Of a DNA stretch of 47,359 bases, positions 1 to 47,359 are shown piece by piece; position 1 is the stretch's first letter, and each line of letters starts with the position of its first letter. A program made the position numbers and the translations under genes. This DNA is from Planctomycetota bacterium (GTDB lineage Bacteria; Planctomycetota; Brocadiia; Brocadiales; Scalinduaceae). The notes beneath the pieces are model-generated. The model saw only the letters and a list, made by a program, of their open reading frames with translations, did no database searches and was not told the origin of the DNA. The DNA lies in contig JACZYU010000003.1 in assembly GCA_022570935.1 (NCBI GenBank), forward strand, positions 1 to 47,359, given 5' to 3'.

Positions 1-84
1 TTGAGATTTATGTTTGCCTTTGGAAGTTAATGTACTTAACTCTTTTCGCTCAACTTCATCAAGTGTCACTGTGTATTTCTTCAT
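1..84 (-). CDS. IS630-type transposase, N-terminal fragment (runs off the window edge)
   Basis: The minus strand reads MKKYTVTLDEVERKELSTLT and continues to the window edge, so only the first 28 residues are visible. This resembles the N-terminus of IS630-family transposases, which open with a short beta-like stretch followed by the helix-turn-helix. A strong ribosome binding site (AAGGAGG, complement of 91-98) stands about 6 bases before the ATG. The gene points out of the window, and its upstream side abuts a dGTPase fragment, so this insertion may have removed the 5' part of that gene. The terminal repeat is not identified. Family assignment rests on a short stretch. Confidence 0.6.
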   Translation of the reverse strand, partial: MKKYTVTLDEVERKELSTLTSKGKHKSQ

Positions 85-105
85 ATTCAAACCTCCTTAG
101 TTTAA

Positions 106-342
106 TATGAAGAAATTATAACCTATTATTTGCGACATTACAAGGTTGACACGACACTAGCCCATGATTTAGGGCACACACCTTTTGGGCACTGTGGCGC
201 TATGGTTTTAGGAGAGTTATTCAAAGAGAAGTTTGCAACTACTTATCACGAAGATTATCTAGGAAAACAGATAGAATATGGGGGAACATTTTATCACAAT
301 GTTCAAGGGATTAAGGTGGTTGATTTATTAGAACTAGCGTGA
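106..342 (+). pseudogene. dGTPase (HD-domain triphosphohydrolase) fragment
   Basis: The open frame begins after a stop at 103 and contains TLAHDLGHTPFGHCG, the HD metal-binding signature of deoxyguanosinetriphosphate triphosphohydrolases. It is followed by YHNVQGIKVVDLLE, which matches the conserved region after the HD motif. Only about 75 residues of a protein normally over 300 residues long remain. There is no proper start. The reading frame ends inside the left terminal repeat of the downstream insertion sequence, whose CTA GCG TGA supplies the last residues and the stop. The 5' side abuts the IS630-type gene. It is a dead remnant and the rest of the gene is not present in the window. Confidence 0.7.
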
Positions 343-368
343 GTTTACGAATTAGCCGTGGCTAATTC
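334..368 (+). repeat. Left terminal inverted repeat of the IS1634-type element
   Basis: These 35 bases are the exact reverse complement of 2262-2296. The repeat supplies the stop codon (340-342) that ends the interrupted dGTPase frame. Confidence 0.85.
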
Positions 369-466
369 GCCAACTCATTATATTACAACGAGTTAGAGTT
401 TTTAATCCTTCCCCCTAACTCTTTTTATTGATATGTGCATTATTTTATTGACTTTATGGCATAATT

Positions 467-2215
467 ATGGTAATCTTCCCCCTAACTAATAATTGTTCGG
501 GGGATTCCATGGCCTATTTGACTCGTAAACGTATTAAAGGCATTTCTTATTATTATGCAGAGGAAAGTGAATGGAGAAATGGACGATCAAAACGGATATG
601 GCAAAAATATTTAGGACCACTTTCAAAAATTATTGCCGCAATTGAAGGAACACCGCACAAACCAGAATATGCTGAAATATTTCAACTTGGTGGTCCTGCT
701 GCTTATTGGAATATAATTGAAGAATTCAATATGACAGAAGTTATTGATAGTGTATTTCCAAAACGCGAACAGGGACTAAGCATTGGTTTTTATTTGCTGC
801 TTGCCGCTGTGAACCGGGGGATAGAGGCCGTTAGCAAACGGTCTATGTGGAAGTGGTTTCAAGATACAATTTTTTTAAGGATGTTTCCAGAAATAGATAA
901 GCCATCATTAAGCTCCCAACGTTTTTGGGATAATATGACCGCAATTAAGGAAGATAAAATACTTTCAGCATGGATGAAGGTTGTTGATTATGTTTTGGAC
1001 CGTGAGAATATAGACTTGTCCTGTGCATCTTTTGATGGAACTAATTTCTATTCGTTCATCGGTTCATTTAATATGCGTTGTTCTGTTGCAAAACGCGGAA
1101 AAAACAAACAAGGGCGCAAAGACCTTAGACAAATAAATTATGCTCTGTTCTGCACAAGAAAGGATCATTTCCCATTATACTTTGATGTGTTTGAAGGAAA
1201 TAGACATGATTCTAAAGAGTTTGGAGTAGTTATTGAGAAGTTTTTTTATGCTTTTAAACACAGAAAACCAAACAACGAAGGTATGACGTTAGTCTTTGAT
1301 AAAGGCAATAATTCAGAGGAAAACCTGAACCAATTCCTCTTTGATTCCGGTTATCATTTTGTAGGTTCAGTGAAACCGGACGATCACAAAGACCTGGCTT
1401 TAATTTCCAACAGCGACAAGCGTTTTATTTCACTATCCAATCCCAGACTGGAACAAGTCAAGGCATTTCGAACCAGTAAAAAAATTTATGGAAAAGATAT
1501 GACCGTAGTAGTAACGTTCAACAATAATCTATATACTTCTCAGATTAAATCAATAAATAACGAGATAAATAAATGTCTTGGTAAACTTTCTAAGCTTTCC
1601 ATGAAACTGGCTGATCGCAGTGATGGAAAAATCACCAAAGGGAAAAAGCCTACAGTTGAATCTGTTAAAAAGCAGGTATCGTCAATACTTTCAGGACAGC
1701 ACATGAAAAAACTGATTGGAACCGAGGTCACAGAATACAAGGATGTTCCTGTTCTTAGCTATGACCTTAAGGGTGAAACTTATGCTACGCTTGCCGATAC
1801 CTACCTGGGAAAGAATATTATTATAACGGATAATCATAATTGGTCTACAGATGAAATTATTCTTACTTATCGAAGTCAATACGTTATCGAGGACGTTTTC
1901 AAACAGATGAAAGATAGAAAAACGGGAACCTGGTGGCCTATGTTTCATTGGACTGATCAAAAAATAAAAGTCCATGGTTTGTACTGTTCACTATCATTAC
2001 TTATAAGAGCTTTAATAATGAAAAGAGTTCAGGAATCTGGAATCCCCATCTCCATGAATAATCTGCATGATAAGCTGGCGGGAATTAGGGAGGTATTGAA
2101 TGTTTTCCCAAATGGAAAGAAAAAACCGGCAACCCAGTCGATTGTTAGCAAAATGGATAAGGTGCAGAAACGAATCTTCGACTTATTTAAAATGAAGCAT
2201 TACTTACCAAGTTAG
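467..2215 (+). CDS. IS1634-family (IS4-like DDE) transposase
   Basis: The product is 582 residues from the first ATG. The better start is probably the ATG at 509, which gives MAYLTRKRIKGISYYY and has GGGGGA just upstream; that protein would have 568 residues. The N-terminal part is the IS1634-type YLRKK/KGxxYxYxxES region. The middle contains an acidic stretch around FDGTNFY and a second around LVFDKGNNSEENL. The C-terminal part has YRSQYVIEDVFKQMK, the Y-(2)-R-(3)-E-(6)-K-like signature of the IS4 superfamily, then the hydrophobic HGLYCSLSLLIRALI segment. No frameshift or internal stop is seen, so it is probably functional and mobilises the element whose repeats flank it. Confidence 0.88.
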   Translation: MVIFPLTNNCSGDSMAYLTRKRIKGISYYYAEESEWRNGRSKRIWQKYLGPLSKIIAAIEGTPHKPEYAEIFQLGGPAAYWNIIEEFNMTEVIDSVFPKREQGLSIGFYLLLAAVNRGIEAVSKRSMWKWFQDTIFLRMFPEIDKPSLSSQRFWDNMTAIKEDKILSAWMKVVDYVLDRENIDLSCASFDGTNFYSFIGSFNMRCSVAKRGKNKQGRKDLRQINYALFCTRKDHFPLYFDVFEGNRHDSKEFGVVIEKFFYAFKHRKPNNEGMTLVFDKGNNSEENLNQFLFDSGYHFVGSVKPDDHKDLALISNSDKRFISLSNPRLEQVKAFRTSKKIYGKDMTVVVTFNNNLYTSQIKSINNEINKCLGKLSKLSMKLADRSDGKITKGKKPTVESVKKQVSSILSGQHMKKLIGTEVTEYKDVPVLSYDLKGETYATLADTYLGKNIIITDNHNWSTDEIILTYRSQYVIEDVFKQMKDRKTGTWWPMFHWTDQKIKVHGLYCSLSLLIRALIMKRVQESGIPISMNNLHDKLAGIREVLNVFPNGKKKPATQSIVSKMDKVQKRIFDLFKMKHYLPS

Positions 2216-2261
2216 GGGGAAGGACTGGATGCTGTAACTTGTTATAGTATTATAAGTTGTA

Positions 2262-2296
2262 GAATTAGCCACGGCTAATTCGTAAACTCACGCTAG
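2262..2296 (-). repeat. Right terminal inverted repeat of the IS1634-type element
   Basis: These 35 bases are the perfect inverted copy of 334-368. Sequence to the right no longer resembles dGTPase. Confidence 0.85.
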
Positions 2297-2339
2297 ATCA
2301 ACTAATTCTAATATTGTTCCAGGCGACAAGTACATCTAA

Positions 2340-2717
2340 AAATGCCTTATTTTATGTCCAGTTTATGGGGAGTATTATAATAAGGTAAGAGGCATAAATA
2401 AGAATGCAATGCAAATTCTATTAAATTATATATGGCCTGGAAATGTGAGAGAACTTGAAAATGCAGTTGAAGCCGCTATGGCTCTTGCTCCCGGAGACGT
2501 AATAGAAGCAAAATACCTCCCTTCCTTCTTACTCCTGACTCAGCCTCAATATGCTGATTTCTACCAGATCCCTCAACACTTTACACTTAAAGAAGCAGAA
2601 AATGAAATAATCAGGTTTACTCTGGAGAAAACAAAAGGCAATAAGTCCAAAGCCTCACGATTGCTTGGAATGGGTTTAAGAACTTTACAAAGAAAGATTA
2701 AAGAGTCATTAAATTAA
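2340..2717 (+). pseudogene. Sigma-54-dependent (NtrC-family) activator, C-terminal remnant
   Basis: The frame is open from about 2340 and encodes the end of the AAA+ domain (WPGNVRELENAVEAAMALA, a family hallmark) followed by a Fis-type helix-turn-helix (EIIRFTLEKTKGNKSKASRLLGMGLRTLQRKI). The in-frame ATG at 2409 falls inside the AAA+ domain, so it is not the original start. The receiver domain, Walker motifs and GAFTGA loop that contact sigma-54 are all missing. The 102-residue piece from 2409 could still be made as a DNA-binding fragment, but truncation next to an insertion sequence argues for a remnant. Confidence 0.75.
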
Positions 2718-2843
2718 AGAAGTTGTTTGTGCTTATATGAGTTTAAGTAGGAATGAACAGAAGCCATAAAGTCAAATGATTTAAGGTTGTATCTTTTAGT
2801 GGGGTTGTTGAAGTGAAATGGGGCTAAGCATGGTAAGAATTAT

Positions 2844-2935
2844 CAGGTTGTCCGAGATTTTAAATACTTAACACAAACATTTAAAAAGGGATTTACAAAT
2901 AAACAGCTATTAATACTCTTTACTCGGACAACCTG
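2844..2935. repeat. 92-bp element bounded by 13-bp perfect inverted repeats
   Basis: CAGGTTGTCCGAG at 2844-2856 is repeated inverted at 2923-2935 with an AT-rich 66-base centre and no coding sequence. The size and ends suggest a miniature inverted-repeat element or a scar of an excised insertion sequence. No T-run follows, so it is not a typical terminator. Confidence 0.5.
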
Positions 2936-2966
2936 TGGCTTTTATTATTGTTAATTTATAAATCGC

Positions 2967-3239
2967 TCAATTTAAGCCGTAAAATCGTTTTTCTAAAGTG
3001 TTTGATTCAGATGAAGATTTTTCGCTTACAGCGTATGTACTCGATGCGACTCTTTCATTCATTAAACCGCACTTTTCGCATATTCGGTTATAGGGTCCTT
3101 TACTGTGAAATTGTTTTCCGCATTTTAAACAGTCTCTCTTTTTCTTTAATTCGATCTTTGTGGTACTAAAACCTTTAGAGACCTCTCTCAATTTCATCTT
3201 TTTTCTATTTAGTTTTAAATAGCTTGTAGTATTTTTCAT
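2967..3239 (-). CDS. Small zinc-finger protein, unknown function
   Basis: The ATG at 3239 encodes 90 residues; a GTG three bases upstream (3242) is an alternative. AAGGAGA lies about 10 bases before the ATG. The middle carries RDCLKCGKQFHSKGPYNRIC then EKC, a CxxC...CxxC zinc knuckle with the GPYNR(I/L)C wording seen in many small bacterial and phage proteins of unknown role. The N-terminus is Lys/Arg rich, so nucleic-acid binding is likely (inference). It stands alone among remnants and inverted repeats. It is convergent with the activator remnant. Confidence 0.65.
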   Translation of the reverse strand: MKNTTSYLKLNRKKMKLREVSKGFSTTKIELKKKRDCLKCGKQFHSKGPYNRICEKCGLMNERVASSTYAVSEKSSSESNTLEKRFYGLN

Positions 3240-3368
3240 CACTGACTGTCTCCTTATCCATAACTACAAAAAAATGACTAACAATGTTCCCGGATTTTAT
3301 ATTTTTGATGTGAGTTCTAATGTAAGTTAATTCTTTTGATTGCTTCAGGTTACGTATGGAGATTTCGC

Positions 3369-3396
3369 TTGACTTTTATTTTAATTTATGTAATTT
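3369..3396 (+). promoter_or_regulatory. Candidate sigma-70 promoter
   Basis: TTGACT at 3369-3374 and TAATTT at 3391-3396 are 16 bases apart in an AT-rich stretch. The predicted start of transcription lies only about 15 bases before the hairpin at 3417-3462, so the unit would make a very short RNA. Confidence 0.35.
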
Positions 3397-3416
3397 TGCA
3401 ATCTTACTGGGGGGCT

Positions 3417-3462
3417 GATTGCCCACATCACAATAGCAATATTGGATGTGGGCAATCTTTTT
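3417..3462 (+). terminator. Strong intrinsic terminator-like hairpin
   Basis: A perfect 13-bp stem (GATTGCCCACATC at 3417-3429 with GATGTGGGCAATC at 3445-3457) has a 15-base loop and is followed by TTTTT. The rest of the 3243-3716 gap holds only this hairpin, the candidate promoter before it and the palindrome at 3645-3683. Confidence 0.6.
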
Positions 3463-3644
3463 GTTACAGGAAAGAGATTTAATAACGTCTCGGAAATTCT
3501 ACAAAGCTGACTAAGCTAAGCTCCGCTTTGGCTTAACTCTGTGACTTATTGAAATATTTGATCTTACCCGCCAGAACGATGTCGGGCTGGTAAAACTTAT
3601 TCTTTGCACTATTAAGGATAGTTTACAATTATCAGTGCAATTTT

Positions 3645-3683
3645 CATTTTGCGAAGCCACGCTGAGCGAGGCGAAGCAAAATG
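3645..3683. repeat. Palindromic repeat upstream of the ABC transporter genes (REP-like)
   Basis: CATTTTGC and GCAAAATG (3645-3652, 3676-3683) enclose an inner GCC-A-CGC-TGA-GCG-A-GGC hairpin at 3656-3672. The inner 17-mer recurs at 35459-35475 with only the two unpaired positions changed. Confidence 0.5.
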
Positions 3684-3716
3684 CCATAAATTTGCGACCG
3701 AAGGAAGCTAATTTAT

Positions 3717-4589
3717 TTGGATAATGATATTGCCATAAAAACGGAGAATTTGACAAAGGCGTACAGAAGCTTTTGGGGGCGTAAAAAGATATTAGCGCTG
3801 GATAAACTAAATATAGATATTAAAAAAGGTGAAATCTTTGGATTGCTTGGCCCAAATGGTTCCGGAAAAACAACTACTTTAAAACTCCTTTTAGGGTTGA
3901 TCTTTCCAACGGAAGGCAGGGCATTCGTATTAGGAAAGACAACAAATGATGTGGACGTAAAGAACAGGATCGGCTTCTTACCGGAAGAATCTTGCTTTTA
4001 CAAGTTTTTAAATGCAGACGAGATACTGGACTTTTACGGTCAGCTATTCAGGATATCCAGAAAAGAGAGAAAGATAAGAATAGACCGGCTCATTGAGCAA
4101 GTGGGACTTGGGTTTGCAAGGAAAAGACCCCTGAGGCAATATTCCAGGGGAATGTTACGTAGAATTGGTATTGCACAGGCATTAATAAATGATCCTGACC
4201 TGATTATTCTTGATGAACCAACCAGCGGGCTTGACCCTATCGGTACCAGAGAGACAAAGGATCTAATCCTTGCATTAAAAGAGCGGGGAAAAACGGTTCT
4301 TTTGTGTTCACATCTTTTATCTGATGTACAGGATATTTGTGATAGAGTTGCAATACTTGATAAGGGTAAGCTTCAAATCTCAGGTACAATTGATGAATTG
4401 CTTTCCAGTAAAGATGTTGTTGAGATACTAATCCGTAACCTGTCGGATGAGGCAATTATTGAAGTGGAGACGTTTATAAAGGAAAAGCATGGCGAAGTCA
4501 TCTCAGTCAAAAATTCTTCCGGTACGCTTGAGGGTTTATTTCTAAAGATCAATGCAGCAAATATTAGTAATAGCAAAACAGACGTTTAA
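3717..4589 (+). CDS. ABC transporter ATP-binding protein (ABC-2 type exporter)
   Basis: The 290-residue protein has all ABC ATPase motifs in order: Walker [10 protein letters not shown] near residue 45, signature [10 protein letters not shown] near 142, Walker [14 protein letters not shown] near 163 and the H-loop LCSHLL near 197. It resembles the CcmA/NatA/NosF class that energises ABC-2 membrane proteins. The start is TTG at 3717, 9 bases after AAGGAAG; no ATG fits better. The permease gene starts inside its last 38 bases, so the two are translationally coupled and form one transporter. The substrate is not evident. Confidence 0.92.
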
Positions 4590-5841
4590 GGAAGCTGTTA
4601 GAAATAAGATACTGTTTGTCTTTATTACTCTTGGCTTAATTACCATTTGCTGTTCCGTTTTCATGCCGGTTGTTGGTGATGGCAGAGAGAAAATTAAGAT
4701 CGTTGAATCTATGTGCTTTCGTTCCATTACCTTCTTTGGTACATTGGCAGCGATTTTACTTTCCGCATCCTCTATCCCAACCGATATAGAGAATAGGGTG
4801 CTTTGTACTATAACCACAAAGCCCGTTCAGCGAACCAATATAATATTTGGGAAGATTGTCGGTTTTATGTACATAATTGGGGTATTACTGATAATAATGG
4901 GCGGCGCCAGTTATGCATTGATCAAATTCACAGCATTGAAACATAGCGCTCAAGGTAATGGCAACCTCCTGGCCAGGGAAAAAATCGATCCTCATACTTT
5001 CCAGATAACAGGAGAGTCGGTCAGGAAGATGGGAAATGTTTCATGGATAGAAGGTGGAGGGAAAGGAACCTCAGTATGGAAGTTTAAGGGATTACATTCT
5101 AAAAACAGAAATGATGACCTCGAGATCGAGGCAGATTTCCTTGTAGAAAGTAAAAAGAGATTTACCGGGAAAATTCCAATAAATATTAAGATCATTAATC
5201 CTTACTCAGCGAAGGTGTTGACTGAATCGATAGAAGTGTCGCGCAACAAGCCGGGTTTGTTAAAAATTGGCGGTGAATTTCTTGGGGGAAGTGAGGAATT
5301 AACGATTGTAGTATCACCGGTGAATACCGGAGATTTCATTGGTATAAGTCCAGACAGCTTAAGAGTTTTCTTTGGAAGTAAAAGTTTTGAATATAATTTC
5401 CTGAAGGGTTTAACGATAATCTCCTCTCAATTCTTGCTTATGGTAATAATAGCAGTATTAGGGTCTACGTTTCTTTCCCTTCCTGTTAATATTCTCTTCT
5501 GTTTATTTATTTTCTTTTGTGGTAATATAACCGACTTTATGCGTGATTTATCAACAGTTATCAATGTTTTTGAAATGCACGATCATGAGCACGGGATATC
5601 CGCTGTATTGAAAAAAACAAACGTTTTTGTGACTTTTCTGGATTATGTTATAAGGAAACCTATATTTCTACTAAGCTATATATTACCTGATTTCAAAAAT
5701 TTCAGTGTTGGAAAATATTTTGTAGATGGTATAAATATTCCGTGCAAAACAGTATTTATGAGTTTTGGTTATGCGGTTTTGTATGCTTTCTTTTGTTTAC
5801 CAATATCATTTGTAGTTTTTAAGAGAAGAGAAATAGCTTAG
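4552..5841 (+). CDS. ABC-2 type transporter permease
   Basis: This 429-residue membrane protein starts at ATG 4552, overlapping the ATPase gene. Two membrane segments and the conserved [23 protein letters not shown] amphipathic stretch (residues about 75-95) are followed by a third segment. A hydrophilic loop of about 150 residues follows, probably outside the cytoplasm, and then more membrane segments near residues 290-345 and at the C-terminus. This layout fits ABC-2 permeases with a large periplasmic insertion. With the upstream ATPase it should form an exporter. The following gene at 6412 (helical membrane-anchored protein) may be a partner, but 570 non-coding bases separate them. Confidence 0.85.
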
Positions 5842-5848
5842 TTCCTTA

Positions 5849-5879
5849 GTAAAAATATTTTAACCGATTTTGGCAAAAT
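5849..5879. repeat. Dispersed AT-rich repeat, copy 1
   Basis: GTAAAAATATTTT followed by (AA/GG)CC(G/A)ATTTTGG and AAAAT occurs here just after the permease gene and again at 40149-40180 beside tRNA-Pro. The two copies differ at only a few positions. Confidence 0.4.
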
Positions 5880-6062
5880 AATTATTTGTACAAATTTTCA
5901 GGACGTGTAATCAGTCCTACATAGTCTTTCTGGCGGGTAAACACCAAATAATAAGATTCAAATAATTTACCCCGTGAGATATAAATTTATTATATAGGAA
6001 TTTCCATTTTAAGTCTTTATGGTTTTTGTGGTTATGTCATTGTCCTTTTACTGTGAGGCGAC

Positions 6063-6156
6063 TCAAACCTAAAGGAATGAGTTACATTTCGTAATTCTAA
6101 AGCTAAAGACTTGGTTTCGTGCTGATAGTGGATGTAACTCATACCTTTAGGTTTGA
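6063..6156. repeat. 94-bp palindromic element with 25-bp arms
   Basis: The arm at 6063-6087 is repeated inverted at 6132-6156 with 24 of 25 bases matching; the spacer is 44 bases. It lies inside the 570-base gap 5842-6411, where no gene is visible. No T-run follows. It may be a miniature inverted-repeat element or a structured RNA segment. Confidence 0.6.
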
Positions 6157-6381
6157 TGATGCAAGATTCATGCTGGCGGTTAAAGTCCGCCCAGAGGGCG
6201 CTAATTTAACATGTTTAATATTTACTTATTTCTCAAGTTAAATCAGTTTGTTTGCATGCATAAATTAATATTATTTATCTAACGGGGCGGGCAAATTCCA
6301 ATTACTAAAGGTCCAAATGTCCAAACAATATGATTTGTTTGTAGTTTGTGATTTGAGATTTGTAATTTATTAACTCCTGTT

Positions 6382-6403
6382 TGGTTCTGGCTCGGCCAGG
6401 TTG
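6382..6403 (+). repeat. Dispersed CTGGCTCGRCCAG repeat, copy 1
   Basis: A 22-base sequence with the palindromic core CTGG-CTCGG-CCAG sits just 8 bases before the ATG at 6412. Near-identical copies form the two arms of an inverted repeat at the end of gatA (24046-24111). Confidence 0.5.
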
Positions 6404-6411
6404 TATTTGGT

Positions 6412-7230
6412 ATGAAAAAGTACTCATTACCAAGATCAATAATAGTACCATTATTAATAATATTTATAATTTCTGCGCTGATTTTCCTTCAATACAGAAT
6501 TAACAATCTAAGAAGGGCGCCTGATTCAGGTTATATGTATCTTGATTCGTTAGAAGCTATACCGATAACGCTCCTTGGCAGCTTCAGGGGTATTCTGGTT
6601 GATCTTTTATGGATTCGGGGTATTGCAAGACATGAGGAAAAAAAGTACTATGAGCTTCTTACTATAAATAATCTGATTGCAAAATTACAGCCGCATTATC
6701 CTGCTGTATGGATATACCAGGCATGGAATATGTGCTATAATATTGCCTATGAATGGGAATCGCCGGAGAATAAATGGAAATGGATCATAGCAGGACTGAA
6801 CTTTGCAGAAAAAGGTGCTTCAAAAAATCCAACAAGCGGAGACTTACTCTTTGAGATTAGTTATATATACTTTCATAAATTTGACTCAAGAAGTTTTAAG
6901 TATGCCGATTATTACAGAGAACGGCTAAAGGAAGAAACTGGCAAGGATAATTATGAACAAGCGCTTTACTGGGCAAGAAGGTCCTTAAATTACAATTCAA
7001 AGTTTCGCAAAAGGATTGTAATCGAAAGGACAGTTTGCCATATTTTGTGGCAAGCTTCTCTGCAGGCGGAAAAAGATGGTAAGCTGGAGGAGGCTTGGGA
7101 GTATGCAGCAAAATCTGTTGATGAGTGGGAGGTTTATCTGGAAAAGCATCCTGAAGACCCTGGTGGGATAGCCAGAAGTTTTTTAGAGAAGATTAATGAA
7201 AAGAGATTACAACTTGAACAAAAAATTTAG
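6412..7230 (+). CDS. Membrane-anchored helical-repeat (TPR-like) protein, unknown function
   Basis: The 272-residue protein begins with a short basic end and one membrane segment (IIVPLLIIFIISALIFLQY, residues 10-28). A mostly helical, Trp/Tyr-rich domain follows, with segments such as YEQALYWARRSL and LEEAWEYAAKSVDEWEVYLEKHPEDP that look like degenerate TPR helices. It is probably anchored in a membrane with the helical part outside the cytoplasm. The start is the ATG at 6412; no good ribosome binding site is seen because a repeat occupies the upstream bases. It lies 13 bases before hppA and downstream of the ABC-2 genes. The family is not identified, and a role with the exporter is only inferred. 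Confidence 0.7.
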   Translation: MKKYSLPRSIIVPLLIIFIISALIFLQYRINNLRRAPDSGYMYLDSLEAIPITLLGSFRGILVDLLWIRGIARHEEKKYYELLTINNLIAKLQPHYPAVWIYQAWNMCYNIAYEWESPENKWKWIIAGLNFAEKGASKNPTSGDLLFEISYIYFHKFDSRSFKYADYYRERLKEETGKDNYEQALYWARRSLNYNSKFRKRIVIERTVCHILWQASLQAEKDGKLEEAWEYAAKSVDEWEVYLEKHPEDPGGIARSFLEKINEKRLQLEQKI

Positions 7231-7243
7231 AAAGGTGAATTAA

Positions 7244-9610
7244 ATGGTAAAAGAATTTTTCAGGCATAGGTTGCTGAGTAAGGTAATCCTATTATTTATT
7301 ATTACAATATTTATGTCGCAGGGGGCAATATATGCAACACCGAGTGGTCATGCAGATAAGGCTCAACTTGAAAAAACCAGTGCAGAATCAGTAGCGGCTA
7401 AAAGTGCCCAAAGAGCAGAATCATACCATGATACGTCAATACCCAGGCTTTGGTGGCTTGCGCCGCTTGGTGCGGTTTGCGCATTGTTCTTTGTGCGTAA
7501 ATTCTATAAAGAAGTGATGAGTTACCCCGAGGGTGACAAAAAGATGATTGAGATTGCCGAGCATGTTCGAGAGGGGGCTTTTGCCTATCTGAAACAGCAA
7601 TACAAGGTTGTCGCCATATTTTTTATATTTGTATTCATTGTACTTTTAGTACTCTCTTTTGGATTAAAGATTCAATCCGGATTGGTGCCATTTGCCTTTC
7701 TGACAAGCGGATTTTTGTCAGGGCTTGCAGGATTCCTGGGAATGAAGATGGCAACAAATGCAAGCGCAAGGACAACAGAAGGGGCAAAGAAGTCATTGGA
7801 CCAGGCTTTGAAGATAGCCTTTAGAAGTGGTGCAGTGATGGGATTAATTGTTGTTGGACTGGGTCTTCTAGATGTGTCTGTATGGTTCTTTATCCTTCGA
7901 AAGTTTACAGATATTTCCCTTACTGAGATGGCTGTAATACTTCCCTGTTTTGGTATGGGCGCAAGTTTTCAAGCCCTCTTTGCAAGGGTAGGAGGAGGTA
8001 TTTTCACAAAGGCTGCAGATGTGGGCGCTGACCTGGTAGGAAAAGTTGAAGCAGGTATCCCCGAAGATGATCCCAGGAACCCCGCAACCATTGCTGATAA
8101 TGTTGGTGACAATGTTGGCGACGTGGCCGGGATGGGCGCTGACTTGTATGAATCATATTATGCCTCAATACTCGCAAGCGCCGCATTGGGTATTGCTTGT
8201 GGATTAGGCATTGCCGGGCTTGTGTTACCGATGAGCATAGCAGGTGTAGGAATCATTCTATCTATCATAGGTATCCGACTTGTAAAAACTAAAGAAGGGG
8301 CATCGCAAAAGGAACTCTTAAAAGCTTTAGGAAGGGGCGTAAACGTAAGCTCAATCTTAATCGTGATACTGTCTGCAGTTATTATAAAGTTCCTGCTTCC
8401 CGGACATTTTGGAATCTGGGGTTCGATAGTTACAGGTTTGATCGCCGGTATTATTATAGGTAAAGGAACAGAATACTTTACATCTGCTGATCATGGTCCG
8501 ACAAGAGGCATTGCCGAGCAGGCGAAGACAGGTGCTGCTACTCTTATTATAGATGGTGTTGCTACAGGTATGATGTCAACCATAATTCCTGTAACTACCA
8601 TTGCCGTTGCTATTATGTTGAGCTTTATGTTTGCCGGTGGATTCTCAAGTACATCGATGGGGCTCTATGGTATCGCTATTGCCGCAGTAGGTATGCTGTC
8701 AACGCTCGGAATTACACTGGCAACTGATGCTTACGGTCCTATTGCAGATAATGCCGGTGGTAATGCCGAGATGAGTGACCAGGAGCCAATAGTCAGAGAA
8801 AGGACAGATGCCCTTGATTCTCTTGGAAACACGACAGCCGCTACAGGTAAAGGATTCGCAATCGGCTCAGCAGCATTAACAGCTATGGCATTATTAGCAG
8901 TATATGTTGAGCAGATTAAGATAGGTTTGGAAAGGACTGGTGTCCATGCTGTGGAAGTAGCCGGTCGTATGGTAGATACTACAGCACTGCAGATATCTGA
9001 CTTGATGATTTATTACAATGTTACACTGATGAATCCTAAAGTCCTTGTAGGCATTTTTATCGGTTCTATGGTGTCATTTGTATTCTGTGCTTTGACTATG
9101 AAAGCTGTCGGCAGGGCAGCGGGAAAGATGGTAGAAGAAGTGAGAAGGCAATTCAGGGAAATACCTGGTATAATGGATGGGACAGGCAAACCTGATTATG
9201 CAGCGTGTGTATCCATAAGCACAAAGGGCGCTCAGAGGGAAATGCTGCTTCCCTCATTCCTGGTAATATCTATTCCTATAGCTGTCGGCCTGATTTTAGG
9301 TGTTTCTGGAAGTATGGGATTGCTGGTCGGCGGATTATCAACAGGATTTCTCCTGGCTATCTTTCTGGCTAATGCCGGTGGTGCCTGGGACAATGCGAAA
9401 AAGTATATTGAAACAGGACAGCTCGGAGGTAAGGGGTCAGACGCGCATAAAGCGGCTGTCATTGGTGACACTGTGGGAGATCCTTTCAAGGATACATCCG
9501 GTCCGTCACTAAACATCCTTATCAAGTTGATGACGATTGTTTCAGTTGTCTTTGCCGGGTTTATAGTGAAGTATTCACCAAAAATTGGAGCTTTTTTACA
9601 TCTTAACTAA
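7244..9610 (+). CDS. hppA: Membrane-bound proton/sodium-translocating pyrophosphatase
   Basis: The enzyme couples hydrolysis of pyrophosphate to pumping of H+ or Na+ across a membrane; in anammox bacteria it is expected in the anammoxosome membrane (established for relatives, not shown here). The 788 residues include the substrate site [11 protein letters not shown] (near residue 259) with [21 protein letters not shown] just after, and the second site [17 protein letters not shown]. In [10 protein letters not shown] (near residue 527) the discriminating position is Ala rather than Lys, the pattern of the K+-dependent class. An N-terminal stretch of about 60 residues with a signal-like hydrophobic segment precedes the core. 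AAAGGTG lies before the ATG. A terminator follows at once. Confidence 0.96.
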
Positions 9611-9626
9611 ATAAATGATATAAAGT

Positions 9627-9676
9627 AGGGGCGAATGATTATTCGCCCCTAACATCTTTGGTTTTTTGACTATAGC
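9627..9676 (+). terminator. Terminator of hppA
   Basis: A perfect 10-bp stem (AGGGGCGAAT 9627-9636 with ATTCGCCCCT 9641-9650) has a GATT loop; a T-rich stretch ending in TTTTTT follows after about 11 bases. Confidence 0.65.
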
Positions 9677-9684
9677 TGGTTATT

Positions 9685-9936
9685 ATGTCAAAAATGAATG
9701 AAGATTTAAACAAGAGTAGTTTTACGGTCTGTCCTAACTCAAGCTGTGAATATAATCATCACATGGAAGGGGCGAACTTTTGTACGCTTTGCGGTACCTT
9801 ACTGTACCAGAGATGTGAAGATTGTTTGACTACAAATCCAAAATACGCAAAGTTCTGTCACTATTGTGGCACGAGCCTGCTGGAGCTTAGGTCGATAGAG
9901 GGACAATACGAAGATGTAGAAGATGCAGAGAGTTAA
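9685..9936 (+). CDS. Double zinc-ribbon protein
   Basis: The 83-residue protein has paired Cys motifs: CPNSSC, then CTLCG, CEDC and CHYCG, the arrangement of the double zinc ribbon (DZR) family. No catalytic domain is attached and the C-terminus is acidic (EGQYEDVEDAES). Such domains bind proteins or nucleic acid. ATG at 9685 is used; another ATG at 9694 is also possible. It is bracketed by two hairpin terminators (9627-9676 and 9997-10020), so it is probably transcribed on its own. The specific function is unknown. Confidence 0.75.
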   Translation: MSKMNEDLNKSSFTVCPNSSCEYNHHMEGANFCTLCGTLLYQRCEDCLTTNPKYAKFCHYCGTSLLELRSIEGQYEDVEDAES

Positions 9937-9996
9937 GCTCCGGTTGCCCGATATCAAGTGGAATTGGGTGTCCTCTATTACAGGAGATACTGGACT

Positions 9997-10020
9997 CCTC
10001 CCGAAAGGGAGGCTTTTCTT
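9997..10020 (+). terminator. Terminator of the zinc-ribbon gene
   Basis: CCTCCC-GAAA-GGGAGG is a 6-bp GC stem closed by a stable tetraloop and followed by CTTTTCTT. Confidence 0.6.
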
Positions 10021-10033
10021 GTCCATCAAATGC

Positions 10034-10090
10034 CGGTTCAATCTTGTAGATTGAACCGAAACGTTTAGGTTCAGGCTACAAACCTGAACC
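10034..10090. repeat. Inverted doublet of small hairpins (REPIN-like)
   Basis: Hairpin 1 (10034-10058) has the stem CGGTTCAATC/GATTGAACCG. Hairpin 2 (10068-10090) has GGTTCAGG/CCTGAACC. Hairpin 2 is an inverted version of hairpin 1: both fit GGTTCA-NN-YTTGTAG-NN-TGAACC when read on opposite strands, with compensating changes (AT/AT against GG/CC) that keep the pairing. The loops TTGTA and TACAA are complementary. Confidence 0.6.
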
Positions 10091-10154
10091 AGTGGTAAAA
10101 GTCTGTTAAAAAAAATCAGCCCAGGGTTTTAGGTTTTTCGGAGGTGTCAATACG

Positions 10155-10493
10155 ATAGATTCAAAAGGAATTGCGGTTGCGTGTGCGAAAACCGCTGATA
10201 ATAAAAAGGCGCAGAATATAATTATACTTGATATCAGCAAGCTTACGTCTATTACAAGATATTTCGTAATTTGTACAGGAATCAATGAACGGCAGCTTCA
10301 TACCATAGCCGATGAGATAGAAAAAGAGTTGAAGACGTTTTCAATCAAGAAATATGGAATAGAAGGGTATCAGGAAGCAAAATGGATACTCATTGACTAC
10401 GGCGATGTCATAGTGCATCTCTTTGACAAAGAAATGCGAAGCTATTATGACCTGGAGTTACTCTGGGGAGATGCCCCCAGGGTCAAATGGTAG
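10155..10493 (+). CDS. rsfS: Ribosomal silencing factor RsfS (Iojap/YbeB family), non-canonical start
   Basis: RsfS binds ribosomal protein L14 (uL14) on the 50S subunit and blocks joining of the subunits. The 112-residue frame reads IDSKGIAVACAKTADNKKAQ and carries the family core: IIILDISKLTSITRYFVICTG, RQLHTIADEIEKEL, then EGYQEAKWILIDYGDVIVHLF and the C-terminal YYDLELLWGDAP. It is nearly complete, but upstream to the stop near 10110 there is no in-frame ATG, GTG or TTG. GGAGG (10140-10144) precedes ACG at 10152 by 7 bases and ATA at 10155 by 10 bases. Either would be one base away from ATG. Family members often begin with MDSK, so ATA is preferred. This could be a real rare start, a sequence error or an inactivating mutation. 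Confidence 0.85.
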   Translation: MDSKGIAVACAKTADNKKAQNIIILDISKLTSITRYFVICTGINERQLHTIADEIEKELKTFSIKKYGIEGYQEAKWILIDYGDVIVHLFDKEMRSYYDLELLWGDAPRVKW

Positions 10494-10547
10494 GATACTT
10501 ATTCCCGATACATCCCAATTATCCTTACATTTTATGCTTTCAACAGC

Positions 10548-10620
10548 GAGTCCGAGAATTGTCATTCCGGACTCGATCCAGAATCTAATACTATTGTAAA
10601 TACTTATAATTATAGATTCT
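10548..10620. repeat. Two adjacent hairpins downstream of rsfS
   Basis: GAGTCCG/CGGACTC (10548-10554, 10568-10574) is followed by AGAATCTA/TAGATTCT (10580-10587, 10613-10620). Neither has a T-run. The gap 10494-10849 holds only these, the stem at 10663-10701 and the remnant at 10710-10810. Confidence 0.4.
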
Positions 10621-10662
10621 GAAACCTTCCCGACTTCACCATTCAGACTGGCAGTCTTTAAT

Positions 10663-10701
10663 TAGTTGACCCTGGGAAAAGAACTTTTTCAGGGTCAACT
10701 A
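10663..10701. terminator. 12-bp stem-loop, possible terminator
   Basis: TAGTTGACCCTG (10663-10674) pairs perfectly with 10690-10701 across a 15-base loop. It is followed by ACTAGCCTTTCTT on the plus strand, a weak T-tract. It may end rsfS transcription. Confidence 0.45.
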
Positions 10702-10710
10702 ACTAGCCTT

Positions 10711-10849
10711 TCTTAACTGCTCTCTTCTTCCATTTCCTCCTTGCTGCACCACCTGCAAGTCCCACTAAACCAAAGATATCCAATGCTAAATTTCTCGAAT
10801 ATCTTAAATGCTCTTGACAAAGTAGTCTCGTTTGTACTAATGTGATCTC
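10711..10849 (-). pseudogene. Possible C-terminal remnant with a hydrophobic/basic tail
   Basis: The minus strand is open across the start of the antitoxin gene and ends with ALDIFGLVGLAGGAARRKWK, then KRAVKKG and a stop. A short hydrophobic stretch followed by a basic tail resembles protein-sorting tails such as PEP-CTERM-like signals, but the Pro-Glu-Pro part is missing and no start codon or upstream domain is present. It is a possible remnant of a lost gene; chance is not excluded. Confidence 0.3.
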
Positions 10850-11140
10850 ATGGTTATAAAATCTGTTGGCATAAGAGAATTAAAGACTCATCTTAGTAAA
10901 TATCTGAGAAATGTAAAAAACGGTGGTGAGGTTATAGTTTCAGAAAGGGGAAGAGTGATAGCCCGTATAATACCTGCCAATAAAAGGTCAAAGCCACCAT
11001 TAGAAACTATTTTGCTAAAGCTATCAGAGGAAGGCAAGATAATATTGCCAACTGTTTATAAGAAATCTTCTCCTCCACTATCAAGGAAAAAGATAGAAGG
11101 TTCACCTTTTTCTGATGCGGTAAGAGAGGGACGAAGGTGA
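10850..11140 (+). CDS. Antitoxin, Phd/YefM family
   Basis: The 96-residue protein starts VGIRELKTHLSKYLRNVKNG, the N-terminal DNA-binding fold of Phd/YefM antitoxins, then GEVIVSERGRVIARIIP. The C-terminal half (from about residue 50) is less conserved and should wrap around the toxin. The stop overlaps the toxin start in GTGA (11137-11140), so the two are translationally coupled. By analogy with the family, the antitoxin with its toxin represses its own promoter. TTGACA at 10812-10817 may be the -35 element. Confidence 0.88.
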   Translation: MVIKSVGIRELKTHLSKYLRNVKNGGEVIVSERGRVIARIIPANKRSKPPLETILLKLSEEGKIILPTVYKKSSPPLSRKKIEGSPFSDAVREGRR

Positions 11141-11565
11141 TTCTGTATTGCGATACGTCTGCTCTTATAAAGAGATATGTGGAAGAAAAGGGTACTGAAC
11201 GTGTTGATGCTCTTTGGGAGGATTGCCAGGGTATTTCTACATCTGTGGTGGCTTTTGCCGAAGCTATATCAGCATTCAGTCGAAAACTGAGAGAAGGTAT
11301 TCTATCCAGGAAAGAATATACTAAGACAGTAAGGAAATTCAGGGATGATTATGAGCATCTAATCTTGGTTCCTGTTGATAATAATTTGAATTCTGTTATG
11401 GAGAATCTCTTCAACAGACATTCGTTAAGAGGGTTTGATGCAATTCATCTGGCTTCGGCCCTTGTCTTTACGAATTCAAAGGAAATTGATTTATTTTTTG
11501 CATGTTTTGACCATATACTGAATGAAGCAGCCATAAAAGAGGGATTAAAGGTTATCCATAATTAA
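11137..11565 (+). CDS. Toxin, VapC-type PIN-domain ribonuclease
   Basis: The 142-residue PIN-domain protein begins MILYCDTSALIKRYVEEKG, with the first catalytic Asp at residue 6. Glu42 lies in FAEAISAF and Asp101 in RGFDAIHLASAL; a further acidic residue, Asp125, is in CFDHIL. These are the metal-binding residues of VapC ribonucleases, which cut specific RNAs such as tRNA. The start is GTG within the antitoxin stop. Pairing of a Phd-type antitoxin with a PIN toxin is common. The 3' end overlaps the convergent top6A gene by 4 bases. Confidence 0.9.
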   Translation: MILYCDTSALIKRYVEEKGTERVDALWEDCQGISTSVVAFAEAISAFSRKLREGILSRKEYTKTVRKFRDDYEHLILVPVDNNLNSVMENLFNRHSLRGFDAIHLASALVFTNSKEIDLFFACFDHILNEAAIKEGLKVIHN

Positions 11566-12644
11566 GGTAAAAAGCTATCTGTCTTCTTTAGCTTTTGAGG
11601 AAGATATTTTTCAATTACATAGTTTAATCCATGTTTAGCAAGCGCCTGCTGCTCTGCCCTTACACCCATTTTTAATAGCTGATTAATTGCCTTCTGCCAT
11701 TCCTTACTCTGTTTTATAAACGGGTCGTTCTTCAAGGCGTCTTTTGCTCTCTTAATATCTACGTCTTTTAATGGATGCGTTGGGAGTTTGTAATCAATGA
11801 TATCTTGCGGTGTTATGCCAAGGTATCGTGCATTTGGTACGCAGAAATACTGGTTTATGTGTGCCGCATTTCCTGACCCCACCTTCAGGGTTCTGTATAT
11901 GTTGCTGATGCCATAAGGATCTCCATCAACAAAGACATAAACAGGGATCTTTTTCCCTTCTGATAAACGCCTGATAAATCTTCTGCATGCTCTGGTTGGA
12001 ACACCTCCCATGGAGATTAATATACAGTTTGCTTTCTTCCAGTAATTGTGTTTTACAAGCCGCTGGAACATCCCGGCAGTTTCTATTACCAGTATAAACT
12101 TTGCGTTGGTTTCGAATTTCAGATGCTCAGTTGAAATGGGAATAGAGTATGCGCCTGAGCCGAATTTAGTGCAGTCGATTTTGAGCTGCTCACCGGTATC
12201 CTGATCCTTATCTATTACTATCAGTTTTCCGGCTACATCTCCTCCCTTCTCTTCCGGGATAAAACCCAATTGCTCTCTGTTGACTTCAAACATTGCTTCA
12301 ACATCATCAATTACAGTATCTGATTCAGGTTGTTCCTCAAAACGTGCTTCGCCCCAGTTCTTGGATACATAATAGGCCTCTCTTTTTGTGGCTACATCAT
12401 CTTTTTCAAGAAGTTCCTTGGAAAGAGACATTATTCTCAGTGTCTGGGCAAATGTCTTTACGGTATTTACCGTTAAAGTGCGGGATTTTTTCTGCCCGAT
12501 AAGTTCTAAGAAACCTCTCTTTGGAGTATATTTAACATTGCTCAATGCGCGAATTGGAAAAGACATACTGGGTTTTTGTTTCTTTGTGATCTTGTCGTGA
12601 ATGGTGGAAGCAGATTCTTCTATTTTCTTTAGTGTTTTTGTCAT
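11562..12644 (-). CDS. top6A: DNA topoisomerase VI subunit A (Spo11-like)
   Basis: Topoisomerase VI is a type IIB enzyme that passes one duplex through another; subunit A makes the double-strand break. In the 360 residues, KREAYYVSK has the catalytic tyrosine (most likely Tyr92) in the winged-helix domain. The Toprim domain follows with Glu188 (VIETAGMF) and Asp240/Asp242 (FVDGDPYG) for Mg2+. Length is typical for the archaeal enzyme. It overlaps the upstream top6B stop by 4 bases (ATGA), so both subunits are made together. This enzyme is frequent in archaea and plants and rare in bacteria. Confidence 0.95.
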
Positions 12645-14236
12645 GATCTACTCCTTTCGAGGATGTCTGTCAGATTATTAATTATTTTTTGTTCCTGCCT
12701 GTCGTTTAGGTCTAATATTTCCTTTAATGCTATTCCTATATGAGGTATGTATTTCTTGATATACGATTTCTTCTTGAATTCTTCAGCCGCCCTCTTTTTT
12801 CTCTTGATAAATGTAGATAGGTGGCGCCCGCATTCCTGCAAGGCCAGTTTTATCTCTTTCTCAATCTCAGGGTAATGTGCAATGGCCTCTTTACTTTCTG
12901 ATGTAAAAGGTACCCAGACAGATGCGAGGTGTACCATCAGTAGTATCGGCCCGGAAGGGAGTGCACCGGCAGATTGTGAAAGTCCATAATTTCTCCATGA
13001 GGTGTTTATTGCTGATTCGGTAACGACGCACGCGGATTGTTGATACAGCAAAGGAACTCTATTGGCAAACCTCAGCAGTCTTATCAAGCCTTCTTCCGGT
13101 AAATCTCCCCCGTATGCCAGCCCGACCTCAATCTGAAAGGGGTTGCCTCTATATACAGATGGTGGCCGCGTAATTGATGTGAAGAAATCTGCATTGATTT
13201 GTTTTTTAAGGCCTTTTATTATGGCGTCTTCTCCAATTGGAGAGATGCAGTCTGTAGGGGGATTCATGATCTTCGTTAACTTGATGGCCTTGAAAAGTGA
13301 GTCTGCCTCCTGGACTGCGATTCTTGAAGGTCGGGCCTTTCCATTTAAACCAGCTTTTTCACAAATCTCATTTGCAACTCTTGTGCTTACCCTGGAGAAA
13401 TCATTAGTAAGGCAGGACCGGAGATTTTTTGATTTTGTGTCATGCAGCATCTTTATTAATATTCCCAGTTCAATGCCATAGGGATGTGGCTTTATCTCTT
13501 TTGGTTCGATTGGCAATTCTTTTGACGCCCTGGGATACCTTGTTTCCTTGCCTTCGGGGTTGATGTATGTTATATCAGCGTGTGGATTGGCGATGGATGT
13601 TTGTTCAATGTATCCGTCTACAGACTGCCGGCCTTTCTGGTATCTTGCTTCTAACTCAATAACTACCTTTGTGCCTCGTTTGACTTCATAATCGACTATC
13701 TCATCTTTTATAATTCGAGGTTCATTTTTTTGCGTGTCAATCACAAGACTGTAATGGTGTGCAGGTGTCTTTGGTGAAATTTTTGAAGTTATCAGTATTG
13801 GTTTGCCGGTTGTCAGCTGGCCATACATGCCTGCCGCGGATATGCCTATCCCCTGCTGCCCTCTAGACATTTTAAGCGTATGGAATTTTGAACCATAAAG
13901 TAATTTACCAAAAATCTTTGGTATGTGAGTTTTTAAAATACCGGGTCCATTATCTTCAATGGTAACTGTAAATCTATCTTCAGAATTTTTTACATGGCTT
14001 ATGTGTACTTTTATGTCAGGAAGGATTTTCGCTTCTTCACATGCATCCAGAGAGTTGTCAATTCCTTCCTTGATCGTTGTGAGCAAGGCTTTTCTGGGGT
14101 TGTCAAATCCAAGTAAGTGTCTGTTCTTTGTGAAGAATTCACTTACGGAGATTTCTCTTTGTTTTTTTGCAAGGTCTTGAGCAGTTATCCTCGGGGTGTC
14201 TCTAGTCTGTTTTTTGTTTTTCTTTGAGGCTGTCAT
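12641..14236 (-). CDS. top6B: DNA topoisomerase VI subunit B (GHKL ATPase)
   Basis: Subunit B binds ATP, dimerises and controls DNA passage. The 531-residue protein has the GHKL motifs: [14 protein letters not shown] (Glu57 and Asn61), EDNGPGI at 94-100 and the lid RGQQGIGIS at 125-133. The middle helix-two-turn-helix and the transducer domain follow, and a Lys/Arg-rich helical end ([20 protein letters not shown]). The length fits. The gene lies 15 bases after amzA and overlaps top6A, so the three appear to form one transcript. Confidence 0.95.
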
Positions 14237-14251
14237 TTCTGGTAATCTCTT

Positions 14252-14926
14252 TTAATTGGTCATTGTCCTTTTATCTTCCATGATCGTCTTGCAGTTACTG
14301 CAAAGAACAGCCCCTTTCTGATCTGTATCACTCACGTTGCTTGACAAAAACATAACGCATTTGTTATTTGTACAATGGCGAAGCCCATATGTATGTCCCA
14401 GTTCATGAACGGCTTCAATAATTATCCTTTTTTTAAACAGAGTGAAATCCTCCGGTAGATCGTAAAATTTTTGCCTAAGCCTCGTTAAGGAAATTACTGC
14501 CACCTTTTTCTTTATGACTGCTTCTCCAAAAACGAATGTACGCTCAGGTACATATAAATCTACGTCTGCTATTCCCAGTATTCTGTCATATCCTGTTAAT
14601 CCTAATTTGTGTATTCGTTTCAGAATTTTTGTTGAATGATACTGTTTTTTCTGTTTGTGATATGCATAAGCTGGATCTTCTAATTGTCTGCCAATGTCTA
14701 TTTTTACATTAAACCTATCTTCTAGCTCTTTTTGTGTGTTATGTAGGATTTCTTTGTCTATGGTTCCTATCGGGATGATACAAACTTTTTTTCTCATAGA
14801 GATATTTGATGCGTAGTTTGTTTTTGTGGCTGCATTTCCCATTAATAGTAACAGCGGTATTAGAATTGAAAATTTTCTACAGTATTTTAGAACTGATATC
14901 ATAATCTTGACAAAAACAACCGTCAT
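14252..14926 (-). CDS. amzA: Archaemetzincin-type zinc protease (family M54) with signal segment
   Basis: The 224-residue protein contains HELGHTYGLRHC (His174, Glu175, His178, His184) followed by Cys185, Cys190, Cys209 and Cys212, with a Met after the second Cys. This is the HExxHxxGxxHCx4CxMx(17-18)CxxC pattern of archaemetzincins, which bind one catalytic and one structural zinc. Unlike the usual cytoplasmic form, residues 19-34 form a hydrophobic signal-like segment, so it may act outside the cytoplasm or on a membrane. If translation began at Met44 (MRKKVCIIPIG) this segment would be lost. ATG at 14926 has no clear ribosome binding site. It is first in the operon with top6B and top6A. 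Confidence 0.88.
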   Translation of the reverse strand: MTVVFVKIMISVLKYCRKFSILIPLLLLMGNAATKTNYASNISMRKKVCIIPIGTIDKEILHNTQKELEDRFNVKIDIGRQLEDPAYAYHKQKKQYHSTKILKRIHKLGLTGYDRILGIADVDLYVPERTFVFGEAVIKKKVAVISLTRLRQKFYDLPEDFTLFKKRIIIEAVHELGHTYGLRHCTNNKCVMFLSSNVSDTDQKGAVLCSNCKTIMEDKRTMTN

Positions 14927-15112
14927 TTATTACGCGGCTTGCCAGTACAGAAAATAGAGTTTTCCCTCAACGGTTGATAGATTCGCGTGATATTGTGGTT
15001 TGCTTACTTTTTGAGTTTGGAGGGTGGAGAGAAAACTGAAAAGCGTATTAGCTGGAGAGAGATTAATATTAATATATATAATCTGTATTCCTGTCGGCGC
15101 TAGATTCTAAGT

Positions 15113-15352
15113 TTACGATTCACCGTTTAAATTGCTGTTTAAACCGGTACCATGCGTTTTGATTATCTCAAGTGCTTGGAGTTTTGTAAAACCTTCTTTG
15201 CAGAGAGAGGCATAAAAATTATGCATAAGCTTTGCCATTATCTTCTGCAAATCCATACACTGTGGTAGTATTTCATTCAGGAACCGCAAGCCTTGCTCTA
15301 CCTCAATCTGTGCCATTAAATGTTTTAAGTTGTCGTCCGCTTTGTCTTCCAC
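15113..15352 (-). CDS. Hypothetical small helical protein
   Basis: The 79-residue protein starts at GTG 15352, four bases after the stop of the 33-residue peptide gene, with no ribosome binding site of its own, so it is probably translated by coupling. It is predicted to be mostly helical, with QGLRFLNEILPQCMDLQKIM and FTKLQALEIIKTHG. The last phrase resembles helical ends seen in many small uncharacterised proteins. It is not recognised. The two genes share a strong promoter (15497-15524). Confidence 0.6.
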   Translation of the reverse strand: MEDKADDNLKHLMAQIEVEQGLRFLNEILPQCMDLQKIMAKLMHNFYASLCKEGFTKLQALEIIKTHGTGLNSNLNGES

Positions 15353-15356
15353 TGTT

Positions 15357-15458
15357 TTATGTAAACATTCTTACGAGTAAAAAATAGGCCATCATGATCA
15401 GAGTAATCAGACTAAATTGAATCCCTAAATGTCTAAACTCTTGTATAACTAAGCGCAT
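15357..15458 (-). CDS. 33-residue single-span membrane peptide
   Basis: ATG at 15458 is preceded by a strong AGGAGG at the best spacing and by a good promoter. The peptide begins MRLVIQEFRHLGIQFSLI, continues TLIMMAYFLLVRMFT, and contains one membrane segment. A longer frame from 15578 exists but crosses the promoter. The strong start signals support a real gene. Its function is unknown; it may anchor or act with the 79-residue protein that follows. Confidence 0.6.
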   Translation of the reverse strand: MRLVIQEFRHLGIQFSLITLIMMAYFLLVRMFT

Positions 15459-15496
15459 TGTTTTCCTCCTACCATATATAGTAGATATTTGTAGGT

Positions 15497-15524
15497 ACTG
15501 TACAACATTTGTGCAAAATGTCAA
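15497..15524 (-). promoter_or_regulatory. Promoter of the small two-gene unit
   Basis: On the minus strand a perfect TTGACA (complement of 15519-15524) and TACAGT (complement of 15497-15502) are 16 bases apart. Interleaved TACA/TGTA half-sites in and after it could be an operator. Confidence 0.6.
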
Positions 15525-15781
15525 GTATTTTTTATAATATTTTGTTTTGGGAAAAATTGACAAATGTAAAAGTGACAAATTTCAACTATTTAGCCTGATT
15601 CCAAGGTTTTAGAGGGGAGAGCTTCTGCCTTAAATTATGAAATTTTAGCAGTTATTGCATTTTATTTTGCATCTTTTTAAACTGAAAAAAATAGGAATAA
15701 TTATATCAATGTTTGATATGTTGGCAAATATGGTTATCGTCTTTTATGGTAAGTACTTACAAGTATTAATTGAGCCGGTTT

Positions 15782-15846
15782 TTTTATTTTTTTTATTTTT
15801 TATTTTTTATTGACAATTTTCTAATTTAGTATATATTTAATATAAT
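15782..15846 (+). promoter_or_regulatory. rRNA operon promoter with AT-rich UP-like element
   Basis: TTGACA (15810-15815) and TATATT (15832-15837) are 16 bases apart, and a perfect TATAAT lies at 15841-15846 further on. About 28 bases of almost pure T/A stand directly before the -35, as in UP elements of rRNA promoters. The spacer 15590-15970 holds only this promoter and the leader. Confidence 0.55.
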
Positions 15847-15975
15847 AATTGTTCATTGAAAATTGACAACATAAAAGCGTCGGGTGTATAACTTATAAGT
15901 TACTTTAGTAGTTACCGTTATGGTTGGTGCTAAGAAAGTAGCGAATGGTTAAAAAGCTTAAAGTGAGTTCTTAAA

Positions 15976-17549
<1,574 letters not shown>

Positions 17550-17678
17550 ATGGAGTTAATCGAAGTCGGTACATCTGACGTCTTTTATGTTGTTATTTGT
17601 TTTTTTGAGTGTTTGTGGGCGCTAAATCGACTGATAAGTATGCTATAAGTTGTTTTAAATAAGGCGGAAAGTGGTCAA

Positions 17679-17756
17679 GGGCCTATAGCTCAGTTGGTTT
17701 AGAGCGTTCCCCTGATAAGGGAAAGGTCAGTGGTTCGAATCCACTTAGGCCCACCA
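17679..17756 (+). tRNA. tRNA-Ile (GAT)
   Basis: The acceptor stem GGGCCTA pairs with TAGGCCC, and the anticodon stem TTCCC/GGGAA encloses CTGATAA with anticodon GAT. The T arm has GGTTCGAATCC. The CCA end is encoded. It lies in the 16S-23S spacer, its usual place. Confidence 0.97.
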
Positions 17757-17802
17757 TCCTCAGATCTATTTATAAAAGTAAAGTTAATTGATGAATTTAT
17801 CT

Positions 17803-17875
17803 GGGGGTGTAGCTCAACTGGGAGAGCGCTGCCCTTGCAAGGCAGAGGTTAGCGGTTCGATCCCGCTCATCTCCA
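17803..17875 (+). tRNA. tRNA-Ala (TGC)
   Basis: GGGGGTGTAGCTCA opens the gene. The anticodon stem CTGCC/GGCAG encloses CTTGCAA with anticodon TGC, and the T arm is AGCGG-TTCGATC-CCGCT. The acceptor stem has two G-T wobble pairs and no encoded CCA, unlike the neighbouring tRNA-Ile. Confidence 0.96.
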
Positions 17876-18004
17876 TAGTTTTTAGTAAAGAGAAGATGGT
17901 TTTGCCGTCCTCTTGTAATGAAGCAAAAGAAGTAAATCAATAGCAGTAATTGTTCTTTGGCAATAAAAGCAATTTTAAAAGCAGTATAACTACAATTAGA
18001 AATT

Positions 18005-21068
<3,064 letters not shown>

Positions 21069-21112
21069 CCTTATTATAATTGTTGTTATACTGTTAATAA
21101 TTGCTAAGAATT

Positions 21113-21223
21113 CTCCAGTGACTATAGTAGAAATAAAAAACCCGTTCCCATTCCGATCACGGTAGTTAATGTTTCTGCGCCGATGGTACTGTCTAACGAT
21201 GGGAGAGTAGGTATTGCTGGGGG
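21113..21223 (+). rRNA. rrf: 5S ribosomal RNA
   Basis: CTCCAGT at the 5' end pairs with GCTGGGG at the 3' end. CCCGTTCCCATTCCGATCAC and CGATGGTACT are the conserved internal parts. It closes the operon, 45 bases after 23S. Confidence 0.93.
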
Positions 21224-21231
21224 CTATAAAT

Positions 21232-21267
21232 AACCCGTCCCAGAAAGTTCTGGGATGGGTTTTTTTA
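21232..21267 (+). terminator. rRNA operon terminator
   Basis: AACCCGTCCCAGA (21232-21244) pairs with TCTGGGATGGGTT (21249-21261) with one G-T wobble and a short loop, followed by a run of T. It is a strong intrinsic terminator. Confidence 0.9.
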
Positions 21268-21460
21268 ATTGATGCTAATTAAGATTTATTATGTAAGTAA
21301 AATCTCTATAATATGTGAATGCGGTAGATATAAAGTTTTTTTTAAGGTTGCAATTATAAAGAAAATATTATAATTTTATGTGGATAAATAATGCTGTCTT
21401 AACTGTATATATTTAATTAGGCTAGTTTCATTTTTTAGTTATTTCGAACATTACTTATAT

Positions 21461-21892
21461 ATGAATGAAAACGAGAAGGTGTTTTTAGATTATATTCAAT
21501 CGAAGGGGCTAAAGTTTACACCAGAAAGGAAGGCTATACTAAACCACGTTTTCGAAAGTCACGGACACTTTGAAGCAGAAGAGTTGTTGCTTGACATGAG
21601 AAAAAACAACAACAGGGTTTCAAAGGCAACAATTTACAGGACTCTTGCATTGTTAGTGAAGAGCGGTTTGCTTAGAGAGGTGATTTTCGGAGAAAAACAT
21701 GCGCATTATGAACATGTTTATGGCCATGAACATCATGAGCATCTCGTTTGTATTAAATGTGGCAAGATTATAGAGTTTAGTGACGAAAGAATTGAAAAAT
21801 ATCAGGATGAAATATGTTTGGAAAACAAGTTTAAGGCGGAATCACATCGATTTCAAATTATGGGTTATTGTGAAGACTGCGAAAAAGAATAA
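21461..21892 (+). CDS. fur: Fur-family metal-responsive transcriptional regulator
   Basis: The 143-residue protein has the Fur winged helix (TPERKAILNHVFESHGHFEA and KATIYRTLALLVKSGLL). Next comes the metal-binding segment with HYEHVYGHEHHEHLVCIKCG and the C-terminal CEDC, so both CxxC pairs for structural zinc are present. It should sense iron, peroxide or zinc and repress its targets; the exact branch (Fur, PerR or Zur) cannot be fixed by eye. It lies 28 bases before rpmB. Confidence 0.9.
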   Translation: MNENEKVFLDYIQSKGLKFTPERKAILNHVFESHGHFEAEELLLDMRKNNNRVSKATIYRTLALLVKSGLLREVIFGEKHAHYEHVYGHEHHEHLVCIKCGKIIEFSDERIEKYQDEICLENKFKAESHRFQIMGYCEDCEKE

Positions 21893-21919
21893 ATAATCTT
21901 TATAAAGAGGGAATTCGTT

Positions 21920-22150
21920 ATGGCACGTACATGTGAAATATGTGGTAAAAAAACGGCTGTAGGATTTAAATATGAGCGTAGAGGTTTGCCAAAGAGAAAG
22001 GGTGGAGTTGGGCTGAAGATTACTGGTAAGACAAAAAGGAAATTTAAGGCAAATATACAAACTATAAGGGCAAATATAAACGGAAGTATCAAAAAAATCA
22101 AAATCTGTACAAGATGCATAAATGCCGGTAAAGTGGTTAAAGTTGTATAA
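21920..22150 (+). CDS. rpmB: 50S ribosomal protein L28
   Basis: The 76-residue protein starts MARTCEICGKKTAVGFKYERRG and ends with KIKICTRCINAGKVVKVV. Two CxxC pairs mark the zinc-binding (C+) form of bL28. AAAGAGGG stands before the ATG. It follows fur closely, which suggests co-transcription; a link of the zinc-type L28 with metal regulation is inference. Confidence 0.93.
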   Translation: MARTCEICGKKTAVGFKYERRGLPKRKGGVGLKITGKTKRKFKANIQTIRANINGSIKKIKICTRCINAGKVVKVV

Positions 22151-22187
22151 ATGACTGTAAACTCTTGTTTTTTTTGTCAGAGCAAAA

Positions 22188-22475
22188 ATGGATATTAGCG
22201 TAAAAGAGATTGAGCACATAGCGAACCTTTCAAGAATTACACTTACGGTAGATGAAAAAAAAACATTTGCAAAACAGTTAACCAATATACTTGATTATAT
22301 TGAAAAATTGAATGAACTGGATACAGATGAAGTCCAGCCAATGGCATACGCAACATCCCTAAAAAACGTTTTTCGAGAAGATAAGTTAAAATCTTCTTTT
22401 TCACGCCAGGAAATATTAGAACTTTCCCCTTCAAGCACCAACGGTTTCTTTAAGGTGCCGAAGGTCATAGAATAA
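22188..22475 (+). CDS. gatC: Aspartyl/glutamyl-tRNA amidotransferase subunit C
   Basis: The 95-residue GatC stabilises the GatCAB complex, which turns Glu-tRNA(Gln) (and Asp-tRNA(Asn)) into the amidated form. It has VKEIEHIANLSRITLT at the N-terminus and the LDYIEKLNELDTDEVQPMAY core, then FREDKLKSSFSRQEILELSP. It precedes gatA with a 116-base gap. Confidence 0.95.
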   Translation: MDISVKEIEHIANLSRITLTVDEKKTFAKQLTNILDYIEKLNELDTDEVQPMAYATSLKNVFREDKLKSSFSRQEILELSPSSTNGFFKVPKVIE

Positions 22476-22591
22476 AGTTTCTGATCTATTGCTCATACTC
22501 ATTTTCTCCCTACAAAAGACTTCTTGATAAGTTTTTCATTTTTGAATAATCATAAAGTATTTGAATATAGTGACATTTTGGAGTATTTATT

Positions 22592-24088
22592 TTGTTATCT
22601 CACGAATTAAGTGCAAATCAAATTAAAGAAAAGATAATTAAAAGGGAAATTACCGCTCAAGAGATAGTTGAAGAGCTTTTTGAGTGGATAAATCTCAAGG
22701 AACCTTTAATTAAGGCCTATCTTTGTTTAGACAAGGAGGGTGCTTTATTAAAGGCAAAAGAGGTTGACAAAAAGCTTGATAATGGTGAAAAAGTTGGTTT
22801 GTTGGCAGGCGTTCCTGTTGCCTTAAAAGATAATATTTGTACAGTGGGTATAAAAACAACTTGTGCATCAAAGATACTGGAAAACTTTATTCCTCCTTAT
22901 GATGCTTTTGTTGTTAAGAGAATTAAAGAGGAAGATGCAATTATAATTGGCAAGGCCAATCTGGATGAGTTTGCAATGGGTTCTTCAAATGAAAACTCTG
23001 CATTTCATATTACACGAAATCCATGGAATACTGATTGTATTCCCGGAGGTTCTGGTGGTGGCCCTGCGGCAGCAGTAACCGCAGATATGGCTTTTATGGC
23101 TTTAGGGTCGGATACAGGCGGTTCTGTCAGACAGCCATCAGCATTTTGTGGAAATGTTGGTTGCAAGCCTACATATGGGAGGGTGTCTCGTTACGGATTG
23201 GTTGCTTTTGCATCTTCATTAGACCAGATTGGTTCTGTTACGAAAGATGTTTATGATGCAGCATTACTGTTGCAAGTTGTTTCTGGTCATGATGGTTTTG
23301 ACTCAACAAGCGCTACTGTGGGAGTTCCAGATTATTTATCAGATATTAATAACGTAGACGGCAATCTGAGAATAGGAGTTCCAAAGGAGTTTTTTGGTGA
23401 AGGTCTTAATTCAGAGGTTGGAAGCGCCGTAATGAATGCATTGGAGATTTATAAAAGAAATGGTGCAGAGTTGGTTGATCTGTCTCTTCCTCATTGTGGA
23501 TATGCAGTAGCTACTTATTATATTATAGCGACTGCCGAGGCCAGCTCAAATCTGGCAAGGTATGATGGTGTCCGGTACGGGCATAGAAGTCAATTAAGTG
23601 AAGACAATATAATTGATATGTATAGCAGGGTGCGTGCTGAAGGTTTTGGAAGTGAAGTTAAAAGGCGAATATTATTTGGTAATTACGTGTTAAGCGCCGG
23701 TTTTTATGAGGCATACTATTTAAAAGCCTCTAAGGTGAGAAATCTGATAAAAAATGATTTTGAAGATGCTTTTAAAAAAGTAGATTGTATTATTTCTCCT
23801 ACTTGTCCAACGCCGGCTTTCAGGATAGGGGAGAAAATTACTGATCCACTGCAAATGTATTTATCAGATATTTATACAATTCCCGCTAATCTTGTAGGGA
23901 TACCGGGTATTTCCATTCCTTGTGGTTTTACAAATACTGGCTTACCTATTGGCATGCAAATTCTGGGTAAGCATTTTGACGAAGGGAAAATTTTAAAGGT
24001 GGCAAAATTATTTGAAAATGAAACTGATTTTCACTTAAAGAAACCCAACCTGATCGAGCCAGAACCAAAGAAGGGGATAGATATCTAA
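22592..24088 (+). CDS. gatA: Aspartyl/glutamyl-tRNA amidotransferase subunit A
   Basis: The amidase subunit frees ammonia from glutamine for GatB. The Ser-cisSer-Lys triad is in place: Lys79 (PVALKDN), Ser154 (PGGSGGGPAA) and Ser178 (DTGGSVRQP), the same numbers as in the S. aureus protein. The second Ser of the usual GGSSGGS is Gly here. The start is TTG at 22592 after TTGGAG; no better ATG exists. The last residues (NLIEPEPKKGIDI) are encoded by one arm of a repeat that forms a 20-bp hairpin across the stop codon, so the tail may have been altered by a repeat. Confidence 0.96.
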   Translation: MLSHELSANQIKEKIIKREITAQEIVEELFEWINLKEPLIKAYLCLDKEGALLKAKEVDKKLDNGEKVGLLAGVPVALKDNICTVGIKTTCASKILENFIPPYDAFVVKRIKEEDAIIIGKANLDEFAMGSSNENSAFHITRNPWNTDCIPGGSGGGPAAAVTADMAFMALGSDTGGSVRQPSAFCGNVGCKPTYGRVSRYGLVAFASSLDQIGSVTKDVYDAALLLQVVSGHDGFDSTSATVGVPDYLSDINNVDGNLRIGVPKEFFGEGLNSEVGSAVMNALEIYKRNGAELVDLSLPHCGYAVATYYIIATAEASSNLARYDGVRYGHRSQLSEDNIIDMYSRVRAEGFGSEVKRRILFGNYVLSAGFYEAYYLKASKVRNLIKNDFEDAFKKVDCIISPTCPTPAFRIGEKITDPLQMYLSDIYTIPANLVGIPGISIPCGFTNTGLPIGMQILGKHFDEGKILKVAKLFENETDFHLKKPNLIEPEPKKGIDI

Positions 24089-24111
24089 TATGTTCTGGCT
24101 CGACCAGGTTG
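24046..24111. repeat. Inverted repeat across the gatA stop (dispersed CTGGCTCGRCCAG element)
   Basis: CAACCTGATCGAGCCAGAAC (24046-24065) and GTTCTGGCTCGACCAGGTTG (24092-24111) pair at 19 of 20 positions across 26 bases. A further copy is at 6382-6403. There is no T-run, so it is an mRNA structure or repeat rather than a terminator. Confidence 0.65.
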
Positions 24112-24186
24112 CTACTGGTTTGAAACTCAAAGAACTATTTATTATTCCACAGCCTTGCTATTAAACTAAATTGACAGGATTAGTTG

Positions 24187-25629
24187 ATGAAATATGAAGT
24201 AGTAATGGGATTGGAGACCCACGCAGAATTAGATACCGAATCTAAGCTTTTTTGTGGGTGTAGTACTAAGTTTGGTTCTGAGCCAAATACACAGACATGT
24301 CCTGTTTGCTTAGGCTTGCCGGGAGTTTTGCCGGTGATGAATAAAAAGGCGTTTGAGCATTCATTAAAGGCGGCTCTTACTTTGAATTGCGAGATAAGTA
24401 AATTTACTAACTTTGATAGAAAGAGTTATTATTATCCTGATTTACCTAAAAACTATCAAACTTCGCAAAATTATTTTAATATTGGCAATAACGGCTACGT
24501 AGATATAGTCGTAAAGGGAAAAGAGAAAAGAATCGATATACACAACGTACATTTGGAAGAGGAGGCTGGTAAGCTTATTCATCCTGAAACATCAGGTGCA
24601 AATTACAGTTTAGTTGACTTTAACAGGGCAGGTGTGCCACTCCTGGAGATAGTGACTCAACCGGATATGCGAAATGTTGAAGAAGTGGAAAGTTATATGC
24701 AGGCACTCAGGAATATATTGCTTTACATAGGTGTGTCAGACTGTAAGATGCAAGAAGGTTCTTTAAGATTCGAGGTGAGTATATCTTTACGTGAAAAGGG
24801 ATCAAATGTTCTTGGCAACAGGGTAGAAATTAAGAACCTTAATTCTATGAAGGCTGTCTTAAAAGTGCTTGCATATGAAATGTCCAGGCAAAGCAGTTTA
24901 CTCGATAAGGGTGAGAACGTGTTAATGGAAACAAGATTATGGGATGATGTTGACTCTGTAAGCAGGCGGATGCGTTCAAAAGAAGAGGCACATGACTACA
25001 GGTACTTTCCCGAACCGGATTTAGTTCCTATCTGGATTGATCAGGAATGGATCAACGAAATCCGGGCAACAATTCCGGAACTTCCTGTCGACAAGCATCA
25101 AAGATTTGTAAATGAATATTCTATTTCTGACTACGATGCAGGTATTCTGACGGAGGATAAGCATCTTGCAGACTATTTTGAGGAATGTGTAGGCTTGTCT
25201 CAGGATTCTCCAAAAGAGCTAAGTAACTGGATTATTAATGATGTACTTCGGGAGCTAAATGAACGAAAAACAAATGTCCAGGATTTTATTGTTTCACCAA
25301 AGATGCTGGTTGAATTAGTTAAGATCAAGCCAACTATTGGAAGTTCAATCGCCAAAGACGTCTTTGGCGAAATGATAAATACAGGAAGAACCGCTCCATC
25401 TATAGTTAAGGAGAAAAATTTAACACAGATAGACGATGTAAGTGAACTTAATGATATTGTAACAAAAGTTATAGAAGATAACCCTAAAGCGGCAGAAGAT
25501 TACGGCCAAGGCAAAAAAAGCGCTTTGACCTTTTTGATAGGTCAAACTATGAAAATTACCAGAGGCAAAGCAAATCCCAAGATTTTAACAAAGATTCTTA
25601 TGGAAAGATTATCTGCCGGTTCAAAGTAA
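24187..25629 (+). CDS. gatB: Aspartyl/glutamyl-tRNA amidotransferase subunit B
   Basis: GatB binds the misacylated tRNA and activates the carboxylate. ATG at 24187 is preferred over the TTG codon just before it, giving 480 residues. The N-terminal kinase-like domain has MGLETHAELDTESKLFCGC, CPVCLGLPG, FDRKSYYYPDLPKNYQTSQ and MQEGSLRFEVSIS. The C-terminal YqeY-like tRNA-binding domain starts near residue 325 and ends with the family phrase GKKSALTFLIGQTMKITRGKANP. The Cys residues for zinc are present. It is downstream of gatC and gatA. Confidence 0.96.
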   Translation: MKYEVVMGLETHAELDTESKLFCGCSTKFGSEPNTQTCPVCLGLPGVLPVMNKKAFEHSLKAALTLNCEISKFTNFDRKSYYYPDLPKNYQTSQNYFNIGNNGYVDIVVKGKEKRIDIHNVHLEEEAGKLIHPETSGANYSLVDFNRAGVPLLEIVTQPDMRNVEEVESYMQALRNILLYIGVSDCKMQEGSLRFEVSISLREKGSNVLGNRVEIKNLNSMKAVLKVLAYEMSRQSSLLDKGENVLMETRLWDDVDSVSRRMRSKEEAHDYRYFPEPDLVPIWIDQEWINEIRATIPELPVDKHQRFVNEYSISDYDAGILTEDKHLADYFEECVGLSQDSPKELSNWIINDVLRELNERKTNVQDFIVSPKMLVELVKIKPTIGSSIAKDVFGEMINTGRTAPSIVKEKNLTQIDDVSELNDIVTKVIEDNPKAAEDYGQGKKSALTFLIGQTMKITRGKANPKILTKILMERLSAGSK

Positions 25630-25642
25630 GCCTTATATACTA

Positions 25643-25843
25643 CTATGCGTCTTTTGCTTGAATGGTTTTTCTGTTATTGCCTTTTGCTCTATTTATTGCT
25701 TTATCAATTGCGTCGTAAACTGAATTACTTAACTCACCAATGAATTCTCCAGATGTATTACATTTTTTACTTTTTACATATTCTCTAACCTTACTAGCCA
25801 CGACAAGTACATCTCTTTCCTTTTTCTTTGCTTTCTTTGCCAT
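25643..25843 (-). CDS. Histone-fold DNA-binding protein (bacterial histone, DUF1931-like)
   Basis: ATG at 25843 follows GAGGAG at good spacing and gives 66 residues; a longer frame from 25912 has poorer start signals. A Lys-rich head (MAKKAKKKERD) precedes three helices: VLVVASKVREYVKSKK, then the long GEFIGELSNSVYDAIDKAIN, then RAKGNNRKTIQAKD. The RKTIQAKD end matches the RKT(I/V)xxxD loop and helix 3 of archaeal and bacterial histones. It should form dimers and bind DNA. It sits alone, convergent with gatB and divergent from proB. Confidence 0.75.
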   Translation of the reverse strand: MAKKAKKKERDVLVVASKVREYVKSKKCNTSGEFIGELSNSVYDAIDKAINRAKGNNRKTIQAKDA

Positions 25844-25945
25844 TTTTCTCTCCTCAAAACTATATAGGTTAAAAATACTTTGGGATCGTACCAAAAAAGC
25901 TAAAGAAGTCAAGCGCTTTTCTTGTAAAGAATTTGAGATAAAAAT

Positions 25946-27088
25946 TTGTTGAAAGTTATGAATATTCGAGAAGAAATACTATCCGGCGTCAATAAGATTG
26001 TAATTAAAGTCGGAACCCGAGTACTCACAAATGAGGATGGCTTCCTGGATAGGCATCAGATTATGGAATTGTCGAAGCAGATTATTAAACTTCGTTCCAG
26101 GGGCTATAGTGTAGTTGTTGTAAGTTCTGGTGCGGTCGGGGCGGGTATCAGTGCGTTAGGCTTGCAGAAAAGGCCAAACATCCTCCCTGAACTCCAGGCT
26201 GCAGCCGCAATCGGGCAGGGGAAATTAATAGAGATTTATAACGAATGTTTTAAAAAACATGGATATCATGCCGCACAACTGCTTCTTACAAGACAGGATT
26301 TCGAAGATCGTCAGAGATATTTAAATACATGTAATACATTGCACTCATTGTTAAATTTTAAGACTATTCCAATTATTAACGAGAATGATACTATATCAGT
26401 GGAAGAAATAACTTTTGGGGATAACGATATCCTGTCTGCACTGATTACAAACCTGTTACGTGCTGATTTGCTGATACTCTTGTCTTCTGTAGATGGATTA
26501 TATACCACTCCTCCAACCTCTGGTAAAAGTTGCAGCGTTTTGTCAGTTGTGGATTCAATTTCGGATGATATTAAAAAACTTGTATTTAAGCAAAAGACCA
26601 AAGAAGGTATTGGGGGCATGGAGAGCAAGCTTGAGGCTGCCGGTATTGCTACCGGTTCGGGTGAAACAGTGATAATCGCTAATGGGAGGCCGCCAGACAT
26701 TTTATCAAAAATAATGAACTATGACAATGTGGGTACATTGTTTCTTCCATATAAGAAAAAGATAGCAAGCCGTAAACGATGGATCGGTTTTACGGTAAGG
26801 CCCAAAGGAAAGATTTATATAGATGATGGTGCGTTGAATGCCTTGGTAAAGAAAGGTAAAAGTTTACTGCCATCAGGTGTGGTAAAGATTGATGGTAATT
26901 TTATTAAGGGTGATATTGTTTCAATACTTAATGTCAATGAGGACAGGGAGACAGCCAGGGGCCTTATGAACTATTCTGCCGGAGAGGTGCAGAAAATAAA
27001 AGGGCTTCGTTCTTCGTTGATAGAGAAAACTCTTGGCTATAAACCATATGATGAGATAATACATCGCGACAACATGGTTTTGTTATAA
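25946..27088 (+). CDS. proB: Glutamate 5-kinase with PUA domain
   Basis: ProB phosphorylates glutamate as the first step of proline synthesis. The 380-residue protein starts at TTG 25946; the ATG at 25958 (MNIREEILSG) is as likely. The amino-acid kinase domain has IVIKVGTRVLTN, VVVVSSGAVGAG, NENDTISVEE, GDNDILSALI and the MESKLEAAGIATGSG loop. A C-terminal PUA domain follows (from WIGFTVRPKGKIYIDDGA, about residue 272), as in the long ProB form that shows feedback control. No proA is seen next to it. Confidence 0.95.
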   Translation: MLKVMNIREEILSGVNKIVIKVGTRVLTNEDGFLDRHQIMELSKQIIKLRSRGYSVVVVSSGAVGAGISALGLQKRPNILPELQAAAAIGQGKLIEIYNECFKKHGYHAAQLLLTRQDFEDRQRYLNTCNTLHSLLNFKTIPIINENDTISVEEITFGDNDILSALITNLLRADLLILLSSVDGLYTTPPTSGKSCSVLSVVDSISDDIKKLVFKQKTKEGIGGMESKLEAAGIATGSGETVIIANGRPPDILSKIMNYDNVGTLFLPYKKKIASRKRWIGFTVRPKGKIYIDDGALNALVKKGKSLLPSGVVKIDGNFIKGDIVSILNVNEDRETARGLMNYSAGEVQKIKGLRSSLIEKTLGYKPYDEIIHRDNMVLL

Positions 27089-27222
27089 GCCAGATGGGGT
27101 CAAATCTTTAATAGTGACAATCGATTCAATTCATCATGCCTATCTTTGATCAATAAATGAATCAATCCTTGCTTAGGAAGAGAAAAGAGGTAGAAAGAGA
27201 AGGTATGTGGCTTGTAATGTTG

Positions 27223-27395
27223 TCAGGTTTTACCTTTGATTTTCCCTGTTACTTCTTTCAGCTCTTTATTCATTTTTATAACCGCTTCCTCAACTGCACA
27301 TTCCCAGTGTTTAGTTCCGTATTTTTCCTTCCAGGGTGAAAGGTTGTAAGTGTAGATTATTCCTCTGGAAGAGTTTACTATTGCGCCGTAACCAT
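27223..27395 (-). pseudogene. Duplicated 3' end of pyrF
   Basis: 154 bases (27242-27395) repeat 28314-28467 almost exactly, in the same orientation. They encode GYGAIVNSSRGIIYTYNLSP and the rest of the pyrF C-terminus. The end differs: ELKEVTGKIKGKT and a stop at 27223 replace DLRGVTGKA. The two copies flank the DUF433/DUF5615 pair. No other gene is visible in 27089-27565. Confidence 0.85.
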
Positions 27396-27565
27396 CGTGT
27401 CTATCCTTAATAATAACTCTTGAATTCTCTTGACACTAAATATCATTTCTGATAATTTGAAAATCATTTTATGTGTAGCAAATTACCGGATGAAAATGTT
27501 TCTTTGACCATAGATTTAAATGTTTTGGCATAGATAAGGCTGTTAAGAAGGAAAGTAACAATATT

Positions 27566-27898
27566 ATGAGTATCGCAGTTAAAATGATTAAACATCCCTA
27601 TATTACAACTGACAGAAAAATAAGAGATGGCCAACCAGTTATTTCAGGCACCAGTATTCGTGTTCTGGATATTGCAGTCAGATATGAAATTATGGGGATG
27701 TCAACTGAGGATATATTAGTTGCTCTTCCACATATTAATCTGCCACAAATCCATGACGCTCTATCATACTATTATGAGCGTAAGAAAGATATGGACAAGA
27801 CATGGAAAGATGCAATCAAAAATACGGCAGCCTTAAGAAATAACCGCTCATCCGTTCTGGAGAAAAAGATTGCCAAGGTTAAAGATATACACGGATGA
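27566..27898 (+). CDS. DUF433 protein, putative antitoxin
   Basis: The 110-residue protein has the DUF433 core: YITTDRKIRDGQPVISGTSI, then VLDIAVRYEIMGMSTEDILVALPHINLPQIHDALSYYYE. DUF433 proteins carry a helix-turn-helix and are usually found with PIN-like DUF5615 partners as type II toxin-antitoxin pairs. A hydrophilic tail of about 30 residues follows. Its end overlaps the partner gene by 29 bases. The pair is inserted between two copies of the pyrF 3' end. Confidence 0.87.
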   Translation: MSIAVKMIKHPYITTDRKIRDGQPVISGTSIRVLDIAVRYEIMGMSTEDILVALPHINLPQIHDALSYYYERKKDMDKTWKDAIKNTAALRNNRSSVLEKKIAKVKDIHG

Positions 27899-28214
27899 GA
27901 ATGTAGACATACGCGTTTCAACAGGTTTAAGAAAACGAGGGGTAAAGGTTTTCTCTACAATAGAAAAAGGGTTAATTGGTATCCCTGACATAGAACATTT
28001 TAAGAATGCATCTGATAAGAAGGCAGTAATCTTCACACATGACCATCATTTTCTTGAGATTGCAAAGGTGTTTACAAAAAAGGGTAAACCCCATTGGGGC
28101 GTAATCTTTGTGCAGATGAATAAATTGAGTGTTGGCGAATGTATTAAAAAGCTATCTCTTTATGCCGATATATTATCCGCAGAGGAAATGCAAGATCAAA
28201 TAGAGTTTTTATAG
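27870..28214 (+). CDS. DUF5615 PIN-like protein, putative toxin
   Basis: The 114-residue protein reads KIYTDENVDIRVSTGLRKRG, then KVFSTIEKGLIGIPDIEHFKNA and KAVIFTHDHHFLEIA. These are the acidic and THD motifs of DUF5615 PIN-like nucleases. The start is TTG at 27870 within the DUF433 gene. It is probably an RNase toxin by family analogy; activity is not shown. Confidence 0.87.
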   Translation: MPRLKIYTDENVDIRVSTGLRKRGVKVFSTIEKGLIGIPDIEHFKNASDKKAVIFTHDHHFLEIAKVFTKKGKPHWGVIFVQMNKLSVGECIKKLSLYADILSAEEMQDQIEFL

Positions 28215-28306
28215 TTATTTCAATAATAGAAGCAGTTCGCGTTTGTCTTTCTCCGCAGTTTATCTTTCCTGCTCCCTTTTTGTGTGTTTTGTAACGCTTT
28301 CTGTAT

Positions 28307-29247
28307 TTATGCCTTCCCTGTTACTCCTCTCAGGTCTTTATTCATTTTTATAACCGCTTCCTCAACTGCACATTCCCAGTGTTTAGTTCCGTATTTTTCC
28401 TTCCAGGGTGAAAGGTTGTAAGCGTAGATTATTCCTCTGGAAGAGTTCACTATTGCGCCGTAACCATTGGGATTAAAGCATCTCGCAATGTTTTTTAAGC
28501 TGGCGCGCTGTGCGCCAAATCCAGGAACAAGGAAGTATGAATTTGGCATAATACTCCTGAGATTGCTGACAATGTTTGGATTTGTTGAAGCGACTACGGC
28601 TCCAATAGGGCTGTAACCACTTTTATCTATTAAATCTTTTCCCAATTTGTTTACCTGGTTTGCAACTGTTTGATAGATAGTTTTGTTGTTGCATTTTAAA
28701 TCCTGGATTTCTTTAGATGATGGGTTAGAGGTTTTGACAAGGATAAATACTCCTTTGCCATGCTTCTTTGCCAGTTTAATGAAAGGCAGGACGCTGTCTG
28801 TTCCCATGAAAGGGTTGACAGTGACAGCATCTACTTCAAAAGAGTTTTCTCTCGAATCATTGGATTTAAGAATGCCGAGATGCGCATTAGCGTATGCCTC
28901 TGCGGTGTGAGGGACGTCTCCCCTTTTTATGTCTCCAATGACTATCAGGTTTTTTTTTTAGCGTATTTAATTGTGTCGGAATACGCTCTAAGCCCCCAGG
29001 GTCCGAGCATTTCATAAAAAGCAATTTGGAGTTTTACGATTCCCACGTGATTGTGAATTATATTTATTATCTGTTTGTTGAAATCTAGAACTGCTCTGGC
29101 GGCATTATTCAGGCTGCTTCCTCTTCTTTTAAAAGCGGCTTTTTTTATTTCTAAAGGAATATATTCCAGTTGTGGGTCAAGCCCCACAACAGAACAACTA
29201 TCCTTTTCATCAATAGCTATTATTAGTTGATTTATAAAGCTTTTCAT
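28307..29247 (-). CDS. pyrF: Orotidine 5'-phosphate decarboxylase (type 2), frameshifted in a run of ten A
   Basis: PyrF makes UMP in pyrimidine synthesis. The first part (29247-28945) has the family start VVGLDPQLEYIP and VKLQIAFYEMLGP, then stops after YAKKKT. Shifting frame at the A10 run (28950-28959) restores the expected NLIVIGDIKRGDVPHTAEAY, which holds the catalytic Lys of the DxKxxD-like loop (here DIKRGD). That frame continues to FMGTDSVLPFIKLAKKHGKG and the end. One extra A would repair the gene. This may be a sequencing error in the homopolymer, a slippage site or a mutation. The repaired protein is about 313 residues, the usual length for this type. Confidence 0.88.
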
Positions 29248-29294
29248 AAAATAAATTAGTTCACTTCGTTCTCTAACCTGGTTAAGATAGAGAA

Positions 29295-29858
29295 TTAGAA
29301 GTCTAAAAAGTTTTTAATTAGTCCCGAACCTTGTACTGTCAGGAAGGATTCGGGATGGAACTGTACTCCTTCTAAAGGGAATTCCTTGTGCCTTATGCCC
29401 ATTATTTCGTCTTTATCTGCAAACGCTGTTATTTCGAAGGAATCCGGAAGTGTTTCTTTTTTTATGATAAGAGAATGATAACGAGTAGCTTCAAAAGGGT
29501 TGGTTAATCCTTGAAATATTGTTTTGTTATCGTGGTGTATCATAGATGTTTTGCCATGCATTATCCTTCTTGCCCGCATAATTTCAGCTCCGAATGTAAA
29601 TGCAATGCATTGATGTCCCAGGCAAACACCTAATATTGGTATTTTTCCTGCAAAATTCTCAATTACGGAGTTAGATATGCCCCCTTCTTTTGGGGTGCAT
29701 GGCCCGGGTGAAATAATTATGTGGCTTGGTTTTTTTTTTTCAATCTCCGCAATAGTAATCTTATCATTTCGGGCGACTTCTATGCTTGTACCGAAAGCTC
29801 CTATCTGCTGTACGAGATTGTAGGTAAAAGAATCATAATTATCTATTAATAATACCAA
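29295..29858 (-). CDS. trpG: Glutamine amidotransferase subunit of anthranilate/aminodeoxychorismate synthase
   Basis: The 187-residue class I glutaminase provides ammonia for anthranilate or 4-amino-4-deoxychorismate synthesis, or both. It has LLIDNYDSFTYNLVQQIG, IISPGPCTPKEGG, the nucleophile Cys78 in GVCLGHQCIA and the His-Glu pair in GVQFHPESFLT. MHGKTSMIHHD is typical of TrpG/PabA. The start is TTG at 29858. No trpE or pabB is nearby, so the partner cannot be told. It is 47 bases upstream of pyrF on the same strand. Confidence 0.92.
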   Translation of the reverse strand: MVLLIDNYDSFTYNLVQQIGAFGTSIEVARNDKITIAEIEKKKPSHIIISPGPCTPKEGGISNSVIENFAGKIPILGVCLGHQCIAFTFGAEIMRARRIMHGKTSMIHHDNKTIFQGLTNPFEATRYHSLIIKKETLPDSFEITAFADKDEIMGIRHKEFPLEGVQFHPESFLTVQGSGLIKNFLDF

Positions 29859-30037
29859 TTTGTGATTGTATTGATTTTATTAGTTATTGAGACGAAAAAA
29901 ACTATCTGTTTTCTTGTAATTTCTTATGCTAATAAAGGGCAAATTTAGTCTATCAGAAAAAAAAATTATGTCAAATACTTATCTTAATAAATTGCCTTGT
30001 AGAAACTACTTAGAGAAATCAGGAAACAAAAATGCGC

Positions 30038-30065
30038 TTGACAATAAAGCATTTTTTGTTATTAT
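30038..30065 (+). promoter_or_regulatory. Candidate nusA promoter
   Basis: TTGACA (30038-30043) and TATTAT (30060-30065) are 16 bases apart. This would give a leader of about 245 bases ending in the hairpin just before nusA. Confidence 0.5.
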
Positions 30066-30264
30066 TAAAACTCGTGTCAGTCGGAAGAAGTTTACTTTTA
30101 AAACCTTAGAAAAGTTGATAAGAACTGTATCACCTTGAGTGCGTTCCTAAAGCGTTTAATAACGTAATCTTATGTTATTTGGGTTAATAAAATTCGATGA
30201 GAGAGCTTAATTGAAGTAAGCACGAGTAGTACTCGAATAATTGGAGCTGTTCAGGTTGTTACAG

Positions 30265-30295
30265 AAAAAGTGGGAGTTTGCCCACTTTTTTTTTT
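30265..30295 (+). terminator. Terminator or attenuator just before nusA
   Basis: AAAAAGTGGG (30265-30274) pairs perfectly with CCCACTTTTT (30281-30290), followed by T to 30295. It is a textbook intrinsic terminator 22 bases before the nusA ATG. Nothing clearly coding lies upstream, so it is more likely an attenuator in the nusA leader. Confidence 0.75.
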
Positions 30296-30317
30296 AAAAG
30301 CATTAGAAGGATTTCAA

Positions 30318-31478
30318 ATGGACAAAGAAAGCTTGTTAAGGTTAGTAGACATACTACATAAGGACAAGGATATAGACAAAGACATTGTGTTCCAGGGTAT
30401 TGAATCTGCTCTGGAATCTGCTGCGAGAAAACATCTGAAAACCAGCGAGCCGATTTCGATTAAAATTGACAGGGAGACAGGAGCGATTGCGGCAATGCAG
30501 GGGGAGCAGGAACTAGACCTTTCCGATCTGGGAAGAATAACTGCTCAGACTGCTAAACAAGTGATAATTCAGAAAATTAAGGAAGCTGAACGGGATGTTA
30601 TTTATGATGAATATGTAGGCAGAAAAGGCACAATTGTAAGTGGTATGGTTCAACGCTTTGAAGGGCCGACTATAATTATAAATCTCGGTAAGACTGAAGG
30701 ATATCTTCCAAAGTCAGAGCAAATTAGCAACGAATATCATCGTTCAGGTGAAAGGATAAGATGTATTGTTACAGAAGTGAAAAAGGTGGGTCATCGAGTT
30801 AAAATCTTACTCTCGAGAACCCATTCCAGTTTTGTAAGACAACTTTTTGAGCTGGAAGTACCGGAAATACCTGAGAAGATTGTTGAAATAAAAGGTTTGG
30901 TGAGGGAGGCCGGCTATAGGACTAAGATTGCCGTATTTTCGGAAGAACCAAATGTGGATTGTGTAGGCGCATGTGTGGGTGTAAGGGGAACAAGAATTAA
31001 GAACATTGTAGATGAATTGAACGGAGAGAAGATAGATATTATTCGTTGGGATGATGATTTGGAAGTTTTTGTGCCTAATACTCTTAAACCGGCAGAAGTT
31101 ACGGGGATTTTGCTATCACCAGAAAATAATGTTGCAACTGTAGTGGTTCCGGATGATCAGCTTTCATTGGCTATAGGTAAAAGAGGGCAGAATGTAAGAC
31201 TTGCATCAAAATTGGCAGGTTGGGATATCGATATAATTACAGAAGAAGAGTTGGAACGTGAACGTGAGCGTGATGAGGTCGGTGACACAACTGAGGCGGC
31301 GGCGGCTGGTGGCACAACTGAGGAGGAGGCGACTGGTGACACAACTGAGGAGGAGGTGGCTGGTGGCACAACTGAGGAGGAGGCCGAGGGGGCAATGTTA
31401 AATGAAGATGTTGGTGACAAAGAGGTCGAAGAAACAACGTCAAATAAAGATGTTGGTAGCGACGAAATCGAAAAATAG
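30318..31478 (+). CDS. nusA: Transcription termination/antitermination factor NusA
   Basis: NusA binds RNA polymerase and modulates pausing, termination and antitermination. ATG at 30318 follows AAGGA; a GTG frame from 30270 would begin inside the terminator hairpin and is not the start. The 386 residues hold the N-terminal polymerase-binding domain, an S1 domain (GTIVSGMVQRFEGPTIIINL) and two KH domains (VGVRGTRIKNIVDELNGEKI and LAIGKRGQNVRLASKLAGWD). After residue about 310 comes an acidic tail made of 27-base DNA repeats encoding GGTTEEEAT-like units. infB follows directly. Autoregulation by the leader terminator is inferred. Confidence 0.95.
   Translation: MDKESLLRLVDILHKDKDIDKDIVFQGIESALESAARKHLKTSEPISIKIDRETGAIAAMQGEQELDLSDLGRITAQTAKQVIIQKIKEAERDVIYDEYVGRKGTIVSGMVQRFEGPTIIINLGKTEGYLPKSEQISNEYHRSGERIRCIVTEVKKVGHRVKILLSRTHSSFVRQLFELEVPEIPEKIVEIKGLVREAGYRTKIAVFSEEPNVDCVGACVGVRGTRIKNIVDELNGEKIDIIRWDDDLEVFVPNTLKPAEVTGILLSPENNVATVVVPDDQLSLAIGKRGQNVRLASKLAGWDIDIITEEELERERERDEVGDTTEAAAAGGTTEEEATGDTTEEEVAGGTTEEEAEGAMLNEDVGDKEVEETTSNKDVGSDEIEK
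31281..31388 (+). repeat. Four 27-bp tandem repeats in nusA
   Basis: Units start at 31281, 31308, 31335 and 31362, each beginning GGTGRCACAACTGAGG. All keep frame and code for G(G/D)TTEEE(A/V)xx. Copy number could vary without breaking the gene. Confidence 0.85.
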
Positions 31479-31515
31479 ACATAAGTAAAAAATGTCGCAG
31501 GGAGTTTTTTTTGTT

Positions 31516-33720
31516 ATGGTAAGAATAAATCAACTGGCAAAAGATTTGGGTTTCAAAAACAGCTTTTTAATAGAAAAGTGTCAGGAGTATGGTTTTGTAA
31601 ATATTAAACACCATGCAAATGCTTTGACAGATGAGCAGGTAGACCTGTTGCGTGATAAGCTGGTAAAAGGGGCTGAACAAAATGTTGCTGTTAAAGAGAA
31701 ACCTGTAACTTCTGAGGCCAAAGAGGTAAGCGCTGAAAAAAAAGATGAAGTTTCTGTCAAGACGGTCCCTAAAGAAAAGGAATCAACCGTAAGGAGACGA
31801 ATCCCGCTCTGGAAACAAAAGGCGAGAGAAGAATTAATCAAGGGGAGATGGAAAGAGGTAACAAAGGTTTCGCAACAAAAGAGACCCAGAAGATTTGAAA
31901 AACGTACAAAAGAAGTAGTATCTAAAGAAAAAGTCTCTGTACAGCCGAAGGAAAAGGCAGAAAAGGTCACGATAGAGTTGCCTGCCACAGTTAAAGATGT
32001 GTCAGCGGCTTTGGGCGTAAAAGCCGGAGATATAATATCAAAGTTGCTGATTGGCCATAATGTTTTTGCTACTATAAATCAAGCTTTAGATGGTGAGCTC
32101 ATTGAAATGATAGGTATTGAGTATGGTGTTGAGGTTGAGTTGAAACAGGCAAAAGAAGATGAAGAAGAATTTTTACTTGAAGAGACGGTTGACAAAGCGG
32201 AAGATTTAAGGGAAAGGGCTCCCATAGTAACATTTCTTGGCCATGTGGACCATGGAAAGACTTCCTTGCTTGATAGTATTAGAAAGACGGATACCGCATC
32301 TTTTGAAGCCGGTGGGATTACGCAACACATAGGCGCCTACCGGGTTGAAACAAATGGGAAATCTGTTGTTTTTCTTGACACTCCGGGACACGAAGCTTTT
32401 ACCGCTATGAGGGCAAGGGGGGCTAATGTTACAGACCTGGTTGTGTTGGTAGTTGCGGCTGATGATGGAGTAATGCCGCAAACAGAAGAAGCTATTAACC
32501 ATGCACGCGCGGCTAATGTACCTATTGTGGTGGCTATAAATAAGGTGGATAAACCGGAAGCGAACGTATTAAAAGTAAAGCAGCAGTTAGCGTCGTTGGA
32601 TTTAAATCCTGAGGAGTGGGGCGGGAAGGTTCAAATGATAGAAACCTCTGTTGTTACAAAAAAAGGACTTGATGCTCTTCTGGATGGGTTATTATTGGAA
32701 GCGGAGGTATTGGAGCTAAAGGCTGTTTTCAAGAAACCGGCCAGGGGTATCGTTCTGGAGGCACATGTCCATGAAGGTAGGGGTGTTATTGCAAACCTCT
32801 TAGTGAGAGAGGGTACACTGCGGCATGGTGATATTGTCTTGTGTGGTCAGGCATTTGGCAGGGTGAGAGCGCTATATAATGATAATGGGAAAGTGGTAAA
32901 AGAAGCCGTATCGTCAACGCCAGTTGCGATATCAGGGTTGTCAACTTGTCCGGAGGCAGGCGATAAATTTTACGTTATTAAGGATATTCAAAAGGCCAGA
33001 GATTTTGCGTCGAAAAGAGAAAGAAAAATTCGAGAAGTATCTCTGTCTGGCCGCCAACATGTTACATTGGATAATCTGTATAAAAAAATAGAAGATGGGC
33101 AAGTTAAAGAGATTAATATAATCTTAAAAGCCGATTTTAAAGGCTCGGTAGAGGTACTTAAGAAATCACTGGAAAAAATTTCGACTAAGGAAGTCAGGAC
33201 TAGAATCTTACATAGTGGTGTTGGTGGGATTACAGAAACTGATATTTTGCTTGCGGATGCTTCTGATGCAGTAGTGATTGGTTTCCACGTTGTTCCTGAA
33301 GATAAGGCAAGGACCCTTGCGGAAACGTGTGGGGTGGATGTGCGATTATATAGAGTTATATATGATGCTATTAACGATATTAAAGATGCTTTAGAGGGAA
33401 TGTTAGAGCCGGACAAAATTGAACAAATCCTGGGTAGTGTTGAAGTAAGAAAGATCTTTAAGGTATCGAAGGTAGGCAATATTGCCGGTTGTTATGTGAA
33501 GAGTGGCAAGATATTGCGCAATTCCCTGGTAAGGCTGATACGAGACAGCGTAGTTTTATACGATGGTAAAATTGCTACATTAAGAATTGTTAAGGACGAT
33601 GCAAAAGAAGTAAGGGCGGGATATGAATGTGGTATTAAGATTGCAGGCTTTGATGATATAAAAGTAGAAGACGTAATAGAGTCTTATGAAATTAAGCATA
33701 TTGCACGTACCTTGAATTAA
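31516..33720 (+). CDS. infB: Translation initiation factor IF-2
   Basis: IF-2 is the GTPase that brings initiator tRNA to the ribosome. ATG at 31516 ([12 protein letters not shown]) follows AGGGAG and fits the family; an ATG at 31492 is also in frame. The 734 residues begin with an IF2-N domain, then a charged linker and a second IF2-N. The G domain follows with G1 [10 protein letters not shown]3 DTPGHEAF and G4 NKVDKP. Domains II to IV run to the end, including the [15 protein letters not shown] and [12 protein letters not shown] segments. The short N-terminal part compared with E. coli is usual. It lies between nusA and ylxP. Confidence 0.97.
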
Positions 33721-33893
33721 GGAATGACCCACACAGGGCAAGTTATTAGCAAAAAGACTATCCTAAATAATTTAACAGGGTAAATATTTCGATATTCATA
33801 TTTCGAATTTTAACTATTGAAACTTCAAGAACTTACAAAACAGCAACAACATGCTGGTAGTTTTGGCGTTTTAAGTGCCTAAGCAGAATTATC

Positions 33894-34175
33894 ATGGTTG
33901 TAGGAATTCTAAGTATTAAAGTTGTAATGAGAAGTTCACGTTCTTTAAAAGACAAACGGCGGATAATTAAAAGCTTAAAAGACAGGATCAGAAACAAGTT
34001 CAATGTTTCGGTTTCTGAAATAGAAGATCAAGATAATCATAAGTGTTCAAAGATTGGTGTGGCAATGGTGGGAACAGACAGACAATATGTTAACAGTAGA
34101 TTATCGTCAATTATGAGCTTCTTCCGTTTCTTTCCACAGATAGAATTAGTTGATTACGAACTGGACTTGATTTAA
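33894..34175 (+). CDS. ylxP: DUF503 (YlxP-like) protein
   Basis: The 93-residue protein has the DUF503 pattern: SIKVVMRSSRSLKDKRRIIK, SLKDRIRNKFNVSVSEIEDQD and KIGVAMVGTDRQYVNSRLSSI. Members are found between infB and rbfA in many bacteria, as here; a role in ribosome assembly is suspected from that position. It stands 12 bases before rbfA. Confidence 0.88.
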   Translation: MVVGILSIKVVMRSSRSLKDKRRIIKSLKDRIRNKFNVSVSEIEDQDNHKCSKIGVAMVGTDRQYVNSRLSSIMSFFRFFPQIELVDYELDLI

Positions 34176-34187
34176 TTATACAGGGCC

Positions 34188-34535
34188 ATGACGAGAAGAT
34201 TGGAAAAGGTTAAAGGAGTAATTGCGCAAGAGATCAGTAAGATTATTTTGTATCGGTTGCAAGATCCCAGGATAAATTTGGTGACAGTTACAAGAGTGGT
34301 GCCTTCTCCTGATCTTAGAATGGCAAAGGTGTATGTTTCAATCCCGTGTGATGAACCGTCACAACAAGAAACTTTAGATGCCTTGACACATGCAAAGGGA
34401 TTTATACAGTCTGAAATGGCCTCACATTTAAAGTTGAAAAACACGCCGTCTTTGACTTTTTATCTGGATGAGACAAAAAAGAAGAGCAGCCATATTTTAC
34501 AATTAATAGAAAAAGCAGTAACCGGAGACAAGTAA
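34188..34535 (+). CDS. rbfA: Ribosome-binding factor A
   Basis: RbfA helps mature the 16S 5' end in the small subunit. The 115-residue KH-like protein has TRRLEKVKGVIAQEISKII, LQDPRINLVTVTRVVPSPDL, MAKVYVSI and the FIQSEMASHLKLKNTPSLTF end. The length is normal. It follows ylxP in the infB cluster, and hisG follows 28 bases later. Confidence 0.94.
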   Translation: MTRRLEKVKGVIAQEISKIILYRLQDPRINLVTVTRVVPSPDLRMAKVYVSIPCDEPSQQETLDALTHAKGFIQSEMASHLKLKNTPSLTFYLDETKKKSSHILQLIEKAVTGDK

Positions 34536-34563
34536 TATTGTAGAAAATGAAAACAGGGAAATT

Positions 34564-35436
34564 ATGGAAAAATTAAGTTTCGGTATACCAAAAGGAAGCT
34601 TGCAGGAAGCTACAATTGGTATGATGAAGAATGCGGGCTATAGGGTTTATGTAAGCAGTAGATCGTACTATCCAACAGTTGATGATGAAGAATTATCGGT
34701 AAGATTAATTCGTCCGCAAGACATGTCTCGTTATGTTGAGAAAGGAATTATAGATGCTGGTCTTACAGGCCAGGATTGGGTAGAAGAGGCCGGTTCTGAT
34801 GTCAGATGTATTGAAAAATTGGTATATGCAAAACAGAAATTAACAAAAATCCGTTGGGTACTTGCTGTTCCAGAGGACTCACCTATTAAATCAGTGGAAG
34901 ATCTTCAAGGAAAGAGAATATCGACTGAACTGGTAAATGTTACTAAAAGATATCTTGAGAAGAAAAATATTCAAGCTGAGGTTGAATTTTCACATGGTGC
35001 TACAGAGGCAAAAACTCCGGACCTTGTTGATGCAATTGTAGAGTTGACAGAAACCGGTAGTAGTTTAAGAGCTAACAACCTTCGCATTGTTGATACTGTA
35101 ACAGAATCTGCTACTGTCTTCATTTCCAACCACAAGTCTTGGGAAGACCCGTGGAAAAGGAAGAAGATAGAGAACCTGGCAATATTGTTTCAAGGTGCCA
35201 TAATTGCACGTGACAAGGTTGGGCTGAAAATGAATATTTCAAATGAAGGGTTGAATACCTTATTAGAGAAATTACCTGCTTTACGAACTCCTACTGTTTC
35301 TCAACTTTCAGGAAATGCAGGGTACGCTATAGAAACAATACTGGACGAGTCAGTGGTTAGAAACATTATTCCTGAACTGAAACGAGTTGGTGCGGAAGGG
35401 ATAATTGAATATCCACTCAATAAGGTTATACTTTAG
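34564..35436 (+). CDS. hisG: ATP phosphoribosyltransferase, long form
   Basis: HisG joins ATP and PRPP as the first step of histidine synthesis. The 290 residues include FGIPKGSLQEATIGMMKNAG, GLTGQDWVEE and the PRPP loop VDAIVELTETGSSLRAN. The C-terminal ACT-like regulatory domain (from about residue 215, LKMNISNEGLNTLLEKLPAL) is the mark of the long form that binds histidine and needs no HisZ. No other his gene is in the window, so the pathway genes are scattered. Confidence 0.95.
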   Translation: MEKLSFGIPKGSLQEATIGMMKNAGYRVYVSSRSYYPTVDDEELSVRLIRPQDMSRYVEKGIIDAGLTGQDWVEEAGSDVRCIEKLVYAKQKLTKIRWVLAVPEDSPIKSVEDLQGKRISTELVNVTKRYLEKKNIQAEVEFSHGATEAKTPDLVDAIVELTETGSSLRANNLRIVDTVTESATVFISNHKSWEDPWKRKKIENLAILFQGAIIARDKVGLKMNISNEGLNTLLEKLPALRTPTVSQLSGNAGYAIETILDESVVRNIIPELKRVGAEGIIEYPLNKVIL

Positions 35437-35445
35437 ATAAAAAAG

Positions 35446-35511
35446 GTGGATTCACTTCGCCCCGCTGAGCGTGGCGTCTTTTGTCAGGGGAAGGCCGGAA
35501 GCCGAATCCAC
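35446..35511. repeat. Hairpin region carrying a second copy of the REP-like 17-mer
   Basis: GTGGATTC and GAATCCAC (35446-35453, 35504-35511) enclose GCC-C-CGC-TGA-GCG-T-GGC at 35459-35475, which is the 3656-3672 motif with both unpaired bases changed. It lies just after hisG and may also end its transcript. Confidence 0.5.
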
Positions 35512-35645
35512 ATATACACAGGTACCTTGCTTGATTTACAAAAAATTGGGAATGCTCCCGTTAATAATCGGTAATTATAAAACTTGCAAAGGAGTATTAT
35601 ACTCCAGTCTTTCATAAGAAAAACACACACCTCTTGAGGCATGGC

Positions 35646-37238
35646 ATGTCGAAAACAAAAACTATAGTTTTATTGTTTTTTGTATTCATTTTTGCATTTC
35701 TTTCTGAAACAACTTTAGCCGAATCCCGGAAAGACAGTGAAAACAATTTCTTGTTGCATAATGATACAGAGGCTTATATGAATTTCTGTACGGGATTTTA
35801 TCTAATGTTGGATCATCGTTGGGAAGAGGCAATAGTGTTTCTTGAGAAAACATTACAGTCAAATCCAAATGCTGAAAGAATACACAATTATTTAGCTACT
35901 TGCTGCTTTCAGTCGAACAAAAAGGAAAAAGCTTTGTTTCATATTGAAAAAATTGCACAATTAAAACCTGATGATTTCAGTATTCATTATACACTCGGAA
36001 ATATATATGCAAGTGAAGGTAATGAAAAAGGAGCTATTTCAGAATACGAACGTGCTAATTCTTCTGTAATGGATGGAGTTGACAAGGTCTTAGTATCCGA
36101 CATGCTGCATCGACTGGCAAATAGTTATATGAAAAATGGTGACATAGAAAATGCAATAAATGTATATAAGAAAATACTTGATCTAGAATTGGCAGATGAG
36201 CCTGTCAAAATCTACTATAAGCTGGGCCAGGCATACGTTGAAGCAAAAAAAATTAGTGAAGCAATAAATGAGTTTGTTAAGGCCAGGGAAGCTAGTCCTC
36301 ATTCTGCGCCTATAATCTTTTATCTTGCTTTGTGTTATGAGGAGTTGGAAGATTACGATAATGCAATTGCTGCATTAGAATCTTTTATTGACTATGATTC
36401 TGATGCCTGGCTTATGCGCATTAATTTGTCAAATATTTATGAAAAGATAAAACAATATGAGAAAGCAGAGTTAGAGAGAGAAACGGCCTTTGGAATATTG
36501 AAAAAGAGTGTAAACAAAGGAAGTAAAAGTTTGAGAGAGTATACTACGTTAAGCCAAATCTACCAGAGCAGGGGTGAAGGCAGGGAAGCGATTTATACTC
36601 TGAGAACTGCAATTTTGAGTGTAATAAGTGAAGATGAAGAGGCGCAGAAAGAAGTTCGTTTTATGCTGGCTAACATATATTATGAGATGAATGATCATAA
36701 GCATGTAGTAAATGAATTAGAGAAGGTTCTACAGATAGACCCTGATTACCATCAGGCAAATAACTTTCTGGGTTATTTCTTTGTGGAAAAAGGAGAACAG
36801 CTAGACGAGGCTTTAGGTTTGATAGAAAAGGCTTTAAGTATAGAGCCTGAAAATGGTGCATATCTTGATAGTTTAGGTTGGGCATATTATAAATTAGCAG
36901 ATGAAGATGACGGTGAAAAGATAATATTAGCATTACAAAAACTTAACAAGGCATCGGAATATGCTGAAGACCCGGAAATTATGGGACACATAGGAGATGT
37001 GTATTATTCTCTCGGTTATTGGGAGAGAGCACAGGGCCAATGGGAGGCGGCCTTAAAGTTATGGGAAGAATCTGCAGCAGAGGCATCTCCACTTTTAAAG
37101 CATAAAACTGCCCGTGAGACAAAAGCCAGAAAAGTGGTTCAAAATAAACTTGAAAAGCTTCAATATCTGAAGATGGTGGAAAGATCAATGGAAAGGCTGA
37201 AATCAGGAGAAAGGGTTGTTCGTAATCATACTAAATAA
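35646..37238 (+). CDS. Secreted tetratricopeptide-repeat protein
   Basis: ATG at 35646 gives 530 residues with a signal peptide (MSKTKTIVLLFFVFIFAFLS, then ETTLAES). The rest is about a dozen TPR units, for example WEEAIVFLEKTLQSNPNAER, HYTLGNIYASEGNEKGAISE, IFYLALCYEELEDYDNAIAA and SLGWAYYKLADEDDGEKIIL. The C-terminal end is basic. It resembles bacterial TPR scaffolds of the outer or cell envelope; no enzymatic domain is seen. It lies between hisG and yebC, transcribed with them. Its partner is unknown. Confidence 0.85.
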   Translation: MSKTKTIVLLFFVFIFAFLSETTLAESRKDSENNFLLHNDTEAYMNFCTGFYLMLDHRWEEAIVFLEKTLQSNPNAERIHNYLATCCFQSNKKEKALFHIEKIAQLKPDDFSIHYTLGNIYASEGNEKGAISEYERANSSVMDGVDKVLVSDMLHRLANSYMKNGDIENAINVYKKILDLELADEPVKIYYKLGQAYVEAKKISEAINEFVKAREASPHSAPIIFYLALCYEELEDYDNAIAALESFIDYDSDAWLMRINLSNIYEKIKQYEKAELERETAFGILKKSVNKGSKSLREYTTLSQIYQSRGEGREAIYTLRTAILSVISEDEEAQKEVRFMLANIYYEMNDHKHVVNELEKVLQIDPDYHQANNFLGYFFVEKGEQLDEALGLIEKALSIEPENGAYLDSLGWAYYKLADEDDGEKIILALQKLNKASEYAEDPEIMGHIGDVYYSLGYWERAQGQWEAALKLWEESAAEASPLLKHKTARETKARKVVQNKLEKLQYLKMVERSMERLKSGERVVRNHTK

Positions 37239-37276
37239 CAAGAGGATTTAGTATGAAAAATGGAAGGTAGAGAATA

Positions 37277-38023
37277 ATGTCAGGACATTCCAAGTGGTCA
37301 ACTATAAAACATAAAAAGGGCGCAGCAGATGCGAAGAGGGGTAAGATATTTTCCAAACTTGCAAAGGCCATTACTTCTGCCACAAGGCAGGGTGGCGGTG
37401 ACCCTGAAATGAATTTAAAATTGCAGTATGCTATTGATAAAGCTAAATCCGAGAATATGCCCAAGGACAATATTGAACGTGCAATACTTAAGGGCACGGG
37501 AGAATTAAGTGGAGATGCTATACTTAATGAATGCCTTTATGAAGGCTATGGTCCTAGTGGTATTGCAATTTTGATAGAGATATTAACTGACAACAAAAAT
37601 AGAACTGCAGCAGAAGTAAGGAAGATATTTGAAAGATCTGGAGGAAATCTGGGTGAGGCCGGCTGCGTTTCATGGATGTTTCAGAAGAAAGGATTGATAA
37701 GTATCAATACTAACGAGATAGACGAGGATAAGTTGATGACACTTGTTCTTGATGCAGGAGGTGAAGATTTGCAAACAATAGATGGAATGTATCAGATTGA
37801 CTGTGATATAAAGGATTTTAATAATGTTAGAAAGGTGTTACAAGATGAGGGTGTTAATATAGAGTTGGCCGAGATTAGTTGGATTCCCAGCACTTTTATC
37901 GAATTGGATGAGGCAAAGGGCAAAAGCGTTATTTCTCTAATGGAAAAATTGGAGAATCAGGATGATGTTCAGAATGCTTATGCTAATTTTACACTTCCGA
38001 AAGACTTGTTAGCCAAATTATAA
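37277..38023 (+). CDS. yebC: YebC/TACO1-family translation/transcription factor
   Basis: The 248-residue protein starts MSGHSKWSTIKHKKGAADAK, the family signature, then FSKLAKAITSATRQGGGDPE and AIDKAKSENMPKDNIERAI. Members help ribosomes past polyproline stretches or act as regulators. The length is normal. It is convergent with ftsH (22 bases apart). Confidence 0.95.
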   Translation: MSGHSKWSTIKHKKGAADAKRGKIFSKLAKAITSATRQGGGDPEMNLKLQYAIDKAKSENMPKDNIERAILKGTGELSGDAILNECLYEGYGPSGIAILIEILTDNKNRTAAEVRKIFERSGGNLGEAGCVSWMFQKKGLISINTNEIDEDKLMTLVLDAGGEDLQTIDGMYQIDCDIKDFNNVRKVLQDEGVNIELAEISWIPSTFIELDEAKGKSVISLMEKLENQDDVQNAYANFTLPKDLLAKL

Positions 38024-38044
38024 GTTTCCAGGAGTTGAAACTCA

Positions 38045-39961
38045 TTAAGATTGGCGAATCTCTTTTTCCGCTACTAAATTTTCCTTTTTAGATTTCTCGT
38101 TTTCTTCTTCTTTAAGGTTTAGGAGTTCAAGAATCTGATCGGCTTCCAACACTTCAACTTCCTCAAGCTTTTTGGCGAGAAGGTCCAGCTTGTCTCTGTT
38201 TTCTTCGATCAGCGATTTGGCTTTGGCGTAAGATTCTTTGATTATTCTTGAAACTTCTGAATCAATTTCTATTGCCGTTTTCTCACTGAACTCTTTTTCC
38301 TGGACCAGGTCATGCCCAAGAAAGACATTCTCCTGTTGCCTCCCGAATGTTTGTGGGCCAAGCGTTTTACTCATTCCAAATTTACATACATAATTACGGG
38401 CTAATTTTGTTATTCTTTCAAGATCGTTTTGCGCACCGGTGGATAACTCATTAAAGACTATTTCTTCAGCAGCACGGCCGGCAAGAAGGACGCATAAAGT
38501 ATCTAATATTTCAGATTCTTTGGTTAAATATTTGTCCTCGGTAGGAAGCTGTAATGTATAGCCAAGTGCTGCTGCACCCCTTGCTATAATCGATACCTTG
38601 TGTACCGGATCGGTATTAGGCAGCATTGCGGCTACCAATGTATGGCCTGATTCGTGATACGCCACTATGCTCTTTTCCGCATCACTTATTACCCTGCTTT
38701 TTCTTTCAGGACCAGCAATAACTCTTTCTAATGATTCTTCAAGTTCCTCCATTTCGACAAATTTCTTATCACGTCGAGCAGCAAGTAATGCAGCCTCATT
38801 AATAACATTTGCCAGGTCAGCGCCTGAGAAACCGGGAGTCCGTTTTGCTATTGTATTAAGGTTGCCGTTTGGTTCTACTTTAACGCCTTTTGCGTGTACC
38901 TTTAAGATAGCTTCTCTCCCTACTAGATCTGGTCTATCAATAGTTATGTGTCTGTCAAATCTCCCCGGACGAAGCAATGCAGTATCCAGGACGTCAGGCC
39001 TGTTAGTTGCTGCGATGATAATTACACCGCTATTTGAAGAGAAACCATCCATTTCAGCTAATAGCTGGTTAAGTGTTTGCTCTCGTTCATCATGGCCGCC
39101 GCCTACACCTGCGCCGCGTTGCCTTCCTACACTGTCAAGTTCATCAATAAATACTATGCAGGGGGCTTTCTTCTTAGCCTGTTCGAACATATCACGTACT
39201 CTTGCAGCACCCATTCCAACAAACATTTCTACAAAGTCAGACCCGATTATTGAGAAGAAAGGTACCCCCGATTCACCTGCAACTGCTCTTGCCAGAAGTG
39301 TTTTTCCTGTCCCTGGCGGTCCTACGAGTAAAACACCTTTTGGAATCTTTCCGCCAAGTTTCTGGAATTTTTGTGGGTACTTTAAGAATGCTATTATTTC
39401 TTGTAGTTCTTCCTTGGCTTCATCACAACCTGCAACATCGGCAAAAGTAGTTTTTTGTGCATCTTCTTCGGAATATAATTTAATCTTTGCCTTTCCGAAT
39501 GACATAAAAGGATTTCCCATTCCCCCGATTTTCTTTGATATGAAAAACCAGGCTATACCGATAATCGCAAATGGGAAAATCCACCACATTAACATATTCC
39601 TGAGAAAGTTATTTTCTACTTCACCCTTGAACTCAACATTTTTTGCTTCTAATTCGTTAACCAACTCAAGGTCCTGTACCGGAACAGTTACGAAGGCAAC
39701 AGGTTTGTTTTTTCCGGATGATGTACTATCGTAATGTCCTCTGATTATTTTTTCTCCTACAGAACAATCAATTATCTTCCCCTCACTTAAGTATGTCCTG
39801 AATTGGCTATAAGAGATTTCTCCGGCTTTAGGAGACATAAACATCTGAATAATATATAAAACCACAAGAAAAAGGAGAAGATATCCTATTGAGAAACCAG
39901 TCTTCTTGGATTTTAAATTCTTGGATAGTTTTCCAGGTGATTTTTTGTCTGTTTTTTTCAT
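38045..39961 (-). CDS. ftsH: ATP-dependent zinc metalloprotease FtsH
   Basis: FtsH degrades membrane and soluble proteins. The 638 residues have two membrane segments (residues about 24-44 and 110-130) around an extracytoplasmic domain, then the AAA+ domain with GPPGTGKT and [13 protein letters not shown], the [22 protein letters not shown] and the protease site HESGH (about residue 434). The C-terminal helices are charged. An in-frame ATG at 39961 is taken as the start. It is probably essential in this organism. Paralogues are usual in planctomycetes. Confidence 0.96.
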
Positions 39962-40148
39962 TTAATTGCTATTGGAATAAGTATTTATGATATAGTCTGT
40001 AAAAATATGTTATGTAAAGACATAAGTTTAAATTATATGACAATATTATTATGAAGTCAAAGCAATAAATGTTGTTGATGTGTCGTTGATGCTTGAGAAC
40101 AGCAAAAATTCTTTGTTAAAGAATTTCGGAGGGCTATATAGTACCTTT

Positions 40149-40180
40149 GTAAAAATATTTTGGCCAATTTTGGTTAAAAT
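40149..40180. repeat. Dispersed AT-rich repeat, copy 2
   Basis: GTAAAAATATTTTGGCCAAT and the bases after it repeat 5849-5879 with few changes. It lies about 45 bases from the tRNA-Pro 3' end. Confidence 0.4.
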
Positions 40181-40224
40181 CCTGTTCCGAGTCGTTCGGG
40201 TTAGGTTGTTATTATCAAAAATGA

Positions 40225-40300
40225 TCGGGGCGACTGGATTCGAACCAGCGACCTCTTGAACCCCATTCAAGTGCGCTAAGCCAAGCTGCGCTACGCCCCG
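40225..40300 (-). tRNA. tRNA-Pro (GGG)
   Basis: On the minus strand CGGGGCGTAGCGCAGCTTGG opens the gene. The anticodon stem CTTGA/TCAAG encloses ATGGGGT with anticodon GGG, and the T arm is GCTGG-TTCGAAT-CCAGT. The acceptor stem CGGGGCG/CGCCCCG is perfect. CCA is not encoded. Confidence 0.96.
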
Positions 40301-40538
40301 AAAACAAAGATTTATATGGTGTTTGATAGAATAGTTTTATCAAAATACATAAAAATAGATAGAAATTTTGATTAATGTTAGCTCATTATATCAAACTACT
40401 CCCAATCTTCAAGAATTTTCGTACAACCCTTTTTCTCTTAACTACCCTTTGTATAGAAACTTAGAAATTTTCGGATGAAAATTAGGCGTTATTACGCTAA
40501 AGCTTACCTATTTTATAATAAATTTGGTGAAATAACTG

Positions 40539-40567
40539 TTGATTTTCATTGCTAAATATTATATATT
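40539..40567 (+). promoter_or_regulatory. Candidate promoter of the phosphatase-kinase pair
   Basis: TTGATT (40539-40544) and TATATT (40562-40567) are 17 bases apart. Nothing else is seen in the AT-rich gap 40301-40674. Confidence 0.45.
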
Positions 40568-40674
40568 GTACTTGGAACTGATATCACTACAATATGTAGC
40601 AGGATTGATTCATTGCGAACACCCACACCAAGACATTAACTATATACACAAATCTTTAACAATTGATCTTGAAA

Positions 40675-41541
40675 ATGCAGGAAAAGAAAGCTACGGGGTC
40701 AAAGAGAGGTATCAAATTTGATGCTTTGTCAGAAAGCATTTCTGGAATAAACAAGAATAGGAAAGTAAATGAAGATTATAAATACATAGATAATGAAAGA
40801 AACATATTCGTTATTGCTGATGGGCTGGGAGGGCATGGAAATGGAAGCGAGGCCAGCAGGATTACAGTACAAACAGTTGCTTATAGATTAACAAAATTGT
40901 ATGAAAGACTTAAAGAGAAAGATTACCCTCCAGAAAAGATTCAAGAAGGAATTAAAGGTGTTATTGAATATACTAATTCCCAGATAATGTATCCAATAGC
41001 AGAATTTTCAAAAGATTTACAAAATTTTGGAACAACATTGGTATCCTTTTTTTGTCATAATGGTATCGCCTACCTCCACAACGTCGGAGATTCTCACGCC
41101 TTTTCGTATGGAAACAATCATCTATATAGGGCAAATTCCTTGTCCCAGTTGACCCAGGATGACAGAATAAAAAACGGACATAATGGATGTAGTAAAGAAG
41201 AACTTAAGATTCACTCAATAAATGCAAGATTAAAACAATATATTGGAAATGAACACATTAAAGTTCACTCTAATAGAGTTAATGTATATGATAATGATAT
41301 ATTCTTGCTGACAACAGATGGGATTTTAGATCCTGTTTCCAGAGTAGAAATAGCCGAGATTATCAGTGAAGAAAAATTTGAAGATATTCCTGACAAGTTA
41401 GTAAATAGAGCAAACCATCCTATTTTAGTGCCTTTATTTTATTCAAAATATAAGGGGGTTTCTATTAATACTGCACAAAAAATATTGGCAGGAAAAGATG
41501 ATATAACATTTATTTTGCTGAAAGCCAGGGAGGTTAATTAA
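40675..41541 (+). CDS. PP2C-type serine/threonine protein phosphatase
   Basis: The protein is 288 residues from ATG 40675; TTG at 40663 would add four. PP2C motifs are present: NRKVNEDYKYI, FVIADGLGGHGNGSEAS, FGTTLVSFF, LHNVGDSHAFSY, FLLTTDGILD and GKDDITFILLK. The Asp residues that hold two metals are all conserved. It removes phosphate from Ser/Thr, most likely on the products of the kinase encoded 1 base downstream. The pair resembles the PppA/PpkA or Stp/Stk arrangements. No ribosome binding site is clear. Confidence 0.9.
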   Translation: MQEKKATGSKRGIKFDALSESISGINKNRKVNEDYKYIDNERNIFVIADGLGGHGNGSEASRITVQTVAYRLTKLYERLKEKDYPPEKIQEGIKGVIEYTNSQIMYPIAEFSKDLQNFGTTLVSFFCHNGIAYLHNVGDSHAFSYGNNHLYRANSLSQLTQDDRIKNGHNGCSKEELKIHSINARLKQYIGNEHIKVHSNRVNVYDNDIFLLTTDGILDPVSRVEIAEIISEEKFEDIPDKLVNRANHPILVPLFYSKYKGVSINTAQKILAGKDDITFILLKAREVN

Positions 41542-41542
41542 C

Positions 41543-42910
41543 GTGGAACCTGATGAATTAGAAGATTATTTTTCAGATAAATTCAGCAGCATTTCAGTTA
41601 AAACCAGTGGGACTTTGGCGGATATAGCAGCGGCTGTAGTAAGCAAACCATTTTTTGGTCTTAAAGAAGGGGATACCGTTGCCTTAAAATCACCAAAGGA
41701 ACCTTGTAAGTCGTCTATAGAAAGATTTATACGGGAAGCAGAAATATTAGAGATGCTTATGAAGCAGAAAGTTCCTGAAATAATAACATATTATGGTTGT
41801 CTTACAACACCTGAAGGAGTTCCTGTCCTGGTTGAAGAAATGGCCGATCATAATCTTACTTTATTAAGGAGAAGAAAGTATAAGGAAGATTTCCCTGAAG
41901 CCTTAATGGACTCTATAATGGAAAGAATAGCGAAAGGATTGTCATCTCTTCATGGTTTGAATGAAGGACAGGGATATTTACATAGAGACATAAAACCTTC
42001 GAACATATATCTGTTTTATGGTGGATTGGCTAAACTTGGAGATTTTGGAAGTGCGGGATTAAATATTCAGGGAAGACTGGGAGAAGCTGATCTTGGGAAA
42101 GGCACTTCTTCCGGGGGTGCTCATGGAACACCAAACTATTCCGCACCAGAAACGTTGGGATATAGGAAAATATATAGTGTAAGCAGTGAAATATACTCTC
42201 TGGGCTGCGTTGGGTTCTATTTAATTGCAGGCAAAACACCATTTGATGATTTAGGACTGGAAAACAATTATGCGGAATTAAAGAATGCGAAATTAGGAGG
42301 GCGGGGGCATGAAGGTTATATTGATAGTACTATAGAACTGTTGGTAAGAAGAAAGAAGGTATCTGATCATAAAATAAAAGCTGTCAGAAAAGCTTTAGAC
42401 CCAAATCCTTTAAATAGACAAAAATCAGTTGATGAGTTTTTATTAGAGTATCAATTTGGAGCAGAAAACGCAATCTTAAGGAGAGGGCTTGGGAAGATCC
42501 AGAATTTGCTTGATAAAACATTCGATACAAATAGTGATGCGACGCCGATAGAAATCGTAGATGCATTTCTGTATGAATACGAAAGAATGCAAAAGCATAA
42601 ACAAAAATTCAATCTTAGAACTGACATACCTGAAAATGTAAGAGATCTTTTAGAACAAAGAGCTGACAAAGATTATGATAATTTGCGTAAATATCTTGAT
42701 ACAGAAAAGGGCTGGGCTAAAACAGATTTACCTTCTAAAGAAAAAGTAGCAGAAAGAAAAAGGTATGTAGAGGATTTATTTGTATTGATTTTTTGTTGGG
42801 GGAATAGCATTAGGGATAAGTTTATTTCTGACAAATCTGTTTCAAGAGTTAGGCCGGGTACAATGAGCAAGGAATTTTTTGAAAGATGGTATAAGGCATA
42901 CTTTAAATAA
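41543..42910 (+). CDS. Serine/threonine protein kinase with helical C-terminal domain
   Basis: The start is GTG at 41543, directly after the phosphatase stop. Kinase motifs: Lys49 (TVALKSP), Glu67 (FIREAEIL), HRDIKPSN (Asp149, Asn154), GDFGSAG (Asp167), TPNYSAPETLG and SSEIYSLGCVGFYLIAGKTPF. The Gly-rich loop is weak: no GxGxxG is seen in SVKTSGTLADIAAAVV. From about residue 305 a charged helical domain of 150 residues follows, with EYERMQKHKQKFNLRTDIPE and DRFISDK-like parts, not recognised. No transmembrane segment is present, unlike many PASTA-type kinases, so it is cytoplasmic. Confidence 0.9.
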   Translation: MEPDELEDYFSDKFSSISVKTSGTLADIAAAVVSKPFFGLKEGDTVALKSPKEPCKSSIERFIREAEILEMLMKQKVPEIITYYGCLTTPEGVPVLVEEMADHNLTLLRRRKYKEDFPEALMDSIMERIAKGLSSLHGLNEGQGYLHRDIKPSNIYLFYGGLAKLGDFGSAGLNIQGRLGEADLGKGTSSGGAHGTPNYSAPETLGYRKIYSVSSEIYSLGCVGFYLIAGKTPFDDLGLENNYAELKNAKLGGRGHEGYIDSTIELLVRRKKVSDHKIKAVRKALDPNPLNRQKSVDEFLLEYQFGAENAILRRGLGKIQNLLDKTFDTNSDATPIEIVDAFLYEYERMQKHKQKFNLRTDIPENVRDLLEQRADKDYDNLRKYLDTEKGWAKTDLPSKEKVAERKRYVEDLFVLIFCWGNSIRDKFISDKSVSRVRPGTMSKEFFERWYKAYFK

Positions 42911-43193
42911 ATTGATTGACTCTACTGTCATGTGAGAGTAGCATACATTTGTAGACAAACTGTAACCAACTCCGACGTAACTAACCAGACGCATCACGGT
43001 AATCACTAATATAAGTAAAATTGTAACTTATTGCAAAACAAGTTATAGTGAAACAACAGACATAAAACCAGACCGTTTTACGAAATATCAAGAGGACTGT
43101 TTTTATAAATGGGGTTTATGTGACCAGCCGTCCGAACAGGCTTGGCACGACCACTATTTATTAAATTTAAGTCAATAAAATATTATACTAATT

Positions 43194-44516
43194 ATGAATC
43201 AGATTGCAGGTGTTGACGGTTTTAATATAATGAATAATTTGCGCTTGGTTATTATTGCTGCAATATTTATTGGTATTATTATTGTGCTTCTCTTAAATAG
43301 GATTCTAGGGTCTCGGAGAGGGGTAAAACAAAAAAATATGCAAACAGTGAATCCATCTGATGATAGTAGCCGTGAAGAACGACATACTCCTGGTGTTGTA
43401 GACGATTTTTTTGGTGTGGAAGAGTCTATGGAAAAAGAAAAAAGTAAAGGTAGTGAAAGTACCGCTGAGTCAGGAGTGGAAATAGAGGGCCAGCCAGTTG
43501 TTAATTACGAAAAAATTGAGGCAGATTTAAAAGCCATAAGGGACGAAGTTACTACAAAAATTGAAGGGTTAATTTTAAAGGTAGAGGCGGCAGAAAAGTC
43601 AGTTTTAAATAAAATAGAAGATGTTATTGACGTGAAAATTCAAGAGGCATCAAATAAGATTAATGATAGGATCGCCGAAGTGCTTAGAACTCAAAGAAAT
43701 TCAATCACTTCGGTTTCAGAGGAACGGGTGGATTCCTTGCGTAAGGAAGAAGTACCGGCAGATATATTGCCTTCTGACAATACGGTAATGTCGGAAGAAA
43801 TAAAAGAGAAAGAGCAGACTGATACAATTGCACCATCAGGGGAAATTGAGGGAAATATATCAGAAGGAGATGTAGGAGAATCGGTTGATTTTGATATACA
43901 GAAACTTTTGGAAGAAGAGCCTGTTGGTATGTCATCCTTTGAAGAACCCAAAGAGTTAGAAGCAGAAGTTGAATTTGAGGAGAAAAAGGAAAGAGATTTG
44001 GGTGCGCCAGTTAGAGATAATAATATTTTGGAGAAGCTAGATGGTTCTTTACAAATGGAGGAAGATCCTTTTGATATTTTACCTTCTGATGAGTCTAAAA
44101 CTGTAGCTGAAGAGAAAAAGGAAAGAGATTTAGAGGTGTCGTCTGAAGTTAAAAAAGATGTAAAAGTTGATGAAAAAGAACCGATAGAGGCCATTACTTC
44201 AACAGGGGAAATTGAGGAAAATATATCAGAGGGAAACTTTGGGGAATCGGTTGATTTTGATATAGAGAAACTTTTGGAGGAAGAGCCTGTTGGTATATCA
44301 TTTACGGAAGAGTCCAGGGAAGTAGTAGAAGAAAAGGTAGAAGAAGGAAAGCCGACAGAGATTATTACTTCATCAGGGGAGACTGAGAAAAAGGTATCAG
44401 AGAAAGCAAGGGGTGAAGAGGCAGAAGAGAAAAAGCAATCTACTGGAGAAACCGTTGACTTTGATATACAAGAGTTTTTAGAAGAATTAGGAACTCCTCC
44501 TTCAGAAAAAGAATGA
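43194..44516 (+). CDS. Membrane-anchored acidic repeat protein, unknown function
   Basis: The 440-residue protein has one membrane segment (residues 16-36, LRLVIIAAIFIGIIIVLLLN) followed by basic SRRGVKQK, so most of it is likely cytoplasmic. A coiled coil lies near residues 100-165 (IEADLKAIRDEVTTKIEGLI). Then come acidic repeats: SGEIEGNISEGDVGESVDFD/IQKLLEEEPVG, TGEIEENISEGNFGESVDFD/IEKLLEEEPVG and a third, weaker one ending TVDFDIQEFLEELG. DILPSD also occurs twice. The VDFDI(Q/E) unit may be a docking motif. It follows the kinase by 283 bases on the same strand and could be a substrate or scaffold for it (inference). Confidence 0.75.
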   Translation: MNQIAGVDGFNIMNNLRLVIIAAIFIGIIIVLLLNRILGSRRGVKQKNMQTVNPSDDSSREERHTPGVVDDFFGVEESMEKEKSKGSESTAESGVEIEGQPVVNYEKIEADLKAIRDEVTTKIEGLILKVEAAEKSVLNKIEDVIDVKIQEASNKINDRIAEVLRTQRNSITSVSEERVDSLRKEEVPADILPSDNTVMSEEIKEKEQTDTIAPSGEIEGNISEGDVGESVDFDIQKLLEEEPVGMSSFEEPKELEAEVEFEEKKERDLGAPVRDNNILEKLDGSLQMEEDPFDILPSDESKTVAEEKKERDLEVSSEVKKDVKVDEKEPIEAITSTGEIEENISEGNFGESVDFDIEKLLEEEPVGISFTEESREVVEEKVEEGKPTEIITSSGETEKKVSEKARGEEAEEKKQSTGETVDFDIQEFLEELGTPPSEKE

Positions 44517-44561
44517 TACTGATTTAAGGAGTTCGTAGATATATGATATGATCGGGTAATT

Positions 44562-45590
44562 CTATTTCGGATATATGTCTTCTATTTCCGATTTTGGTTC
44601 ACGAACCATCAGCTCATTTACAGCCGTAATTGGATCTTTATCTTCAAAAAGTACATTGTAGATTTCTTTTGTAATAGGCATTTCAACATTGTATTTATTT
44701 GCTAATTTGCAGACCGATTTTGTAGTCAATATTCCTTCCGCTACCTGATCCATCTCTTCCAGTATTTGGGATAATTTCTTGCCTTTGGCAATTTGTTCGC
44801 CTACCAGACGATTCCTGCCGTAGGGACTAACGCAAGTGGTTATTAAATCTCCAAGTCCCGCAAGCCCTGAGAATGTGTCTCTCTGGCCGCCCATCGCAAC
44901 TCCCAGACGCATCATTTCTGCCAGTCCTCTGGTTATCAGAGCTGCTTTTGAATTATCTCCAAAGCCGAGTCCGTCACAGATTCCTGCCGCAATTGCGATG
45001 ACATTTTTAACTGACGTTCCAATTTCCACGCCTATTACATCGGTATTTGTGTAAACGCGAAACCGTTCTGTTATAAAGATACCCTGAATTTCTTTTGCCA
45101 GTTTTATGTCTTTGCATGCAATCACAACTGTTGTTGGTAATTTCCTTGCTACTTCTTCTGCATGGCTTGGTCCCAGGAGCAGTGCAATAGGCTGTTCACC
45201 CAACACGTCTCTAAGTATTTCACTGCCGCGCATGAGTGTTTCGTTTTCGATACCTTTTATTACGCTTATAATTGGTGTTCCCGGGAGATAATGACTTTTT
45301 AATGGCTGGATGGTTTTCCTGACATAAGGTGTTGGTATGGCGATAACTATAAGATCGGTTTCAATTTGTGCTTTTGCAATATCTGAAGTTATTTTTAAGT
45401 CAGATGGGATTTCGATGCCTTTGAGATATTTTTTGTTTTCTCTGTGTTTCTTTAAGTATTCAACATAGTCAGGTGTTGAACCCCAGAGCGTAACATTGTG
45501 TCCCTTGTTGTGTAATACAATCGAAAGTGCAGTGCCCCATCCTCCTGTGCCCAGGACTGATATTTTCTTTTTGATTTCTTTGTTATCCAT
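44562..45590 (-). CDS. gpsA: Glycerol-3-phosphate dehydrogenase (NAD(P)+)
   Basis: GpsA makes sn-glycerol 3-phosphate for phospholipids. The 342 residues start with the Rossmann loop ISVLGTGGWGTALSIVLHNK. They continue with SVIKGIEN, LLGPSHAEEVARKLPTTVV, the catalytic Lys in EIGTSVKNVIAIAAGICDGL and the GLGDLITTC-SPYGRNR C-terminal signature. Length is normal. It is on the same strand as glyA, 78 bases downstream of it. Confidence 0.96.
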   Translation of the reverse strand: MDNKEIKKKISVLGTGGWGTALSIVLHNKGHNVTLWGSTPDYVEYLKKHRENKKYLKGIEIPSDLKITSDIAKAQIETDLIVIAIPTPYVRKTIQPLKSHYLPGTPIISVIKGIENETLMRGSEILRDVLGEQPIALLLGPSHAEEVARKLPTTVVIACKDIKLAKEIQGIFITERFRVYTNTDVIGVEIGTSVKNVIAIAAGICDGLGFGDNSKAALITRGLAEMMRLGVAMGGQRDTFSGLAGLGDLITTCVSPYGRNRLVGEQIAKGKKLSQILEEMDQVAEGILTTKSVCKLANKYNVEMPITKEIYNVLFEDKDPITAVNELMVREPKSEIEDIYPK

Positions 45591-45668
45591 AGAAAGCTTA
45601 GTTACTCTGTATCGATGTGTTGAATAATAAGTTGTTAGTTTCAGGCAGGAAAAGCTTTAGCTGATTAT

Positions 45669-46925
45669 TTAACTTACTAAAGCTGTGTCGTCACTATAGA
45701 TTGGGAAAGTGGCACATAATTTTACAACCTCACTTTTAATTGTCCTTAATTTATTGTCATCTCCACGCCCATTGAGTGCGCTATCAATCCAATTTGCAAT
45801 CTGACACATTTCAGGTTCTTTCATACCGCGTGTCGTAACTGAAGGAGTACCCATCCTTATTCCACTCGGATTGTTTGCGGTGCCTTTATCAAAGGGGATC
45901 ATATTCCTATTGAGGACAATACCTGCCTTTTCCAGAGTTTTCTGTGCTTCAATCCCTGAGATATTTTTATTTGAAAGGTCTACAAGGAAAAGATGGTTGT
46001 CTGTCCCTCCGGAAACTATTTTGTAGTCTTTATCTTTCAGTTCATTTGCTAACTTTTTTGCATTTTTAAGTGTTTGAATCTGAGCTTCTCTGAATTCCTC
46101 GGTTTTAGCTTCCTTAAATGCTACGGCCTTTGCAGCAATTACGTGCATTAATGGTCCGCCCTGAATTCCCGGAAAAATAAACTGGTCTATTTTTGAAGCA
46201 TATTTAGACTTGCAGAGTATTAACCCTCCTCTAGGGCCTCTGAGTGTTTTGTGGGTTGAGGTAGTTACAAAGTCGGCATAAGGTACAGGATCCTGATGTA
46301 CTCCTGCCACGATCAGGCCTGCTATATGAGCAATGTCTGCCAGGAAAAGCGCACCGACTTCATCTGCAATTTCTTTAAATTTTGCAAAATCAAGTTCTCG
46401 CGGATAAGCGCTGGCCCCTGCTATTACCAGATCCGGATTAGTTTTCTTTGCAATCGCCCTTATTTCGTCATAATCAATATATCCCGTTTTTTCGCTTACT
46501 CCATATGTTATATTCTCGTAAAATTGGCCTGAGAAATTCTTTTTGAAACCGTGTGTAAGGTGTCCGCCATGTGAAAGATCCATACTCAATATCTTATTTC
46601 CTGGAGTAAGTGAAGAAAACAAGACTGCCATATTTGCTTGAGAGCCGGAATGTGGCTGGACATTAGCGTGCTCTGCCCCGAAAATATCCATTGCCCGTTC
46701 GATGGCAAGTTTTTCGGCTAGGTCTACCTTTCCGCATCCTGCATACCAACGCTTGCCAGGATAACCTTCAGCGTATTTATTAGTCATTATTGAACCTTGT
46801 GCCTGCATTACGGCAGTACTGCAATAATTTTCCGAAGCAATAAGTTCAACGTGACTTTGTTGTCTTTCTAATTCATCGCTGATTGCAGCGAATATTTCAG
46901 GATCAGTATTTTCTAAAGTATTCAT
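45669..46925 (-). CDS. glyA: Serine hydroxymethyltransferase
   Basis: GlyA converts serine to glycine and feeds one-carbon units to tetrahydrofolate. The 418-residue protein has the family N-terminus (HVELIASENYCSTAVMQAQG), LSHGGHLTHG and the PLP lysine in TTSTHKTLRGPRGG (about residue 229). It also has FPGIQGGPLMHVIAAKAVAF. The C-terminus contains GIRMGTPSVTTRGM. The length is typical. prfB lies 33 bases upstream on the same strand. Confidence 0.97.
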   Translation of the reverse strand: MNTLENTDPEIFAAISDELERQQSHVELIASENYCSTAVMQAQGSIMTNKYAEGYPGKRWYAGCGKVDLAEKLAIERAMDIFGAEHANVQPHSGSQANMAVLFSSLTPGNKILSMDLSHGGHLTHGFKKNFSGQFYENITYGVSEKTGYIDYDEIRAIAKKTNPDLVIAGASAYPRELDFAKFKEIADEVGALFLADIAHIAGLIVAGVHQDPVPYADFVTTSTHKTLRGPRGGLILCKSKYASKIDQFIFPGIQGGPLMHVIAAKAVAFKEAKTEEFREAQIQTLKNAKKLANELKDKDYKIVSGGTDNHLFLVDLSNKNISGIEAQKTLEKAGIVLNRNMIPFDKGTANNPSGIRMGTPSVTTRGMKEPEMCQIANWIDSALNGRGDDNKLRTIKSEVVKLCATFPIYSDDTALVS

Positions 46926-46958
46926 AATTTTAAAACCTATAAAGATATTCGATAAATT

Positions 46959-47359
46959 CTATTTGCCAATCTTCCATTTCAAGTATGCTGTAAGAAAACT
47001 ATCAATTTCACCATCAAGGAATGCTTGTGTTTTAGGGGTCTCTTCTCCTGTTCTCAGGTCTTTTATCATTGTGTAAGGCTGAAGAACATAAGACCTTATT
47101 TGATGGCCCCACGCAATCTCACCCTTTTCATCATATGCATTTGCAAACTCTTTCTCAAGCTCTTTCTCTTTTAGTTGATACAATTTCGACTTTAACATCT
47201 TTAAGGCTGTGCTTCTATTCTTGTGTTGAGATCTGTCGTTCTGGCACTGCGCTACTATACCGGTTGGTATATGCGTAATCCTGACAGCAGAAGATGTTTT
47301 GTTAACGTGTTGGCCTCCAGCACCGGAAGCACGGTAAGTATCAACTCTTAAATCTTTTT
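46959..47359 (-). CDS. prfB: Peptide chain release factor 2, C-terminal part (runs off the window edge)
   Basis: The frame is open at the window end and reads [20 protein letters not shown], then [20 protein letters not shown] and [23 protein letters not shown] (complement of 47310-47318) is the catalytic motif that triggers hydrolysis of peptidyl-tRNA. [17 protein letters not shown] is the RF2 wording. The C-terminal end has [23 protein letters not shown]. The recognition domain and any frameshift site near the 5' end lie outside the window. Confidence 0.94.

Follow-up and report, generated by a model that had tools for sequence, protein, structure and literature searches.

The small gene lying between gatB and proB in this planctomycete genome raises a simple question: what kind of protein does it encode, and how would that protein act on DNA? 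It lies in the window, the whole stretch of 47,359 nucleotides that was analysed, which comes from a genome assembly of 2.5 Mb in 270 contigs, 82% complete. Among named loci, the nearest belong to Candidatus Scalindua (S. arabica, S. rubra, S. sediminis and others), in keeping with the original prediction of an anammox planctomycete host. The reading frame, which we call H1, starts on the minus strand with an ATG at 25843, ends its final sense codon at 25646 and stops at 25643-25645, and it encodes MAKKAKKKERDVLVVASKVREYVKSKKCNTSGEFIGELSNSVYDAIDKAINRAKGNNRKTIQAKDA. A GAGGAG stands 5' of the ATG, and the 66-residue gene with a strong ribosome site had thus been placed at the right coordinates and on the right strand.

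Table 1. Features of the window that bear on H1 and its surroundings.
Feature	Position	Strand	Remarks
Topoisomerase VI subunit A	11562-12644	-	
Topoisomerase VI subunit B	12641-14236	-	
Complete rRNA operon (16S, two tRNAs, 23S, 5S)	15976-21222	+	
gatB, convergent neighbour of H1	24184..25629	+	Adjacency to H1 conserved
H1, FtF-type alpha3 histone gene, 66 aa	25643..25843	-	Stop codon included
H1 ribosome binding site region, GAGGAG 5' of ATG	25844..25856	-	Sequence
Sigma-70-like promoter of H1	25885..25912	-	Consensus scan and conservation of hexamers in orthologues
proB, divergent neighbour of H1	25946..27088	+	Adjacency to H1 conserved

The signals and the setting of this gene, which is antisense to both flanking genes, are conserved. 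The ribosome site is AAGGAG in nearly all orthologues and GAGGAG in the window's own copy. The putative promoter (-35 TTGACT at 25912-25907, 16-bp spacer, -10 TACGAT at 25890-25885) is not above chance in a single-site consensus scan, so the call rests on its conservation: 15 orthologous upstream regions from family members keep TTGAC(T/A), a 16-bp spacer and a TATTAT-like hexamer. Promoter and ribosome site together suggest that H1 is substantially expressed. Across 59 related genomes, sorted into families f1 to f5 within the order, 26 carry an intact H1 orthologue. gatB adjoins H1 in all 24 loci examined and proB does so in 23 of them, in the same antisense arrangement, which spans families f1 to f4 down to ∼59% gatB identity. 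Ten loci of f5, probably the Kuenenia/Brocadia family, have gatB with neither proB nor H1 within 1.5 kb. Comparison with 12 family orthologues over a 54-residue core gave dN/dS values of 0.08-0.24, two further ortholog pairs being saturated at synonymous sites and their ratios not computable; where it can be computed, the ratio shows strong purifying selection.

To identify the protein we relied on sequence, profile and fold comparisons. Scans of the single sequence against Pfam, NCBIfam and PHROGs returned nothing above cut-off, and the sub-threshold matches to Dodecin, CENP-S and WcaE were discarded because the PDB sequence, profile and fold searches all agree on a histone. A phmmer search of the PDB ranks Leptospira perolatii HLp first (9QT0, E 3.5e-11), followed by HBb of Bdellovibrio (∼1e-6) and HTkC of Thermococcus (4e-5); a profile built from 20 H1 homologues sharpens the same order (HLp 1.1e-23, HBb 1.2e-14, HTkC 2e-12). 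An AlphaFold2 model, computed from a 20-row alignment, has helices at 16-25, 32-55 and 63-65 with a mean pLDDT of 83. It superposes on HLp 9QT0 at 0.7 Å over 56 columns (TM 0.95 by target length, Foldseek against the PDB), with HBb and HTkC next in rank. The wrong fold that was to overturn the original assignment therefore did not appear, and H1 is confirmed as a real gene encoding a histone-fold protein. Nor did the search for a family hit come back empty, since phmmer and profile searches find histones, with the caveat that the Pfam histone models all stay below their cut-offs; aligned family members approach PF00808 weakly (best 4e-4). The pseudodimeric DUF1931 identity was rejected, H1 being a single 66-residue fold with no PF09123 match; nor did PF09123 match anything in 13 genomes of the genus.

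Which class of histone is it? The original prediction pointed to archaeal histones, and the C-terminal RKTIQAKD does resemble their RKTIxAxD end; on that likeness, H1 could be a nucleosomal-type histone that stacks into hypernucleosomes. The remaining evidence makes this reading hardly credible. Archaeal nucleosomal histones have an alpha3 of ∼10 residues, that of H1 is a single turn of 3 residues in the model, the profile does not match HMfA significantly (E 0.46), and nucleosomal histones match the H1 fold poorly, far behind the three structures named above. H1 fits better in the face-to-face (FtF) group, whose profile has interface residues R48 and N52 and whose alpha3 is cut to 3-4 residues (PMC11390915). 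H1 has the corresponding dimer-dimer interface residues R52, N56 and R58, and it carries the RxTxxxxD motif as R58-x-T60-xxxx-D65; the spacing of these residues equals that of R41/N45/R47/T49/D54 in the H. volcanii protein D4GZE0 (PMC11390915). All five residues are invariant across 20 diverse homologues (alignment A1), and R52 and N56 recur in most planctomycete sequences read. The truncated alpha3 and these five residues place H1 in the FtF group, and its identity as an FtF alpha3 histone, of a class already published, is well supported.

The second-best relative, HBb (Bd0055, a dimer histone; PDB 8CMP, 8FVX, 9EZZ; PMC11317129), shares with H1 the fold, the truncated alpha3 and the RKT loop, and some contacts of the HLp tetramer are not kept: HLp S52, T61 and F63 are G55, K64 and A66 in H1. 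One could therefore picture H1 as a dimer-only histone that bends DNA as HBb does, forming no ring tetramers and wrapping no DNA. We regard this as quite unlikely, since bacterial dimer histones are defined by the absence of both the interface arginine and the asparagine, which HBb lacks and which are present and invariant in the H1 family, and since another histone of the lineage, H2, is a much better match to HBb and is its counterpart there. HTkC (T. kodakarensis, an archaeal FtF histone; PDB 9F2C; PMC11390915) is also similar, with an alpha3-truncated fold at ∼1.1 Å and the RKT loop, but its sequence similarity to H1 is lower. In archaeal FtF histones the tail is generally missing (PMC11390915).

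The closest solved relative, HLp (PDB 9QT0/9QT1/9QT2; PMC12701072), provides the best guide to how H1 may act. The two proteins are of similar length (63 and 66 residues) and share the fold, the truncated alpha3, an N-terminal tail, the RxTxxxxD motif and the tetramer residues, R49/N53/R55 in HLp (PMC12701072) being R52/N56/R58 in H1. Most DNA contacts are also shared: A13, S14, K15, K17, K21, T27, G29 and T57 of HLp correspond to A16, S17, K18, R20, K24, T30, G32 and T60. About half of the HLp binding energy is carried by R59, K21, K15, S14 and K17 (PMC12701072), and four of these five have equivalents in H1 (K24, K18, S17, R20). The likeness is incomplete: H1 has Q62 and N57 in place of HLp R59 and K54, which kept persistent contact with DNA in simulation, HLp T56 is K59 (RKT where HLp has RTT), and the H1 tail is Lys-rich. 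The genomic neighbours also differ, SMC and MAP for HLp and gatB and proB for H1.

Because R52, N56, R58 and RxTxxxxD are present, a ring tetramer wrapping roughly 60 bp is the expected form, and we consider it likely that H1 is an FtF alpha3 histone of this kind, acting as one of several nucleoid proteins. By analogy with HLp, on which tetramer, wrapping and non-specific binding are modelled, chains would associate head to tail via alpha2 to give dimers, and a pair of dimers would join at two interfaces, by way of R52, N56 and R58, to complete the ring. A basic and polar band round the ring (A16, S17, K18, R20, K24, T30, G32, T60 and K59) would then, together with the Lys-rich tail, grip the DNA backbone with no sequence preference. 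FtF histones as a class are described as binding DNA and wrapping ∼50-60 bp of it, and with HLp the fragments protected from MNase measure ∼35-72 bp. The mode of DNA binding, which had been described as open, is no longer fully so, because crystal structures with DNA exist for this closest homologue.

The genomic company of H1 differs from that of HLp. The window's genome has three matches to HU/IHF (PF00216), which is present in 58 of the 59 genomes, and the lineage has a second histone, unlike Leptospira (PMC12701072). The FtF histone is therefore not the sole candidate nucleoid protein, packaging need not depend mainly on H1, and this protein would probably work beside the products of the three HU/IHF genes and of an HBb-like H2 that is at least partly encoded. 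Another reading is that H1 has kept the histone fold but serves as a local regulator or within a protein complex rather than in packaging, a change of role that is known for some proteins with this fold (PMC11390915, PMC10627809). The presence of HU/IHF, the loss of H1 in one genome of the genus (G007) and its absence from f5 are all compatible with such a role. It is nevertheless unlikely, given the net charge of +9 with a Lys-rich tail, the retention of most HLp DNA contacts, and a promoter and ribosome site that are strong and conserved.

H2 is a divergent paralogue of H1 (32-41% identical), shared by most of the Scalindua genomes and some genomes of f4 and f5. Its locus is separate from that of H1, with neighbours that we take to be rubrerythrin, peroxiredoxin and thiolase genes. 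The H2 profile gives its best match to HBb (E 8e-21; HLp, 4e-9), the FtF interface asparagine is missing, the arginine mostly so, and the N-terminal tail is acidic, in contrast to the basic tail of H1; by these sequence features H2 is classed as a putative HBb-like dimer-type histone. The AlphaFold2 model of H2 was weak (pLDDT 73, pTM 0.40) and was not used for the class. In the window's genome the first 28 residues of H2 (MSDSNNEKEILVVASKLKKHIRSTAGMS) lie at the end of contig C88 on the minus strand (L061 1-100), preceded by an AAGGAG ribosome site, and this contig-end fragment is all of H2 that was seen there. Counting this fragment, twelve genomes carry both H1 and H2. Their co-occurrence might suggest that the two form mixed oligomers, which seems very unlikely: the interface asparagine is absent from H2 and the arginine mostly so, several genomes have H1 without H2, and f5 genomes have H2 without H1. 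Distinct roles are a tentative proposal, in which Scalindua and some relatives would have a two-histone nucleoid, with a tetrameric, wrapping H1 (basic tail) and a dimeric, bending H2 (acidic tail) on top of HU/IHF. The searchable literature describes both classes, and we found in it no statement that both occur in one bacterium.

The loss mentioned above concerns a genome of the same genus (95% complete, 6% contamination). Between gatB and proB, G007 has a decayed H1 copy with internal deletions (L052 2955-3165, G007:C37), in which the C-terminal part with RKTxxxxD is gone and the promoter has drifted, and a search of this genome found no H2. Subject to assembly error, this looks like a natural loss of both histones. 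H1 is thus apparently not universally essential, one Scalindua genome having lost it.

The original prediction also noted topoisomerase VI in the window, correctly (subunits A and B span 11562-14236), and suggested a link with the histone, which did not hold up. Topoisomerase VI A is unevenly distributed across the order, being found in 17 of 59 genomes, and its association with H1 over the 59 genomes (Fisher p 2e-5) exists between clades only, because f5 lacks both: outside f5, p = 1. G007 keeps topoisomerase VI with its H1 a pseudogene. We therefore rejected topoisomerase VI as a partner of H1, the association failing within lineages. An M54 (archaemetzincin-type) peptidase gene adjoins the two subunit genes (window 11562-14926, minus strand). 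The stretch of the window that has no long open reading frames is explained by the rRNA operon.

Bacterial histones had been described as known from a few groups. For Planctomycetota, histones of the FtF and bacterial-dimer types have in fact been published (PMC11390915, PMC10627809, PMC12701072), and in an even sample of the phylum 164 of 392 genomes match the histone profile, which suggests that histones are common there rather than exotic. The FtF signature is found in most of the planctomycete sequences read; a small number, chiefly from family f61, are dimer-like. Since the FtF class, its DNA-wrapping type and its occurrence in the phylum were already in print (2023-2025), H1 is a further example of a known family and not a new kind of chromatin. 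Our literature searches found nothing on histone-fold proteins of anammox bacteria or Scalindua. New here are this count, the two-histone genomes, the HU/IHF genes alongside and the apparent double loss in one Scalindua species. The most interesting part, moderately so, is that two types of histone coexist in a single bacterium: a marine anammox genus with a conserved tetramer-type histone, mostly joined by a dimer-type histone and HU/IHF, is a natural setting in which to ask how such architectures share one chromosome, and the congener G007, apparently without either histone, serves as a comparison.

A histone tree (103 rows, 60 columns) was too poorly resolved to place the origin of H1. A Lokiarchaeota sequence (L037, 53% identical) was considered as a sign of transfer and set aside, as it sits on a long branch. 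HLp falls among the planctomycete FtF histones, grouping with L111 (support 100/92), a weak signal given the few alignment columns, which hints at a histone transfer between the phylum of Leptospira and Planctomycetota. Named phage records held no match to H1, and a 63.9 kb contig of the viral collection IMG/VR (L156 4980-5174) encodes a 64-residue FtF-type histone with the signature RxxxNxRKT....D.
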